The translations under genes were made by a program, and so were the position numbers. DNA of 64,000 nt from Natronolimnobius baerhuensis (lineage in GTDB: Archaea > Halobacteriota > Halobacteria > Halobacteriales > Natrialbaceae): NCBI RefSeq assembly GCF_002177135.1, contig NZ_MWPH01000004.1:124001-188000 (forward strand). Direction: 5' to 3'. How positions within the stretch are numbered: position 1 is the first letter of the stretch; each line of letters opens with the position of its first letter. The notes below the pieces were generated by a model. That model worked only from the letters and a program-made list of their open reading frames with translations. It ran no database searches and was not told the DNA's origin. Shown here in pieces: positions 1-64,000 of the stretch.

Positions 1-159
1 TGCAATCGCAACCGAAATCGCCGTCACACCGAGCGTGAAGATGGCGATCACCCACGAACTCGAGCCGGGCTCGAGAAACGGAAGCAGTGCGACCGTCAGC
101 ACCGCAATCGTCAGGCTAACCGCGACCATGAACTTGTATACCACGCCACTGACGCGCAT
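1..159 (-). CDS. Membrane protein, N-terminal part only
   Basis: The window edge cuts this gene, so only the first 53 codons are visible. The start ATG lies at 157-159 on the complement. The product starts MRVSGVVYKF and then shows two hydrophobic stretches (about residues 9-28 and 35-53) separated by a short LEPGSSS turn, which fits an integral membrane protein. It lies 54 bp after the ATPase gene of the transporter operon on the same strand, so it may be the last gene of that operon. The family cannot be named from this fragment. Confidence 0.6.
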   Translation of the reverse strand, partial: MRVSGVVYKFMVAVSLTIAVLTVALLPFLEPGSSSWVIAIFTLGVTAISVAIA

Positions 160-213
160 ACGTCTCCCTTGCCGTCAACTGATAAAAAGCCACGGGTCGA
201 GACGAGTCGCCGA

Positions 214-1272
214 TTACTCGTCGAGTGTCGGCGAGTCCCAGTAGTCGTGGTCCTCGAGCGCTCTGTAACACCGTGTCGTGTGCTTGTCACCGACGGCGGT
301 CGTCGGGGGCGCCGTTTTGCAGGCCTCTCGAGCCTTCGGACAGCGCGTGTGGAACCGACACCCTGCAGGCGGATTCTTCGGATCAGGGACGTCGATTGTC
401 CGCAGCGGCGAGTCGGTATCGCGTTCGACATCCGGATGCAGATCCGGCGTCGCCCACATCAACACCTTCGTGTAGGGATGTTGTGGATTCGCGAGCACCT
501 CGTCGACAGGGCCGATCTCGACGAGTTCGCCGAGGTACATAATCCCGATGCGCCCGTCGGCTTTCCCGGCCAGATAGCTGGCGTTCGAGAGGTTGTGCGA
601 GATGAACAGGTACGACGTGTTAAATGCCTCCTGTAACTCGAGCATGAGATCCATCATGTCGATTCGCAGCGAGACGTCGAGCGCCGAGACGGCCTCGTCG
701 GCGAGGATCAGATCCGGGTTCATCAACAGCGCGCGAATCAGCGCGATGCGCTGTTTCTCACCGCCGCTTAGCTGGTGTGGGAATCGGTTGGCGTAATCAT
801 CCGGCGGCGTCATGCCGACCCGCTCTAACATCTCGTAGATCCGTTCCCGGCGTTCGAACGTATCCATCTCCGGGTGCGTCACCTGCAGCGGACTCGAGAG
901 TGAGTGACGGACGCTTTTGTTCGGGTTCAGCGACGAGCCTGGGTCCTGATGGATGATCTGGAGCGATTTGCGGACCTCGTCGAACGGAATCTCGGGATTG
1001 CGCTCGTCTTTGGCCGCCCAGATATCCTGCCCGCGATAGTGGACCGTCCCGCCGGTCGGGCGCTGGACGCCGATTGCCGTCTTGCCGAGTGTCGTCTTTC
1101 CACAGCCGCTTTCGCCGACCAGCGCGACGACGTCGTTCTCGGCGATTTCGAGCGAGATATCGTCGACTGCCCGAACCGTCTCCGGATCGGAGAACACGTC
1201 GAGAAAGCCCTGTTCCTCCTCGAAGTGGACGTTGACACCCTCGAGCGAGACGACGTGATCCGAACTACTCAT
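214..1272 (-). CDS. Dpp/Opp-type ABC transporter ATP-binding protein (DppF-like)
   Basis: This is the second ATPase of a family-5 (oligopeptide/oligosaccharide) ABC importer. The 352-residue product has a Walker A motif GESGCGKTT near residue 54, a signature LSGGEKQR, a Walker B LILADEAVSALD, and a C-terminal oligo_HPY region with the four cysteines of this family (CRFHTRC, then two more). Its start overlaps the end of the preceding ATPase gene by 8 bp, so the two are probably translationally coupled and form a heterodimer. The substrate is not read from the sequence. Arabinan-type glycosidases next door make oligosaccharides as likely as peptides, since family-5 systems in Thermotoga and Pyrococcus carry sugars. 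Confidence 0.93.
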   Translation of the reverse strand: MSSSDHVVSLEGVNVHFEEEQGFLDVFSDPETVRAVDDISLEIAENDVVALVGESGCGKTTLGKTAIGVQRPTGGTVHYRGQDIWAAKDERNPEIPFDEVRKSLQIIHQDPGSSLNPNKSVRHSLSSPLQVTHPEMDTFERRERIYEMLERVGMTPPDDYANRFPHQLSGGEKQRIALIRALLMNPDLILADEAVSALDVSLRIDMMDLMLELQEAFNTSYLFISHNLSNASYLAGKADGRIGIMYLGELVEIGPVDEVLANPQHPYTKVLMWATPDLHPDVERDTDSPLRTIDVPDPKNPPAGCRFHTRCPKAREACKTAPPTTAVGDKHTTRCYRALEDHDYWDSPTLDE

Positions 1273-2320
1273 CGACGCGCACCTCCTCGAGACTCAGCGG
1301 AATGACCTCGGGGACGCGCTCGCCGTAGTGACACGCGACGCGATGGTCGTCGGCGACGGCCTCGAGTGGCGGGTCCTCGGCGAGACACGTGTCGTCGCTC
1401 ATCGGACAGCGAGGATGATACGAACAGCCCTCGGGCACGCTGACGGGGTCGGGAGCAGCGCCGTCGATGGGGCGCATCTTCGATCTGGGGGTGTCGAGGT
1501 TGGGGGTGGCGTTCAGCAGTGCACGCGTATACGGATGCATCGACCCGGTCAGCACCTCGTCGGCGGGTCCGAGTTCGATGAAGTCGAAGGCGTACATGAC
1601 TGCCAGCCGGTCGGCGAGATTCGCAACCAGCGGCAGGTCGTGCGTGATGAAGACGATGGTCAGATCGTACTCCGCCGCGAGGTCGTCGATCAGCCCGATG
1701 ATGCTCTGTTGCATCAGCAGGTCCAGTGCGGCCGTCGGCTCGTCCATGACAAGCACCTCCGGTTCGAGGACGAGCGCGAGTGCGATCAGCGCCCGCTGTT
1801 GCATCCCGCCCGAGAGTTCGTGCGGATATGAATCGAGAACGCGATCAGCGTCGAGGTACAGGTCAGCGAGGAGGTCTCGAGCGCGGGCCATCCCCGCGTC
1901 CATGTTGCGTTCGTGGACCTCGATGGTCTCCTCGAAGTGATCGCGAATGCTCATCGTCGGGTTGAACGAACTCATCGCCCCCTGGAACACCATCGAAATT
2001 TCCTCCCAGCGCAAGCGCTTGAGTTCGTCTTCCTCGAGATTCAGCAGGTCGACGTCTCGATCTGGTGTCGGATGGTAGGTGATCTCGCCGAGCGTCACAC
2101 CGGGGTCGACGACGGCATCGAGCAAGGCGGAGGCGAACATCGACTTGCCGGAGCCGCTTTCCCCGACGACGCCGAGGATTTCGCCGCGCCGGATGTCGAG
2201 ATCGACCTGATCGAGCACCCGCGATTCGCCGCGGTCCATATCGAACGTGACGCTGACGTCACGGAGTTCGAAGATCGGATCTGCAGTCGATACCGTCGGT
2301 GTTGCTGGCTCTTCCATCAT
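1265..2320 (-). CDS. Dpp/Opp-type ABC transporter ATP-binding protein (DppD-like)
   Basis: First ATPase of the importer, 351 residues. Visible motifs are Walker [10 protein letters not shown], the Q-loop in SMVFQGAMSSFNP, signature LSGGMQQR, Walker B VLVMDEPTAALD, the H-loop histidine in FITHD, and the oligo_HPY tail (CSYHPRCP and later cysteines). The start chosen is the first of two adjacent ATG codons (2315-2320). A gap of 64 bp separates it from the permease gene upstream, and its end overlaps the next ATPase gene. It energises transport at the inner face of the membrane together with its partner. Confidence 0.93.
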   Translation of the reverse strand: MMEEPATPTVSTADPIFELRDVSVTFDMDRGESRVLDQVDLDIRRGEILGVVGESGSGKSMFASALLDAVVDPGVTLGEITYHPTPDRDVDLLNLEEDELKRLRWEEISMVFQGAMSSFNPTMSIRDHFEETIEVHERNMDAGMARARDLLADLYLDADRVLDSYPHELSGGMQQRALIALALVLEPEVLVMDEPTAALDLLMQQSIIGLIDDLAAEYDLTIVFITHDLPLVANLADRLAVMYAFDFIELGPADEVLTGSMHPYTRALLNATPNLDTPRSKMRPIDGAAPDPVSVPEGCSYHPRCPMSDDTCLAEDPPLEAVADDHRVACHYGERVPEVIPLSLEEVRVDE

Positions 2321-2384
2321 AGGTTCTGAGTGTCTCTGCTCGAGTGTCGATCAGTCCGTCGATTCATCGTGGAGTGGTGCCGGC

Positions 2385-3380
2385 TCATCGGTGGCTCTCC
2401 ATGCTGTCTTCGTCAATAGTCTCGGCGTGGCGCGCTCTGATTCGTGGGTTAAACAGTCGTTCGGTCCCCTGTGCGAAGAGGATCAGGCCAAACGACAGGG
2501 TAACCACGGCGAACATCGGCGCGAGAATCCAGTGGGCCGTTTCCCACGAGGTAAAGACGCCGAAACTGTCGTAGGCGTCGTTGAGCATCACGCCCCAATT
2601 CTCGTTCGAGAACGGCAACACGCCCAGATAGTAGAGCGCGACCGACCCGAAGATGACGCCACGAGCCGACTGGACGAAGTTGACAAGCACGTAGGGCATG
2701 ATGTTCGGCAGGATGTCGTCGACGACGATCCGCCGCGTCGGAACGCCCATGATCCGTGACGCCTCGACGTAGGAGTGATCTCGCAGCGTCAACACCTGCG
2801 ACCGGATCGCTCGAGCGAGGCCCGCCCAAGCGTTGATTGTGAGGACGATCCCGACGGTGACGGGATGTGTCGGCTCGATTAGGGCCGCCAGCAGGATGAT
2901 CAGTGGCAAGCCCGGAATCGTCATCGCGATGTCGGTCACGACAGTCAGCGCGCGGTCAACGCGGCCGCCTTTGTACCCAGAAACTGTGCCGACGAGCGTT
3001 GCAATCGCCACCGAGAACACTGCCCCGGCGGTGATCATGATCAACATCGCGGGCGTCGCCTGCACGACGAGTGCGAAGACACTCTCGCCGCGAATCGTCG
3101 TCCCCAGCGGGAACTCGAGGCTCTGGAAGGCGGGGTCCATTCGCGGTCCGTCGCCGGGGAACGGCTCCGAAACGAGCCAGTAGCCCACGGTGCCGAGGAA
3201 CACCCACGCGAGGATGATCAGGGAGCCGACGCGGGTGCGCCAGTCGCTCCAGATCACGCGCAGGGGCGTCAACACGAACAAATCGAGGCGTTCCCGGTAG
3301 AGTTCACGCCTCGAGCGTGTGATTCGGTCGTCGCGGTCCGGTTCGGTATCCGTCTGGAAGGTAGAGGTTCGTTCAGCCAT
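2385..3380 (-). CDS. Dpp/Opp-type ABC transporter permease (DppC-like)
   Basis: Inner-membrane permease of the importer. I place the start at the ATG at 3378-3380 (MAERTSTFQ), because GGAGG lies 9 bp upstream and the previous gene stops one base earlier. An upstream ATG would add 11 residues. The 331-residue product has an N-terminal cytoplasmic segment, one membrane span near residue 55, a periplasmic loop, and five further spans. The BPD_transp_1 coupling signature (SYVEASRIMGVPTRRIV) sits in the second half. It pairs with the DppB-like subunit encoded just upstream. Confidence 0.92.
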   Translation of the reverse strand: MAERTSTFQTDTEPDRDDRITRSRRELYRERLDLFVLTPLRVIWSDWRTRVGSLIILAWVFLGTVGYWLVSEPFPGDGPRMDPAFQSLEFPLGTTIRGESVFALVVQATPAMLIMITAGAVFSVAIATLVGTVSGYKGGRVDRALTVVTDIAMTIPGLPLIILLAALIEPTHPVTVGIVLTINAWAGLARAIRSQVLTLRDHSYVEASRIMGVPTRRIVVDDILPNIMPYVLVNFVQSARGVIFGSVALYYLGVLPFSNENWGVMLNDAYDSFGVFTSWETAHWILAPMFAVVTLSFGLILFAQGTERLFNPRIRARHAETIDEDSMESHR

Positions 3381-3381
3381 G

Positions 3382-4398
3382 TCAGTATGCCTCCCGGGAG
3401 TCTTCCTGTTCAACCCGTGGGTCGATCTTGCTGTAGGTGAGGTCGGCGATCAGGATGAAGACGATCACCGCGAGCGTAATGATCAGGAACGACCCCATCA
3501 TCAGCGGGTAATCACGGGCGTTGACCGCCTCTAACAGGTACCAGCCGATGCCTTCGTAGGCGAAGATTTCCTCTAAGACGACGGCACCACCGAACATGAA
3601 CCCAATCGAGATCATCAGCGAGGTGTACATCGGAAGCAAGGCGTTTCGGCCGACGTATCGGGTTGCAATCTGTCGACCGGGAACGCCACGCAGGTTTGCA
3701 ACACGGATATAGTCCTCGCCGATCACCTGAATTGCGTTGCCGCGCATCGTCAGCGCGACGCCGCCCAGTCCGGTGATGACGAGCGATAGGATCGGTAACG
3801 TGGCGTGGTGGACGACGTCGATGAAGTACGACGCCGACAGCGCCGGTTCGGCACCGGTCGGATGATGCCCCGATGCCGGGAACAGGCCCCAGTCGTAGGC
3901 AAGCAACGCGATTGCCAACAGCGCGAAGATGTAGTACGGAATCGAGTTCAGAAACATCGAGACGACCGTCGTCCCGACATCGAATCGCGATCCCTCGAGG
4001 TAGGCCATGATTGCGCCGAGAACGATGCCTGCCGAGAACGTCAGCAACGTCGCAATCGAGAGCAAGAACAGCGTCCAGGGCATTGCCTGAACGATAATCT
4101 CGTCGACGGGCGCGGCGAAGTGCAGCGACTCGCCGAGGTCACCCTGCAGCATGTTCGACATGTACTCGACGTACTGGACGTGCATCGGATCGGTCGGATC
4201 GATGTTCATCGAGCGCTCGGCGAGCTGGCTGACCTGTGCCATGCTGATGGAGCCGTCGCCGCGACTTTGCATGAGCTGAGCGCGGATGTAGTCTTCCGGC
4301 CCGCCCGGAATCGACTGGATCATCACGAACGTAATCGTCATGACGGCATACAGCGTAAACGCCGCCATCGAGAGCCGCTTCAGGAGGTAGCGAGACAT
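3382..4398 (-). CDS. Dpp/Opp-type ABC transporter permease (DppB-like)
   Basis: The 338-residue product begins MSRYLLKRL, the usual DppB opening, with a first membrane span, a periplasmic loop of about 75 residues that contains DPTDPMHVQYVEYM and GDLGESLHF, and five more spans. The coupling motif is GEDYIRVANLRGVPGRQI. It starts 12 bp after the binding-protein gene ends and stops one base before the DppC-like start, so the genes are co-transcribed. The length is normal for the family (about 310-340). Confidence 0.93.
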   Translation of the reverse strand: MSRYLLKRLSMAAFTLYAVMTITFVMIQSIPGGPEDYIRAQLMQSRGDGSISMAQVSQLAERSMNIDPTDPMHVQYVEYMSNMLQGDLGESLHFAAPVDEIIVQAMPWTLFLLSIATLLTFSAGIVLGAIMAYLEGSRFDVGTTVVSMFLNSIPYYIFALLAIALLAYDWGLFPASGHHPTGAEPALSASYFIDVVHHATLPILSLVITGLGGVALTMRGNAIQVIGEDYIRVANLRGVPGRQIATRYVGRNALLPMYTSLMISIGFMFGGAVVLEEIFAYEGIGWYLLEAVNARDYPLMMGSFLIITLAVIVFILIADLTYSKIDPRVEQEDSREAY

Positions 4399-4410
4399 CT
4401 CTTTCCCTCG

Positions 4411-6246
4411 TTATCGTGCCCGCAGATTACCCGTTCGTGGGAACTGCCACAGTGGCCACTTCGACTGGTAGGTTGCTGACTCCTCGACCGGGTCAGGAAC
4501 CCACCACTCGTCCTCCCAGAACCAGACCGTATCGTTGATTTCGGTCAGAGGCAACATCGGCAGGTACTGATTCGTCACCCACGCCAGTTCCTCGATCAAC
4601 TCGACGGACTCGGCTTCGTCCTGTGTCGTCTGCAGTTCCTCGAGCAGCCCCACGACGTCGACCGACTCGAGGTCGCCGTCGGGGTCGCCGACCGGTGGTG
4701 CAACGACATCGTCCTCCTCAAGGTTGAGGAACGGCGCGTCGATAATGTAGTACATCCGGAACGTAAAGTACGGGTAGGAGTTCTGCAGCGTCCACCCCGT
4801 CGAGGCGAGGTCGTAGTCGCCGTCGAGGTAGTAATCCGCCCAGTAGACGGTGTCGTCGACGGCCTCCACGTCGGCGTTGATCCCTTCCTGCCGGAGTTGG
4901 CCTTCGACAGTCTGGTAGATCGGATGCCAATCGGTCGTATCCGCCGGCATCGTGATCGTCAACTCGAACTCCTCGTCGTCGGGCGTGTACCACTGGTCGT
5001 CGTCTTTCGAGTAGCCTTCCTCGCGGAGCAGGTCCCGGCCGCGCTCGAGGTCGTCGTACCGGTGGAGGGCGTCGGCACCCTCGTCCGTGATCCAGTCCGT
5101 CCAGGCGTCACTCGGGTTGTTCTCGCCGTCGATGTTCCCGACGAGACCGCTTGGTGCTTCGACCGCCTCTCCGTATGGCCCGTAACTCGACGCCACGCCC
5201 TCACGGTCGATGAACTCCGCCAGCGCCTGGCGAACCCGAACGTTGCCGACGTGTTCATGCTCGAGGTTAAACGGTAACGCCATCCCCCACATCGCCGGGA
5301 GGTGCCCGACCGTGAGGTCGTCCGGTCGGTTCTCGAGGACGGCCTCCTCGGCGGTGAAGTTCCTGATCGTATCGACTTCGTTGCCCATGATCACTTCGCC
5401 CGTATCGGAGCCGACGCGATGAACCTCCCAGCGAGTGAAGTTGATGTTCGCCGCGTCGGGGTGGTCCTCGACGAGTTCCATCTCGAAGAGGTTGTCCGTG
5501 ACGTTGACGACCTCGAACGGGCCGTGACCCTCGATGTCGTCGAGTTCGTAGTTCTCGAGGTCGGGTCGGATGTCGTCAATCGATTCACCGTCTTCCCAGC
5601 GCTCGACGAACTGCTCGTACTGTTCAGCTCTGGTATCTAACCAGAGGTTGGTCCAACTCGTATCGAACACATCCGGATTGATCGTCCCCGCAAGGTCCAT
5701 CTCGACTTGGTGATCGCCCGCAATTGAGACGTCATCGAAGACAGCCCCGAGATCACCACTCATGATGTCCTCGAGGATCAGTTTCGTCCGGAGGTCCTCG
5801 GCGTCGACGTTCTCGCCATCGGAGTGCCAGGACCGGTCGTCAGCGAGGTCGATGAGTGCGTGGTCGTCCTCGTACTCGGCGATGTCGATGAGCCGCCATG
5901 TGAACTCGTCACGTTCCATATGGTACCAGACGAACTGATCGTTGTTCATCGAGTGACCGAACTCCTGTGACGGGTTGTAGATGTTGTACTGCCAGTTCGT
6001 CGGGTTGTCCGTCGTCGGCTCGATTAACGCGGTGTCGACGCGCTCGTCTGCGTCGGGATCGAACGAGGGCCGTTCGTCGGTGCCGCCACCGTTCTCATCG
6101 TCGCCGCCCCCAGCACAGCCAGCCACGAGCATCGCGCCCGCGCCGCCGCCCGCTGCGAGCACCTGCCGTCTCGAGACGCTGTGTGGCGTTCCCTTCCCGG
6201 TACGTCGGACTCTTGATAAGATATCACTACCGTTTTGGCGTGACAT
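4411..6246 (-). CDS. Family-5 extracellular solute-binding lipoprotein
   Basis: Substrate receptor of the importer, 611 residues. I chose the ATG at 6244-6246 (MSRQNGSDIL) rather than one 34 codons upstream. It leaves a normal twin-arginine signal (SVSRRQVLAAGGG) and lipobox (LVAGC), and a TATA-like box lies about 24 nt before it. After the lipid-anchored cysteine comes a Gly/Asp/Glu-rich linker, then the SBP_bac_5 fold. The protein is acidic, folds before export by Tat, and sits on the outside of the membrane. It is first in an operon of at least five genes. Its ligand is unknown; the neighbouring glycosidases suggest arabinose-containing oligosaccharides. Confidence 0.92.
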   Translation of the reverse strand: MSRQNGSDILSRVRRTGKGTPHSVSRRQVLAAGGGAGAMLVAGCAGGGDDENGGGTDERPSFDPDADERVDTALIEPTTDNPTNWQYNIYNPSQEFGHSMNNDQFVWYHMERDEFTWRLIDIAEYEDDHALIDLADDRSWHSDGENVDAEDLRTKLILEDIMSGDLGAVFDDVSIAGDHQVEMDLAGTINPDVFDTSWTNLWLDTRAEQYEQFVERWEDGESIDDIRPDLENYELDDIEGHGPFEVVNVTDNLFEMELVEDHPDAANINFTRWEVHRVGSDTGEVIMGNEVDTIRNFTAEEAVLENRPDDLTVGHLPAMWGMALPFNLEHEHVGNVRVRQALAEFIDREGVASSYGPYGEAVEAPSGLVGNIDGENNPSDAWTDWITDEGADALHRYDDLERGRDLLREEGYSKDDDQWYTPDDEEFELTITMPADTTDWHPIYQTVEGQLRQEGINADVEAVDDTVYWADYYLDGDYDLASTGWTLQNSYPYFTFRMYYIIDAPFLNLEEDDVVAPPVGDPDGDLESVDVVGLLEELQTTQDEAESVELIEELAWVTNQYLPMLPLTEINDTVWFWEDEWWVPDPVEESATYQSKWPLWQFPRTGNLRAR

Positions 6247-6270
6247 ACCACACAATTCACTGTCCGTCCG

Positions 6271-6298
6271 TAATAAATGTACATGGTCTATTACCATG
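6271..6298 (-). promoter_or_regulatory. Promoter and candidate operator of the binding-protein operon
   Basis: A TATA-like box (CATTTATTA on the complement, 6271-6279) lies about 25 nt before the chosen start codon, which suits a leaderless transcript. Directly upstream of it, 6282-6298 is a perfect inverted repeat, CATGGT-5 nt-ACCATG. It lies between the operon and the end of the IclR-containing gene, so it is a reasonable regulator site. No regulator has been matched to it. Confidence 0.5.
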
Positions 6299-6331
6299 AC
6301 CGTCGACGAAAGACGATGCGATGCTGAGCGG

Positions 6332-8446
6332 TCACCCGAACTGGCCACGCTCGCGCTCGAGCAACTCGAGTTCGATTGATTTGCCGGTAGCGACCAGCAG
6401 CGGGACGATATCCGCTTGCAGACGCTGTGAGTCCAGTTCGAACTCGGAGCCGATCACCTCGAGTGCGGCGACGCCGCGGTCGTCGGCATCCCGAATTGGA
6501 ACCGCGATCCGATGGATTCGGTCGTTCGCTCGCTGCTGGCTGATCGTGTACTCCTGTTTCTCGAGCAAGCCAGCGCTGTACTCGAGTTGCGTGCTCGTAT
6601 CCTGATCGATGAGAACACGATTGTCGCGTGCCGTCTCGAGGTCGGCATAGAAGTTCTGTCGGTCGACGGTTCGGATCGCATCCTCGAGGAGCGCGTCGAC
6701 TTCTTCGCGCGGGCGATGGGAGAGGAGGGCTTTGCCGCCGGTCGAGACGTGGATTGGAAGGCGACTCCCCGCTTCGATTGGTGGTGAACCAGCGACTGGG
6801 TCGGTACAGTACAGATACACGGCGTCGCCTTCTTCCTCGACAATCAGTGAGACGGTCTCGCCGATACGTTCGGACAGCGCCTGGAGTTCCGGTTTTGCGA
6901 TCTCGCAGACATCGTGTCGAGACAGAATTTGTTGGCCGAACCGAAACAGTCGCAGCGACGTCGCGTACTCGCCGTCCGTCTTCGTCACGTAGCCCAGATG
7001 GCGCAGCGTATCGAGGTACTTGTAGACCGAACTCTTTGCGATCCCAGTCTGGCGTGCGAGTTCGGTGACGCCGACCGGCCCCGTTTGTTCAATCGTCTCG
7101 AGGAGATCGAACGCTTTGACGAGTGATTTGACGTGATGTGTTTCTGCCGGTGGCGTGCTATCGGTTGGACGGCTGATGAACTGCGTGTTCCCGCGAGTGC
7201 GTCGGTGTGCACTCTCGTCTCGATTCGTCGGCGAGTGACTTACCGAACGCTCACTCGAGTCGCGGTCGTACTCGACCATCGCCGACAGCGACGCGCGACC
7301 GTATCTGATCTCGGTCTTGCCGTGGCCGGCGTACGTCGACGTAAACTGCAGCAGTTCCGATCCGTTGCCGGCGGGCAACAGGGCGGTCGTCCAGGCCACA
7401 GAGCGATGGCTGGTCTCGAGTTCGTCGTCGAACCACAGCGGTGCCGAAACCGGCGTCCATGGTCCCATGGCGTCCATTTCCGTCGTCGCGAGCAAGACCG
7501 TGCCACTGTCAGGGACGGGATTTCGGTGTTTGTCGCGGAACGTCTTCCCAGCGACCAAAATCGTGCCGTCCTCGCCGCCCTCGGGAACCCACGTCGCGTA
7601 CGGGCCGTCGATCAACTGCAGTTCGTCGCTCGTCTGGACTGGCGTGCCGATAGCACTGGAATCTCCCCATTCGCGCCCGTTGTCAGACGTTTTAACGAAG
7701 ATACTGCCACCGTACTTCGGCCCGTCGATGTAGTACGTCATGAGATACTGGCCGGTCGGGAGTTTCGTTATCGAGGGCATGCCCGGCCGGGACTCGTCGT
7801 CGGCGAGGGCAACGTCGAACTCCTGTGGCTCCCAGGTGAAACCGCCATCGCTCGAGACGCGATGGCCGATGAGTCGGTCGTAGCCGTCTTCAGAGTGGCG
7901 TTCGTCAGAGAAGTAACAGACGAGATTGCCGTCTGCGTCGACCGTGAGTTCGGGGACCCAGACCGGTGACTCGCCGCGACTCGGGACGGCCGTGCCGCCA
8001 GTGACGACCGTACTCACGTACGTCCACTCCTGGCCGCCGTCCTCGCTCGCGTACAGATCGATGCTCGTCTCGGACCGATCACTCGGGATTGCGTTGCCGG
8101 CAGCCAGCACCGTGCCTGCATCCCACGGCCCCACCGGCTGTGGCAGTTCGAACAGCGTCGGCTGGTAGCGAAGCCCCCACCCGTGCTCGGTGTCTCGCAG
8201 ATCCGAGTAGTGCGACCACGTCCGCCCGTCGTCGGTACTCCGATAGATCGGAAAGGACGGCTCGTCAGTGCCCGTCTTCCCGGCCGTTTCGTAACACTCG
8301 AACGTCGCCAGTAGCGTGGTTTCGTCGGCCTCGCCGTACTCGAGGCGCGTCGCTCGCGGGTACATCGCGCCGGGAACGGGTGCCCACTCGGGCGGCTCGT
8401 AGAGCACCGACCCCGTGTGATCGTCGGGGTTCTGTGCGTCAGTCAT
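6332..8446 (-). CDS. Fusion of a sialidase-like (Asp-box) domain and an IclR-family regulator
   Basis: A single 704-residue frame. Residues 1 to about 395 form a sialidase-type beta-propeller with four Asp boxes (SxDxGxxW type) at about 70-77, 134-141, 198-205 and 253-260. Residues about 396-438 are a polar linker rich in Ser, Thr and Arg. Residues 439-704 are a complete IclR regulator: winged HTH (VTELARQTGIAKSSVYKYLDTL) plus the IclR effector domain. The linker contains no in-frame ATG or GTG that would start a separate IclR gene. GGAGG lies about 13 nt before the start. There is no signal peptide, so the product is cytoplasmic. The propeller may be a glycosidase (GH93-type exo-arabinanase fits the locus) or only a sugar sensor. 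A sequencing frameshift joining two genes is the main alternative. Confidence 0.8.
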   Translation of the reverse strand: MTDAQNPDDHTGSVLYEPPEWAPVPGAMYPRATRLEYGEADETTLLATFECYETAGKTGTDEPSFPIYRSTDDGRTWSHYSDLRDTEHGWGLRYQPTLFELPQPVGPWDAGTVLAAGNAIPSDRSETSIDLYASEDGGQEWTYVSTVVTGGTAVPSRGESPVWVPELTVDADGNLVCYFSDERHSEDGYDRLIGHRVSSDGGFTWEPQEFDVALADDESRPGMPSITKLPTGQYLMTYYIDGPKYGGSIFVKTSDNGREWGDSSAIGTPVQTSDELQLIDGPYATWVPEGGEDGTILVAGKTFRDKHRNPVPDSGTVLLATTEMDAMGPWTPVSAPLWFDDELETSHRSVAWTTALLPAGNGSELLQFTSTYAGHGKTEIRYGRASLSAMVEYDRDSSERSVSHSPTNRDESAHRRTRGNTQFISRPTDSTPPAETHHVKSLVKAFDLLETIEQTGPVGVTELARQTGIAKSSVYKYLDTLRHLGYVTKTDGEYATSLRLFRFGQQILSRHDVCEIAKPELQALSERIGETVSLIVEEEGDAVYLYCTDPVAGSPPIEAGSRLPIHVSTGGKALLSHRPREEVDALLEDAIRTVDRQNFYADLETARDNRVLIDQDTSTQLEYSAGLLEKQEYTISQQRANDRIHRIAVPIRDADDRGVAALEVIGSEFELDSQRLQADIVPLLVATGKSIELELLERERGQFG

Positions 8447-8753
8447 GATGGTATCGCCTCCTCCAATTCCCTCGCTGACCCGTTCGACTGACGCCTCGAA
8501 CTGTCAGTCGGCCGGCTGGTGTCGAACCAAACGGCCTGCGTCCCAGCGCAGCGGTCGGCCGTGCCCGCGTGTGTGTCATACCATACCGATCAGAGGTGAA
8601 CGACCTTATTCGTACGGATCTGTCGATGTCACTCGCGTGAGTCTGTGCCACCACTGGTTTGGGGATGAACAGACAGACCACTGGCAGGCTGCAGGCAACT
8701 GTGTCAGTGAACCCCATCATTTATTGCAGATGTCCCGAAATAGTGGGTCGTAC
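8447..8753. promoter_or_regulatory. Divergent intergenic region with the GH51 promoter
   Basis: This 307 bp gap separates the sialidase-IclR gene (leftward) from the GH51 gene (rightward). A TATA-like box TTTATTG at 8720-8726 lies 27 nt before the ATG at 8754. I found no convincing coding frame in it. Confidence 0.45.
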
Positions 8754-10247
8754 ATGGCTGATGCAGAGCTAACGGTTCATACAGAGGCAGTTATCGGACA
8801 CGTTGATCCAGCGGTACACGGCCACTTCTCCGAACATCTCGGACGATGTATCTACGATGGGATCTGGCGACGTGACGGCGATGAGGAGGTCGGCTACCGC
8901 GAGGACGTGTTCCAACTGCTCAACGACATCGAACTGCCGGTGCTTCGCTGGCCCGGCGGCTGTTTCGCCGACGACTACCACTGGGAAGATGGGATCGGAC
9001 CGCGCGAGGACCGCCCACGCCGTCGCAACCTCTTCTGGGCGCAGGGACCCGAGGAACTACCCGAAGAATCGAACGCCTTCGGCACCGACGAGTTCCTCGA
9101 GTTCTGTGAGGAAATCGACACCGAACCCTACCTGGCTACGAACGTCGGGTCGGGCGACCCACAGGAAGCCGCCGACTGGGTCGAGTACTGTAACTACGAC
9201 GGCGACACGGAACTCGCCAACCGACGCCGCAAAAACGGACGCGAGGAACCCTACGACGTGAAATACTGGGGCATTGGGAACGAAAACTGGGGCTGTGGCG
9301 GCCAGATGACCCCTGAGCAGTACGCCGACGAGTATCGACGGTTCGCAACCTACGTCGGCACCACGGACAACCTGATGCTCGATCATGACCTCGAACTCAT
9401 CGCCTGCGGGTTCGAACAACACGAGTGGAACCGGCGCTTCCTAGAAAAGGTCAACGACTCGCCGTGGGGCGTCGAGTTCCCACTCGACCACCTCACCTTC
9501 CACCACTACTACGGCCGGACGATGAGCGTCTCCGAGGCCGACGAGGACGACTACGATACGTTCCTCGCGGACGCCCTCGAGATGAGCGACCACATCGAGA
9601 CCATTGCGGGAGCCATCGACGCCGTCGCGACGACCCGTGACATCGGCGTTATCGTTGACGAGTGGGGGGCCTGGCACGTCGAAGCGACGGCCGACAACGG
9701 CCTCGAGCAGCCCGGCACCGTCCTCGATGCGCTCTCGGCCGCGGCGGCGCTCGACATCTTCAATCACCACAGCGACGTGGTGACGATGACGAACATCGCC
9801 CAGACGGTCAACGTCCTCCAGTGTCTCGTCGAAACCGACGACGACGAGGCCTGGGCGCGCCCGACCTACCACGTCTTCGATGCCTACGCGCCACACCAGG
9901 ACAACGACGCCGTCCAGACGACGGTCACGACACCGTCGCGCGACCTCGAGGACGACCGGGACCTGCCGCTGGTCCAGGGGTCGGCATCAACCGACGGCGA
10001 CGAGACGTTCATCTCGCTGACGAACCTCGACTGCCGCGAGGCACAGACGGTCGACGTGCGTGTCGAAGGCGCAACGCCCGACTCGGTCGAGGCAACATTG
10101 CTGTTCGCTGACAACGATCCAAAGACCGAGGTCGGCCCCGACAACGCCGACGAGTTCGAGCCAGAACCAACCGACGTCGACGTCGACGGGAACACGATTT
10201 CCGTCGACCTGCCGCCAGCGACAGTCGCGACGCTCGAGATGACCTGA
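8754..10247 (+). CDS. GH51 alpha-L-arabinofuranosidase
   Basis: Removes terminal alpha-L-arabinofuranose from arabinan or arabinoxylan oligosaccharides. The 497-residue product has the (beta/alpha)8 barrel of GH51 followed by a C-terminal beta-sandwich. The acid/base glutamate is E177 in GIGNENWGCGG and the nucleophile is E303 in VDEWGAWH; family landmarks RWPGGCFADDYHW and LTFHHYYG are also present. I chose ATG 8754 because a TATA-like box lies 27 nt upstream; an in-frame ATG at 8730 would add eight residues. There is no signal peptide, so it acts inside the cell on imported oligosaccharides, consistent with the ABC importer nearby. The family assignment is firm; the exact substrate is not shown. 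Confidence 0.93.
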   Translation: MADAELTVHTEAVIGHVDPAVHGHFSEHLGRCIYDGIWRRDGDEEVGYREDVFQLLNDIELPVLRWPGGCFADDYHWEDGIGPREDRPRRRNLFWAQGPEELPEESNAFGTDEFLEFCEEIDTEPYLATNVGSGDPQEAADWVEYCNYDGDTELANRRRKNGREEPYDVKYWGIGNENWGCGGQMTPEQYADEYRRFATYVGTTDNLMLDHDLELIACGFEQHEWNRRFLEKVNDSPWGVEFPLDHLTFHHYYGRTMSVSEADEDDYDTFLADALEMSDHIETIAGAIDAVATTRDIGVIVDEWGAWHVEATADNGLEQPGTVLDALSAAAALDIFNHHSDVVTMTNIAQTVNVLQCLVETDDDEAWARPTYHVFDAYAPHQDNDAVQTTVTTPSRDLEDDRDLPLVQGSASTDGDETFISLTNLDCREAQTVDVRVEGATPDSVEATLLFADNDPKTEVGPDNADEFEPEPTDVDVDGNTISVDLPPATVATLEMT

Positions 10248-10277
10248 TCCCAACACGGGGTTCGATGCGGTGAGTCT

Positions 10278-10315
10278 CGGGACACACAAATTGTGCTGGC
10301 ACACGTCGTGTCCCG
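10278..10315. repeat. Inverted repeat between convergent genes
   Basis: CGGGACAC (10278-10285) and GTGTCCCG (10308-10315) form a perfect 8 bp stem with a 22 nt loop. It lies between the convergent ends of the GH51 and dehydrogenase genes, so a bidirectional transcript end is possible. There is no obvious U-run. Confidence 0.35.
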
Positions 10316-10468
10316 TCGCGTTCTCGAGTCGCGAGCGGATCGAGGTCGCTGTTTCTTGGAGCCGATTCGACGCGCCCGTGAGCAACAGGAAATGAGACAA
10401 CGCGCCGGTGAGAACGGTGCTAACGATGTGTGGTGCCGAGGCCAGCGGTCAAAAAAGCGAACCGGGCC

Positions 10469-11512
10469 CTACGCGTGCAGTTCGCTGACGTCGAAGACGG
10501 GTTTGCAGGTGTCGCCGCCGAGGAAGGCGGTGAAGGCGTCGTCGGCCGACTCGAGCGAGTAGCGCTCGTCGATGAACGTTTCGCAGTCGACGGCACCGGA
10601 GGCAATCAGTCGCAGCGAGCGTTCGAAGTCTTCGTACATCGAGGCGTACGAACATTGCAGGTCGATTTCGGCGCGCACGAGCGGCGAATACGCCATCGTC
10701 GTTTCGCCGGTTTGGCCGACGAGGACGATTTGGCCGCCCTTGCGGACCTCGTCGACGGCCATCGTCAGCCCCGACGGGTGCCCCGTCGTATCGAAGACAA
10801 CGTCGTAGCCGATGCCATCCGTTCGTTCGTCGCGGATCTCCTCGAGGTCGTCTGTTTCGACGTTGATCGTGTCGAAGCCGAACTCCTCGGCGAGTGGCAG
10901 GCGGTAGTTGGTGTCCTGGCCGACGCCGGCGACAACGACCTCTCCGCCTTGGTCGCGGGCAATCTGTGCCGTCAGCTGTCCGATTGGGCCGGGGCCGGCG
11001 ACTAACACACGGTCGCCCGCGCCCACACGAGAGTTCTCGATGACTGCTCGAGCGGCGATACTGGTGGGTTCGACGACGGCGGCGTTACGCAGCGACACGT
11101 CGTCCGGTACGGGATGAAGTGCGCGCTCGGGGACGGTGACGTACTGGGTGTAGGCACCGTGGTGGTCGACGCCGGTAATGACGGCGTTCTGGCAGACGTT
11201 TTCCTCACCGATTTTGCACTGATAACACTCGCCACAGCCGCGAATTGGGCGTTCGACGATGCGGTCGCCAACGGCGTACTCGCTGACGTTGTCGCCGGTT
11301 TCGACGATTGTTCCCGCATACTCGTGACCGATAATCGTCGGCAGGTCCATCCGTTCGAAGGCGGATTTGAACTTGTAGATTCCGGCATCGCTACCACACA
11401 GTCCCGCGTGGGAAACCTCCACGAGTGCCTCGTCCGCACCCGGCTCGGGTTTGTCGACATCGAGCAGTTCCATCGCGCCGTTCGTTCGTTCCGTTTTTGC
11501 AAGTCCTCGCAT
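10469..11512 (-). CDS. Zinc-dependent medium-chain alcohol/sugar dehydrogenase
   Basis: NAD(P)-dependent oxidoreductase of 347 residues. The N-terminal GroES-like domain has catalytic zinc ligands C39 and H63-E64 (GHEYAG) and four structural-zinc cysteines C93, C96, C99 and C107. The Rossmann domain has GPGPIGQ near residue 170. The pattern is that of sorbitol, threonine and sugar-alcohol dehydrogenases. Placed between two glycosidase genes, it could oxidise L-arabinose or a derived polyol, but the characterised Haloferax L-arabinose dehydrogenase is from another family, so this is only a guess. A TATA-like box (11536-11542) lies 23 nt before the start. Confidence 0.88.
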   Translation of the reverse strand: MRGLAKTERTNGAMELLDVDKPEPGADEALVEVSHAGLCGSDAGIYKFKSAFERMDLPTIIGHEYAGTIVETGDNVSEYAVGDRIVERPIRGCGECYQCKIGEENVCQNAVITGVDHHGAYTQYVTVPERALHPVPDDVSLRNAAVVEPTSIAARAVIENSRVGAGDRVLVAGPGPIGQLTAQIARDQGGEVVVAGVGQDTNYRLPLAEEFGFDTINVETDDLEEIRDERTDGIGYDVVFDTTGHPSGLTMAVDEVRKGGQIVLVGQTGETTMAYSPLVRAEIDLQCSYASMYEDFERSLRLIASGAVDCETFIDERYSLESADDAFTAFLGGDTCKPVFDVSELHA

Positions 11513-11910
11513 AGCTCACCCTTTCGCAGACACGGTATAAAATCCTATGAAAACAGGATTGACAGATTTTCGGGTGACGTCGACGGTGTCTGCTGCTGTG
11601 ATTGAGCGTTTGCACTCGATTGAGCCACCCAGCGCACGGAAACCGGACTCAGTTTCTGCTACCAATCGAAACGACCGTTTCTTTTGAAGAAAACGGTCGA
11701 AATTCGCCAGTGTGCTCCGTCTGTAGCAGGCCGATCCCGTGACACCATCTGCCATAGATTACAGTAGTACAAGCGTAATCATTAGTTGGCGTCGAGCTAC
11801 GTTTCTCATTAAGGAACGAATGTGAGGGGTCGATGATAATGGATTCGGGACATCGCGCAGGTGGGTGTCGGATGCTGAAGATTTAACCGCCGTCGAGCAG
11901 ACACCCTGCT
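11513..11910. promoter_or_regulatory. Divergent regulatory region between dehydrogenase and GH2 genes
   Basis: This 398 bp region has a leftward TATA-like box at 11536-11542 and a rightward one (TTTAAC, 11882-11887) 23 nt before the GH2 start. In between is a strong inverted repeat with 9 bp arms, CGACCGTTT (11672-11680) and AAACGGTCG (11691-11699). A weaker one has arms GATTAC (11757-11762) and GTAATC (11775-11780). No gene is apparent. Confidence 0.5.
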
Positions 11911-14619
11911 ATGGACGACAGCACCGGTCTCCGTCGGACCCGCTCGCTCGACGGCGAGTGGATGTTCGAGGTCGATCCCGACGGCATCGGCATGACTGAA
12001 GGCTGGCAAACGGAACTCGCGATGTGGCTCACCGAAGCGGATCCGGTCGACGTGCCCCACGTCTGGCAGGAAGATGACGGACTCCGCAGCTACACCGGAA
12101 CCGCGTGGTACAATCGGACGGTCGAAGTTGACGCGACCGTACTCGAGTCGCGACGGACGTTCGTCGAGTTCGGCGCGGTCGATTACTGGACCTCCGTCTG
12201 GGTCAACGGCGAACTAGTGGGCGAGCATCGCGGCGGCTATCTCCCCTTCGAATTCGAGATCACCGATGCGGTCGCGTCTGGCGAGAACACGCTCACCGTC
12301 GCCGTTCACGACCCGCAGGACCTCTCCGAGATTCCACACGGCAAGCAGGGAGAGCCGTGGTACACACGCGTCAGCGGCATCTGGCAGTCAGTGGCGCTGT
12401 CGTTCCGTCCGGAGACACACGTTACCAGTGTGGCCGTGACGCCAGATCTCGAGGCGGATGCTGCACGCGTCGACCTCGAGATCGATGCGGGCGGACACAA
12501 CCCGGACGGCGTGCAGGCGACGGTCCGAGCATCTCGAGACGGCATGCTCGAGGCGCTCGAAATCGGTCCTATCGACGAGACGTTGACGCTGACGTTCGAC
12601 GAGCCGGCGTACTGGTCGCCCGACTCGCCAACGCTGTACGACCTCGAGGTTATACTCGAGGCCAACGGCCGGACCGTTGATCGCTACGAAGAGACGTTCG
12701 GCCTGCGGACAATCGAGCGCGACGAAGAGGGATTCAAACTCAACGGCGAGCCGATTCGCCTGCGAGGCGTCCTCGATGAGGGGTACTATCCGACGACGCT
12801 GTACCAACCCCCAGACGACGACACACTCGTCGACGACCTTGAGCGCATCTCTGCGCTTGGCTGTAATCTCGTTCGAACGCATCATCGGCCCACACACCCG
12901 GATTTTCTCGAGGTCGCAGACCGAAACGGGCTGCTCGTCTGGGAGGAAATCGCCAGTCCAGCCAAGTACACCGACCGGTCGAAGAACGAACTCCAGAACG
13001 AGTTGCGGGCACTCATCGAACGTGATTACAACCACCCGAGCGTCGTCATCTGGAGTCTCTACAACGAAGAGTGGGGAATCGGCCAGCACAGCACCGAGGA
13101 GACGCTCTGGACTGACGAGGCAAAACAGACGTATCTCGCCTCGCTCGTCGACACCGTCCGAGAGTGGGATCCCACGCGACTCGTCTGTGACAACTCGGGG
13201 TGGGCCCACGTCAAAACGGATCTCAACGACTACCATCGCCACTGTTTCAGTCCCGACCGGGCGACCGAGTGGACACGAAATCTCGAGCACGCGCTGGCTC
13301 ACCGGGCGGACAACTACGCGACCCGACGCTGGGACGACACTGACGCACCAGTTGTTATCTCGGAAGTCGGCGCCTGGGCGCTTCCCTCGCTTGCTGTCCT
13401 GCTCGAGCACTACGGCCGAGAGCCAGCCTGGTTTTCCCAGGAGTTCCTCGAGGAGGCGATGAACCGTCCGAGCGGTGTTCGAGAGCGATTCGTCGACACC
13501 GGACTCGAGGACGTCTTCGGGTCAATCGAAGACCTCGCGACGGCGTGGCAGGCCCGCGCTACACGCTCGCTTGCACACGTCGTGGGCGACCTGCGGACGC
13601 GCGAGGAGATCGACGGCTACGTGCTCTCGCAGTTGACCGACACCGAGTGGGAGTGTACCGGCCTGTATGACTATTGTCGCAACGGAAAGGCCGGAATCGA
13701 GACGCTCGCCGCGCTTAACCAGCCCGTCACGCTCGTCGCGACGCTTGAGGACCACACGGCCTGGACGGGCGACGAGTGCAGGCTCGAGGTCGCGCTGGTC
13801 AACGATTCTGATACCCCGGTGACTGAAACGCTCGAGTGGGAGTGGCTGGACGAGACTGGCAGTCAACAGGTGACGGCACCACCGCACTCGGTCGTCGAGA
13901 GTGACCCAATCACGCTCTCGGTGCCCCAAACTGAGGGCGTCCGTACGGAACAGGTGACCGTTCGCGGGACCGAGACCGGCCATTCCAGAACGGAGTCACT
14001 TACCATCGTTTCGTCCGCGATAGCGCCCCCGAGTGAGCTGACCGTGTTCGCAACGGGACCACTTGGCTCGCAACTTGCACGAGCCGGACTCGAGGTGACC
14101 CATCAGTTCTCCCCGAACGTGGATATTGCCTTTGTCACGGCCGTCACCGACGAGATTCTCGAGTTCGTCGAGAAAGGTGGGACTGCCGTGCAGGTGCCCG
14201 ACCAGCACGGTGAACTGGACGCAAACGACGTCTTCGAGACTCGAGCGGTACCCCAAACCGACAGCCGGACCAACACGGTCTCGTTTTACTATCAGGATTC
14301 ACCGCTGCTGGCTGGTCTCTGTTCGGACCCTGCGCTCGGCTGGGAGTTCGAGGCGGCCTACCCCTACGACCTCGTGACGGACCTCGAACCCGAGACAGAC
14401 ACCGTCCACGTCGGCGCCGTTCGTGGGTGGCTCGCAGACTGGGCCAGTCCGCTGCTCGAGCGGTCGGTCGGTGACGGCCGACTCGTTGCGTGTTCGTTCC
14501 GCGTCCAGACGACGCTTGGCTCACACCCCGTGGTGACGGCGCTGCTGTATCGACTCCTCGAGTCGCTGCACGAGGACACAGTCGCTAGCGAGGACATTTC
14601 CTCGGCATCTCGAGAGTAA
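11911..14619 (+). CDS. GH2-family glycoside hydrolase (beta-galactosidase/glucuronidase-like)
   Basis: Retaining glycosidase of 902 residues. The order is a sugar-binding jelly-roll domain (about 10-170, with the HVWQ and YRG-type motifs), an immunoglobulin-like domain (about 170-270), and a TIM barrel from about 270. The acid/base is E386 in WSLYNEEWG and the nucleophile is E485 in VISEVGAW. The C-terminal 300 residues include a second beta-sandwich and a region resembling a glutamine-amidotransferase-like or unknown accessory fold. It has no signal peptide, so it is cytoplasmic. Together with GH51 and GH127 it would remove galactose or other side-chain sugars from plant glycans. The exact sugar cannot be told from sequence alone. 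Confidence 0.88.
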   Translation: MDDSTGLRRTRSLDGEWMFEVDPDGIGMTEGWQTELAMWLTEADPVDVPHVWQEDDGLRSYTGTAWYNRTVEVDATVLESRRTFVEFGAVDYWTSVWVNGELVGEHRGGYLPFEFEITDAVASGENTLTVAVHDPQDLSEIPHGKQGEPWYTRVSGIWQSVALSFRPETHVTSVAVTPDLEADAARVDLEIDAGGHNPDGVQATVRASRDGMLEALEIGPIDETLTLTFDEPAYWSPDSPTLYDLEVILEANGRTVDRYEETFGLRTIERDEEGFKLNGEPIRLRGVLDEGYYPTTLYQPPDDDTLVDDLERISALGCNLVRTHHRPTHPDFLEVADRNGLLVWEEIASPAKYTDRSKNELQNELRALIERDYNHPSVVIWSLYNEEWGIGQHSTEETLWTDEAKQTYLASLVDTVREWDPTRLVCDNSGWAHVKTDLNDYHRHCFSPDRATEWTRNLEHALAHRADNYATRRWDDTDAPVVISEVGAWALPSLAVLLEHYGREPAWFSQEFLEEAMNRPSGVRERFVDTGLEDVFGSIEDLATAWQARATRSLAHVVGDLRTREEIDGYVLSQLTDTEWECTGLYDYCRNGKAGIETLAALNQPVTLVATLEDHTAWTGDECRLEVALVNDSDTPVTETLEWEWLDETGSQQVTAPPHSVVESDPITLSVPQTEGVRTEQVTVRGTETGHSRTESLTIVSSAIAPPSELTVFATGPLGSQLARAGLEVTHQFSPNVDIAFVTAVTDEILEFVEKGGTAVQVPDQHGELDANDVFETRAVPQTDSRTNTVSFYYQDSPLLAGLCSDPALGWEFEAAYPYDLVTDLEPETDTVHVGAVRGWLADWASPLLERSVGDGRLVACSFRVQTTLGSHPVVTALLYRLLESLHEDTVASEDISSASRE

Positions 14620-14690
14620 CGCGACCCGGCCCCACGCGTTCGGAGACAGTCGGAACAATCTATATGAGGGGGCGTGTGTAAGTACCAGTC

Positions 14691-15455
14691 ATGGCGAAGT
14701 CAGAGTCATCCGTCCGGTCAGTGAGTCGGACGTTCGCAATCCTCGAAGTGATTCAGGAACTCGATGGGGCGAGCGTCTCGGAAATCGCCGACCGAGTCGA
14801 TATCGGCCAGAGTGCCGTCTACAACTACCTCACGACCCTCTCGAGAGAGGAGTACGTCGACAAAGTCGGCGACGAGTACCACCTTGGCCTCTCGTTTTTC
14901 GGACTTGGGGCACACGCGCGCAACCGGACGCCGATCTACGATACGGCCCAACCACAGGTCGACGAACTCGCGGAGAAAACCGGCCATCTGGTCACGCTCT
15001 GTATCGAAACCGACGGCGTCGGCACCTATCTCTACCAGTCTCGAGGCGAGAACGGAATCGACATCGACGTCCACGAGGGGGAGCCAGTTCCACTCCATAG
15101 CACCGCACTCGGCAAGGCGATCCTCGCGTTTCGGCCGCGAGAGGACGTCGATGCCATACTCGACCAGCACGGCCTGCCAGCCTCGACAGCACACACGATT
15201 ACCGACCGCGAGGAACTGTACACCGAACTCGAGGAAATCCGCGACCGCCAGTATGCAATCAGTCAAGAGGAGTGGCGAAACGGCCTTCGTTCGCTCGCAG
15301 TTCCCATTTCCGATGCACACGGCCGAAGCATCGCCGCCGTCGGCATCGCCTGCCCGGTGTACTGGAACGACGACACCACCGACTTCGATGACGACCTCCT
15401 GCAGGCCGTGCTCGGAACGGCGAACGTGATCGAACTCGAGCACAATTATGCCTAA
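14691..15455 (+). CDS. IclR-family transcriptional regulator
   Basis: The 254-residue product has an N-terminal winged HTH (ASVSEIADRVDIGQSAVYNYLTTL, residues about 27-50; only its core is quoted as IGQSAVYNYL) and the IclR effector-binding domain. A TATA-like TATATG at 14661-14666 lies 24 nt before the ATG, consistent with a leaderless transcript. It stands just upstream of the GH127 gene and downstream of the GH2 gene on the same strand, so it probably controls these glycosidase genes in response to a sugar or its breakdown product. It is a paralogue of the IclR half of the fusion at 6332-8446. Confidence 0.9.
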   Translation: MAKSESSVRSVSRTFAILEVIQELDGASVSEIADRVDIGQSAVYNYLTTLSREEYVDKVGDEYHLGLSFFGLGAHARNRTPIYDTAQPQVDELAEKTGHLVTLCIETDGVGTYLYQSRGENGIDIDVHEGEPVPLHSTALGKAILAFRPREDVDAILDQHGLPASTAHTITDREELYTELEEIRDRQYAISQEEWRNGLRSLAVPISDAHGRSIAAVGIACPVYWNDDTTDFDDDLLQAVLGTANVIELEHNYA

Positions 15456-15505
15456 GCGAGGCCCAGTCAGGACGCACACGTACCCGCCAGCCCTCGAGAC
15501 CGGTA

Positions 15506-15531
15506 TCTCTATACGCCTGTGTGACACAGGC
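15506..15531 (+). promoter_or_regulatory. GH127 promoter with a 17 bp palindromic operator
   Basis: A TATA-like TCTCTATAC (15506-15514) is followed at once by a perfect palindrome with a one-base centre, GCCTGTGTGACACAGGC (15515-15531), ending 13 bp before the ATG at 15545. A regulator bound there would block the initiation site. The IclR protein encoded just upstream is the obvious candidate; this is inferred from position only. Confidence 0.6.
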
Positions 15532-15544
15532 GCATTCGATTGCT

Positions 15545-17461
15545 ATGCGACAGATGGAGCCAGTCGAACCCACAGCGGTCACACTCGACGACGAGTTCTG
15601 GAACCCCCGCCTCGAGACGAATCGCGAGGTCACAATCGAGTATCAGTACGACCAACTCGAGTCGAGTGGCTGTCTCGAGAACTTTCGGCGGGCCGCCAAC
15701 GGCGAAACGGGCGGCTTCGAGGGCATGTGGTTCGCCGACTCAGACGCCTACAAGTGGCTCGAGGCTGCCAGTTACGTGCTCGCGACGACTGACGAGCCGG
15801 ACCCCGAACTCGCGGATCGAGTTGCCGACGTCATCGACCTCGTCGCCGCCGCACAGGACGAAGACGGCTATCTCAACACCTACTTCACGCTCGAGGAACC
15901 CGACAAGCGCTGGACGAACCTTAATATGCTCCACGAGTTGTACTGTGCGGGCCATCTCATCGAGGCCGCCGTTGCCCACCACCGCGCGACGGGTGATGAA
16001 TCGCTGCTTGAGGTGGCGACGGCGTTCGCGGACCACATCGACGACGTGTTTCCGGACCGGATCGATGGTGCACCCGGCCACCAAGAGATCGAACTCGCGC
16101 TCGTGAAACTCGCCCGCGTGACTGGCGAGGAACGCTACGTCGACCTCGCGGCGTACTTCGTCGAGATTCGCGGCCACGACGACCGCCTCGAGTGGGAGTT
16201 AGCCAACCCCGAAGACATTGCGGGGTACGACCCCGGCGGCGATGGGATCGTCGAAGGAGCCCGCGGCGTATTCTGGGAGGACGGCGAGTACGACGGGTCC
16301 TACGCGCAAGCGCACGCGCCATTCGAAGACCAGGAAGCCGTCGAGGGCCATGCCGTCCGCGCGATGTACTTTTTCGCTGGTGTCGCGGACGTCGCCGCTG
16401 AAACTGGGGACGAAGCGTTGCTCACACACCTCGAGCGACTTTGGGAGAACATGACGACGAAGCGGCTGTACATCACGGGTGGCATCGGCTCGGCCCACGA
16501 GGGCGAGCGCTTTACTGAGGACTACGACCTGCCGAACGAGACGGCCTACGCCGAGACGTGTGCAGCAATTGGAAGCATCTTCTGGAACCAGCGCATGCTC
16601 GAGTTGACCGGCGAGCCGAAGTACGCCGACTTGATCGAACGAACGCTGTACAACGGCGTCCTCGCGGGCGTCTCACTCGACGGTACGGAGTTTTTCTACG
16701 ACAATCGCCTCGCAAGCGACGGCAGTCACAGTCGGTCGGGCTGGTTCCACTGTGCGTGCTGTCCGCCGAACGTCGCCCGCCTCTTTGCCTCGCTCGGGCG
16801 CTATCTGTACACTGTCGACGGTCGCGACTGCTACGTCAATCAGTACATCGGCGGGACAGCATCGGTCGCGCTCGAGGAGGACGACCTCACGCTCACTCAG
16901 GAGACAGCCCTTCCCTGGGAGGGCGACGTGACACTCGAGGTCACCGCCCCGGAACCGACGACTGCGACCCTCCATCTTCGCATTCCGGAGTGGTGTGACG
17001 ACGCCTCGATCACGGTCAACGGCGAGATCGTTTCGACCGCCGACGAGAGCTACGTCTCGCTCGAGCGAACGTGGGACGACGACCGGATCGCGGCCACATT
17101 CGAGCACTCAACAACGGTTGTAGAGGGACATCCGGCCGTCGCCGCAACTGCCGGCCGCGTGGCGATTACGCGCGGCCCACTCGTCTACTGTCTCGAGGCC
17201 ACCGACAACGACCGACCGATTCATCAGTACCACATCGATGCGACAACCGAGTTCACGTCGACACACCGCGCAGGCCTCCTCGATGGTGTCACCGTTCTCG
17301 AAGCCGATGCGACTGTCCCCTCACTCGAGGGCTGGGACAGAACTCTGTACCGGCCGGCCGAGGCGTCCTCGAACACGATCACACCGCTGACAGCAATTCC
17401 GTACTACGCGTGGGATAACCGAGATGCTGGTCCGATGCGTGTCTGGCTCGAGGCACAATAG
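15545..17461 (+). CDS. GH127 beta-L-arabinofuranosidase
   Basis: Removes beta-L-arabinofuranose, for example from hydroxyproline-linked arabino-oligosaccharides of plant extensins. The 638-residue product matches the GH127 plan: an (alpha/alpha)6 barrel then beta-sandwich domains. The zinc site and cysteine nucleophile of the family are visible as E337 and C339 (YAETCAAIG) and C405-C406 in FHCACCPPNVAR, where C405 is the expected nucleophile. I chose the ATG at 15545 because an upstream in-frame start would lie inside the palindromic operator and too near the TATA-like box. There is no signal peptide. The family assignment is strong and the activity follows from the conserved site. Confidence 0.92.
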   Translation: MRQMEPVEPTAVTLDDEFWNPRLETNREVTIEYQYDQLESSGCLENFRRAANGETGGFEGMWFADSDAYKWLEAASYVLATTDEPDPELADRVADVIDLVAAAQDEDGYLNTYFTLEEPDKRWTNLNMLHELYCAGHLIEAAVAHHRATGDESLLEVATAFADHIDDVFPDRIDGAPGHQEIELALVKLARVTGEERYVDLAAYFVEIRGHDDRLEWELANPEDIAGYDPGGDGIVEGARGVFWEDGEYDGSYAQAHAPFEDQEAVEGHAVRAMYFFAGVADVAAETGDEALLTHLERLWENMTTKRLYITGGIGSAHEGERFTEDYDLPNETAYAETCAAIGSIFWNQRMLELTGEPKYADLIERTLYNGVLAGVSLDGTEFFYDNRLASDGSHSRSGWFHCACCPPNVARLFASLGRYLYTVDGRDCYVNQYIGGTASVALEEDDLTLTQETALPWEGDVTLEVTAPEPTTATLHLRIPEWCDDASITVNGEIVSTADESYVSLERTWDDDRIAATFEHSTTVVEGHPAVAATAGRVAITRGPLVYCLEATDNDRPIHQYHIDATTEFTSTHRAGLLDGVTVLEADATVPSLEGWDRTLYRPAEASSNTITPLTAIPYYAWDNRDAGPMRVWLEAQ

Positions 17462-18281
17462 TACTGACTATGATGAGTTTTATCGATGGGTAGTATTGTT
17501 CATATCGTGGAATTATGAATGGCCCCATGATGAGTTGTATGGTATTTGATAGTGAGAGTATGACTCAAGTAGTGCTGGTGAATTGGGTATTGTACTAGCT
17601 ATCGATGTAGTCTTTAGATTATGTGGTCAAGTAGCAACAGCTAATGATCAAAATGAAATAACTGTGTGAACTGCCCCCTATATGAACGGATGTGAAATAG
17701 TTACGCCCTCACTGCAGAATTGAACAAGAAGAACAATATAGGTGCGCATTTCAAGCTATGAAATACATAGATTGATAGGTATATCGTTCGTAACAGATCG
17801 GCAGTTGATCAGTCTGCCTCGAGCATTCGACTCTGCTCTGTCAATCTGTGAGTGATAATTACAACCAAATCAAACAGATCAGACGCAACCGGTGTCAATA
17901 CCCGAAACATATCACTTCTATAGGGTCGTGGCACTGCGATGATTACAGTCCGTTCCATGGCAAGTCAGAATCACTAGTCCCCAATGGAATAACGAATCTG
18001 ATACACAAAATGGCTATTTCTTCCGAACACTCTCTCCAAATATTATCAAACCAGATCTAATACAGAACGGATGGCTCGAGCCAAAGTGAATGTACACGCC
18101 CCAAATCGGTCATATCGAATGGTGAGTTGCGTTACTCCGAATTTCAGAAATAACTCACCAGTAGCTCGAGATGTCGATTCAACGTGTAGTCTGACGTGGA
18201 GAGAGGTGATCGAATGAGTGGCGGAAACCCGAACTGGTTCCGGAACTATTATCTACTTTCCTTACTTGTACTACGGTAGAT
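17462..18281. other. Gene-free AT-rich stretch
   Basis: About 820 bp with visibly lower GC than the flanking genes and no convincing coding frame; the longest frame (17848-18060) is basic and Ser/Asn/Ile-rich, unlike haloarchaeal proteins. It contains an inverted repeat GGTGAGTT (18121-18128) / AACTCACC (18152-18159). Just before the PadR start, ATCTAC (18251-18256) and GTAGAT (18276-18281) form another, which could be an autoregulatory site. It may be decayed mobile DNA. Confidence 0.45.
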
Positions 18282-18569
18282 ATGTACGATCTCACGGGAT
18301 TCCAGCGCGACCTGCTGTACACGATTGCCGGCCAAGACGAACCACACGGTCTCGCGATCAAAGACGAACTCGAGGACTATTACGAGAAAGAGATCCACCA
18401 CGGACGGCTGTATCCAAACCTCGATACAATCGTCGACAAAGGTCTCGTCGAGAAGGGCCAGGAAGACCGCCGAACGAACTTCTATACGCTCACCCGTCGC
18501 GGCCAGCGTGAAATCGAAGCCCGCCGTGACTGGGAAGAGCAGTACGTTTCCGAACTCCTCTCGGAGTAA
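18282..18569 (+). CDS. PadR-family winged-helix regulator
   Basis: The 95-residue product opens MYDLTGFQRDLLYTIAG, the standard start of haloarchaeal PadR-like proteins, then shows the winged-helix core (GRLYPNLDTIVDKGLVEKG) and a beta-wing (DRRTNFYTLTRRG). It ends with a short acidic helix. It converges with the VOC protein gene. Its target is unknown; a small inverted repeat touching its own start suggests autoregulation. Confidence 0.9.
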   Translation: MYDLTGFQRDLLYTIAGQDEPHGLAIKDELEDYYEKEIHHGRLYPNLDTIVDKGLVEKGQEDRRTNFYTLTRRGQREIEARRDWEEQYVSELLSE

Positions 18570-18614
18570 GCAACGGCACTTGTTTTGCGGTCTTGGTCGT
18601 ACAGCGTAGATGTG

Positions 18615-19463
18615 TTACTCGACTCGCAGTCGAACGTCGATTCCGTCGGGATCAATGACGACACCCGCAGTCTCTCGCTCGTCGACGGTATAGCCGCCGT
18701 CCTCGAGTCGCTGTGTGACTGCCTCGAGAGCCTTCTTGTCGGGGAGACAGAGTTCGATCCACGCTAGCCCGCGTCCCGCACGCGCGGTCGTTCGGCGATT
18801 CCAGGTGTTCGCACCGAGATGGTGGTGATAGCCGCCAGCCGAGATGAACGCCACGTTGGATGCGGTCATCTGCGTCTCGAACCCAAGCGTCTCAACGTAG
18901 AAGGCCTCGAACGCCGACAGCGACGTGACCTCGAGGTGGACGTGTCCGAGGTCAGTGGCTGCCGGGACGGTTTCAGCGCCCGTACTGTCGGCCGCGAGTT
19001 GTGAGAGATCGAGTGGGTCGGTTCCCATCTGGACGCGACCTGCCTCAGACCGCGGCCAGTCCTCGCGGGGGAAATCCCGGTAGAGTTCGACACCGTTTCC
19101 CTCGGGGTCGGTGAGATACAGTGCTTCGCTGACCAGATGGTCGGCTGCCCCATCGAGTTGCCAGTGGCTCCGAATCCGCTCGAGGGCAGCGCCAAGCGCG
19201 GGCCGCGAGGGCACGCGGAACGCGTTATGATAGAGTCCTGCACTCGTCTCGGGTCGGACCGGCACATCGTCGTCGCGTTCGAGGACGAGCAACGGCGTCT
19301 CACCCGCACCGAGAACGGAAGTTGTCGGGGAGCGCTCGAGGACAGCAAGTCCGACGACATCTCGATAGAAGGCGGTCTGTTCTGCGAGGTCGGAGACGGT
19401 AAGTGCGCTTCGTCCGAGGGAGGTCTCGTCCGGTAGACGATCAGGTGTAGATGACAGTGTCAT
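18615..19463 (-). CDS. Two-domain VOC (glyoxalase/extradiol dioxygenase-like) protein, CatE type
   Basis: The 282-residue product holds two vicinal-oxygen-chelate modules. The first (about 17-125) has LTVSDLAEQTAFYRDVVGL and LYLTDPEGNGVELYRD; the second (about 168-280) has GHVHLEVTSLSAFEAFYVETLGF and the histidine-rich YHHHLGANTW. This layout is that of CatE-like catechol-2,3-dioxygenases. The putative metal ligands are a histidine at the start of the second module (GHVH) and others that I cannot assign by eye. The substrate is unknown. It is divergent from the second GH2 gene, 124 bp away. Confidence 0.85.
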   Translation of the reverse strand: MTLSSTPDRLPDETSLGRSALTVSDLAEQTAFYRDVVGLAVLERSPTTSVLGAGETPLLVLERDDDVPVRPETSAGLYHNAFRVPSRPALGAALERIRSHWQLDGAADHLVSEALYLTDPEGNGVELYRDFPREDWPRSEAGRVQMGTDPLDLSQLAADSTGAETVPAATDLGHVHLEVTSLSAFEAFYVETLGFETQMTASNVAFISAGGYHHHLGANTWNRRTTARAGRGLAWIELCLPDKKALEAVTQRLEDGGYTVDERETAGVVIDPDGIDVRLRVE

Positions 19464-19587
19464 ATGTTGTGGTCGCTGTTGACGGAAACAGTCTCACTCG
19501 ATACTCGTGCCGCCGTGCATTGAACGTCTCGGCCAAGGCTACGCACAACCACGACCGAATTATGTGCCAGCAGTCGGTGGGGTACCT

Positions 19588-22422
19588 ATGGACACGATTT
19601 CGTTGTCGGGACCGTGGACGCTTCGACTCGATCCGGACAACAAGGGCTACCGCGAGAACCCGCCCGACAAGGTCATCGACGGGACGATCTATTTACCTGG
19701 AACGACGGACGAGTACGGCTACGGAGAGCCCGTCGAGGAGGACTCTCGAGACCACCTCGAGCGCACGCATCGCTACGAGGGGCCTGCCTGGTATCGTCGT
19801 CCCGTGACGATTCCCGACGAGTGGGCGGGAAAGCGAGTGACGCTGACACTCGAGCGCACCCGGCCAACCGAGGTCTGGCTCGACGGGGAGCGACTCGGCT
19901 CGCGGGAGTGTTTGAGCACGCCACATGTCTACGAGTTCCCCGGGCTCGAGCCCGGCGAATACGACCTCGCAATTTGCGTGGACAACACGGACGAGTCGAT
20001 GGACCGCGCCGGTGTCGAACGCTCGCACGCAGCCTCGGAGCACACGCAGACCAACTGGAACGGTATCGTCGGCGAGATTCGTCTGGATGCCAGCCCGCCG
20101 GTTCGAATTGAGCACGTCAGAACGACGCCGAACGTCGCCGAAAACGCGGTCGATTTGGCCGTGACGCTCGATGCACCATCCACAGACGCACTCGAGGGAA
20201 CGCTCACTGCGACCGCCCGGAGCGTGACCGGCGACGAGGTGCACGTCCCCGACCCGCTCGAGTGCGCCGTCTCCGTCGACGCTTCGGAGTGGACGGACGG
20301 ACAAACGACGCTCGAGTACACCTACGACCTCGGTCCCGACGCGCTCATCTGGGACGAGTTCTCGCCGGCAGCGTACGATCTCTCCATCTCGCTCGCGTTC
20401 GAGACGGACGCAGACAGTGGTGTCGACGAGTATGAGACGACGACCGGGCTGTGTGCGTTCGACGCCGACGGCACGCAGTTTTCGGTCAATGGCCGCACAA
20501 TCATCTTGCGCGGGCGAACCGACTGCTGTGTCTTTCCCGAAACTGGCTACCCGCCGACGACGACCGCCGAGTGGGTCGAACACATGGAAACGGCCAAATC
20601 CTACGGCATCAACCACTATCGCTTCCACAGCTGGTGTCCGCCGGCAGCCGCCTTCGAGGCCGCCGACCGGGTCGGCATCTACCTCCAACCGGAGTGCTCC
20701 CAGTGGGACTTTGGCACCTCGCTCGTCGAGGACGGCGACTACGACTACTACAAACGGGAAGCCGAACGCATTCTCGAGCGCTACGGCAATCACCCTTCGT
20801 TCGTCGCGTTCACCCTCGGCAACGAGAACAAGGGTGATGAGGAGCGCCTGAACGAACTCGTCCAACACTGCCGGAAATTCGATGACCGCCGGCTGTACGC
20901 ATACGGCGCGAACAATTTCCTAATGTCGCCACGACCCGGCGCGGCAGACGACTTCTTCATCACTGCAAACGTCCCCGACGAGCCCACGGCGGACCCCGAA
21001 ACGGTCGGCCGAACGCCGATCCGGGGCACCGGCCATATCAACGACACACCACCGTCAACAACCGTCGACTACGAAAGCGAACTCGCAGCCTACGACATTC
21101 CCGTCATCGGCCACGAAATCGGCCAGTATCAGATCCACCCGAACTACGACGAGACGCGCAAGTACCGCGGCGTCCTCCGGGCACGCAACCTCGAGCGGTT
21201 CGAACGCTCGCTCGCGGATCGGTTCATGGCCGGTCGCGACAGGGCGTTCCAGCACGCGTCCGGACAACTCGCGATCTCGTGCTATCGCGAGGATATCGAA
21301 GCCGCGTTCCGAACCGAGGGCTTCGGCGGCTTCCAACTACTCGGCCTGCAGGACTTTCCGGGGCAGGGAACCGCCATGGTCGGCCTGCTTGACTCGTTCA
21401 TGGAGTCGAAGGGACTGCTCGAGGCCCACGAGTGGCGACAGTTCTGTGCGGCCCGCGTTCCGTTACTCTCGTTCGAGCGCTACACGGCCACGACCGCGGA
21501 CGCGTTCGTCGCCGAGGCGACGTTCGCGAACTACGGGCCCGGCGCGGTGACGGACGCGACGGCAACGTGGTCGATCACCGCACCCGACGAAACCGACATC
21601 GCGACTGGCACACTCGAGTGCGACGACCTCGAGCAGGGCGCACTTACGCCGCTTGGCACTATCGACGCACCGCTCACCGATGTCGACGCACCCGCCGAAC
21701 TCGAGGTGACGCTCACAGTTTCGGGAACCGACGAGGCGGACGGCTCCGCGGTCGAGCGCACGACCTCCTATCCGCTCTGGGTCTATCCGGACGCACTCGA
21801 GTCCGCCGAGGGCGCTGCGGAAATCGAGGTCGCCCGACGGTTCGACGAGGACATACGGACTCGGCTAGCAGACGGCGAGACAGTCCTCTTGCTGCCCGAA
21901 CCGAGCGCGCTTCGGTACTCGCTCGAGGGCGCGTTCCAGCCCGACTTCTGGAACTACGAGGTGTTCAAGCGAAACGGCAAACCCGGCACGCTGGGGATGA
22001 CGACAGATCCGGATCACCCGCTGTTCGATGCGTTCCCAACTGCGGGTCACACCGACTGGCAGTGGTGGCCACTGCTGCGACATTCGCGGCCGATGATCCT
22101 CGACGACGCGCCCGCCGAGTTCGAGCCGGCGATACAGATTATCGATACGATCTATCGCAATCACAAACTCGGCGTCTACGCCGAAACCGCCGTCGGCGAC
22201 GGGAAACTCGCCATCTGTACGCTGGATCTCTCCCGCGATGATCCCGCGGTTCGGCAGTTCCGCCACAGCCTCGAGTCGTATCTCACCTCAGCGGCCTTTT
22301 CACCCGAGGAATCGCTTTCGACAGGTGTCCTCGAGAGTCTGTTCGACGCTGGCGACGAGAGCGAGCGGGCGTACGGCGACGACGCGGGTGCGTGGGTCGA
22401 GTTCGACGACACCGCCGAATAA
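19588..22422 (+). CDS. GH2-family glycoside hydrolase, unassigned specificity
   Basis: The 944-residue product begins MDTISLSGPWTLRLDP, a GH2 sugar-binding domain start. It then has a beta-sandwich, a TIM barrel with acid/base E413 in TLGNENKGD and probable nucleophile E510 in VIGHEIGQYQIHP, and a long C-terminal accessory region. The HEIGQ form of the nucleophile motif marks a GH2 subgroup different from the classical beta-galactosidases. The chosen ATG follows a TATA-like AATTAT by about 26 nt; an upstream in-frame start would add 27 residues. No export signal is seen. Its place at the edge of the arabinofuranosidase locus suggests a plant-glycan side-chain sugar. Confidence 0.83.
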   Translation: MDTISLSGPWTLRLDPDNKGYRENPPDKVIDGTIYLPGTTDEYGYGEPVEEDSRDHLERTHRYEGPAWYRRPVTIPDEWAGKRVTLTLERTRPTEVWLDGERLGSRECLSTPHVYEFPGLEPGEYDLAICVDNTDESMDRAGVERSHAASEHTQTNWNGIVGEIRLDASPPVRIEHVRTTPNVAENAVDLAVTLDAPSTDALEGTLTATARSVTGDEVHVPDPLECAVSVDASEWTDGQTTLEYTYDLGPDALIWDEFSPAAYDLSISLAFETDADSGVDEYETTTGLCAFDADGTQFSVNGRTIILRGRTDCCVFPETGYPPTTTAEWVEHMETAKSYGINHYRFHSWCPPAAAFEAADRVGIYLQPECSQWDFGTSLVEDGDYDYYKREAERILERYGNHPSFVAFTLGNENKGDEERLNELVQHCRKFDDRRLYAYGANNFLMSPRPGAADDFFITANVPDEPTADPETVGRTPIRGTGHINDTPPSTTVDYESELAAYDIPVIGHEIGQYQIHPNYDETRKYRGVLRARNLERFERSLADRFMAGRDRAFQHASGQLAISCYREDIEAAFRTEGFGGFQLLGLQDFPGQGTAMVGLLDSFMESKGLLEAHEWRQFCAARVPLLSFERYTATTADAFVAEATFANYGPGAVTDATATWSITAPDETDIATGTLECDDLEQGALTPLGTIDAPLTDVDAPAELEVTLTVSGTDEADGSAVERTTSYPLWVYPDALESAEGAAEIEVARRFDEDIRTRLADGETVLLLPEPSALRYSLEGAFQPDFWNYEVFKRNGKPGTLGMTTDPDHPLFDAFPTAGHTDWQWWPLLRHSRPMILDDAPAEFEPAIQIIDTIYRNHKLGVYAETAVGDGKLAICTLDLSRDDPAVRQFRHSLESYLTSAAFSPEESLSTGVLESLFDAGDESERAYGDDAGAWVEFDDTAE

Positions 22423-22586
22423 GGCGCTCCCGGAGGACGCAGCTAGCGACTGGCGAACCTGTTGTCCAACAGTACCAATTCGTTTTGGCGTGACCGTTAT
22501 CCTCGAATACGTGTTCCGTCGAGTTGCGCTTCTTCATAACCACTCTCGCCCTGGCCGCGCGGCCCGGGCGCTCTACAACCGGGGAG

Positions 22587-23453
22587 TCACGACGCTGTCA
22601 GCCACACCAGCGGTTCGAACCAAACGGCGGCGACGAGGACGGCGAGGAAGACGTACGAGCCGCGGATGAGTAACATCGTCGCAATCGTCGGAGACGCACG
22701 ACGAGCGATGGCGGCGACGGCAGCGAACGCGACTGCGGCGAGGACGGCCGTCGGCGGAAAGAGTTGGACAGCCGCGAGCGTGACGACGAGCACGAGTGCA
22801 AGCCCCATCAGCCCGTAGGCAACGTCGCGGGCGCGGTGCTCGCCGACGACGACGGCGACGGTCCGTTTCTGGATCGAACGGTCGTAGTCGTAGTCCTGTG
22901 CGTCGTCGATCACCTTGATCCCCGAGAGCAAGACGAGAAAGACGAGCGCAAAGGCGAACGGAACGGCCGTGATCGTCCCTGCTTGCACGTAGAACCCGCC
23001 AAGCAGCGAAAGCGAAATACCGAGTGGGTAGCCCGTCGTGGTCGTGATCGGGTTGGTATCGAGTTGGGGTGCGTGATGGTAGGCGATCAGCCACGTCGGG
23101 ACGGTCAGTGCAACGGCGACCCAGTTGACGAAGACGAACAACAGGACACAACACAGCGCAAACGCCGCCGTCGAGGCCGCGAGTCCAACGCGACAGCCCC
23201 GTGCGGTCAGCGGGTGATCGTCGTCCTCACCGCGGATATGAAAATCGACGTAGCCGTCTTTGACGTGGGCCGTATACACCGCCGCGAACATCGCCGCGAC
23301 GTGAATTACGGCGAGCGCGAGCGAAACGCGTTCAGCGAGCACCGCCCCGAACAGCGACGCGGCAAGCGGCGGCGTCATAAAGACCGGATGGATCTGCGAG
23401 CCGTACGCTCGAGTCGCCGCGCGGATGCCGGAGTCGCCCCTCACGAGCGCCAT
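22587..23453 (-). CDS. UbiA-family prenyltransferase
   Basis: Integral membrane protein of 288 residues with about eight hydrophobic spans. The two aspartate-rich motifs of the family are present: HVKDGYVDFHIRGEDDDHP near residue 65 and IDDAQDYDYDRSIQKRT near residue 185. These bind the prenyl diphosphate through magnesium. Haloarchaea use such enzymes for ether lipids, menaquinone, haem and carotenoids; the acceptor here cannot be told. It is the last gene of a minus-strand run starting at the RNase H-like gene, 43 bp after the FAD enzyme. Confidence 0.88.
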   Translation of the reverse strand: MALVRGDSGIRAATRAYGSQIHPVFMTPPLAASLFGAVLAERVSLALAVIHVAAMFAAVYTAHVKDGYVDFHIRGEDDDHPLTARGCRVGLAASTAAFALCCVLLFVFVNWVAVALTVPTWLIAYHHAPQLDTNPITTTTGYPLGISLSLLGGFYVQAGTITAVPFAFALVFLVLLSGIKVIDDAQDYDYDRSIQKRTVAVVVGEHRARDVAYGLMGLALVLVVTLAAVQLFPPTAVLAAVAFAAVAAIARRASPTIATMLLIRGSYVFLAVLVAAVWFEPLVWLTAS

Positions 23454-23496
23454 ATGCGAGTGACATCAAATGAAGGTATAATACCCGGGTCGCGTC

Positions 23497-24975
23497 TCAC
23501 TCGCCGGAGCCGTCAGGCTGGGTGGACTCCCCGGTGTCGGCTGACTCGAGCGCCGACGTCTCCGCCCGAACCCGCTCGCCGTCGGCCGTCTCCGGGAAAA
23601 TCTTCCCCGGATTGAGCGTATCCGTCGGATCGAGCGCGCGTTTGATCCGGCGCATCATCTCGACTGCGCCCGCGCCGTGTTCGGCCTCGAGGAACTGCTG
23701 TTTCCCTTCACCAATGCCGTGTTCGCCGGTGACGGTGCCGCCGAGTTCGATGGCCGTCTCGACGGTTCGGCGGTAGGCTTCCTCGCCGCGTTCGACCATT
23801 TCTGGATCGTCGAAATCGACCAGCACGTTGTGGTGGAGGTTGCCATCGCCCGCGTGGCCGTAGCAGGTGGTCAACAGGTCGTACTCGGCCGAAATCCGCT
23901 TGGTTTCGGCGACCATCTCCGGGTAGGCGCTGATCGGGACCGTCACGTCGCCGGGATGGAGCACCTCGAGGTCGTCGTCGTAGTGTTTGACCGCGAATGC
24001 AATTTCGCGGCGGGCCTCCCAGAGGTCGTCCATCTCGCTGTCAGTGGCGCTGACCTCGAACTCGAGGACGCCGTGGTCCTCGAAGATCGTCCGGCAGAGG
24101 TCGATTTCTTCCTCGATCCCGTGGTTTGCGTGAAACTCGAGAAAGACCATCGGCGCGTCGGGCAGGCCGGTATCGAGGTAGTCGTTGGTCATCCGGACGC
24201 TGAGTTCGTCCAGTAGTTCGATTCGGGCGACGGCAATCTCCGTGCGGACGGCGTCGAAGATGGCCTCAGTGGCGTCCTCGAGCGTCTCGAAGATGGCGCG
24301 CCCGCCGTGGATCTGCTGTGGTCGGCCCGCGAGTTCGAGCGTCGCCTCGGTGACGACGGCGAGTGTCCCCTCGCTGCCGACGATGAGGTCCGTCAGGTTG
24401 TAGCCACTCGAGGATTTGATCGCGCGCGAGCCGGTCTGGACGACGGTGCCGTCGGCGAGGACGGCCTCGAGGCCGAGCACCCAGTCCGACACTTCTCCGT
24501 AGCGGACGGTCTGCATGCCGCTCGCGTCGGTTGCGATCATTCCGCCAACTGTTGAAATGTCGCCCGAGGAGGGCAGCGGTGGGAAGAAAAGGCCATCGCG
24601 GGCGACGTGCTCGTCGACTGTGCTGCCGATGAGTCCCGGCCCCACGTCGATCTGGAAGTCATCAGGCCGGTAGTCGACGATGGCGTCCATGCGGGTCAGA
24701 TCCAGACTGATGCCGCCGTGGGCCGGCACGGCGTTGCCCTCGAGGCCGGTTCCCGCGGCGTAGGGCGTCACGGGCACGTCGTGGTCGGTCGCCGCCGAAA
24801 GGACGGCTGCAACATCGTCGGTGCTCTCGGGCCAGACGACCACGTCCGGCAGCACCTCGCGACCGCGCTGTTCGGCCCCCCAGTCGGCGGCCCGATCCGC
24901 GCGCCGACTCTCGGCGAACGATAGCTGATCGTCCGCGAGTCCAATTTCTTCGAGAAACGCGTACGCACCTGTCAT
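23497..24975 (-). CDS. FAD-linked oxidase, GlcD/D-lactate dehydrogenase type
   Basis: Oxidises a 2-hydroxyacid such as glycolate or D-lactate. The 492-residue product has the PCMH-type FAD-binding domain (PYAAGTGLEGNAVP, then GDISTVGGMIATDASG) and the FAD-oxidase C-terminal domain (YGHAGDGNLHHN, GTVTGEHGIGEGK, LDPTDTLNPGKIF). The length is that of GlcD without the fused iron-sulfur CCG domain that other haloarchaeal homologues carry, so electrons must pass to a partner encoded elsewhere. The last 30 residues are a variable acidic tail. Confidence 0.88.
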   Translation of the reverse strand: MTGAYAFLEEIGLADDQLSFAESRRADRAADWGAEQRGREVLPDVVVWPESTDDVAAVLSAATDHDVPVTPYAAGTGLEGNAVPAHGGISLDLTRMDAIVDYRPDDFQIDVGPGLIGSTVDEHVARDGLFFPPLPSSGDISTVGGMIATDASGMQTVRYGEVSDWVLGLEAVLADGTVVQTGSRAIKSSSGYNLTDLIVGSEGTLAVVTEATLELAGRPQQIHGGRAIFETLEDATEAIFDAVRTEIAVARIELLDELSVRMTNDYLDTGLPDAPMVFLEFHANHGIEEEIDLCRTIFEDHGVLEFEVSATDSEMDDLWEARREIAFAVKHYDDDLEVLHPGDVTVPISAYPEMVAETKRISAEYDLLTTCYGHAGDGNLHHNVLVDFDDPEMVERGEEAYRRTVETAIELGGTVTGEHGIGEGKQQFLEAEHGAGAVEMMRRIKRALDPTDTLNPGKIFPETADGERVRAETSALESADTGESTQPDGSGE

Positions 24976-25000
24976 ATGCCTCCATTCGTCACGGTCTGTA

Positions 25001-25447
25001 TCAATCCGTCGCCAACGACTGACACACCGCTTGGACTACGTCCGTGCCCCGTTTGGCCGCCGCGCCGTACTCGAGAAAGACCAGCGTTCGGGGCGGTTGG
25101 CTCGCTTTCGGGCGGACGCGAAGGTCGAGGTCCTCGGCGGCTGTCGCGGCGACCTCTTGTCCGACCTCGAACTCGAGGCGGGCGCGGTCCTCGTGGATGT
25201 AGACACGAGCGAGGCGGGTGCTGTCGGCTTCGTCATCGTCAGCGTCGCCGTCTGCATTGCTGTCGTCTGTGGCGTCGGCGTCTAGATACTCGACATCGTA
25301 CGCGCGAGCACCCTCTGCCGTCGGTTCCACATCCCGGTCGGCGTTCGTAACCGCAATCGACTCGAGGCCGCCGTCCTCACGGCCGTCGAGTTCGGACGAC
25401 AGTAGTTGCGCGATGCGCGTCCCATCGGTGATGCGCTCTTCGACCAT
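25001..25447 (-). CDS. Conserved haloarchaeal protein of unknown function
   Basis: The 148-residue product opens MVEERITDGTRIAQLLSSEL. It carries a very acidic low-complexity insert near residues 56-75 (many Asp) and an ordered beta-rich C-terminal half. The codon use and acidity match its neighbours. It lies 23 bp after the DUF2240 gene and 25 bp before the FAD enzyme gene, so it is in the same transcription unit. I do not recognise a function. Confidence 0.8.
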   Translation of the reverse strand: MVEERITDGTRIAQLLSSELDGREDGGLESIAVTNADRDVEPTAEGARAYDVEYLDADATDDSNADGDADDDEADSTRLARVYIHEDRARLEFEVGQEVAATAAEDLDLRVRPKASQPPRTLVFLEYGAAAKRGTDVVQAVCQSLATD

Positions 25448-25470
25448 ACTGATCGTCGGGCGGGGTACGA

Positions 25471-25935
25471 CTAACTCTCTTCGGCTTCTGTGTCTGTGAT
25501 CGTTGCGCGGGCGACGGGTGCGATGTCGTCCACCTCGAGTCCTTCCCGACGCGCGTAGACGACTGCGGCGGCTTCGATGGTGATCCCAAGTTCGTTCTGG
25601 AGGGCGTTGACCGCGCCGACGGCTTCGTGTTTTTCGACACCGGCGGCGACGAGTTGGTCGAGAACGCGTTCGAACGCCGAGCGCTCTGTGAGCATGTCAT
25701 CGTCGGGGACAAACTCCTCTGGAATCGTCACCTCGCTCGTCTCGAACGTCGCCACGAGGTCGTTTCCGTCGTGCTCGAGCAAGCCGTCCTGGGTTGCCAC
25801 GTCGATCAACCGCTTGGCTTGATCGGGCGAGAACCAGTTGCGATCTAGCGAGAGCGCAACGACGAACTCACCCTCCTCGAGGCGTGTGGTCCCGTTTTGG
25901 ATGAAGGGGGCGGCGACGGCGACGCGAAGGCTCAT
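25471..25935 (-). CDS. DUF2240 family protein
   Basis: The 154-residue product begins MSLRVAVAAPF and carries LSLDRNWFSPDQAKRLIDVA, features of the archaeal DUF2240 family. The N-terminal part looks like a winged helix and the C-terminal part like a small helical bundle. The role is unknown. It lies 81 bp downstream of the RNase H-like gene on the same strand. Confidence 0.85.
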   Translation of the reverse strand: MSLRVAVAAPFIQNGTTRLEEGEFVVALSLDRNWFSPDQAKRLIDVATQDGLLEHDGNDLVATFETSEVTIPEEFVPDDDMLTERSAFERVLDQLVAAGVEKHEAVGAVNALQNELGITIEAAAVVYARREGLEVDDIAPVARATITDTEAEES

Positions 25936-26016
25936 CGCCGATGACTTGCTGTGGGTGGAGAATAACGGTGGCGGTTCGACCGCGGGAGTGGCGGTCGGAC
26001 GACTGGTAGCAACCGA

Positions 26017-26670
26017 TTAATCGGATGCCCGACCGCTCCCACCGCCGTTGCCGTTTCGATCAGCGCGCGAGGGTGGCGGGAACTCGGTGGCCTGTGTGCT
26101 CGACTCGAGTGGGTCGGGCAGGACACAGCGGTCGGGTTCGTGATTGACGTGGCGATACCGGTCCGGTGTGTTGGCAAGCGGGTGAGCAGGGTTTTGATCG
26201 CTATTGATACGCGCCGCTCGGACTTCGTCGAACCCGTTGAGGCGGGCTTCGATGCCACGCCAGTGATAGCGGGTTTCCCGGGGGACCGAAAGCGGTTGCG
26301 GCGCTTTCCGGTCGGGGTGGGTCGTCGCGAGGACGGCGTTGTTGACGTTGCTTGCGAGGGAGTCGTGGTCGACGAGAACACCAACGCGGGCATCGCGTGG
26401 CGCACGCGCGGCGAGAACGTCGAGTCCGAGGTGAAGCGCCCGATACTCGGCGACGTTGTTGTCCGGCGGCGTATCCGTGGTTGCAATGCGTGCGACACGG
26501 GTGCCGTCGCGTGTTTCAATGACGGCGCCTAATCCGCCGCCCGTTTTCCGGAAGGACCCATCGGTAGCGACATAGAAGTCACGATGATGGGTCCGCGGGG
26601 GATGGGCGATATGCGGCGTCGGCGACTCGTCGAACAGGTCCCGCAGTGCGGACCGGCCGTGAGCGGCCAT
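26017..26670 (-). CDS. RNase HI-like protein
   Basis: The product (217 residues from the ATG at 26668-26670, MAAHGRSALR) contains the RNase H fold core: YVATDGSFRKTGGGLGAVI with the first catalytic aspartate, NNVAEYRALHLGL with the catalytic glutamate, and VDHDSLASNV with the next aspartate. The C-terminal 60 residues are poorly conserved and polar. It would cleave RNA in RNA-DNA hybrids. The start used is better than one 22 codons upstream, which would add a basic, cysteine-containing lead. Confidence 0.85.
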   Translation of the reverse strand: MAAHGRSALRDLFDESPTPHIAHPPRTHHRDFYVATDGSFRKTGGGLGAVIETRDGTRVARIATTDTPPDNNVAEYRALHLGLDVLAARAPRDARVGVLVDHDSLASNVNNAVLATTHPDRKAPQPLSVPRETRYHWRGIEARLNGFDEVRAARINSDQNPAHPLANTPDRYRHVNHEPDRCVLPDPLESSTQATEFPPPSRADRNGNGGGSGRASD

Positions 26671-26798
26671 ACATCGACTACGGGGTGTGGTCCACTTAAA
26701 CTTGTGCCTGGACTCACATACCGCGAACCGCACCACATTCCTTCAATGGTTAAAATATATAAAATATACCCTGTCTTCCCTTTTCAATAGCACTAACA

Positions 26799-26805
26799 TT
26801 TATAC
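26799..26805 (+). promoter_or_regulatory. TATA-like box of the second ABC operon
   Basis: TTTATAC at 26799-26805 lies 26 nt before the ATG at 26832, as expected for a leaderless transcript. A second very AT-rich element (about 26748-26769) lies further upstream. Confidence 0.55.
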
Positions 26806-26831
26806 AAAAGCTGTGTCATTGTACACTTGGT

Positions 26832-28478
26832 ATGAAGGGTGCTAGAAACCACCAACTCGACCGCCGAACCTTATTAAAGCTTACCGGTGCAACTGGACTC
26901 ACCGCTGGGATGGGAGCCATCGCAGGCTGCATAGGGGACGACGATGGGAACGGCAACGGGAATGGAAACGGGAACGGAAACGGCAACGGCGTCGACAGGG
27001 ACGACGACGAACTGACGATTACGCTGTCGCAGTTCCCCGACACAATCGACCCGCTCGATCACATTACTGGGGACTACTTCGACGTCTATGACCACATCTA
27101 CGAACCGCTCTTTGACTTCGAACCCGGCGAAGGGATCTTCCCACGTATCGTCGAAGACTGGGAAATTCTCGAGGGCGAAGGCGCAACCGAACTCTCGATT
27201 CGTAACGACGTCGTCTTCCACAACGGCGACGACCTGACCGCCGAAGACATCGCTTGGACGATTGACCGCACTGTCGACCCCGATATCGGCGTCGTCAGTG
27301 ATATCGGCGCGTTCGGTCTCGGCTCAATCGAGGGCGCAGAACCGCTCGACGACACAACACTCGAGGTTCACTACGGCGCTGCGCCGGGGCTTGCAGAGTT
27401 CGAGTTCGGCAACTACGCCCGCGCGATGAACATGCAGTGGGCAATCGACAATCACGACGCCGAAAACGAGGCCGTCTCCGGGGCCGACGCCGAGGACTTC
27501 AACGGCACCGGCCCGTACGAGGTCGTTGATTTCACTTCGGGCGAAGAAATCGTCCTCGAGGCGTTCGATGACTACTGGGGCGACGAACCGCCGTTCGAGA
27601 CGGTCACGTTCAACGCCGACGGCGAGGCAAGCGGCCGAGTGAACGCTCTCGAGACGGGCGAGACGGATCTAACGATGAACATCCAGCCGACGGATGCCGG
27701 GACGATTCAGAGCGCAGACGACGTCGAAATTCGGCAGGTGACGAGCTTCCGGAACATCTTCTGTCCGATGAAGAACACGGTCGAACCGTTCGACAGCCAG
27801 GAGTTCCGCCAGGCGATGAACTACGCCGTCGACAACGAGGGAATCGTCGATACGATTCTCAGTGGTTTCGGCGAAGCGCGCGGCCAGCCAGTTGCACCAG
27901 GTATCAACGGCTTCAACGACGAGATCGAGCCCTACGAACAGGACATCGGCATGGCCGAGAGCCTGGTCGAAGACAGCGGTTACGGTGACGTCGAAATCGA
28001 ACTAACTGTGCCACAGGGCCGATACCTCAACGACGCCGAGGTCGGCGAAACGGTCGCAGATCAGATCGACCAACTCGACAACGTCAACTGCAGTGCAAAC
28101 GTCGTCGATTTCGGTGTCGTCTCCGATGCGAACTCCGCCGGTGTCGACCCCGACACAATCGAGATTCCGTTCTATCTGATCGGGTGGGGGACCATCACTG
28201 GTGACACCGACTACGGCGTGCAGGGCTTCTTTACGATTCCGGACAACGAAGCCCGAACGTTCGACGACGAGGAACTCAGCGACGCCATCCTCGACAGCCA
28301 ACAGATCGAAGATCCGGATGAGCGACGTGAGCAACTCGAGGAGGTCAATGCACTGGCCCACGAGAAAGCGCCATTCCTCTTCTTGCATACCCAGGAGAGT
28401 ATCTACGGCGTGCGAGATGACATTCAGTGGGAGCCACGCGAAGACGAGACAATCTACATCTGGGATATGGAGACGTAA
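26832..28478 (+). CDS. Family-5 solute-binding lipoprotein (second Dpp/Opp system)
   Basis: Receptor of the second importer, 548 residues. It has a twin-arginine-type signal (DRRTLLKLTGATG), a lipobox (IAGC at about residue 33), then a run of alternating Gly-Asn (about residues 39-53) as a flexible tether, and the SBP_bac_5 fold (opening TITLSQFPDTIDPLDH). It is anchored outside the membrane. It heads an operon with two permeases and two ATPases in the order A-B-C-D-F. A peptide or nickel substrate is possible; nothing in the sequence decides. Confidence 0.92.
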   Translation: MKGARNHQLDRRTLLKLTGATGLTAGMGAIAGCIGDDDGNGNGNGNGNGNGNGVDRDDDELTITLSQFPDTIDPLDHITGDYFDVYDHIYEPLFDFEPGEGIFPRIVEDWEILEGEGATELSIRNDVVFHNGDDLTAEDIAWTIDRTVDPDIGVVSDIGAFGLGSIEGAEPLDDTTLEVHYGAAPGLAEFEFGNYARAMNMQWAIDNHDAENEAVSGADAEDFNGTGPYEVVDFTSGEEIVLEAFDDYWGDEPPFETVTFNADGEASGRVNALETGETDLTMNIQPTDAGTIQSADDVEIRQVTSFRNIFCPMKNTVEPFDSQEFRQAMNYAVDNEGIVDTILSGFGEARGQPVAPGINGFNDEIEPYEQDIGMAESLVEDSGYGDVEIELTVPQGRYLNDAEVGETVADQIDQLDNVNCSANVVDFGVVSDANSAGVDPDTIEIPFYLIGWGTITGDTDYGVQGFFTIPDNEARTFDDEELSDAILDSQQIEDPDERREQLEEVNALAHEKAPFLFLHTQESIYGVRDDIQWEPREDETIYIWDMET

Positions 28479-28553
28479 GTCGGTCAAAGCGAAAGCGTCA
28501 GTATCGTCCGTTTGATTTTCACGGGATAGACGACCGATGGGTGTTAGATTCAC

Positions 28554-29543
28554 ATGACAATGGGGAAATTCCTCGTTCGGCGGATACTACAGGGTGTATT
28601 CGTCATTTGGGGAGTAATTACGATTATGTTCGGGCTCCGGGCGGTGTCGCCCGGCGATCCGGCAACCCTGATGCTCGGGGAGGGTGCAACACGGGAACTC
28701 ATCGAGCACGTTCGCGAACAGGAAGGATTGAACGAGCCGATATACGTCCAGTATTTCGACTACCTGCAGGGAATTCTCGTTGGCGATTTCGGGTACTCCT
28801 GGATTTCGCACAGAGAAGTCGAAGTGATGGTCATCGAGCGGATTCCGGCAACGATTGAACTGGCTGTTGCGGCGACGATAGTCGCTATCGTCATTTCGAT
28901 TCCGCTGGGCGTTATTTCAGCGACGCGTCGGAACGAGCCTGCAGATTACGGTGCGACAATGTTCTCGTTGCTTGGCATCTCGACACCGAACTTCTGGCTC
29001 GGACTCATGCTGATCTTGTTGCTTGGCGTCTGGGCAGGGCTGTTTCCGACGGGACGGCGGCCAGTCGGCTTCGGGCCGGCGGTGATGACGCTGTTCCAGA
29101 CCGGCTCACCGGGTGATCTGTTTACCTGGGTGCACTACATCACGTTGCCTGCGATCACGCTCGGAACGTACTTTACGGCGCTTATCACACGCCTGACACG
29201 GAGTGGCATGGTTGATGAACTCGGGAAACCGTACGTCACCGCGAGCAAAGCGAAAGGCCTGCCAGGCGTGCTCGTTCGATATAAACACGTCCTCAGAAAC
29301 ACGATGATCCCCATTATTACCGTCCTCGGTCTCCAGATGGGGACACTGATCGGTGGTGCCGTGATCACCGAAACGGTGTTTAACTGGCCCGGTCTTGGAT
29401 TGCGCCTGATCGACGCGCTCGGCACGCGTGACTGGCCGCTCATGCAGGGAATTATCGTGTTCATCGCCATTGGATTCGTGACGATCAACATCGTCGTCGA
29501 CGGACTGTATGCCTATCTCAACCCACAGGTGAGAGACGAATGA
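28554..29543 (+). CDS. Dpp/Opp-type ABC transporter permease (DppB-like)
   Basis: The 329-residue product starts MTMGKFLVRRILQG and has the DppB order: a first membrane span, a large external loop with LNEPIYVQYFDYLQGILVGDFG, and five further spans. The coupling loop contains KPYVTASKAKGLPGVLV. It begins 75 bp after the receptor gene. Its TGA overlaps the next ATG in ATGA, so the two permeases are translationally coupled. Confidence 0.93.
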   Translation: MTMGKFLVRRILQGVFVIWGVITIMFGLRAVSPGDPATLMLGEGATRELIEHVREQEGLNEPIYVQYFDYLQGILVGDFGYSWISHREVEVMVIERIPATIELAVAATIVAIVISIPLGVISATRRNEPADYGATMFSLLGISTPNFWLGLMLILLLGVWAGLFPTGRRPVGFGPAVMTLFQTGSPGDLFTWVHYITLPAITLGTYFTALITRLTRSGMVDELGKPYVTASKAKGLPGVLVRYKHVLRNTMIPIITVLGLQMGTLIGGAVITETVFNWPGLGLRLIDALGTRDWPLMQGIIVFIAIGFVTINIVVDGLYAYLNPQVRDE

Positions 29544-30535
29544 TTTCGGACCGGCTCAAATCGAATCTGACACGGACGTTCTCGGAGAGTCTCCTCCCCA
29601 AGATCGGACTGTTCTTACTGGTTGTCATCCTCATTATGTCGCTTTTCGCTCCCGTACTCGCGACACACGACCCAACCCGTACGGGCTACTTCGACGAACA
29701 GGGCGCAGAGTATCCGCCACTTGGTCAGGAGTACACCACAGATGTCGCTGTTGACGGTGAATTCGGCGAAATTACCGTCACCTCGAGCACTGACCATATC
29801 CTCGGGACGAACAACGTCGGGCAAGACGTCTTCTCGAGATTCCTCTATGGCGCTCGCGTCTCGTTGCTTGTTGGCCTGATTGGCACTGGGCTGGCGTTGG
29901 CCGTCGGCGTTCCAGTCGGTTTGATCGCCGGCTACTACGGCGGCCGCGTCGATGACGGTCTGATGCGTGTTGCGGACACGATGCTTGCGTTCCCGGCGCT
30001 CGTGCTCGCGTTGGCGCTCATCGGCGTCTTCGATACGACGCCGGTACAGATACCGGACCCCATCGTCATGGCTGGCTTTGCGGAGGGGATGCCCGCCTCG
30101 ACTCCGGTCCCGGGCAACGTCATCATCGTCGTTGCGCTTGTCACCTGGGTGTGGTTCGCGCGGGTCGCCCGCGGCGAAGCACTGTCGATTCGCAACGAAG
30201 AGTACGTCAAAGCCGCCCGCAGCTTCGGCACGAGCCATCGGACCATCTTGTTGCGCCACGTCCTCCCGAACAGTCTCACGCCGATCATCGTCCTCGCATC
30301 GATCCAGGTCGCGACCATCATCCTGCTCGAGGCGTCGCTTGCGTATCTCGGCTTCTCGGGGACGACACTGTCGTGGGGCTACGAGATCGAGCGCGGACAG
30401 GACGTACTCCGGCAGCGACCCTGGGTGTCGATGGTGCCAGGGATTGGTATCGTACTGGCTGTAATCAGCGTCAACCTGCTGGGAGACTGGCTCCGTGACG
30501 CACTGGATCCGAACATCGAGGGTGAAGGACGATGA
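29540..30535 (+). CDS. Dpp/Opp-type ABC transporter permease (DppC-like)
   Basis: The 331-residue product has an N-terminal span, a long external loop of about 60 residues (NNVGQDVFSRFLYGARVS follows it), and five further spans. The coupling motif is NEEYVKAARSFGTSHRTI. It overlaps both neighbours by 4 bp (ATGA), so the subunits are made in step. Confidence 0.93.
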   Translation: MISDRLKSNLTRTFSESLLPKIGLFLLVVILIMSLFAPVLATHDPTRTGYFDEQGAEYPPLGQEYTTDVAVDGEFGEITVTSSTDHILGTNNVGQDVFSRFLYGARVSLLVGLIGTGLALAVGVPVGLIAGYYGGRVDDGLMRVADTMLAFPALVLALALIGVFDTTPVQIPDPIVMAGFAEGMPASTPVPGNVIIVVALVTWVWFARVARGEALSIRNEEYVKAARSFGTSHRTILLRHVLPNSLTPIIVLASIQVATIILLEASLAYLGFSGTTLSWGYEIERGQDVLRQRPWVSMVPGIGIVLAVISVNLLGDWLRDALDPNIEGEGR

Positions 30536-31866
30536 CAGAGACAATACTACGAGTACGCGACCTTTCGACGCGCTATTTCACGGGAGATGGACAGATCAAC
30601 GCGGTCTCGGATTTCGACCTCGAGATCGACCGCGGCGAGGTCTTCGGAATCGTCGGCGAGAGTGGCAGCGGGAAGAGTGTCACGGCGCGCTCGGTGATGG
30701 ACCTGATCGAGCCGCCAGGCGAGATCACCGCTGGGTCAGTCGAGTACCGCAACGCCGATTTCGCTGAGGCGGTCGCAGACGACCACCCTGAGGCAGTCGA
30801 CGGCGAGTTCGTCGACCTGCGTCGCATCCCCGACGAGGCCAGACGCTCGCTGCGGGGGACCTCCTTCAGTATGATCTTTCAGGACCCCGAAAGCAGTTTC
30901 AACTCGACGTTGACGGTCGGCGAGCAACTCGCCGAAGCCGTCGAAGTCCAACGCCGTGCCAGCGCGCGGCCGCGCTCGACACGCGCACGCACCGACGACT
31001 ACTCGCTCACCAACTACCTGCTCTCAACGGTGTTGCCGTCTCAGCGCTACGTCTCCAAAGAGAGTCGCGAACGCGCAATCGAGTTGCTCGAGTTGGTCGG
31101 CATTCCCGACCCCGTTGAACGGGCCGAGGAGTACCCACACGAGTACTCCGGCGGAATGCTCCAGCGGGCGATGATTGCACAGGCGCTCGCGGGCGAACCG
31201 GACATCCTGATCGCCGACGAACCGACGACCGCACTCGACGTGACGATTCAGGCGCAGGTACTCGACTTACTCGATGACCTGCAAGAAGAAACCGGCATGA
31301 CCATCCTGTTGATCACGCACAACCTCGGCGTCATCGCCCGGATGTGTGACCGCGTCGGCGTGATGTACGCCGGTGAAATCGTCGAACGCGGCACGCTCTC
31401 GGATATCTTCGACGACCAGGTCCATCCCTACACCGAGGGACTGCTCGGCTCGATACCCGACCTCGAGGGTGGCGCGGCGCGATCCGCTGCGGACAGTCAA
31501 GCGGCGGAGCCGCGAGACGATGCAGGCGGCCGTCTCCAGCCGATTCCGGGGAACGTCCCGAGCCTGATCGACGCGGAGATGGAGCCACGGTGTCAGTTCG
31601 CTGATCGCTGCCCGAAGGCCATGGAGGAGTGTCTCGAGCACCCACCGGAGTACGATGCAGACGGCAGCGAGAGCCATACTGCTCGCTGTGTGCTCGCGGC
31701 GACCGACTACAGCGAGGCACGCGCACTGCCTGAAGACTACTTTGGCGAGACTGAGCGACCAGCCGGAGAGAAACACAACGAACCGGATGCGACAGATCCC
31801 GACGCAGACTCACTCGAGGACCGGTCACAGCAGGCAGTCGACAACCCTGGCGGTGAGCAACGATGA
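30532..31866 (+). CDS. Dpp/Opp-type ABC transporter ATP-binding protein (DppD-like), with insert
   Basis: The 444-residue product is about 110 residues longer than a usual DppD. It has Walker [11 protein letters not shown]-loop [11 protein letters not shown], signature YSGGMLQR, Walker [13 protein letters not shown] and H-loop LITHN. An extra polar segment (about residues 141-180, around [14 protein letters not shown]) follows the Q-loop. The C-terminal end has the cysteine-rich oligo_HPY region ([14 protein letters not shown]) and a long acidic tail. It pairs with the next ATPase and overlaps it by 4 bp. Confidence 0.92.
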
Positions 31867-33269
31867 GTACGGACACACCCGACGCTGACGGACGCAGTAC
31901 CGAGTCACAGACCGCCACTGGCGACCACGACGACCCGCTCTTGCGCGTCGACAACCTCGAGAAGTACTTCTGGGCGAACGATTCGCTACTCGACCGACTC
32001 CTGGGCGATGACCCGGTTGCCGTCCGTGCGGTCGATGGCGTCAGTTTCGATATCTACGAAGGCGAGACGCTCGGGCTGGTCGGCGAATCCGGCTGCGGGA
32101 AGTCGACGACCGGTGAAACGCTCTTGCGACTGCAAGAGCCCACCGGCGGCCGCGTCGACTTCGACGGACAGAACGTGTACGACCTCTCCGGGTCGGAACT
32201 TACCGAGTTCCGAACGACTGCTCAGGTCGTCTTTCAGGACCCCTTCTCGAGTCTCGACCCGCGGATGACGATTGGCGACACCGTCCAACAACCACTCGAC
32301 GTACACAACGTGGGAACCGAGGACGAACGCCGCGAGCGCGTTCGTGACCTACTCGAGCGCGTCGGTCTCTCGGCCGACCAACTCGACCGCTATCCACACG
32401 AGTTCTCCGGCGGGCAGCGCCAGCGTATCGGCATTGCCAGGGCGCTCGCGCTCGAGCCGGAGTTTCTCGTCTTGGACGAGCCAACCTCGGCACTCGACGT
32501 TTCGGTGCAGGCACAGGTGCTAAACCTGCTCAATGACCTGCAAGATGAATTCGATCTCACCTACCTGCTGATCAGTCACGATCTCTCCGTGATTCGCCAC
32601 GTCTGTGATCGCGTTGCCGTGATGTATCTCGGCGAAATCGTCGAGATTGGCCCCGCCAAAGACATCTTCGAGTCTCCAAAACATCCCTACACGCAGGCCT
32701 TACTCGAGAGTGTCCCACGGGCATCGACTGATGAGCGAGAGCGTGATCGCCAGACGATTTCGGGTGACGTACCCTCGCCGCGAAACCCGCCGAGTGGCTG
32801 TCGGTTCCGAACCCGCTGTCCGCAGGTGATTCCACCCGCAGACGTCGAGATCGACCAGTCCGAGTTCCGCGCCATCATGGACCTGCGCGAACGGATCGAA
32901 ACCGAAGACATCTCCCTCGAGAGCGTCGGCGACGACCAGTTTACGTTCGAAGACGGCGCGCTTCCTGCGAGCGAGGTTTCGGGCTTCGTCGCTGCACTCG
33001 AGGAACGATTGCTCGACCAACCGCTTTCCGCGCCACACGACAAGCGTGTACGTGACGCACTCGAGGCGCTGGCAACGAAAGACTGGGATCGGGCAGCAGA
33101 ACGACTTCGCAGTGAGTACGAAACTGTGTGTGAAACCACTAATCCAGAACACCGTGTTCCAGAGACGAACGAGGGGCATGTAGTACCAAACCAACCTGTC
33201 GCATGCCACCTATACGGCGATACATCCCGGAATACCGACGACCGGTCCGAGTCACCGCCACAACAGTGA
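31863..33269 (+). CDS. Dpp/Opp-type ABC transporter ATP-binding protein (DppF-like), with large insert
   Basis: The 468-residue product has an N-terminal polar extension of about 25 residues, Walker [11 protein letters not shown]-loop [12 protein letters not shown], signature FSGGQRQR, Walker [13 protein letters not shown] and H-loop LISHD. The oligo_HPY domain starts CRFRTRCPQ (about residue 316) but is split by an insert of about 110 residues before the closing [11 protein letters not shown] (about 443). One cysteine inside the insert (ETVCE) may replace the usual third ligand. It ends the five-gene operon. Confidence 0.92.
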
Positions 33270-33417
33270 CTGGTTGAAGGTGGTAACGTGTGACAACCGT
33301 CTGGTTGCAGTCGGGCGATTCGGCCGCGAACGGGTATGAGCGAAACTGACTCTCCGGGTTTCCAATCCTATCTGTATTGGCAGCAGGTGTATTACCACAG
33401 GTGCCGTTGAGTCTTCT

Positions 33418-33780
33418 ATGACGACGAGCGCCACTCGAATGGAGGCAGCCTGCTCCCTGTTATCGGAATCGAAACGTCGATACCTGCTGTACCTCCTTGC
33501 TGAGACGCAGGAAGGCAACATCGAGAACCTCATTACGCAGATCACCGCCTGGGAGTACGACCAGCAGGCCACTGACATCAACAAAGAGACCAGACAGCGC
33601 GTCTACGTCTCACTCGTTCACAACCACCTGCCACGACTCGCTGACTACGACATCGTTGACTACGACCTTCGAAGCGGCGATATCGTCCTCGATGAGGGCT
33701 TCGACGACATCAAGCCCCTTCTCGAGCAGTTCAAACAGACCGAAGAAGTCCAGGAAATCCGCGCGCGACCAGCGCTATAA
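33418..33780 (+). CDS. Small haloarchaeal HTH protein (DUF7344-like)
   Basis: The 120-residue product contains LLSESKRRYLLYLLAE and then YVSLVHNHLPRLADYDIVDYD. This is the pattern of a widespread haloarchaeal winged-helix domain that I recognise as DUF7344-like. It is probably a DNA-binding regulator. It lies 148 bp after the transporter operon on the same strand and has its own upstream region (GTATTA near 33389), so it may regulate itself or the operon. Confidence 0.8.
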   Translation: MTTSATRMEAACSLLSESKRRYLLYLLAETQEGNIENLITQITAWEYDQQATDINKETRQRVYVSLVHNHLPRLADYDIVDYDLRSGDIVLDEGFDDIKPLLEQFKQTEEVQEIRARPAL

Positions 33781-33857
33781 CACGACGACTCGAGTCGGTC
33801 AGTGTACTCCATCAAGAATAGGTGGCTGATTCGTCTCCGATTCCCTTTTTGTAACTC

Positions 33858-34139
33858 TTACCGTCGATACTCGTGGCCAACGTACAGCGCAACCAGATTT
33901 ATCCCGAGCAGACACACGAATAACACCGTGTGAAACGTGGCTGAAAGCCCATAGAGCAACATCGGCGTATAACAGATCGGCAGGAAAATTGCCGACCAAA
34001 ATCCCGCTTTTCGAATCGACGCTGCAATTCCCGGGACCGTCCGCTCGAGGAGTCGCTTTTGTCCCCCTCGCGTGCCTGTTTCGACCGACTCCCGGACGGA
34101 GCCGGATCGACGATCACGGGTTGGCGACGAGTCTGACAT
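33858..34139 (-). CDS. Small two-span membrane protein
   Basis: From the ATG at 34137-34139 (MSDSSPTRD) the product has 93 residues: a polar, Arg-rich N-terminal half and two hydrophobic spans (about 46-64 and 68-86) ending with the basic GHEYRR. A longer frame to 34343 exists, but that extra part is Cys- and Arg-rich and unlikely. I do not recognise a family. It converges with the HTH gene. Confidence 0.65.
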   Translation of the reverse strand: MSDSSPTRDRRSGSVRESVETGTRGGQKRLLERTVPGIAASIRKAGFWSAIFLPICYTPMLLYGLSATFHTVLFVCLLGINLVALYVGHEYRR

Positions 34140-34458
34140 CGAACCACCTGTGCATGGCCATAGTAGCGTCTGTACCCACATATATCGATGCGACGCTTTT
34201 GACGATTGTGCTCGATTCAGACGAATCTGTACTGGTTCGTGCCGGAATCTCCTGTTGGTGCCCATCGCGTGCGAACACGCCACACGAAGACCGCTTCCTC
34301 GCAAATCGAACGGATAGCAAACAGTTTCACAGCCAGTAAGCACTGCTTACCACGGATAAGAGCAGTAACCGACGACCAAGAATGGCCTCCCCTCGTCGAT
34401 TCCGAACACCAGCGAAAACAGACTCGGATCGAGTCCACCGAAACTAGCGGCGGGGGTG

Positions 34459-36690
34459 TTACTGGAAGCCGATGCGACTGCCGCGTCGGCCCGTCGGATC
34501 CGGCCCGCTCGTCCCGCCCTGGAACTCCTCTTCGATGCGGTCGTAGTAGTCCATAATGTCGTCGGTGATCGTCGGTCGGACGTTCTCCATCGCCTGGCGG
34601 AAGTGACGCATCTCGACGATATCCGCCGTGTCGTCCTCACGAAGGGCTTCGATTGCCGCCTCACGCGTGATCGACTCGAGGTCGCTGCCGACGTAGCCGT
34701 CGGTGATCTCGGCGATTTCACGCAGCGTGACGTCTGCGGCCAGTGGCATATCCTCCGTGTGGATATCGAGGATCCGCTCGCGGCCGTCGATATCGGGTTC
34801 GCCGATCATGACGAGCCGGTCGAATCGACCCGAGCGCAGCAGTGCGGGGTCGATCATGTCCGGGCGGTTGGTCGCGCCGATGACCATCACATTGCCCATC
34901 TCCTCGAGGCCATCGAGTTCCGTCAGCAACTGGTTGACAACGCGTTCGGAGACGTTCGAACCGCTTTCGCCGCCGCCGCGGCCGGGTGCGAGTGCGTCGA
35001 GTTCGTCAAAGAAGATCACCGTTGGCGAGACCTGCCGCGCCTTGCGGAAGGTCTGTCGGATGGCTTTCTCCGATTCACCGACCCACTTGCTGAGCAGCTG
35101 TGGCCCGCGAACCGAGATGAAGTTCGCGTTGGTCTCGTTGGCGACCGCTTTCGCCATGAGCGTCTTCCCGGTGCCCGGTGGGCCGTAGAGCAAGACGCCC
35201 GCCGGTGGGTCAATGCCCAGCCGACTGAACCGCTCGGGACTGTTCAGCGGCCACTCGACGGACTCCTGGACCTGATCTTTGGCATCCTGAAGCCCGCCGA
35301 CGTCGTCCCACGAGATTTTGGGCAACTCGACGAGCACTTCCCGCATCGCGGAGGGTTCGACCTCGTTCAACGCGCCGCTGAAGTCCTCGCGCTTGACGAT
35401 CATCCGGTCGATCAGGCTCGGCGGGATGTCCTCCTCGTCGAGGTCGATCTCCGGTAAGTATCGTCGCAGCGCCTTCATCGCGGCTTCCTTGGTCAGGGAC
35501 TCGATGTCCGCACCGACGAAGCCGTGGGTCTCATCAGCGAGATGCGAGAGTGCAACGTCGTCGCTGAGTGGCATCCCGCGCGTGTGAATCTGCAGGATCT
35601 CCTCACGGCCAACCTCGTCCGGCACGCCGATTTCGATCTCACGGTCGAATCGGCCCGGGCGACGCAGTGCGGGATCGACGCTGTCGACACGGTTCGTCGC
35701 CGCGATGACGATGACCTGGCCTCTGGCCTCGAGGCCGTCCATCATCGTCAGCAACTGGGCGACGACGCGACGTTCGACTTCGCCGGTGACGTCCTCGCGT
35801 TTGGGCGCGATGGAGTCGAGTTCGTCGATGAAGATGATCGCCGGTGACTCCTCGCTCGCATCTTCGAAGATTTCCCTGAGCTGTTGTTCGGACTCGCCGT
35901 AGTACTTCGAGATGATCTCCGGCCCGGCGATAGAGAAGAAACTCGCCGAGGTTTCGTTCGCGACGGCCTTCGCGAGCAGCGTCTTCCCGGTGCCCGGCGG
36001 GCCGTGTAAGAGCACGCCCTGTGGCGGCTCGATCCCCAGTTTCTTGAAGATCTGGGGGTGTTTCATCGGCAACTCGACCATCTCGCGCACGCGCTGGATC
36101 TCGCTCTGTAAGCCGCCGATGTCCTCGTAGGTGATCCCGCCTCCGGTCTTCTCGAAGCCAGAGATCGGCTCCTCGCGGAGTTCGACGTCGGTGTCCTCGG
36201 TGATGAGGACGACGCCTTCGGGTTCGGTTTCAACGGCGATCAGCGGGATGGCCTGGCCCGGCGAGCGCATGAACGGATGGTTCGTCGAGCTCATGACGGG
36301 CACGATGTCGCGGCCAACGACCGGCCGCTTGAGAATCTGGCGTTTGACCATGCCAGCGGCATCAGAGCCGAACTGAACGGACGCCTCTTCGGGCGGTGCC
36401 AGTGTGAGCGAATCCGCTTTCGTCGCTTCGGCCTTGCGGATGGTCACTCGCTCTCCGATACCGACGTCTGCGTTCTGGCGGGTAAAGCCGTCAATGCGGA
36501 CGGTATCCGTGTTCCAGTCCTGCCGGTCAGCCCGCCAGACCTTCGCAGCAGTGGTGTCTGCACCTTCAATTTCGATGATGTCGCCCGGACTCAGCTTTAA
36601 ATGCAACAGCGTGTCCGGGTCGAGTCGGGCGATACCACGACCCGAGTCATTCGGGTATGCCTTCGCAACCTCCAGTTGAACTTCATTCAT
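34459..36690 (-). CDS. Cdc48/VCP-type AAA+ ATPase
   Basis: The 743-residue product has the full Cdc48 plan: an N domain (1 to about 185, with [21 protein letters not shown]), D1 with Walker A GPPGTGKT and Walker [16 protein letters not shown]2 with Walker A GPPGTGKT and Walker [16 protein letters not shown], arginine fingers after each, and a short C-terminal tail. Such archaeal hexamers unfold proteins and feed the proteasome. The length is normal. It is transcribed away from larC across 196 bp. Confidence 0.95.
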
Positions 36691-36886
36691 GATTCGAGAT
36701 GGACGGCGATGTGTGTCACTCCGATTCGTAATCGGATAGGTTTTTTGCTAGCCTCTGTTGTGCTAGTTGCTACCACACGTAAGTTCACGTGGTAGATACA
36801 TAGATGTGACGGCGTTCGGTAAATTTGTGAGAACACTGTGTGCTCGCACAGATGGGTTTTTGGCTGTGCCCACCCGCCACGTAACT
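36691..36886. promoter_or_regulatory. Divergent promoter region of cdc48-like gene and larC
   Basis: It contains a perfect inverted repeat CCGATT-CGT-AATCGG (36721-36735), followed by a T run, and a second with arms CTACCAC (36770-36776) and GTGGTAG (36789-36795). Either may serve in regulation. No gene is present. Confidence 0.4.
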
Positions 36887-38299
36887 ATGCACGTCCTCGC
36901 ATTCGATGGCCGAATGGGCGCAAGCGGCGATATGTTGCTCGCCGCGCTCCTCGATGCCGGCGCTGATTCCGCCGTCCTCGAGCCCGTTACTGACGCCCTC
37001 GAGATCGAGTACCGGATCGACGAGACGAGTAAGTGCGGTATTTCGGCCACGACCGTCGACGTAGTGTTCTCGGACTCGAGCGACGCAACGTCGGGTCATG
37101 ACGGCAGCGAACACGATGACGGAGCCGAGCCACACGATCAGGCGCACGAACACCCACACGCGCATGGTGACGAAGGGCACAGCCACGAACACACAGACGA
37201 CGAAGGCCACAGCCACGAACACACAGACGACGAAGGCCACAGCCACGAACACACAGACGACGAAGGCCACAGCCACGAACACGACCACGTCCACGCCGAA
37301 GGCCACGGCCCACAGCGCAGCTATCTCGAGGTCTGTGCAATCGTCGAGGGGATGGCCCTACCCGAGCCCGTCGAGCGCGACGTGCTCGCGATCTTCGAAC
37401 TGCTCGGCGAGGCCGAAGCCAGCGTCCACGGCGAAGCCCTCGAGGACATTCACTTCCACGAGGTCGGCGCGGACGACGCCATCGCGGACATCGTCGGCAC
37501 GGTGCGCTTACTCCATGACCTCGAGCCGGATCGCGTCGTGACAACCCCGCTTGCCACCGGTGGCGGCACGGCCTCGATGGCCCACGGCGAGTTTCCCGTC
37601 CCGACGCCCGCCGTCCTCGAGATTGCCGAGCGCGCGGAGTGGTCACTGCGCGGTGGTCCCGTCGAGGCCGAACTCCTAACGCCGACGGGCGCAGCGATCC
37701 TCGGCCACGTCGCAGACGGTGTCGAGGTGCTCCCGACGCTCGAGGTCGACGCCTCAGGCTACGGTGCCGGTGGCTACGATCTCGACCCGCATCCGAACGT
37801 CTTGCGCGTACTCGTCGGGGACGACGGCGCGCGCGGTGGCTTGGTGAAAGACGATATTGCCGTCCTCGAGACGAACCTCGACGACGCGACGCCGGAGGTC
37901 CTGGGTGGACTACAGGAGACGCTCGCGGACGCGGGCGCGCGGGACGTCTCAATTGTGCCAGCGACGATGAAGAAATCGCGGCCGGGTCATCTGGTGAAAG
38001 TCATCTGCAAGCCGGCGGACCGGGAACGTGTCGCGCGCGCACTGGCGGAAGAGACCGGCACCCTAGGTGTGCGAGATGCCGGTGCAACGCATCGATGGAT
38101 CGCACACCGGGAGTTCGAGACAGTGGAAGTGGCACTCGAGGGCGGAACGTACGACGTCACTGTGAAAATCGCGCGTGACAGCGAGGGCGCGGTGTACGAC
38201 GTGAGTGCGGAGTACGACGACGCGAAGGCGGTTGCAGCCGAGGCCGGGGTTCCGATCAGAACCGTGATTCAGCGGGCTGAATCGCTTGTACAGGAGTGA
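36887..38299 (+). CDS. larC: LarC, nickel-insertion protein for the NPN cofactor (pyridinium-bisthiocarboxylate nickel chelatase)
   Basis: LarC inserts nickel into the pincer cofactor of lactate racemase. The 470-residue product starts MHVLAFDGRMGASGDMLLAALL, the DUF111/LarC opening, and has the conserved DIHFHEVGADDAIADIVG and HGEFPVPTPAVLEI. Residues about 71-140 are histidine-rich and include four tandem copies of a 10-residue unit (EGHSHEHTDD), probably a nickel store. The protein is one uninterrupted frame, unlike the Lactobacillus gene, which needs a ribosomal frameshift. I chose ATG 36887; an upstream in-frame start would add 40 residues without family resemblance. LarA, LarB and LarE are not in this window. 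Confidence 0.92.
   Translation: MHVLAFDGRMGASGDMLLAALLDAGADSAVLEPVTDALEIEYRIDETSKCGISATTVDVVFSDSSDATSGHDGSEHDDGAEPHDQAHEHPHAHGDEGHSHEHTDDEGHSHEHTDDEGHSHEHTDDEGHSHEHDHVHAEGHGPQRSYLEVCAIVEGMALPEPVERDVLAIFELLGEAEASVHGEALEDIHFHEVGADDAIADIVGTVRLLHDLEPDRVVTTPLATGGGTASMAHGEFPVPTPAVLEIAERAEWSLRGGPVEAELLTPTGAAILGHVADGVEVLPTLEVDASGYGAGGYDLDPHPNVLRVLVGDDGARGGLVKDDIAVLETNLDDATPEVLGGLQETLADAGARDVSIVPATMKKSRPGHLVKVICKPADRERVARALAEETGTLGVRDAGATHRWIAHREFETVEVALEGGTYDVTVKIARDSEGAVYDVSAEYDDAKAVAAEAGVPIRTVIQRAESLVQE
37169..37285 (+). repeat. 30 bp tandem repeat inside larC
   Basis: A 30 bp unit is repeated almost exactly about 3.8 times and encodes EGHSHEHTDD each time. Near-identical copies at the DNA level suggest recent expansion by slippage or unequal recombination, so copy number may vary between strains. 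Confidence 0.85.
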
Positions 38300-38418
38300 G
38301 TTGTTCGATTCTCTCGAGGGAGTATTAGCGCACTTCTCGAGTGTACTGCTGATTCAATGAGAGTACGACACTCCGAAAATGAAGAAATTCTCGTCAGTTA
38401 GTGCGTGGTTCGAGTGAG

Positions 38419-38931
38419 TTAGTCGTCGAAGTCACCGAAGTCGATACTAATGTCGACATCATCGCCGATTTCCGAGTCGACCGACTGATCGGCGCTCGTG
38501 TCAGCCGTCGTGGTGACGTTGCTCACGTCAGCGTTGTTCTGCTGGGCGACATCCTGTGCTTGGTTCACTTCAGAGAACGCGAACGAGCCAGCGGTTGCGC
38601 TGCCAGCGTCAGCAGGGGAAGCCAGCTGTTCTGCACCGTTCTTGTAGTGGTCACCAGTGGCAACCGCGCCGCCGCCAGCGCCACCATCACTCACAGCGAT
38701 TGCGTCACCGGAAGTCGCTTCAGAGACGCCAATCTGTGCGTTATTGTTGTTCTGGTCGACGTTGACATTAGTCTCAGCCGCTGCGTCACCAGTGTCTTGG
38801 TCACCGAAGTCGATGTCGAAACCGAAGTCATCAGGATCGACGTTTTGCGCCGCAGCGGTTCCTGCAAACCCCATGAACATGAGGCTACCAATCATCGCTA
38901 CCGTCAGTGTGATCGCGAATGTTCGTTTCAT
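38419..38931 (-). CDS. Secreted N/Q-rich protein with curlin-like motifs
   Basis: The 170-residue product has a clear Sec signal (MKRTFAITLTVAMIGSLM then AGTAAAQ). The mature part is acidic and low in complexity, with stretches such as TNVNVDQNNNNAQIGV, SGDAIAV and SEVNQAQDVAQQNNADV. These match the repeat style of the five-repeat protein encoded divergently about 640 bp away (SEVNQYQNVEQVNINQQNN). It ends in an Asp/Phe-rich tail (ISIDFGDFDD). There is no membrane anchor or sorting signal. It may be a minor subunit or nucleator of a shared extracellular fibre; this is inference. Confidence 0.8.
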   Translation of the reverse strand: MKRTFAITLTVAMIGSLMFMGFAGTAAAQNVDPDDFGFDIDFGDQDTGDAAAETNVNVDQNNNNAQIGVSEATSGDAIAVSDGGAGGGAVATGDHYKNGAEQLASPADAGSATAGSFAFSEVNQAQDVAQQNNADVSNVTTTADTSADQSVDSEIGDDVDISIDFGDFDD

Positions 38932-39572
38932 AGTTGCGTTGGTCTAGGCACGCATCACACACACGGCTGGGAACTGCTCCCTCTCCGACGAGTGGCAGAT
39001 CGTGACAGTCCACTATCTGCCGTGTCGCTGTGACGCGTTGCCCAGTCGCTACTCTGCAGGGTATCACACTTGAACCCGGACCACGGTTTCACGCCGAATA
39101 CTCCGATTGTCTCACTGAAGCCAGACCTACCATCGTGTATTCTCACCCACACGTCCTCGAGAACCGACTGGTACCCGTCTCACACTGTCCATTTCCGGAG
39201 ACAGCATTCAGAAAACGAGAGTCTGTGACACACTCTCAGGCGAAATCTTGTGTAGCTGCGACCAGCGCGAACGCTTTCACACGGAATGAGTCGATTGGAC
39301 TCCGAAATAGTTCAGTTCGTTGGCTACTCGAGTGTGGTCAGTTCCCACCAAGCGCGGTATCTGGGACGTTGGAGTCCGCTACTGGATTGTTTCGCAACAA
39401 AGAATACAGCGCGAAGCCACTGCCTTCGGGCCGTAAACCACTGCCTTCTGTTCGGTAGGCGGCTGCATCGACAGGACAACTGACCGATAACAAAGGTGGT
39501 TATCGAGATAGGATGGTTCACGCCGGAGAGATGCAAAAAGAAACGACTCTCACGGCACGAATCAATCAACTC
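38932..39572. promoter_or_regulatory. Long divergent intergenic region with an inverted repeat
   Basis: This 641 bp region has no credible gene. Near its right end, CGATAAC (39485-39491) and GTTATCG (39499-39505) form a perfect 7 bp inverted repeat with a 7 bp spacer, just before the repeat-protein gene. An imperfect direct repeat CCACTGCCTTC occurs twice near 39418-39452. Confidence 0.4.
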
Positions 39573-41141
39573 ATGAGCGACACAACGACGATACGTTCAC
39601 GGTATACGACAGTACTTATGGCGTGTATAGTCGCCCTATCGATGATCGCAGCCGGTGCACCGGCTGCGGCCGCGGGCGAAACTGTTTCCGACGATGCAAG
39701 CGTTCACGCACTCGAGAACGGTGAAGAACTGTATCTCGTCTTTGGTGCTGATCTCGGCGATCAGACCTTAGACGAGTACATCGAAGCACACGCGGCTGGT
39801 GAAGCGGATTCGGAAGTCAACCAGTACCAGAACGTCGAGCAGGTGAATATCAACCAGCAGAACAACGCGACGTCGATTGCCATCGACGGCGGTGAAGCAA
39901 CCGCGATCCAGCAAGCAAACCAGTACAACGACAACGAACAGTTTGCTGACGCGGCCGCACAGAACGTCCAAATTCAGGAGACTGCATTCGAGGACGTTGG
40001 CACCGTCAACGTCGTCATCGGTAACGGCAACGGCCAGCAGTTCGATGGCTGGGGCATCGCCGACAAGAAAGGCGACAAAGCAGACATCGACGCTGACCAG
40101 AGTGCTGACACCGTTGTAACCCAGAGCCAGGTCGTCGGCCAGCTCAACTACAACGAACAGAGCACCGCGTTCGCACTCGCAGAAAACGGCAGTGACGCGA
40201 TTGCACTCCAGCAGTCACAGCAGTCCAACCAGAACCTCCAACACGGTGCAGCGAACGCGACGAACGTCTACCAGGGCGCTGGTGACTTCAGCGATCAGTC
40301 CGCTGATGCGACGGTCACACAGGAACAAGCCCTCGACCAGACGAACTACAACGAACAGGACAGCGCCGTCGCCATCGCAGTCGGTGACAACAGCACCGCA
40401 ACGGCGATTCAGCTGACCGACCAGACCAACTTCAACGACCAGATCGCCACCGCCGACAGCACGAACATCCTCGAGATGATGACCGGCATGAGCGTTGCCA
40501 CGGCCGGCATCGACGATGACGGTGCGATGGATGAAGCCGCAACGGCGATGGGTAATCTCGCAGACGACAAGCACCACGACGACAAGCACGCGGACGATAA
40601 GAAGGACGACGACAAAGACAAAGAGCACAAGAAAGACGACGGCTCGGCACAGTCAGCAACCTCCGAGGTTGCACAGGCCCAGGAAGTCGAGCAGATGAAC
40701 GTCAACCTCCAGAGTTCCGCAATGGCACTCGCAACCAACGGCAGTGATGCCACTGCGGTCCAGTGGTCCCACCAGACCAACGTCAACAGCCAGGTCGGCT
40801 ACGCTGACGCGCTGAACGTCTACGCCGGCCCCGCCTACGCACACGACAGCGTCATCACCTCGGACACGACGAGTGTGATGCTCGGCGGTGACGCCATGGA
40901 CGGTGCCCCAGGAGTCGCGTTCGACGCTGATGCGAACCAGACCAACGACGTCGAACAGGAAGCAAGCGCACAGATCCAGCAGATCCAGTTCGTTGCCCAA
41001 GAGAACATCAACGAACAGCAGGCTGCCATCGCCCTTGCTGATGATGGCGGCAGCGCTGACTCCGCACAGGTGACGATGCAGGAGAACGAAAACATCCAGT
41101 ACAGTGCGGTCGCCTCGACGAACGTCTGGGCTGCAGTCTAA
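39573..41141 (+). CDS. Secreted protein with five curlin-like N/Q repeats
   Basis: From ATG 39573 the product has 522 residues: a Sec signal (ending near APAAAAGE), a short globular part, and five modules of about 55 residues. Each follows the pattern QxQxxxQxNxNxQ, then AxAxA, then a Gly/Ser turn, then QxxxQxNxNxQ, and ends N-[VI]-[YILWQ]. Modules lie at about nt 39810-39971, 40104-40271, 40302-40472, 40656-40823 and 40962-41129. Between modules 3 and 4 is a Lys/Asp/His-rich linker (DDKHHDDKHADDKKDDDK). The ladder of Asn and Gln resembles the CsgA/CsgB curlin repeat, so stacking into an amyloid-like beta structure is plausible. In-frame starts at 39513 and 39531 are possible but give a long N-region. 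There is no cell-wall anchor. Confidence 0.85.
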   Translation: MSDTTTIRSRYTTVLMACIVALSMIAAGAPAAAAGETVSDDASVHALENGEELYLVFGADLGDQTLDEYIEAHAAGEADSEVNQYQNVEQVNINQQNNATSIAIDGGEATAIQQANQYNDNEQFADAAAQNVQIQETAFEDVGTVNVVIGNGNGQQFDGWGIADKKGDKADIDADQSADTVVTQSQVVGQLNYNEQSTAFALAENGSDAIALQQSQQSNQNLQHGAANATNVYQGAGDFSDQSADATVTQEQALDQTNYNEQDSAVAIAVGDNSTATAIQLTDQTNFNDQIATADSTNILEMMTGMSVATAGIDDDGAMDEAATAMGNLADDKHHDDKHADDKKDDDKDKEHKKDDGSAQSATSEVAQAQEVEQMNVNLQSSAMALATNGSDATAVQWSHQTNVNSQVGYADALNVYAGPAYAHDSVITSDTTSVMLGGDAMDGAPGVAFDADANQTNDVEQEASAQIQQIQFVAQENINEQQAAIALADDGGSADSAQVTMQENENIQYSAVASTNVWAAV

Positions 41142-41312
41142 CGACGACTAATCGGCGTTTTCCTTTGTTTTTATCGGTGCAGTGTCTGTGACCGGTGAGT
41201 GGGAACGCCATCGAACCTACGAGTGTCAGGAGTCCTGACTCGGCGTGTACTCACTCGAGTTACGGAGGACAGGACCGACGACAGTGTCACGCCGTCAGTC
41301 GAGGGGACTGTC

Positions 41313-41660
41313 CTACTCGAACAGTGATCCGGTCAGGAAGTCATCGGCAGCGTCCTCACTGAAAAGTGAACCGCCGAAGAATCCATCGCTGTCAAAGAGG
41401 ACTCCAGCATCCGAGTCAGTGACCGTCTCTGTCGCTTCGACAGTCTGTTCGTCTTCGACAACCGACTGTTCGCTCTCCTCGACCGTCACGTTCTCAGTTA
41501 TCGTGTCACTTGACTGCGCGAGAGAGGTGTTGTCGGCTTCCATCCCATCGGGTTCTTCCTGTGCAATCACTGCCCCAGTGGCGAGTGCCATTCCAAGCAG
41601 TCCAATTGCGACAGCCAGTGTAATCGCCTGGCGATACCGTCTGTAGTGGCTTTCTGTCAT
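41313..41660 (-). CDS. Small exported acidic protein
   Basis: The 115-residue product has a Sec-type signal or anchor (ITLAVAIGLLGMALATGAVIAQ), then an acidic Glu/Thr/Val-rich segment, and a C-terminus with two copies of a GSLF motif (GGSLFSEDAADDFLTGSLFE). It is encoded opposite the five-repeat protein, convergent with it 171 bp away. No family is recognised. Its location suggests it belongs to the same secreted-protein cluster. Confidence 0.7.
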   Translation of the reverse strand: MTESHYRRYRQAITLAVAIGLLGMALATGAVIAQEEPDGMEADNTSLAQSSDTITENVTVEESEQSVVEDEQTVEATETVTDSDAGVLFDSDGFFGGSLFSEDAADDFLTGSLFE

Positions 41661-42022
41661 AGTTGTGGTCTCAGCGGCGACCGTCGTGTCATTCTATTCA
41701 TGGATAAACGACTGGAATCGTTGAGCGAGCAAACACCCTATTTCGCTGTGATAGGCGCTGATTGTCGGCTGACGTGTCACAGTGTCCCGCCACTCCCTCT
41801 TGGAGTTTTCACTGGAAACGCGTTGTGTTCGCCTCGCAGTCCGCTCGCGGACGCCTCCCTGTCTGAAACAGTCTCTAGCACCGACTTACGACTGCGACGC
41901 CGACTCGAGTGGATTTGACTCACCGTGAACAGGTGTCTGTCTCTTGGTTCGACCAGTTCGTTTTTGAGACGGTCTCTCGAGCCTGAAAAAGCGGTTTTAG
42001 ACAGGCACGCGTGATGGGTACT
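41661..42022. promoter_or_regulatory. Divergent intergenic region with a Tat-protein promoter
   Basis: This 362 bp region has no gene I can support. A TATA-like TTTTAGA (41995-42001) lies 21 nt before the ATG at 42023. Confidence 0.4.
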
Positions 42023-42589
42023 ATGCAATTGACACGACGCACACTCGTCGCCTTCGGCGGACTGTTCGGCCTCGGCGTTCTCGAGCGACTGTACAGTACT
42101 GTCGCGGCCGGTGAGTCCGACGACGACGCTGCTGCATGCGGGAACGAAACGGTGGCTGAATCAGTAGCAGCCGGCGAGGAGAGCGATGGGAGTGATGAGG
42201 GGAGCAACGACGAGGACGGCGACGACGAGGCGTGGACCCTCCCAGATGACAGTCCACTCGAGGAGATCGCGACCGTTTCGGTCGATGCGCTCGAGGAGGA
42301 GGGCCTCGAGGACCCGATGCTCTCGATTACGAACACCGACTCCGAGGCCCGGTCGGTCTCGGTTCGAATCGACTCGGAGAGCGATACCGCACTCGAGGAG
42401 ACAAACGATATTCCCGGTGAGAGCGTCCTCGAGGTCGTCGCTGGCGAGTCGGGAACGTACGAGACGACAGTCGAATCCGGTTCGTTGCAGAGTACGACAT
42501 CGATCACCGCGTCCGGAGAGTGCCCCGCGCACACGGAGATTACACTCGGAGACAGCGGCGTTCGAATGAACACCTCGATGCGTTGCTAA
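42023..42589 (+). CDS. Tat-exported acidic protein of unknown function
   Basis: From ATG 42023 (MQLTRRTLVAFGGLFGLGVLE) the 188-residue product carries a twin-arginine signal, a very acidic low-complexity stretch (Ser/Asp/Glu, about 50-75), and then a beta-rich domain (PMLSITNTDSEARSVSVRI, ESGTYETTVESG) that looks like a single Ig-like or DUF-type fold. The C-terminus holds two cysteines (GECPAHT and the last residue), with another at about residue 38. In-frame starts nine and twelve bases upstream exist. Confidence 0.7.
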   Translation: MQLTRRTLVAFGGLFGLGVLERLYSTVAAGESDDDAAACGNETVAESVAAGEESDGSDEGSNDEDGDDEAWTLPDDSPLEEIATVSVDALEEEGLEDPMLSITNTDSEARSVSVRIDSESDTALEETNDIPGESVLEVVAGESGTYETTVESGSLQSTTSITASGECPAHTEITLGDSGVRMNTSMRC

Positions 42590-42862
42590 CCGTAGTGCTG
42601 GCACCGAGCCTGCAGTACCGCCCCGACAGTGACTCCCTGTCACTCACCGACTGCAGCGATCACCGGGCATTATATATTCCAACCCTATACAGTGAGGTAT
42701 GAACGGGTGCCCGAGTGAAACGAACCGTCGACGGACCCACACGCCGTCGACGGCGTTCACCGAATGGAGTGTCGGAATACAACGACCGGACTGCCGGAGA
42801 GACGACAACAGGACACCGACCGCGACCAGTGATCGCACGATGCAGACTCGAGGGAGGAATCT

Positions 42863-43663
42863 ATGGACCTGATCGACGACAACGGGAACCTCTTTGGCGT
42901 CGTGAACGTGATCGATGCGCTCGTCGTCTTGCTCATCCTCGCAGTCGCCGTCGCCGGCGTCGCCATCGTCGCGATGGGCGGGCCGGAGTCGACCGACGAG
43001 CCAGCCGTCGACACCGAGACCCAGCACGTCACGCTCGAGATCGGCTCTCAGCCTGACTACGTCCTCGAGCGCCTCGAGTCGGGCGACGAGGGGACCGTCG
43101 ACGGTGGACAGAACGCAACGGTGACGGACGTACGAACGATCCACTCGGAGACGCTGGTTCGCGCCGAAATCGAAGGCGAGCCAGTAGCGGACCTCGATAC
43201 GATTGCAGTCGGTGGCGAGCCACTCCAGTTCGGCCACGACCTCACACTCGATCTCGGACTGTACGCCATCAACGGCTCCGTTGCAGAGATGGGAACCGAG
43301 CCAACGCTCGCACTCGAGGAGACGACAGCGTCCGTCACGGTCGACCTCACCGATGTCAACCCCAGCGTCGGCGACGCGCTCGAGGCAGGCCCAACCGCGA
43401 CTGACGGCGGAGAGACGATTGCCGTCGTCGAGGACGTCGACCGCGAGCCCGCACTGGTGATCCTCGAGAGCGACGACGGCCAACTCCACGAACACGACCA
43501 CCCGCGCAACGAAGACCTGCAGGTCCACCTCGAGGCGCAGGCATTCGAGACTGATGACGGACTGTACTATCAGGGCCAACGTCTCGGCGTCGGGCAGGAT
43601 CTCGTCCTCGAGTTCGAGACCATCTCCGTCACCGGACCCGTGAGTCACCTCGAGCGAGAGTAA
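42863..43663 (+). CDS. DUF4330 family membrane-anchored protein
   Basis: The 266-residue product begins MDLIDDNGNLFGVVNVIDALVV, the characteristic DUF4330 start, with one membrane span (about 20-39). The long outer domain is acidic and beta-rich. Members are widespread in haloarchaea with no assigned role. The gene converges with the VanZ-like gene 26 bp away. Confidence 0.85.
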   Translation: MDLIDDNGNLFGVVNVIDALVVLLILAVAVAGVAIVAMGGPESTDEPAVDTETQHVTLEIGSQPDYVLERLESGDEGTVDGGQNATVTDVRTIHSETLVRAEIEGEPVADLDTIAVGGEPLQFGHDLTLDLGLYAINGSVAEMGTEPTLALEETTASVTVDLTDVNPSVGDALEAGPTATDGGETIAVVEDVDREPALVILESDDGQLHEHDHPRNEDLQVHLEAQAFETDDGLYYQGQRLGVGQDLVLEFETISVTGPVSHLERE

Positions 43664-43689
43664 TGGGGTGGGAGGTGAGTGGATCCGGA

Positions 43690-44127
43690 CTACGCGCGCT
43701 TCTCGCGCCCAACCGGGATAAACTGCGCGCGCTGCTCGAGGTGGTACCACGAAAGCGCCACGGCTGAACCGATGGTGTTGGCGACCATATCGACGAGCGA
43801 GGCGACTCGATCCGGCTGGAACACCTGTCCGAACTCCATCACTGCGCCGTAGCCCGTTGCAATCGAGAAGACGAGTAGCGCCTTGTGAGCGGGCGGGCGC
43901 GTGCGATCCGCAATCGCGTACGCGAGCGCAACTGTCAACGCCGCATATGCTGTTGCGTGGCGCTGATGTGATGCGGGGAGAGAGCCACTCGTCGTGAGCG
44001 TCGACGGCCGTGTCGGTACCACAGCCGGCGGCGCGGTGACCAGCGACCAGTAACAGATGAGCACCGCGATGAGCCCCGCTGGGAGCCATCGGACCGGCCA
44101 CGGAAGCAACGGGAGACGTATCGACAC
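43690..44127 (-). CDS. VanZ-like membrane protein
   Basis: The 145-residue product has about four hydrophobic spans and the VanZ-family motif region HATAYAALTVALAYA ... GAVMEFGQVFQPDRVASLVDMVANTIG (only the ends are quoted). VanZ proteins are associated with teicoplanin resistance in bacteria, but haloarchaeal members have no known substrate. It lies next to the secreted-protein cluster. Confidence 0.8.
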   Translation of the reverse strand: MSIRLPLLPWPVRWLPAGLIAVLICYWSLVTAPPAVVPTRPSTLTTSGSLPASHQRHATAYAALTVALAYAIADRTRPPAHKALLVFSIATGYGAVMEFGQVFQPDRVASLVDMVANTIGSAVALSWYHLEQRAQFIPVGREKRA

Positions 44128-44279
44128 CGTATCGGTCGGTCACCGGCCGTCTGGTTAGTAACGAACTGATTGGCCAGCGGTAACTGACCCCTTCCGGTCA
44201 GCGGCGGCGGGAACCGTGCCGATTGGTGGGTGGGTTCTCGAGTCAGACTCGTCTATACGCACGAGATCAGCATCCGCTT

Positions 44280-44600
44280 CTATCGCGTACGCCAATCTGT
44301 GGCTTCCCATCGATGAAGATTCCGACGAAATTCGCCGATGAGAGGTGTTTCCTCGAGCAAAACAATCTCGATGACAGTTTCGTCATGCCCAGCCCGAAGT
44401 GCTTCGGCACCGCCTTCTCCATCCAGTCGTTCGTCCTGTTCGCGGGCACAGACCCAGGGAAGCCGGCTACAGCCACAAACAACCAGATCGAACATGCAGT
44501 CCACCTCTACACACTCTTCGAGGAAAGTCTTAGTGTGCCCCGTCTCGAAACGTGGGTAACGCGGCTCGATGTCGAAGACAAATATGAGCAACTCAAACAT
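44280..44600 (-). CDS. Possible small protein, uncertain
   Basis: A 106-codon frame whose product is acidic like other proteins here (LEECVEVDC, REQDERLDGEGG, LLEETPLIGEF), with four or more cysteines. The opposite strand is also open but gives a less acidic product. No family is recognised and no clear promoter is seen. It overlaps by 17 bp the divergent small frame at 44584-44721, so at most one start can be right as drawn. Confidence 0.3.
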   Translation of the reverse strand: MFELLIFVFDIEPRYPRFETGHTKTFLEECVEVDCMFDLVVCGCSRLPWVCAREQDERLDGEGGAEALRAGHDETVIEIVLLEETPLIGEFRRNLHRWEATDWRTR

Positions 44601-44721
44601 GCGTTACCACCTCGATGCCGCCCAAAGCGTTCAGACGTCTGCTTCTCACCAACAGCATGTAAAAGACGTAGCGGCGGAGATTCTCGACGTGAGCGACGAG
44701 TTCGATGAGACTGTGAAATAG
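44584..44721 (+). CDS. Possible 45-residue protein, perhaps a gene remnant
   Basis: Starts MSNSNMRYHLDAAQ and continues with an acidic helix-like end (AAEILDVSDEFDETVK) before TAG. The acidity and amphipathic helix look like real coding, but the frame is short and may be the start of a truncated gene. An in-frame ATG five codons upstream exists. Confidence 0.3.
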   Translation: MSNSNMRYHLDAAQSVQTSASHQQHVKDVAAEILDVSDEFDETVK

Positions 44722-44761
44722 TACCAACTGCAACGAGTTACACACTGACGTGCAGTGGTTA

Positions 44762-44851
44762 CTATCGCTCTCGCCGAAGCACGTCCTCTCGCTCGTCTTC
44801 TGGAACAGTGACGGAATCGTAGACGTCCGACGGAACATCAATCGTCCGCAT
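44762..44851 (-). pseudogene. Short antitoxin-like frame, probably truncated
   Basis: A TATA-like TTATAG on the complement lies about 21 nt before the ATG at 44849-44851, so transcription is likely. The 29-residue frame reads MRTIDVPSDVYDSVTVPEDE then ends at TAG after VLRRER. The composition and the P-E-D/E-ERE pattern recall small VapB/UPF0175-type antitoxins, which are normally two or three times longer. No toxin partner follows. It may be a remnant or a true small protein. Confidence 0.35.
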
Positions 44852-45116
44852 AGGGTATGATTGTCGGCACATCTATAACGATCCTTGGATCATCACAGTG
44901 TCCATGGACAGCTGTTGTCTTCAGGCTACCCGTCATCTCCTGTCCATCATTGTGACCACCGACGACCACTCGAGGGAGACACCCACAGGTACTCACCCTT
45001 CGTACACCCGCGTGCATCCTGTGAGTTATATCTCTGAGAGAGTGACGAAGCCCCTCTCGAGGGTAGTTTCCCACCCCTGTCCCCGGTCGTCCGAGGACAT
45101 CAGCTGTCACCGGCTC
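44852..45116. other. Intergenic stretch without a gene
   Basis: This 265 bp region contains only the leftward promoter described for the small frame and a 12 bp palindrome TGTCCATGGACA (44899-44910). I see no coding signal. Confidence 0.4.
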
Positions 45117-46034
45117 TTAGTCTTCACCTCCCGTCTCCCCAGGAACCTCCGCGTCAGTGGGAAGCACCAATCGTCGCTCTGTGTACTCGAGGCCGTTCTT
45201 CCGTTCCGTTCGCTTTCTCACTGCGACCCGGTGCTTCGAGAGATCCAACAGCGCATCGATCACCCTCGAGACGAGTTTCTTCGCGTACGTGTCGCTGACG
45301 CCGGCTTCCTGTCTGCGGATCCAGTGTTTGAGGTCGCTGGCGGTGACGTACTCGGCGACGGTTTTGCAGCCGGTCTTCCATGGGTTATCGCCAACACTCG
45401 CGTCCGTCCGTGCCTGCCACAGGGTTGCGGCTAACCGCGTTGGGAGTGCGTTCGCAGCCGAGCGGCGCATGTCGTCGTCCATCCGCGCCAGTTGCTGGAT
45501 CGGTAGGAGGTCGCCGTAGGCGAGCGTGGTGGCAGTGCGCTCAAGCGGGTCCGCCTGCTCGGGCAGTCGGTAATACGTTCGGTCATCGGCTTTGGTGATG
45601 CGCTCGAGGAGATCCCCAGTGATCTCGAGTTCGTGTTCGTCGACGTGCGTCGTTCGAAGGTGGGCTCCCTTCTCGAGTTCGCGCGACTGGAGTTCCGCGA
45701 GGCGCTGCTTGTTCGTCTCGGCTTTCTTGCAGGCGGCCTCGGCGAGGCGGGTCTGCTGGTCCGTCCGTGACTCGCAGTCCTCGAGACGGGTTCGGGCGTG
45801 GTGGAGGGCGTCCTCGAGCTCGGCGATGCGTTCGGTCTTGGTCTCGAGTTCGGACTCGAGCTGTGTGGTTCTGCGCTCGAGTTCCGATTCGAGGCGGTCG
45901 GCTGTGGTCTCGAGGCGCGCAGTTTTCGTCTCGAGTTCGTCGATTCGGGTCAGGGCCTGGTGGAGGGCCGTCTCGAGGTCGGCGTCGGTGGTAGAGTCGG
46001 TCGCGGGAGTGGAGCCAGCGGGCTCGTTACGCAT
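45117..46034 (-). CDS. Coiled-coil protein with C-terminal helix-rich domain
   Basis: The 305-residue product (ATG at 46032-46034, MRNEPAGSTPATD) has a long heptad coiled coil from about residue 18 to 118 (ELETKTARLETTADRLESEL and similar). A second, globular part follows (DDMRRSAANALPTRLAATLW, WKTGCKTVAEYVTASDLKHW, SDTYAKKLVSRVIDALLD) and ends with a basic, winged-helix-like piece (VRKRTERKNGLEYTERRL). Its ATG overlaps the end of the preceding gene by 8 bp, so the two are coupled. It probably binds DNA as a multimer, but the function is unknown. Confidence 0.75.
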   Translation of the reverse strand: MRNEPAGSTPATDSTTDADLETALHQALTRIDELETKTARLETTADRLESELERRTTQLESELETKTERIAELEDALHHARTRLEDCESRTDQQTRLAEAACKKAETNKQRLAELQSRELEKGAHLRTTHVDEHELEITGDLLERITKADDRTYYRLPEQADPLERTATTLAYGDLLPIQQLARMDDDMRRSAANALPTRLAATLWQARTDASVGDNPWKTGCKTVAEYVTASDLKHWIRRQEAGVSDTYAKKLVSRVIDALLDLSKHRVAVRKRTERKNGLEYTERRLVLPTDAEVPGETGGED

Positions 46035-46899
46035 CCTCGACACCCCCGTCGTCGGCGTCAGTGTCGGACGTCTCGTGTGTGCGCTCGGGAGTCTCACTCT
46101 CGTCGCGTTGGGCCGTCGGTTCTGTCCCCTCGAGTGCGTGCTCGTACGGACAGTCCTCGTCGCAGTCGATCTCGACCTCGAGATTCAACTCGGCGTCGAA
46201 ATCGATCCTGACCGTACACTCACACTCGAGGGCAATCGTCGGGGTTACGTCCGCGACAGCGTCCGTTGGGTTGTTCGGGTCCGTGGAGTCGGTGTCCGAC
46301 TCTTGAGTCTCATCCGGCGTGGCTGGCTCTCGAGTCTCCTCCGCAATGTCTGACTCTCGAGTCGTCTCTGGAGTGTCCGGGCGCTCAGTCTCCGGCGTCT
46401 GCGCTCGCGGGTCGTCAGTTAGAGTCTCGTCTCGAGGCTCACCGTCCGGGTTCTCGGCGTGAACCTCGCCACCCGGATTCTCATCTCGCACCTCGCCGTC
46501 CGGCGTCTCCACCTGGGGCTCTCCGTCCGGCTCCGCGTCTCGAGTCTCGCCATCCTCACTCGGTGCATCCGCCGGCGGCTGGTACTTGATCTCCGGGCGC
46601 AGGCCCGTCCCCGGCCCATCGGCATCCGGCCGGTACGGAATCGCCGCCTCCGGCCCAACCGCCGCAATCGCAATCTGGCACGCCTGGGCTCTGATCTCGA
46701 GGACGTGCCGTCGGATATCGGCTCGTGTGTGGGTCGGCACATCCTCAAGTACCGTCCCGTCCGGCTCGTGGACATCCGCAAGGAGTGTGCGCGTGAGCGC
46801 GTCGACGTGCTCGAGGCGCGCGCGGATCGACGGTGTGGTTGTGGCCGGTTCGTCCTGTCGGTCGGGAGCTTTACTATCCCGTGAATCGTCGTCTGACAT
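46027..46899 (-). CDS. Acidic repeat protein coupled to the coiled-coil gene
   Basis: The 290-residue product has a helical N-terminal domain (about 20-90: IRARLEHVDALTRTLLADV, THTRADIRRHVLEIRAQACQ), then a long unstructured Glu/Asp/Pro/Thr region with imperfect repeats of the type PDGEPxxExPDGEVxxEN. Near the C-terminus lies an ordered beta segment with four cysteines (CEC and CDEDC) that could bind a metal. Its stop overlaps the start of the next gene. It may form a complex with the coiled-coil product. I do not recognise the family. Confidence 0.7.
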   Translation of the reverse strand: MSDDDSRDSKAPDRQDEPATTTPSIRARLEHVDALTRTLLADVHEPDGTVLEDVPTHTRADIRRHVLEIRAQACQIAIAAVGPEAAIPYRPDADGPGTGLRPEIKYQPPADAPSEDGETRDAEPDGEPQVETPDGEVRDENPGGEVHAENPDGEPRDETLTDDPRAQTPETERPDTPETTRESDIAEETREPATPDETQESDTDSTDPNNPTDAVADVTPTIALECECTVRIDFDAELNLEVEIDCDEDCPYEHALEGTEPTAQRDESETPERTHETSDTDADDGGVEDA

Positions 46900-47129
46900 G
46901 GCTTCCGTAGGTTGGTTACGGGAGCTTCTCGCGGACTGGTGGGGCTAACACCGGTCCGCTACTTCTGGACTCAGTAGCGATGTGTCCGTACTAGTGCTTC
47001 CGTACAGTTCAGTAACAAGTCCATCGTACTTATACTCTAGCGTATTTGCGCTATGAATGGGTCGCATATATGATACAATATTACAAAACCAAACCAAGTT
47101 AATGCTGCTCAGTGGGACTACAGCGTCGA

Positions 47130-47399
47130 ATGCGCCCTCGACCAGAGTGGATGTCGCTGAAGGATGGGCTCATCCTCGAGTTCCTCGCTGAACACGATCT
47201 CGAGTTGCCAGCGAAGCCACTCTATCGGAATCTCAATCGTCACGGCCATGAGATCGGCTATTCGACTGTTCGACAGCGATTGAAAGAGTTGGAGGAGCAT
47301 GGTCTTCTCGAGAAGGTCGATGAAGCCGGGTATTACGCACTTAGTTCGAAGGGTGAGGCGTATCTAGCCGGAGAACTCGAACTCAGCGAACTCGAATAA
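47130..47399 (+). CDS. Winged-helix DNA-binding protein
   Basis: From ATG 47130 (MRPRPEWMSLKDGLILEFLAEH) the 89-residue product is a single winged helix: LELPAKPLYRNLNRHGHEIG, recognition helix STVRQRLKELEEHGLL and a wing ending AGYYALSSKGEAYL. Such small regulators are common in haloarchaea. It stands at the left edge of the surface-glycan island and might regulate it. Confidence 0.8.
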   Translation: MRPRPEWMSLKDGLILEFLAEHDLELPAKPLYRNLNRHGHEIGYSTVRQRLKELEEHGLLEKVDEAGYYALSSKGEAYLAGELELSELE

Positions 47400-47580
47400 C
47401 AATCACATCTAAACATCGAGGGAAATTTTGCTTATTATTCGGTGTACTAGTACTAGTCCTTCTCTCTTATCAATATTATAATCATAATACCTACTCAGAA
47501 TTCTCCAATGAACTGCTAGCCTTCTGGGTGCCACCCGAAGACCAACGGATATAACACTGGTTGCATGGTTCGAATAGACA

Positions 47581-49386
47581 ATGACTGACGGGGAGACGGT
47601 AAATCGGCGTGAGCAATTGCGGGCGCTCATTCGTGTCGCGCAATATCGCCCCAAACTCGTGATTGCGATTATTTTTGGAGGTGTCTTCACTGCGTTGTTA
47701 GAAGGCATCGGATTAGGTTTCATCATGCCCATCGTGGAGATTGTCCAGTCTCCCGGAGATCCGGCTGCAGAGGCCGATGGGGTGATGGAACTGTTCGTGA
47801 TGGCCTACGACTTTCTTGGGATTCCGTTTACGCTTGGCCTTGTGGTAACCGGTGTGAGCGTTGTGTTAGCCGTCCGGTGGACGCTGACGTTTTTTGTTCG
47901 CTGGATGCGAGAGGCGTTGGCAATCGACTACACGCGCAAGATCCAGACACAAGCATTCGATAACGCACTCGATGCGCGGATAGAGTACTTCGACCGCGAA
48001 GGGTCTGATGACATCCTGAACGCAATCGTGACGCAGGCCGAGTATGCCGGACGGACAATCAAGTACGTCGTGGACCTGATCGAGCAATCTCTCTTAGCCC
48101 TAATGTACTTACTCGTTGCACTTGTTCTCGCTCCGTTTCTCACACTATTCGCGATCGTTTTTCTCGGCGGCTTTTCCGTTCTCTTTCGGTACGTCCTTGA
48201 ACCGGGATACGAACTGGGGGATCAAGTCGCTGAGGCAAATGAACGGTTACAGGAAGCCGCACAGGCTGGAACGCAGGGAATCCGCGATACCAAGCTCTTC
48301 GGGCTCAAATCGGAGTTGCGAAATGACTTCCTCGAGTCGGTGAACAACTTCGCCCAATCGAGCATCAAACTCCGTCGGAACGAGCAAGGGATCAACAGTT
48401 TCTACAATTTACTGACTGCAGTGTCAGTATTCCTGCTAATTTACCTCGCAATCTCATTCGCTGAGATGTCCCTCGGAGCGCTCGGTGTGTTTCTCTTCGC
48501 AATGTTCCGCCTCGGACCGAAGGTCAGTCAGGTAAACAAGCTAATCTACAAGGTGGAAAACAACCTCCCGCATCTGGTTCGAACGCAGCAGTTCCTTGAC
48601 AAACTCGAGGCGAGTCAAGAACTCGAGACGGCGAGCGAACCCGTCCCTGAGGAGATCGAGCAAATCGAGGTCGATGATCTTCACTTCTCCTATCAGAGTC
48701 AGGACGATGAGGCTCTCTCAGGGGTATCCCTCGAGTTCGAAAAAGGTGAGTTCATCGGCTTCGTCGGGCAGTCCGGTGCCGGGAAGTCGACGATCGTCTC
48801 ACTGTTGTCGCGGATGTACGAACCCGATTCCGGAGAGATTCGGGCAAATGGTCGGTCGATCCACGAAATGGACGTCGACGAGTGGCGGTCAAAGATCGCG
48901 GTCGTGCAGCAGAACCCGTTCATTTTCAACGACACGCTGGGATACAACCTGACGATCGGGAATCGGGACGTGAGCGACGGGGAGTTAGATCGGGTCTGTG
49001 AAATTGCGAAGGTGGACGAGTTCCTCGCAGAGTTGCCCGACGGCTACGAGACGCAACTGGGTGACGACGGCGTGCGGTTGTCCGGTGGACAGAAACAGCG
49101 GGTGGCGTTGGCGCGGGCACTGTTGAAAGATGCAGAGGTACTGGTACTCGATGAGGCGACGAGCAATCTCGACTCGAGTCTGGAGCAGCAGGTTCAAGAG
49201 TCCATCGAGAGTATGGATCGGGAGTATGCGATGGTCGGAATTGCGCATCGACTGTCGACGGTGAAAAATGCCAATCGAATCTACACTGTGGAGGCAGGCG
49301 AAATCATCGAGACTGGCAAACACGAGGAATTGATCGACAACGGTGGACAGTACGCCGAGTTGTACGCGATTCAGTCGAAAGGATAA
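47581..49386 (+). CDS. ABC transporter, fused permease and ATPase (lipid-linked glycan flippase type)
   Basis: The 601-residue product has about six membrane spans in residues 20-330 and an ATPase domain from about 355: Walker A GQSGAGKST, Q-loop AVVQQNPFIF, signature LSGGQKQR, Walker B VLVLDEATSNLD and H-loop IAHRLS. This is the MsbA/PglK arrangement, which works as a homodimer. As first gene of the glycan region it probably flips a lipid-linked oligosaccharide across the membrane. No substrate is shown by sequence. Confidence 0.9.
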   Translation: MTDGETVNRREQLRALIRVAQYRPKLVIAIIFGGVFTALLEGIGLGFIMPIVEIVQSPGDPAAEADGVMELFVMAYDFLGIPFTLGLVVTGVSVVLAVRWTLTFFVRWMREALAIDYTRKIQTQAFDNALDARIEYFDREGSDDILNAIVTQAEYAGRTIKYVVDLIEQSLLALMYLLVALVLAPFLTLFAIVFLGGFSVLFRYVLEPGYELGDQVAEANERLQEAAQAGTQGIRDTKLFGLKSELRNDFLESVNNFAQSSIKLRRNEQGINSFYNLLTAVSVFLLIYLAISFAEMSLGALGVFLFAMFRLGPKVSQVNKLIYKVENNLPHLVRTQQFLDKLEASQELETASEPVPEEIEQIEVDDLHFSYQSQDDEALSGVSLEFEKGEFIGFVGQSGAGKSTIVSLLSRMYEPDSGEIRANGRSIHEMDVDEWRSKIAVVQQNPFIFNDTLGYNLTIGNRDVSDGELDRVCEIAKVDEFLAELPDGYETQLGDDGVRLSGGQKQRVALARALLKDAEVLVLDEATSNLDSSLEQQVQESIESMDREYAMVGIAHRLSTVKNANRIYTVEAGEIIETGKHEELIDNGGQYAELYAIQSKG

Positions 49387-49456
49387 ACAGTTAATTATCA
49401 TTGGGGTACAGACCCTAACCGAAGAGAAAATTACAGTGTGATAAAACAGACCACTT

Positions 49457-51094
49457 ATGTCAGGTAAAATACTATCCGTAATCCCTGCTCGAAAAGGCTC
49501 AAAGGGAATACCAAGGAAGAATTTACGGAAGCTCGGAGACCATCCTCTTGTAGCCCATGCAATCAAAACAAGCAAGGAATCCGATTTGATCGATCATGTG
49601 GTTCTGACGACAGATAGTCGGGAAATTGCGCAGATAGGACGTCAGTATAATGTTGACACAGTGATTGACCGTCCGCATCGTCTATCAAAAGACGAGGTGC
49701 CTCTTGCTCCGGTTATTGAACATGCTTTTAATCAAGTAAATAAGGAATTTCAGTATGTTCTCTGTTTTCAACCAACTGCACCCTTGGTCTCGGTAAACTC
49801 TATTAACAAAGGGATTACAGCAGGAACGGACGAAAAAACAGACAGTGTTGTGTTTGTTAGGGATAGTAGTCATATATATTGGAGGGAGAAAGAGGATGGA
49901 TATGAACCTATCTCAAGCGAAAGAAAAAACAGGCAACAACTGGATCCTATTTATGAGGAAATCGGAGTTTTTATCTCAGATAAAAGCGTAGTAAAAGAAG
50001 GAAATCGAGTTGGAAACTCCCCTGAATTCCACGAAGTAGAGTCACAAGAAGGCATAGACATCGATACATACTCCGATTGGATTCTTGCAGAGAGTCAACT
50101 ACAGCGTAAACAGATAATATATCGGTTGATAGGGAACGGAGATGCGGGAACGGGTCATGTGTATCGAGGAATTACGATCGCAGATCACCTCTTCGAGCAT
50201 GATATTCTGTTCGGAGTTGAGCCGACAGAGGACCTCGCAATTGAGAAATTGGAGGAGAGCAACTACGACTACCAGATATTCGATGATGAACAGTCATTCT
50301 TGGAGTTCGTTCATTCGACTAAACCCGATGTAGTCGTTAACGATATTCTTGATACCTCCGCAGACTACGTTAAATCACTCAAACAGCACACACCTCACGT
50401 CGTCAATTTTGAAGATCTGGGCACGGGTACCGACCACGCCGATGCAGTGATCAACGCACTGTACGAACATTCCAACCCACCAGAAAATCATCACTTTGGA
50501 TTCGAACATTTTTGTCTACGAAACGAATTCCTGTATGCTACGCCACGGGCAGAAATCTCGTCCGTCAACAGAATCATGATTTCCTTCGGAGGGACCGACG
50601 AGAATAACCTCACCGCCAAAACCCTGCGTGCGCTGTCAGATATCGATCGAGATATCCATCTCGACGTGGTTTTGGGACTGGGATACACCGAACAAGAGTG
50701 GCTTGATCCAATACTGTCGGCGTATCCATCAAACGTTAGCGTCGAAATCAATCAGGACATCAGATCTATGGCGGAGCATATGGAACAGGCGGACCTTCTC
50801 ATCACGTCCAACGGTCGAACGCTGTACGAGGCGGGATCGTTGAATGTCCCCGTGATCTCGATCGCTCAAAACCATCGCGAACAGAAACACCCGTACGCAC
50901 ACATCTCGCGAGGAGTACTTTTCTTGGGACAGGCAGATTACGTCACCGAGGAGAACGTACTAACTGCAGTCAAAGATTACATCACGGATAGAGAGAAGCG
51001 TGAAACGATGCGCGAGGCACTGGAAGACCACGACATTGCCAATGGCGTCGAGAGAATCAAACAGATATTGTTCGAAGAAACCAATGAAAATTAA
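49457..51094 (+). CDS. Fusion of CMP-nonulosonate cytidylyltransferase (NeuA-like) and PseG-like hydrolase
   Basis: The 545-residue product joins two nonulosonic-acid enzymes. Residues 1 to about 215 are an acylneuraminate cytidylyltransferase with the nucleotide-binding VIPARKGSKGIPRKNL and LCFQPTAPL motifs. Residues about 219-545 are a PseG-like GT-B fold: RLIGNGDAGTGHVYRGI, the family histidine in GTGH, ISFGGTDENNLTAKTL and TSNGRTLYEAGSLNVP. PseG removes UDP from a 2,4-diacetamido sugar before condensation; NeuA activates the final acid with CMP. The next gene is neuB-like and overlaps it. The codon use is less GC-rich than that of the left half of the window. Confidence 0.88.
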   Translation: MSGKILSVIPARKGSKGIPRKNLRKLGDHPLVAHAIKTSKESDLIDHVVLTTDSREIAQIGRQYNVDTVIDRPHRLSKDEVPLAPVIEHAFNQVNKEFQYVLCFQPTAPLVSVNSINKGITAGTDEKTDSVVFVRDSSHIYWREKEDGYEPISSERKNRQQLDPIYEEIGVFISDKSVVKEGNRVGNSPEFHEVESQEGIDIDTYSDWILAESQLQRKQIIYRLIGNGDAGTGHVYRGITIADHLFEHDILFGVEPTEDLAIEKLEESNYDYQIFDDEQSFLEFVHSTKPDVVVNDILDTSADYVKSLKQHTPHVVNFEDLGTGTDHADAVINALYEHSNPPENHHFGFEHFCLRNEFLYATPRAEISSVNRIMISFGGTDENNLTAKTLRALSDIDRDIHLDVVLGLGYTEQEWLDPILSAYPSNVSVEINQDIRSMAEHMEQADLLITSNGRTLYEAGSLNVPVISIAQNHREQKHPYAHISRGVLFLGQADYVTEENVLTAVKDYITDREKRETMREALEDHDIANGVERIKQILFEETNEN

Positions 51095-52157
51095 CAACAT
51101 AGACATCGAAAATCGCACGCAACCGTACTTGATCGCCGAAATCGGCGTCAATTATTTTGACATCGCTGAACAGCGAGGTATTTCACCGATCGCTGCCGCA
51201 AAAGAAATGGTGAGAGAAGCGGCCACTGCCGGAGTTGACGCGGTAAAGTTTCAGTCGTATTCGGCGGATCAACTCGCGTCTAAAAACTCACCTGCATACT
51301 GGGACACAAGCGAGGAGTCGACAGAATCGCAGTACGAACTGTTCGCCCAGTACGACGATTTCGGAGAAGCCGAGTTTGAAGAAATAGCGACGTGGACGGC
51401 CGAGAATCACGATGTCGACTTTCTTTCGACACCCTTCGACTTCCACGCCGTTGAGTATCTTGAAGACCTCGTTCCAGCGTATAAGATCGCTAGTGCGGAC
51501 ATCACGAATCACCCCCTCCTTCGGCAGATCGCGCAAAAAGAAAAACCGGTTTTACTGTCGACAGGAGCGAGCACGATTGGTGAGATTGACCAAGCAGTAC
51601 GCGTCATCGAAGACGAAGTTGAGGATCCAGAAATATGCTTACTCCACTGCATTCTCCAGTATCCTACCGATCCGGAGAATGCCAATCTTGGTATGATTAA
51701 CCATCTGGATGAAGTGTATCCTGAGTATATGATTGGCTATTCAGATCACGTTCCGCCGGACGATGGGATGGTCACCCTACTGAATTCAGTTGTCAACGGA
51801 GCAGAAGTCATTGAAAAGCACTTTACACTCGATAAGTCGCTTGAAGGGAATGACCACTATCACGCTATGGATCCAGAAGATGTTCGAACATTTCGGGAAA
51901 ATGTTGACCACCTTTCAGTAACAACTGGACGGTCAAAGAAAGAACCTATTTCAGCGGAAACAGATAGTAGAGAGTACGCTCGTCGAAGCCTTGTCGCTGC
52001 GACGGAGATTAAGCCAGGGGAGGCAATTACGCGGGAGCAACTGGCTATCAAACGACCAGGGACTGGAATATCGCCGACGATGCTTGATACAATTGTAGGA
52101 AGAAAAGCACGAGAACAAATAGCACTGGACAGTATTTTAACGTGGGATCTGGTTTAG
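51084..52157 (+). CDS. N-acylneuraminate-type synthase (NeuB family)
   Basis: Condenses phosphoenolpyruvate with an N-acetylated sugar to make a nonulosonic acid (sialic, legionaminic or pseudaminic type). The 357-residue product has the TIM barrel (PYLIAEIGVNYFDI, DAVKFQSYSADQLASK, PAYKIASADITNHPL, MIGYSDHVP, VIEKHFTLDKSLEGNDH) and a C-terminal SAF antifreeze-like domain (EIKPGEAITREQLAIKRPGTGI). ATG 51084 overlaps the end of the fusion gene by 11 bp. With a PseG-like partner, a pseudaminic- or legionaminic-type product is more likely than Neu5Ac. Legionaminic acid synthesis is known in Halorubrum. Confidence 0.9.
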   Translation: MKINNIDIENRTQPYLIAEIGVNYFDIAEQRGISPIAAAKEMVREAATAGVDAVKFQSYSADQLASKNSPAYWDTSEESTESQYELFAQYDDFGEAEFEEIATWTAENHDVDFLSTPFDFHAVEYLEDLVPAYKIASADITNHPLLRQIAQKEKPVLLSTGASTIGEIDQAVRVIEDEVEDPEICLLHCILQYPTDPENANLGMINHLDEVYPEYMIGYSDHVPPDDGMVTLLNSVVNGAEVIEKHFTLDKSLEGNDHYHAMDPEDVRTFRENVDHLSVTTGRSKKEPISAETDSREYARRSLVAATEIKPGEAITREQLAIKRPGTGISPTMLDTIVGRKAREQIALDSILTWDLV

Positions 52158-52181
52158 CAAAACCCAGATTTTAAATTACTG

Positions 52182-52514
52182 TGTCAATGCCGTTGTAGTC
52201 GTGGTAAACAGCCTCACATGCAGAAATTTATTCGTTTCTGGATCGACAGCAGCGTACAGACAGAACTATTGCCGTTGATTCGAATCACTGTCTGTTAAGC
52301 GCAATGTGATCCAGGTTCACGTCAGTGGCGGGCTGTAGATCGGCTTTTTGTACCCAGTCATAAATGGACTTCCGCGACCGTTCGACGCCGATTTTCTCTA
52401 GTTGGGTAACGTATTCGAAAGTAATAGTCCTGTCAAGTGGAGCCGAATACTGAACTCCACAAAATCCAAGTCCATATAGTCGCTACGACCGCTTAGGCAA
52501 TCGATTTCAGCCAT
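52182..52514 (-). pseudogene. Decayed IS6-type transposase fragment
   Basis: On the complement an ATG at 52514 opens MAEIDCLSGRSDYMDLDFVE, followed after a small deletion by IRLHLTG. In another frame comes TFEYVTQLEKIGVERSRKSIYDWVQKADLQPATD (quoted here only in part as GVERSRKSIYDWVQKADLQ), then VIRINGN, then YAAVDPETNKFLHVRLFTTT. These are the start, HTH and first DDE stretch of a haloarchaeal IS6-type transposase. At least three frame changes and loss of the last third make it dead. It lies between neuB and the sulfatase-like gene. Confidence 0.75.
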
Positions 52515-52618
52515 CAACCGGCCACAATTCATCTCGCCTCACTTTTTAGTCTGAACTAAGCATGACTAATTGGATAGCCCAAGAATATTTGAGAGGGTAA
52601 AACAAATAACAGATAGAG

Positions 52619-53917
52619 ATGGGAAAAGATCCAGATATTGCGTTAGTAGTTCTTGACACATTACGAAAAGATTATTTTGAAGAAGAGTTTGAATGGTTAC
52701 ATTCAACCGGAACATATTTTGATAACGGTTGGTCCACATCACACTGGACGATTCCAGCACACGCGAGTTTATTTAGTGGGAGATACGCCTGTGAGATCGG
52801 AACGGGGGCAAAAAATCGGCGTTTGACGGTCAAGAAGACACTTGGAGAATTACTTTCTAACGCAGGTTACCGAACCATGGCAATCACGGCCAATCCTACA
52901 GTTAGCCCAGAGTTTAACTACAACTCGGGATTCGATAGATTTGATTCGTTATTTTCCCGTTCTTGGAAACAATATGTCAATCCAGGCCTGCCAAGCCCGC
53001 TCAAGTATCTCTTTTTTGTAACCCGCTCTCTCCAATCTGATTCTTCATTAGAAACATTGAGGTCAGCATACGAACATAAAATCAAATTTGATGAAGTTGA
53101 CCTTGCAAATGGGGCAAAACAGGCACATACCCGGTTTCCACAAACAGATAAGGAACCTACGTTTCTGTTCGTGAATTTAATGGAAGTTCATTCTCCCTAC
53201 AAACCTCCCCAAGGCTACAGAACGGGGCCGGCTGCACGACTTACAGCCACACAAGCTTTACTGAAAGATGGACCAGAACAAGATGGTGATCGAATAATTA
53301 ACGCGTATTCTGATTCCGTCTCTTATCTTTCCGACGTATATAACGAGATCCATTCAGATCTGTGTCGTGACTACGATCTTGTTATCACCATCTCTGACCA
53401 TGGCGAGGCTCTTGGAGAGGGTGATTACTGGGGTCATCCACCTGTTCTCACACCCGAGATTACCCGTGTACCGATTCACATTGCAGGCACAAATGAAAAT
53501 AAAACCGTCTCAACCCCAGTCAATCTCTTAGATGTATTTCAGACTATCTGTGACGCAGCTGAGACTTCAATCCCATCTAACTCCCATGGAACCTCGTTGT
53601 TTAATAGCCATGCTGGGTCACGCTCATTGTTAGTTGAGTCAAGTGGGATGACTGAGAGGGCACTTGAAATTGCCAAGAATCTTGATGTTCCTGAAAAGGA
53701 AGTAGCACGCTTAGATAACCCTCGATATGGACTCGTCACAGATTCAGGTTACGCCTTTGAGACAATAGCTGGAGATCTCTATACGATCGGATCAATTGAT
53801 AATGCCCAGAATCGTCTGGAAACGAAGCTAGATAAGATTGAAATGGTTGACGCAGAGGAATCATCATCCCCGTCCAAGGAACTCTTAGATCATCTTCAAG
53901 ATCTAGGATATGCATGA
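52619..53917 (+). CDS. Sulfatase-family hydrolase/transferase (alkaline-phosphatase superfamily)
   Basis: The 432-residue product has the fold signature DIALVVLDTLRKDYF with the metal aspartate, the nucleophile region HWTIPAHASLFSGRY, and ISDHGEALGEGDYWGHP with further metal ligands. The usual sulfatase Cys/Ser-x-Pro-x-Arg is replaced by a Thr-Ile-Pro-Ala-His form. It could be a phosphotransferase or a sulfatase acting on surface glycans. No signal peptide or membrane span is visible, so it acts in the cytoplasm or is exported otherwise. It lies among glycan genes. Confidence 0.82.
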   Translation: MGKDPDIALVVLDTLRKDYFEEEFEWLHSTGTYFDNGWSTSHWTIPAHASLFSGRYACEIGTGAKNRRLTVKKTLGELLSNAGYRTMAITANPTVSPEFNYNSGFDRFDSLFSRSWKQYVNPGLPSPLKYLFFVTRSLQSDSSLETLRSAYEHKIKFDEVDLANGAKQAHTRFPQTDKEPTFLFVNLMEVHSPYKPPQGYRTGPAARLTATQALLKDGPEQDGDRIINAYSDSVSYLSDVYNEIHSDLCRDYDLVITISDHGEALGEGDYWGHPPVLTPEITRVPIHIAGTNENKTVSTPVNLLDVFQTICDAAETSIPSNSHGTSLFNSHAGSRSLLVESSGMTERALEIAKNLDVPEKEVARLDNPRYGLVTDSGYAFETIAGDLYTIGSIDNAQNRLETKLDKIEMVDAEESSSPSKELLDHLQDLGYA

Positions 53918-54120
53918 TACATTGCATAAATTATATTGCACACGAAGGTTTACAGTTAGGCCCGTGCACCCCAATAAAAACTAGCATTCGTCCCAAAAAC
54001 TAACATTCTGAGAAAAATATTAAGGAGATTGTAGTGCAGTTAATGAGTGGGTGCGTACTAACGTATGCCTTGGCGAATATTCTATAATATATGTGAAAGT
54101 TATTTACAGCCACTTGGTGA

Positions 54121-55176
54121 CTACGGTAGTGTTTTTATAAGCCGTTCCATTTCATCGTGTGTTTTATCAATCGCATTAGCAACATGATCAAAAGAATCAA
54201 AGCCATCGTTGAGGTCGTCGTTAATATTGTCCAATATCTCTTCAACCGGTCCTTGGTACGAGCCTCGATCAAATGTGGCGATATCACTGGGGGCAGATAG
54301 GGACTCGGAAACGCCGGTTCCCCGTCCATCCACCTGAAAAAGATAACTAGGATGACGAATCGCGAGGAATGAGATGTGTCCGTGAACGCGATACCCGATA
54401 TGCAGGTCGATATCTCGATATTGTCCCAACTTTTCGGGTTCGTAAGCGGGATTGATTACCGTATATCCTCGTTTGTCTGCCTCATATTTGAATCGGCGAA
54501 GGTGAAGCGAACGAATGAAAGGAGTATGGTCGTCGTAGGAAATTCCTCTATGGAACGAACAGTACAAATCTGCGTCCGGAAACTCCTCGCTCACACGGCG
54601 AAGCAAGTATCGAAACTGTTTTCGGTAATACCGTGATCGGGGTACGGCCGTGGAGATAGCAATACTATCAATAGTGGACGGTTTCTCGAATGGTTTTCCG
54701 AGAGACTCAAGATCGTACCATGCGGGACAGCCGACAAGCTTGACGTTAGCTATTCCATGCTTTTCGAGGACTCGCTTTGTAGGGAGGTCACGCACTCCAG
54801 AGAATTCGATTCGTTCATGTATGCGTTCGAGAAGTTCAAGGGATTCAGACGTGAATTCATACGAGTCTTCGTCTGTTCCTTTCCATCCCGGTCCGAGAGG
54901 ATAAACCGGGACACCCTCATCAAGAACGTCATTAAGTGAAGGATAGATACTAGCGAAGTTCCCGGAGGCATACGCTGGCCCGCCAGCGATTATTACAGCA
55001 TCGGTTTCTTGTACTCGAAGAAGTTCTTCCTCAGAAATATCCTTTCGGACCATTTCTAACTCCAACAAGTCCGCTTCTTCGAGATCTGTATACTCGAATA
55101 ACAGCTTCTTAGCCCGGTTCCGAATCAGATAGTCACCAACATTTTTCTTGGCCCCGTGAAACAAGGTATATTTCAT
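54121..55176 (-). CDS. Polysaccharide pyruvyl transferase family protein
   Basis: The 351-residue product begins MKYTLFHGAKKNVGDYLI, with the family's N-terminal Asn-Val-Gly-Asp motif. It continues with DAVIIAGGPAYASGNF, SGVRDLPTKRVLEKHG, VKLVGCPAWYDL, a YRVHGHISFLAIR motif and VDGRGTG. This fits PF04230 enzymes that add ketal pyruvate to glycans. It is encoded opposite to the genes around it, so it has its own promoter. The role in the glycan is inferred from family. Confidence 0.82.
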   Translation of the reverse strand: MKYTLFHGAKKNVGDYLIRNRAKKLLFEYTDLEEADLLELEMVRKDISEEELLRVQETDAVIIAGGPAYASGNFASIYPSLNDVLDEGVPVYPLGPGWKGTDEDSYEFTSESLELLERIHERIEFSGVRDLPTKRVLEKHGIANVKLVGCPAWYDLESLGKPFEKPSTIDSIAISTAVPRSRYYRKQFRYLLRRVSEEFPDADLYCSFHRGISYDDHTPFIRSLHLRRFKYEADKRGYTVINPAYEPEKLGQYRDIDLHIGYRVHGHISFLAIRHPSYLFQVDGRGTGVSESLSAPSDIATFDRGSYQGPVEEILDNINDDLNDGFDSFDHVANAIDKTHDEMERLIKTLP

Positions 55177-55293
55177 CTATAGCCCACTCCAAGGGGAGTC
55201 TACTAAGAAATTCCGGAGACAAACCGAGTGATCCCATGTATCATAAACCGAGTGATTTATGCCGATTCTCGTTAGCTATATTGCAGGCTGTAC

Positions 55294-56247
55294 ATGGATA
55301 AGACGGATCATCGAAACCTAGACGGCCAATCGGTTCTTGTTACGGGGGGTGCGGGTTTCATCGGCAGTCGCCTTAGCACCAGACTTACAGAAAACACAGA
55401 ATTAACAGTTGTCGACAATTTTTCAGTCGGCAATATATCTGCCGTACCAGACGAGGCCCGAATAATCGAAGAAGACATAACTGATCGTGAATCCGTCTTA
55501 GATTCAATCACAGACGTAGATGTTATCTTCCATCAGGCAGGTCTCGTTAGCGTCTCGCAGTCAGTCCAGTCTCCTTACGAAAGCCATACCAGCAATGCAA
55601 CGGGAACAGTGAATATCCTTGATGCCGCTAGAGAGCACAATGCGAGAGTTGTTATTGCCTCAAGTGCCGCGATCTATGGTCATCCTGAGTACACTCCAAT
55701 AGACGAGAAACACCCGTTCGACCCTACGTCTCCATACGGGCTTGACAAGCTCACGACCGACTACTACACTCGTCTCTATTCCAATCTCTACGATCTCGAA
55801 ACAGTTGCCCTCCGATATTTCAACGTCTTCGGCCCTGGACAGACAGGAGGGAATTACGCAGGAGTAATACCGACATTCATTAAACAGGCTCTCTCCGGGG
55901 AAGACATCACTGTTCACGGTGATGGCGAGCAAACTCGTGACTTCGTTTACGTAGACGACGTGGTTCGGGCGAATATCTCTGCTGCACAGACAGACCAAGT
56001 TGGAGCAGCGTACAATATTGCTACCGGAGAATCGGTTTCTATCCGGAAATTAGCCGAAATAATTCGTGATATAACTGACTCTAATTCTGATATTGTGCAT
56101 ACTGGGTCTCGATCCGGCGACATCAAGCATTCGGTTGCGGATATCTCGAGCGCAGAAACCTCTCTAAGATACCAACCATCAGTCACACTGGAAGAAGGGC
56201 TCGAACGTACCATAGACTGGTGGCAGAACAAGAACTCCGAATCGTAG
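55294..56247 (+). CDS. NAD-dependent nucleotide-sugar epimerase/dehydratase (SDR)
   Basis: The 317-residue product has the extended SDR pattern: VLVTGGAGFIGSRLS for NAD, FHQAGLVSVSQSVQSP, SSAAIYG, the catalytic YGLDK with an upstream serine, ALRYFNVFGPGQ and DFVYVDDVVRANI. This matches UDP-glucose 4-epimerase-like enzymes. It supplies a sugar nucleotide for the glycan pathway. The exact reaction cannot be fixed by eye. Confidence 0.87.
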   Translation: MDKTDHRNLDGQSVLVTGGAGFIGSRLSTRLTENTELTVVDNFSVGNISAVPDEARIIEEDITDRESVLDSITDVDVIFHQAGLVSVSQSVQSPYESHTSNATGTVNILDAAREHNARVVIASSAAIYGHPEYTPIDEKHPFDPTSPYGLDKLTTDYYTRLYSNLYDLETVALRYFNVFGPGQTGGNYAGVIPTFIKQALSGEDITVHGDGEQTRDFVYVDDVVRANISAAQTDQVGAAYNIATGESVSIRKLAEIIRDITDSNSDIVHTGSRSGDIKHSVADISSAETSLRYQPSVTLEEGLERTIDWWQNKNSES

Positions 56248-56281
56248 TCCTATTCGCATATCATATTTGGGACTGGTAGTG

Positions 56282-57727
56282 CTAGTAGCAGTCTTCCTGA
56301 TACGGCGTACCCTCATCAGCCAAACGCTCAAGGATGTCACATACATTTTCGGTTGCATTCGGTGCAAAATAATAGTCGCTCTTGAACGAGTTCTTTTCTG
56401 TTCCTAATGCAGCGACCAGTTCATCAACCGACGCAATCAGTTCGGCCGATCCCTCTTCAATTAGCGGCTCAAGAACGTTCGGCCCCGCACAATCGTAGAC
56501 ATACGTTTCGAGATCAAACGCCAGTCCTTCATATATCGCAGTCGAATAGACACCGACCTGTACACTTGATTCTGAAAACAACTCATATAGTGGTGGTTCA
56601 GACCCATCGATTACTTCGAAATTTGCATTAACTAGCCACGGATACTCGTCTTGCCATCGATCGTATTCTCCAGGATGGAGTTTATACACGATATCGTGGT
56701 CGATTTCCGAATGCCGGTCGACTTCAACCGCAAATTTTGAAAGTTCTTCTCCGATTGTTCCTTGTGAAATAAAAACAATCTGCTCCTGAGATGAAGTGCT
56801 TTCGTACTGATTGATGGATCGCTCAAGATACGGATATCCGACTGTCAAGACTCGATCGTCCGGAATCGGAAACGTAGCTTGTGTCTTCCAGTAGTCACCC
56901 CACACGAGCAAATAGTCGGGAAACGTAATTTTGTCCCGGGTTCCAGGGTACGTGTATCCCAAATGCTTCGGATGAATTATGCCGTGTTGAAGCTCCGCAA
57001 CTGGAATATCCATCTCAGAACATGATTCGATGAACGTCTCTCGACCGTAGCTCACAACCAGTAAGACGAGTTTGGGATCTATCCGTCGAAGCATCTGTTG
57101 ATATAGCCGATGAAGAGGGCGACGGATCTCTAACTTGTACCGTACTTGCTCTGTGAGGTCCAATTTGACTTTGAACTCTTCCTCAATTTGATCCTCAATG
57201 TAATCGATCTGATCAAGTTCGGTAGCGTTGAACTGGGGAATATCAATCCCTGTCTTTCGCCAAACACGTGCAAGACTATGAATAATATCTCTATACTTGA
57301 TGTTATCTGTCTTAGCAGGCGTGAGATGTCCGTTCTGATATTGTTTTTCGAGATAGGCAAAATCTACGTCCAATTCCTCGTAGATCGGATCAAAATAAAT
57401 ATCCCACCATAAATCATCCTTCAACTGTTTTCGTCTCGCGTGACCATATGTTAAAAAGTTCTTGTCAGTCACCAGCAACGGATTTTTATCTACAGCAGAA
57501 GTCACGAACGACTGTAATACGTGCAAATACTGCTTCGGTTTCGACTTAATCGTTGACGAGGTATGCGCTTCGTTTTCTACCCCAAGTTCTTTTTTTATAT
57601 CTCGATAAACGGGATGACGAATTCGTTCCCATATGGGGACCCCGTCTATCCTAACATCGAAAAATTCGGCTGCTTTTTCAAGTTCTAAGAACGTTTGAAA
57701 GACATCGTCTGTGGTCGCGGAACTCAT
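56282..57727 (-). CDS. Capsule-type (KpsS/CDP-glycerol transferase-like) glycosyltransferase
   Basis: From ATG 57725-57727 (MSSATTDDVFQ) the 481-residue product has a poorly conserved N-terminal half and a GT-B-like second half: LVVSYGRETF, PVAELQHGIIHP, FPDYLLVWGDYWK, VYKLHPGEYDRW and YSTAIYEGLAFD. The HP motif and the Ser-Thr/Glu pair in STAIYEG occur in capsule and sialyl-type transferases that use CMP-linked sugars. With the CMP-nonulosonate genes nearby, it may transfer that sugar, but this is an inference. A start 15 codons upstream is also possible. Confidence 0.72.
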   Translation of the reverse strand: MSSATTDDVFQTFLELEKAAEFFDVRIDGVPIWERIRHPVYRDIKKELGVENEAHTSSTIKSKPKQYLHVLQSFVTSAVDKNPLLVTDKNFLTYGHARRKQLKDDLWWDIYFDPIYEELDVDFAYLEKQYQNGHLTPAKTDNIKYRDIIHSLARVWRKTGIDIPQFNATELDQIDYIEDQIEEEFKVKLDLTEQVRYKLEIRRPLHRLYQQMLRRIDPKLVLLVVSYGRETFIESCSEMDIPVAELQHGIIHPKHLGYTYPGTRDKITFPDYLLVWGDYWKTQATFPIPDDRVLTVGYPYLERSINQYESTSSQEQIVFISQGTIGEELSKFAVEVDRHSEIDHDIVYKLHPGEYDRWQDEYPWLVNANFEVIDGSEPPLYELFSESSVQVGVYSTAIYEGLAFDLETYVYDCAGPNVLEPLIEEGSAELIASVDELVAALGTEKNSFKSDYYFAPNATENVCDILERLADEGTPYQEDCY

Positions 57728-57930
57728 TTGTATACCGGGTACTTCGAGAGGAGTGGTAGAAAGGTTTGTCAATATTAATCTTTGTCACCGAATAGAAATA
57801 GGTGCGTTCCTCACTACAACAGGAAATGTGTTATCCTGTGTTTTTCACATCAAATGGTCCAGTGAACAGCTATGGAAAACGTCATGTGATAAATCTTGAG
57901 GATTCGTTATTCAGCAATCTCAACCCTTAA

Positions 57931-59094
57931 ATGTCTGTTCCTGTACAAAGATACCAAGGAATGGAACTCTATGACCTACTTGTAGAGGGTGCATCAGCTG
58001 GTATAGAACTGCAGGATGAATCGGGGAGTATGCCTTCAGGTAACAACGGACCTTGGAATGACCCCGAAACGCCGGTACGAAACACGTCTCACTGGTTGAT
58101 TACATTTCTCAAAGCATACAATATCACTGACGATGATCAATTTCACGAAGCAGCGGTAAGTGCACTTGAATATCTTCAATCGGAGGAAACACGTCCACAA
58201 GGAAAGACCTTCCATCACCGTAAGAACCCAGAGAAGGACTTCTGTAACGGTCTTATCGGACAAGCGTGGGCGTTTGAAGCCCTAGTGACCGCAACCAGGG
58301 AGTTGGGCGACCCAGAACCAGAGTCACTCGCCGAAACTGTGTTCCTGCAACATCCCTTCGATTACGAACGAGGACTGTGGCAAACTGTAGAGATCACTGG
58401 TGAAGTGTTAGGATACGATATGACCTTTAATCATCAACTTTGGTTTGCAGCAACAGGGGCTATGCTGTCAGACGAAGAAATACTGGAGCAAGTTAGGATT
58501 TTTCTAGACAACCTCGAGGAAAACCTTCGTTTGTACGACAGTGGGCTAGTGTACCACAAGGTTTGGAGGGACTTTTCCGTTAGTGATCACGTGAGGTATC
58601 TAACCGGAGGGAACGACCTAGAGTTCGGACTTCGTAGATACCGTGATATCGCTCGGACATTATTATCGAGGAATAACTACGATGAGCAGATTATCTACCG
58701 TTCAATCGGATATCACTCCTTCAACACGTATGCCTTTGCAATGTTGAAAGAACGGTTCCCAGATCATGACTTTTGGGAATCAAAAAAGATTGGATCAATT
58801 CTGAAATATTCTCGTTCCAACGAGTATCATAAAGCGATCCAAGATAACGATTACGGCTATCCGTACAACCCACCGGGATTCGAGAACGCCTATACGCTAT
58901 CGGTGTTCGAACCCGATAGTCAAACTAAACAGCAAAAGTGGGTTGAGGAACAAGTAGATCGGACTTTCAATTTTGAGAGTAGTTTATTGGAATCTGTTCC
59001 AACGGACGCAACTACATACGCAGCTAGGATCTACGAGGCTACACGTTTGCCGAACCTTGAGTTTGGACCTGATCATGACGCAAAACCAAAGTGA
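57931..59094 (+). CDS. AglQ-like glycosylation-cluster protein
   Basis: The 387-residue product has an (alpha/alpha)-barrel look with features of AglQ in haloarchaeal N-glycosylation clusters: SGNNGPWNDPETPVRNTSHW, RPQGKTFHHRKNP, DFCNGLIGQAWAFEAL and TFNHQLWFAATGAML. AglQ is needed for the Haloferax S-layer glycan, but its chemistry is not settled. The start may instead be the ATG at 57961, because the AT-rich TTAAATG around 57928 could be a promoter box. Its end overlaps the next gene by 20 bp. Confidence 0.68.
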   Translation: MSVPVQRYQGMELYDLLVEGASAGIELQDESGSMPSGNNGPWNDPETPVRNTSHWLITFLKAYNITDDDQFHEAAVSALEYLQSEETRPQGKTFHHRKNPEKDFCNGLIGQAWAFEALVTATRELGDPEPESLAETVFLQHPFDYERGLWQTVEITGEVLGYDMTFNHQLWFAATGAMLSDEEILEQVRIFLDNLEENLRLYDSGLVYHKVWRDFSVSDHVRYLTGGNDLEFGLRRYRDIARTLLSRNNYDEQIIYRSIGYHSFNTYAFAMLKERFPDHDFWESKKIGSILKYSRSNEYHKAIQDNDYGYPYNPPGFENAYTLSVFEPDSQTKQQKWVEEQVDRTFNFESSLLESVPTDATTYAARIYEATRLPNLEFGPDHDAKPK

Positions 59095-59956
59095 ATCGCC
59101 GTTCGTTTCGGTAATCGTACCTGTGTACAATGCTCCGGAGGACATTAGAAACTGCCTCGGTTCACTTGTTGAACAAACATATCCGGACAAACGATGGGAA
59201 TTACTTGTAGTGGATAACGATTCCACAGACAGAACACCTGAAGTAGTCAAAGAGTATGACGAGGCGAAACTACTTAGGGAACTTGAGATTCAAGGATCAT
59301 ACGCAGCGCGAAATAAAGGAATGAAAAACGCAGATGGTGAAATAATTGCGTTCATCGACTCTGATTGCACTCCTGAACCCGACTGGTTGGAGCAAGGAGT
59401 CAAAGGACTTTCATGTAAATCGGCTGATCTCGGCGGTGGAAAGGTTCGATTCACCTATTCATCAACACATAGTGCCGCTGAAATGTATGATTCTATGGTG
59501 AATATGCAAATAGAACAGAATATAAAAGAACGGTCTGTCGCAAAGACGGCGAACCTTTTTGTCCGAAAAGAAGTCTTTGAGGCGATCGGAATGTTCCCTT
59601 CGGGAGTCAAATCAGGAGGTGATGTGGCTTGGACGAAAAAAGCAACAGACGAAGGCCATCAGCTAATTTATCTTGAATCAGCTATCGTTAGCCATCCGGC
59701 TAGATCGTTCCGACCTTTACTTCGAAAGCAATGTCGAGTAGGTAAAGGAAAGTACGATTCAGGAACTAACTCCGGTATTCAATATTTTCTAAGGCAATTA
59801 CTTCCACCTAAACCAACAACATTCCGAGCGACTCTGAACGAAAAGTTATCGGCAGAGCATCTATCTCGAAAGTCAGTGGTCGAAATATATTTTGTTGGAT
59901 GGGTATGCAAAATTGCTACTGCGACCGGCTGGTTATTCAGTAATATAAGAAGCTGA
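59075..59956 (+). CDS. GT2-family glycosyltransferase
   Basis: From ATG 59075 (MTQNQSESPFVSVIVPVYN) the 293-residue product has the GT-A fold: donor site VVDNDSTDRTPEVV, QGSYAARNKGM, DXD-type IAFIDSDCTPE, and SGGDVAWTKKATDEG. There is a hydrophobic C-terminal segment. It resembles the GT2 protein encoded at 61707 throughout, so the two are paralogues. It overlaps the AglQ-like gene by 20 bp and converges with the membrane-protein gene with 24 bp overlap. Confidence 0.87.
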   Translation: MTQNQSESPFVSVIVPVYNAPEDIRNCLGSLVEQTYPDKRWELLVVDNDSTDRTPEVVKEYDEAKLLRELEIQGSYAARNKGMKNADGEIIAFIDSDCTPEPDWLEQGVKGLSCKSADLGGGKVRFTYSSTHSAAEMYDSMVNMQIEQNIKERSVAKTANLFVRKEVFEAIGMFPSGVKSGGDVAWTKKATDEGHQLIYLESAIVSHPARSFRPLLRKQCRVGKGKYDSGTNSGIQYFLRQLLPPKPTTFRATLNEKLSAEHLSRKSVVEIYFVGWVCKIATATGWLFSNIRS

Positions 59957-61336
59957 ATTAGTGTTTCCCGAATTGACTTCGTGATTGGTGGGTGTCTCGT
60001 CTTTATTTGGGGAAAAATAGATTGCAACGCTAGTCGCAAGTCCAACGACTAACCAAGCAAACGGTAGATGGATGAAGTCATACAACAATTCTCCGACCAA
60101 GATGCACAGAACAATGGCTAACCAAGTTAAATTCAGGTAGAACTTGAATGACTTGGTAGAATTTGCAACATTGCGGGAAAGGATAATGAATGGATAGACA
60201 TACATTGGAAGGGCTAATATTGTTCCAACGATTCCACGCTCAACCAGAAATTTCACATAGGTCGATTCTGGAGTTATCCAACCGGTATGTACTACATAGT
60301 TATTTAACCCAACACCATGTATAAAAATATTTGGATTACTTAACCATAATCGAATTGCATAAATTCTAGAACTTAAGTGGGCATGAATCGAATTTTGCAT
60401 TCGTGACAAAATAACCTGTTCTGGAAACACGAGCGTTAAGAGGATTATTCCACCCACAATTGTCACACAGATGAGAGCTATTTGTCGAAGTGATATACTT
60501 CTTAATATGAAAATTAGGAACGTTATTCCACCAACTATTAGGAACGTAAATATTCCCGACCGAGACACAGTTGCGAAGAGAGCCACGAATAGAATCATAG
60601 TCGCGCCACCTGCAATATATGTAAAGACTTTCCGATTGCAGAGTAGCGTGTACCCTGCCATGAGAAATATACCCATTGCCAAAGCAAGAGATGTGTGTGG
60701 TGGTTGGGTCAAGGGTAAGGCTAGCCGGGGAAGACCTCCAACTGTCGTCACCTCGAGTTCGCTAACGAAGTTGAGATACGGAAAGAAGTCCTGAAAGGGG
60801 ACTTCAGTGATTAGAGAGTCGTTCACGTACCATTCGTAGTAAGTATAAACGAAAAACAGGATATAGATTGAGTACGTGGTAGCAAAGATTCGAATAAAAT
60901 ACAGTACGTCTGACTTTGATTGAATGATAACAATGGCGAGCAGAGTAAAAACTAGCCCTGATGAGTTTGTAAATAGCATCGGAACAGTGTATCTAAGATC
61001 GGTTGCCACCGATACGGAAAGAAATAGACTGACAAACGCTAGGGAAAGAAAAGCAAGGGCATATAATTTTCTTTTTTGGATGTATAGATGGGTACGCTGT
61101 TCAACTCCGTTAGATCGGTACTGTCGTAGCGCGTTAGCAACAAATGCTACGAACGTCGAAATGAGTAAGAAACGAAAGAGCGACATATTAACTGGATCTA
61201 GCGGGATTCGATAGAGATCAAAGGGAAGTGAAAGTATAGTGAGGGCAAATAATGACTTTCCTTTGAATGATTTACTAAGGCCAAAAATGAGTCCGACAAA
61301 GGATGCAAGGCAAACAAGTATAGCAATATTAATCAT
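59933..61336 (-). CDS. Wzy/O-antigen-ligase-like polytopic membrane protein
   Basis: The 467-residue product has about 12 hydrophobic spans and a large hydrophilic loop in the last third, as in O-antigen polymerases and ligases (GVGLNNYVVHTGWITPES is in that loop; HGVGLNNY is the usual motif region). The C-terminal tail is polar. It probably polymerises or transfers lipid-linked glycan outside the membrane. It overlaps the end of the GT2 gene, tail to tail. Confidence 0.8.
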   Translation of the reverse strand: MINIAILVCLASFVGLIFGLSKSFKGKSLFALTILSLPFDLYRIPLDPVNMSLFRFLLISTFVAFVANALRQYRSNGVEQRTHLYIQKRKLYALAFLSLAFVSLFLSVSVATDLRYTVPMLFTNSSGLVFTLLAIVIIQSKSDVLYFIRIFATTYSIYILFFVYTYYEWYVNDSLITEVPFQDFFPYLNFVSELEVTTVGGLPRLALPLTQPPHTSLALAMGIFLMAGYTLLCNRKVFTYIAGGATMILFVALFATVSRSGIFTFLIVGGITFLIFILRSISLRQIALICVTIVGGIILLTLVFPEQVILSRMQNSIHAHLSSRIYAIRLWLSNPNIFIHGVGLNNYVVHTGWITPESTYVKFLVERGIVGTILALPMYVYPFIILSRNVANSTKSFKFYLNLTWLAIVLCILVGELLYDFIHLPFAWLVVGLATSVAIYFSPNKDETPTNHEVNSGNTNSASYITE

Positions 61337-61706
61337 TCCTTTGGGCTATTCTCGTTTCTCGAGTTGATAAAACCACCGAGAACAAGAAAGCCCTTGCCGA
61401 GACGATATTTATTCCAAGGAAATGGGAGGACTACTAATCCCCAGAGATCCACAATCAAGGATAGATGTTATATCGTTCTCAACAAAGTCTTGCCTCAAAA
61501 AGATCATGCTCTCGTCAAACGTAACGGGAACAATAGGAGGAAACTACTCTCCTTTTGAACCATCTTAAAGAGGTAGTTCACGGTAACCAATTAGCAGGTT
61601 TGAAAAGAGTGTTAGTTGAACTTACTCCAAATTAATGAACCTTCGCGAGGCTACGATGACCAGCTTAAACAAATACATTCATTCTCAACCATTCAATCAT
61701 AATTAA
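61337..61706. other. Gene-free interval
   Basis: About 370 bp of AT-rich DNA. The only frame of note (61364-61558) is Arg/Lys/Asn-rich, unlike local proteins, and lacks a promoter. I see nothing else. Confidence 0.4.
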
Positions 61707-62633
61707 ATGAACAAAGAAGATCAACTCCCTTTTGTTTCAGTCATAATCCCAGTATACAACGAGCCGGACAATATCCGAAGTTCTCTTTCCAGCATAGTCG
61801 ACCAAACGTATCCTGAGACACGATACGAAGTGTTGGTTGTCGATAACGGATCGACCGATGAAACTAGAACAGTCGTTCGTGAATTCCCCGTTCAGCTACT
61901 TGTCGAAGACGAAGTCCAAGGATCATACGCAGCACGAAACAGAGGGATTGAACGAGCCACCGGTGAAATTCTGGCGTTCACTGATGCTGACTGCGTGCCT
62001 GAGCAGGAGTGGCTTTGGAGTGGTGTCTCGAAAATGCATCAAGCGGACGCAGAACTTGTTGCCGGACGTATCCGATTTAACTTTTCCTCGGAGAAGACCG
62101 CTGCCGAACGGTTTGATGCAATGGCTCATTTGCGGAATGATAAAAAAGTACAACGTGGTGTCGCAATGACAGCGAATCTCTTCGTATGGAAAAAAGCGTT
62201 CGAAGAGATAGGTAAATTCCCGCAGAACCTGACATCTGGCGGCGATGTATACTGGACCCGGTCCGCAACGAACTCAGGCATGGAACTCGTCTATTCCCCA
62301 GAGGCGATTGTAAATCACCCATCACGTCAACTTCGTCCGCTCCTAAAGAAGATGTATCGTGTCGGGAATGGAAGCATCGAAATGTGGTACTTGGACGATC
62401 AAACGACCGCTTGGAGGATTGTTTCCGGATTGATTCAGTTCCCGTTGAAGGTATTTCAGTTTGTGAAAAGTGAGAGCAGTAACAAAACGGAACGAAATAC
62501 ACAAACACCATCTGATCGTGATCCCGAACAGACCATCGACGTCTACCTTGCTGCCGTACTCGCGGTCATCGCGCTACTGATCGGAAGGGTTGTTGGCCTC
62601 GTTAAATTGCTCTCGCGCCTACTCCACCGTTAG
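61707..62633 (+). CDS. GT2-family glycosyltransferase with C-terminal membrane segment
   Basis: The 308-residue product has FVSVIIPVYNEPDNIRS, VVDNGSTDETRTVV, QGSYAARNRGIE, LAFTDADCVPEQEWL with the DXD-type metal site, and SGGDVYWTRSATNSG. The C-terminal end has one hydrophobic stretch (YLAAVLAVIALLIGRVVGLV). It is a paralogue of the enzyme at 59075, sharing most landmarks. It would add a hexose or similar to a lipid-linked acceptor at the membrane. Confidence 0.88.
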   Translation: MNKEDQLPFVSVIIPVYNEPDNIRSSLSSIVDQTYPETRYEVLVVDNGSTDETRTVVREFPVQLLVEDEVQGSYAARNRGIERATGEILAFTDADCVPEQEWLWSGVSKMHQADAELVAGRIRFNFSSEKTAAERFDAMAHLRNDKKVQRGVAMTANLFVWKKAFEEIGKFPQNLTSGGDVYWTRSATNSGMELVYSPEAIVNHPSRQLRPLLKKMYRVGNGSIEMWYLDDQTTAWRIVSGLIQFPLKVFQFVKSESSNKTERNTQTPSDRDPEQTIDVYLAAVLAVIALLIGRVVGLVKLLSRLLHR

Positions 62634-62646
62634 AAGCTGATAGAAG

Positions 62647-63825
62647 CTACGAATTGTTCTTCCCTTCGGTTCGACTGGAGGTCTCCCAGACAACAATATT
62701 GGATCCGCGAACGAAGTTCCATAATCCGAGCAACATGCCGTAGTTTGAGTGAAGAAAATAAAATGGAACATGAGTGACGACCGGATCGTCTACCTCGAGA
62801 CGGGCCGCGAGTGCGCCGATTGCAGCAAGGAGATAAAAACCAAACTGACCGACCAGCAACAGTTGATAGAGCAGCGAGCCAGTCATCAGGACGAGGCTTG
62901 CGCTTGCAACGAACACTAAAAATAGCAGGACCGGTGATAGCCAGCGAACAAGTTTATGAGACCACAATTGATACGAAAACAGCGGATATCGAATCGGATT
63001 CAGTAGGTCAGGATAGTTCGCTATTGCGTGCCAACATCGAGTGACGATCCGAACGCGCCGGCGGGACTCCGACGTTGACGAACTCTCCGTATCCTCCCAC
63101 GCGACTGCCGTAGGTGCGTACGTGACAAGTTCTCCTTGGCGAACGATTTCTAACGGCTCGGCGAAGTCACTAATGGCGTCTCGAGGAAGCGGGATGTACG
63201 ATTCGGCACGGATCGCGTAAATTGACCCGTTGCCGGTCACGAGGGAGTTAACATGCGACTCGAAGCGCTTGATCAGCGATTCGTAACGCCAGTAGACAGA
63301 TTCGCCTTCCACGCCATTGGATTGGCGGTATCGAAGTTCGCCGACTACACAACCGACGTCAGGGCCGAAGTTCTGCACTAACTGCTGGATCGCGTCCGAT
63401 TCGTACATACTGTTTGCGTCGGAGAATACCAAAATATCCTCGTCAACTAGTTCGGCTACTTCGTTTTGGCAGGCCGTCTTTCCGACGCGACCTTCGATTC
63501 GCACGAGTTCGACGCCGTGGTCAGCATACTCTTTGACGATCTCGTCAGTTCGATCTGACGATGCGTCGGAGAAAACGACAATTCTGAGTTTCTCATCTGG
63601 GTATACTAGCTGGAGGCAGTTCTCGATCTTTTCACCGATAATCTCTTCCTCGTTGTATGCAGCGATAATTAGTGCGACAGGTGGATGCTCAGATGGTGAA
63701 GCGTCGGATGTTCGACCGCGTATGCGGCTTCCGATCCACATTGAGAGTGGATAGACGGCGTAGGTATGGACGAGTAAATACAGCGCACCCCAGAAGGTGA
63801 TCAGGGAAAGAATTTCAATTACCAT
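62647..63825 (-). CDS. Membrane-bound GT2 glycosyltransferase (processive type)
   Basis: From ATG 63823-63825 (MVIEILSLITFWGALYLL) the 392-residue product has one N-terminal span, a GT-A catalytic domain (VALIIAAYNEEEIIGEKIEN, VFSDASSDRTDEIV, ILVFSDANSMYES, VTGNGSIYAIR, RRVRIVTRCWHA as the RxxRW-like site), and about four C-terminal spans. This is the plan of hyaluronan- or cellulose-synthase-like GT2 enzymes. A TTAAAAT box lies about 34 nt upstream. It converges with the other GT2 gene. Confidence 0.87.
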   Translation of the reverse strand: MVIEILSLITFWGALYLLVHTYAVYPLSMWIGSRIRGRTSDASPSEHPPVALIIAAYNEEEIIGEKIENCLQLVYPDEKLRIVVFSDASSDRTDEIVKEYADHGVELVRIEGRVGKTACQNEVAELVDEDILVFSDANSMYESDAIQQLVQNFGPDVGCVVGELRYRQSNGVEGESVYWRYESLIKRFESHVNSLVTGNGSIYAIRAESYIPLPRDAISDFAEPLEIVRQGELVTYAPTAVAWEDTESSSTSESRRRVRIVTRCWHAIANYPDLLNPIRYPLFSYQLWSHKLVRWLSPVLLFLVFVASASLVLMTGSLLYQLLLVGQFGFYLLAAIGALAARLEVDDPVVTHVPFYFLHSNYGMLLGLWNFVRGSNIVVWETSSRTEGKNNS

Positions 63826-64000
63826 CGCTACGAGTGAGTACACTTCACGAAGGATCGATTTTAAGGGTTTGGTTCATTTTCGTGAATTAAATTGCGAGAT
63901 GCCGATTATGTTATTCTAGTTAAATTTCGACTCGTATGTGTTCTATAATGTTTTCAGATTATATATGATGGAAATATTTAGTGTAAGCTAGTCAAATACT
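63826..64000. other. AT-rich end of window
   Basis: This 175 bp holds the TATA-like TTAAAAT (about 63859-63865, complement) of the GT2 gene and otherwise no coding signal. Confidence 0.4.

Follow-up and report, generated by a model that had tools for sequence, protein, structure and literature searches.

A five-module exported protein at the locus

The window analysed, a 64,000-nucleotide stretch of DNA from Natronolimnobius baerhuensis, carries on its forward strand a gene for a five-module exported protein, P1, and on the opposite strand a smaller divergent gene, P2. The features of the two genes are given below in window coordinates.

38419-38931, minus strand: P2, small exported divergent partner of 170 aa whose two half-modules lie apart
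38518-38580, minus strand: P2 half-module, A type (VxQxQxVxQxN)
38716-38775, minus strand: P2 half-module, B type (QxNNNAQ)
39466-39572, plus strand: conserved non-coding leader of P1, core GATAACAAAG...TCACG, from the alignment of relatives
39573-41141, plus strand: P1, five-module exported protein, 522 aa, from the open reading frame and its translation
39573-39674, plus strand: Sec-type signal peptide of P1, residues 1-34, ending ...LSMIAAGAPAAAA before GE, from the sequence and conserved in relatives
39675-39803, plus strand: conserved N-terminal segment of P1, HALENGEELYLVFGADLG...LDEYIEAHA, from sequence conservation
39804-39971, plus strand: P1 module 1, residues 78-133
40104-40274, plus strand: P1 module 2, residues 178-234
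40302-40475, plus strand: P1 module 3, residues 244-301
40476-40655, plus strand: P1 variable linker 3, an Asp/Lys/His-rich repeat (DDKHHDDKHADDKKDDDKDKEHKKDD)
40656-40826, plus strand: P1 module 4, residues 362-418
40962-41132, plus strand: P1 module 5, residues 464-520

P1 is a real gene. Its relatives back the start at 39573: in L002, L003, L014, L015 and others, reading in frame further upstream runs into stops or frame shifts, and these interruptions rule out a longer frame from 39513. Against its nearest relative, L002, P1 has a dN/dS of ~0.13 and is thus under purifying selection. The Sec signal proposed in the first-pass annotation was recovered by eye, as was its cleavage site. The sole cysteine of P1 lies inside the h-region of this signal and is not kept in all relatives, no convincing lipobox was found, and inspection of the C-terminus revealed no anchor. 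Downstream of P1, a small acidic ORF of 115 aa with a signal-like N-terminus (41313-41660, minus strand) has matches in only a few close relatives.

The P1 leader, of ~105 nt, shows 77% mean identity across Natrialbaceae and may act as a promoter or in translational control. We dropped the idea of a structured RNA, for which only 4 weak pairs were seen, and that of GATAACAAAG as a regulon motif, given that its four other sites in the genome have no common theme.

Ten direct repeats with one conserved face

P1 consists of five modules of 56-58 aa each. The motif QxxxQxNxNxQ occurs 10 times in the mature protein, two copies per module spaced 27-28 residues apart. In 20,000 shuffles it came up 0.004 times on average and never more than once. 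The Asn/Gln ladder said to be shared by all five modules is therefore confirmed; the AxAxA element that had been assigned to every module holds for modules 2-5, with TSIAI in its place in module 1. The mirrored pattern, QxNxNxQxxxQ, does not occur in P1 at all, which argues that the copies are direct repeats with a unit of ~27 aa, ten in five pairs, and disfavours a hairpin palindrome built of mirrored halves. The motif taken alone is near-palindromic, and a reversed profile scores equal to the direct one.

Among 73 full sequences, modules 2-5 have a length of 57/58 aa in 65-73 of 73 species, and the linkers between modules range from 0 to 78 aa. Strand positions alternate between two faces. 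The first is made up of 45.6% Q/N, 43.8% A/G/S and 0.3% D/E across the 73 sequences; the opposite face has 32.7% aliphatic residues, 21.4% D/E and 7.3% Q/N. Near-invariant columns fall almost exclusively on the Q/N/A face (73/104 vs 2/100 on the other, p 2e-27), a p value that is overstated because the faces were assigned after the conserved columns had been seen, although the separation is still almost complete. The conserved face looks like an amide and alanine ladder of the kind that would be buried.

P1 has the acidic composition of a halophile protein (D+E 84 vs K+R 11), which would fit a low-complexity haloarchaeal protein in which the N/Q spacing has no structural meaning. We regard such an artefact as barely credible, as the spacing is nearly invariant across 73 divergent sequences and ten rungs, the dN/dS is 0.13 and ten motifs are found against 0.004 by chance.

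Structure prediction and fold matches

Structure prediction, one of the checks suggested in the first-pass annotation, gave a divided answer. The best AF2 model of modules 2+3 (64 sequences) is all beta with strands of 21-26 residues, a pLDDT of 76.6 and a pTM of 0.45, the other four models scoring 39-57. In modules 2+3 the strand breaks after the first QxNxNxQ and turns at NGS. For full-length P1 (30 sequences) the prediction is mostly beta with a pLDDT of 47 and a pTM of 0.36, and shows beta blocks standing apart, with low confidence in the linkers that connect them.

In a Foldseek search of 350,542 PDB chains with modules 2+3, FapC structures ranked 1-2, at E values of 0.02 and 0.2 that are not significant, the next unrelated match having an E of 2.7. 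With the full P1 model the CsgA fibre 8c50 ranked first, also without significance (E 1.0). The TM-scores of these fibre matches are ~0.1, and VIA-align returned no match at Z of 2 or more. A viral structure library gave unrelated matches, one of which (E 4e-4) is better than FapC, showing that long-strand models match unrelated proteins. The Foldseek ranks would weakly suggest an amyloid-type local geometry in the predicted models, and nothing beyond that.

Ice-binding beta-helices were also among the weak Foldseek matches. Together with the conservation of a flat repetitive face, this would fit a protein with an exposed amide/Ala face, a flat lattice that binds glycans, water or a crystal surface (halite, minerals) in the manner of beta-helical ice-binding proteins, and that forms no fibres. 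We consider this improbable. With 2% threonine, the Q/N/A face has none of the Thr-rich arrays seen in ice-binding proteins; a ladder that stays invariant through ten rungs better suits a buried core; and no such need is known in warm brines.

The P2 partner and the locus setting

P2 has a signal peptide by sequence and carries its two half-modules in swapped order, B and A type. In most of 30 loci compared by BLAST, and also in most loci of the named genera (listed below), a P2 relative is encoded upstream of P1 in divergent orientation, and under a strict motif rule a P2-like partner is present in 28/39 loci, often ~600 bp from P1. P1 is part of a system. The first-pass annotation overlooked the divergent partner, as well as the single-module paralogues of other genomes and the anchored variants described below. 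The divergent intergenic region itself (38932-39572) measures ~640 bp, and ~600-690 bp in many relatives.

Genes for LarC and CDC48 usually lie beyond P2, and the P2/P1 pair is kept without this flank in L039 and L045. The scan of genes near P1 gave other Pfam domains or none. Natronorubrum bangense has two copies of the P2/P1 locus, one chromosomal and one plasmid-borne (L045 and L046), with equal scores. In the window, a 30-bp tandem repeat has expanded at 37169-37307, inside the LarC-type nickel insertion gene (36767-38299), and reads as His/Asp/Glu-rich sequence; three imperfect 27-33 bp tandem arrays occur at 45828-46555, in or near the minus-strand ORFs 45117-46097 and 46027-46899.

Two adjoining genes for exported proteins could also belong to a secreted antagonism system, either a halocin precursor or a polymorphic surface toxin, and haloarchaea do make antagonistic precursors that proteases activate (PMC12893001). 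The system described there works through alpha helices, whereas P1 is predicted to be all beta, and we reject kinship between the two. P1 is moreover strongly conserved with no diversifying selection, and Pfam and NCBIfam searches with P1 found no relevant family, including no recognised toxin or immunity domain. An antagonistic role is in our view very improbable.

Distribution, single-module proteins and anchored variants

Homologues of P1 were found in 62/293 sampled Halobacteriales genomes and 23/87 genera, mainly Natrialbaceae and Haladaptatus-type genomes. The named loci are from Natrialbaceae (Natrialba, Natrinema, Haloterrigena, Natronorubrum, Halopiger, Halovivax and others), and plasmid records add Haladaptatus and Halomicrococcus to the range of the family. 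In Haladaptatus-type and other genomes, canonical exported single-module proteins of ~110-135 aa are encoded at the place of P2 and in extra tandem arrays, and their invariant Q/N columns are identical to those of the P1 modules. Among the matches listed, every genome with a stand-alone single-module gene also bears P1; one genome, G102, has one weak match. A search of the N. baerhuensis genome with the module profile gave P1 as the only significant match and no canonical single-module gene, leaving P2 with its split half-modules. Near the five-module gene of L134, a 343-aa protein (L134:9713-10744) contains several N/Q half-modules and is intermediate between the one- and five-module forms.

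The statement that P1 has no anchor applies to P1 itself and does not extend to the whole family. The five-module relative in L134 ends in a PGF-CTERM signal (E 2.3e-9, above both curated cut-offs), and that in L141 has a PGF-CTERM-like C-terminal end just below them. Such anchored variants, along with the fixed five-module architecture, fit a surface stalk, and it is possible to see P1 as a stable, non-polymerising beta-rod, a solenoid or stacked beta-layer acting as a stalk, adhesin or S-layer-associated protein, with P2 and the single-module proteins as soluble partners or decoys. The separate beta blocks of the full-length AF2 model also agree with a rod. However, no capping elements were seen at the module ends, the N. 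baerhuensis P1 lacks an anchor, and the tandem families of 110-135-aa exported proteins are better explained as polymer subunits. We therefore think a rod of this kind rather unlikely.

Comparison with curli

Curli repeats are ~23 aa long and run end-to-end in a strand-arc-strand arrangement, with N-x-psi-x-psi-x-Q twice (PMC10192328). P1 resembles curli in that its exported repeats place Gln/Asn at regular intervals along one face of the strand, and in that related subunits are encoded together, albeit in another gene order. Its unit differs, being 27-28 aa with QxxxQxNxNxQ in place of ~23 aa with an XGXX arc. The curlin repeat HMM search that had been put forward as a check was negative: P1 gave no curlin match in Pfam at E<=10, and PF07012 was found in 0/41 haloarchaeal genomes with a positive E. 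coli control. An HMM of the P1 module detected neither CsgA nor CsgB, and profile-profile comparison of the module with the CsgA/B curlin repeats stayed at shuffle level. CsgG (PF03783) is absent from the N. baerhuensis genome but was found in 4 control genomes. Taken together, these results led us to reject membership of P1 in the curlin family. The term curlin-like can be retained in the sense that P1 would work like curlin, with exported N/Q/A-ladder repeats, predicted long strands, conservation and single-module companions. Dueholm 2012 (PMC3521004) mentions one archaeal protein, left unnamed, whose repeats are curli-like; it may or may not be of the P1 family.

Comparison with Fap and archaeal amyloids

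FapC has three repeats with flexible linkers, and the Fap system combines a constant repeat number and invariant Asn/Gln with major and nucleator proteins (PMC12822426). The likeness of P1 to Fap (FapC/FapB of Pseudomonas; PDB 9u4u, 9nqd) extends to conserved imperfect repeats, variable linkers, constant repeat number, invariant Asn/Gln and the putative pairing of a major with a nucleator protein. With fixed repeats of ~57 aa in constant number and linkers that are long and variable, P1 has a layout nearer to Fap than to curli, although Fap has three repeats and P1 five modules. PDB sequence searches with P1 and two profiles (E<=10) returned no FapC chain, the matches being chance N/Q stretches, as in PhoQ, and the Foldseek TM-score of 0.11 with FapC provides no evidence of homology. 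In a 2025 GTDB survey, curli and Fap operons were reported from bacterial phyla (PMC12822426).

The confirmed archaeal functional amyloids in the literature we found are methanogen sheath proteins (PMC6242892, PMC10593813). The MspA/SH sheath proteins of Methanothrix (Methanosaeta) and Methanospirillum are, like P1, archaeal and exported, and form amyloid-like beta arches (PMC6242892, PMC10593813). They are set apart by their published descriptions as a tubular sheath with a cap domain and ~80-aa repeats, an organisation that P1 does not have. In biofilms of Haloferax volcanii, extracellular material is stained by Congo red and ThT (PMC4180959). HVO_1403, a candidate put forward for its homology to an amyloidogenic protein of Sulfolobus, is described as unconfirmed (PMC12520557). 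This amyloid-like material is haloarchaeal and extracellular, with no shown link between HVO_1403 and the P1 family. Our literature search, from which preprints and most subscription journals were absent, found no description of the P1 family, in agreement with the first-pass view that no haloarchaeal equivalent had been described.

A proposed haloarchaeal amyloid-like system

The general trait of functional amyloids, an exported protein with conserved imperfect N/Q-rich repeats, is present in P1 as read from its translation. The best reading of these comparisons is that P1 and P2 would work like curli and Fap while being homologous to them by none of the tests run. With the sequence patterns, the purifying selection, the conserved partner and single-module genes and, more weakly, the predicted models in favour of the amyloid candidacy, we think it probable that P1 and P2 form a two-component, extracellular amyloid-like fibre system of haloarchaea. 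Following export by Sec, each P1 module would fold into one or two cross-beta layers in which Gln/Asn side chains build hydrogen-bond ladders and Ala/Gly/Ser pack tightly, with the acidic and aliphatic face turned outward or toward a second sheet and the Asp/Lys/His-rich linkers looping out. P1 would then represent a pre-formed five-module stack, likely a nucleator or cross-linker, tied to the cell surface in lineages with the PGF-CTERM tail. The small single-module proteins may add at its open ends, as CsgA does on CsgB or FapC on FapB, to give fibres for adhesion or a biofilm matrix at high salt. With a single membrane to cross, Sec export would be enough and no pore of the CsgG or FapF type would be needed.

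Whether haloarchaea evolved a repeat-based functional amyloid of their own, independent of curli, Fap and the methanogen sheaths, in which a five-module anchor or nucleator and one-module subunits assemble in molar salt after Sec export alone, is a proposal to which we would give even chances. In the literature we found, haloarchaeal biofilm amyloid has only an unconfirmed candidate (PMC12520557). The P1 family offers a concrete, conserved gene pair. As this pair comes with a clear sequence rule, ten 27-aa rungs of Q-Q-N-N-Q, the question is directly testable in tractable genera. If true, the system would be a case of amyloid assembly at molar salt in the absence of an outer-membrane secretion channel, and may supply salt-resistant building blocks for fibres.
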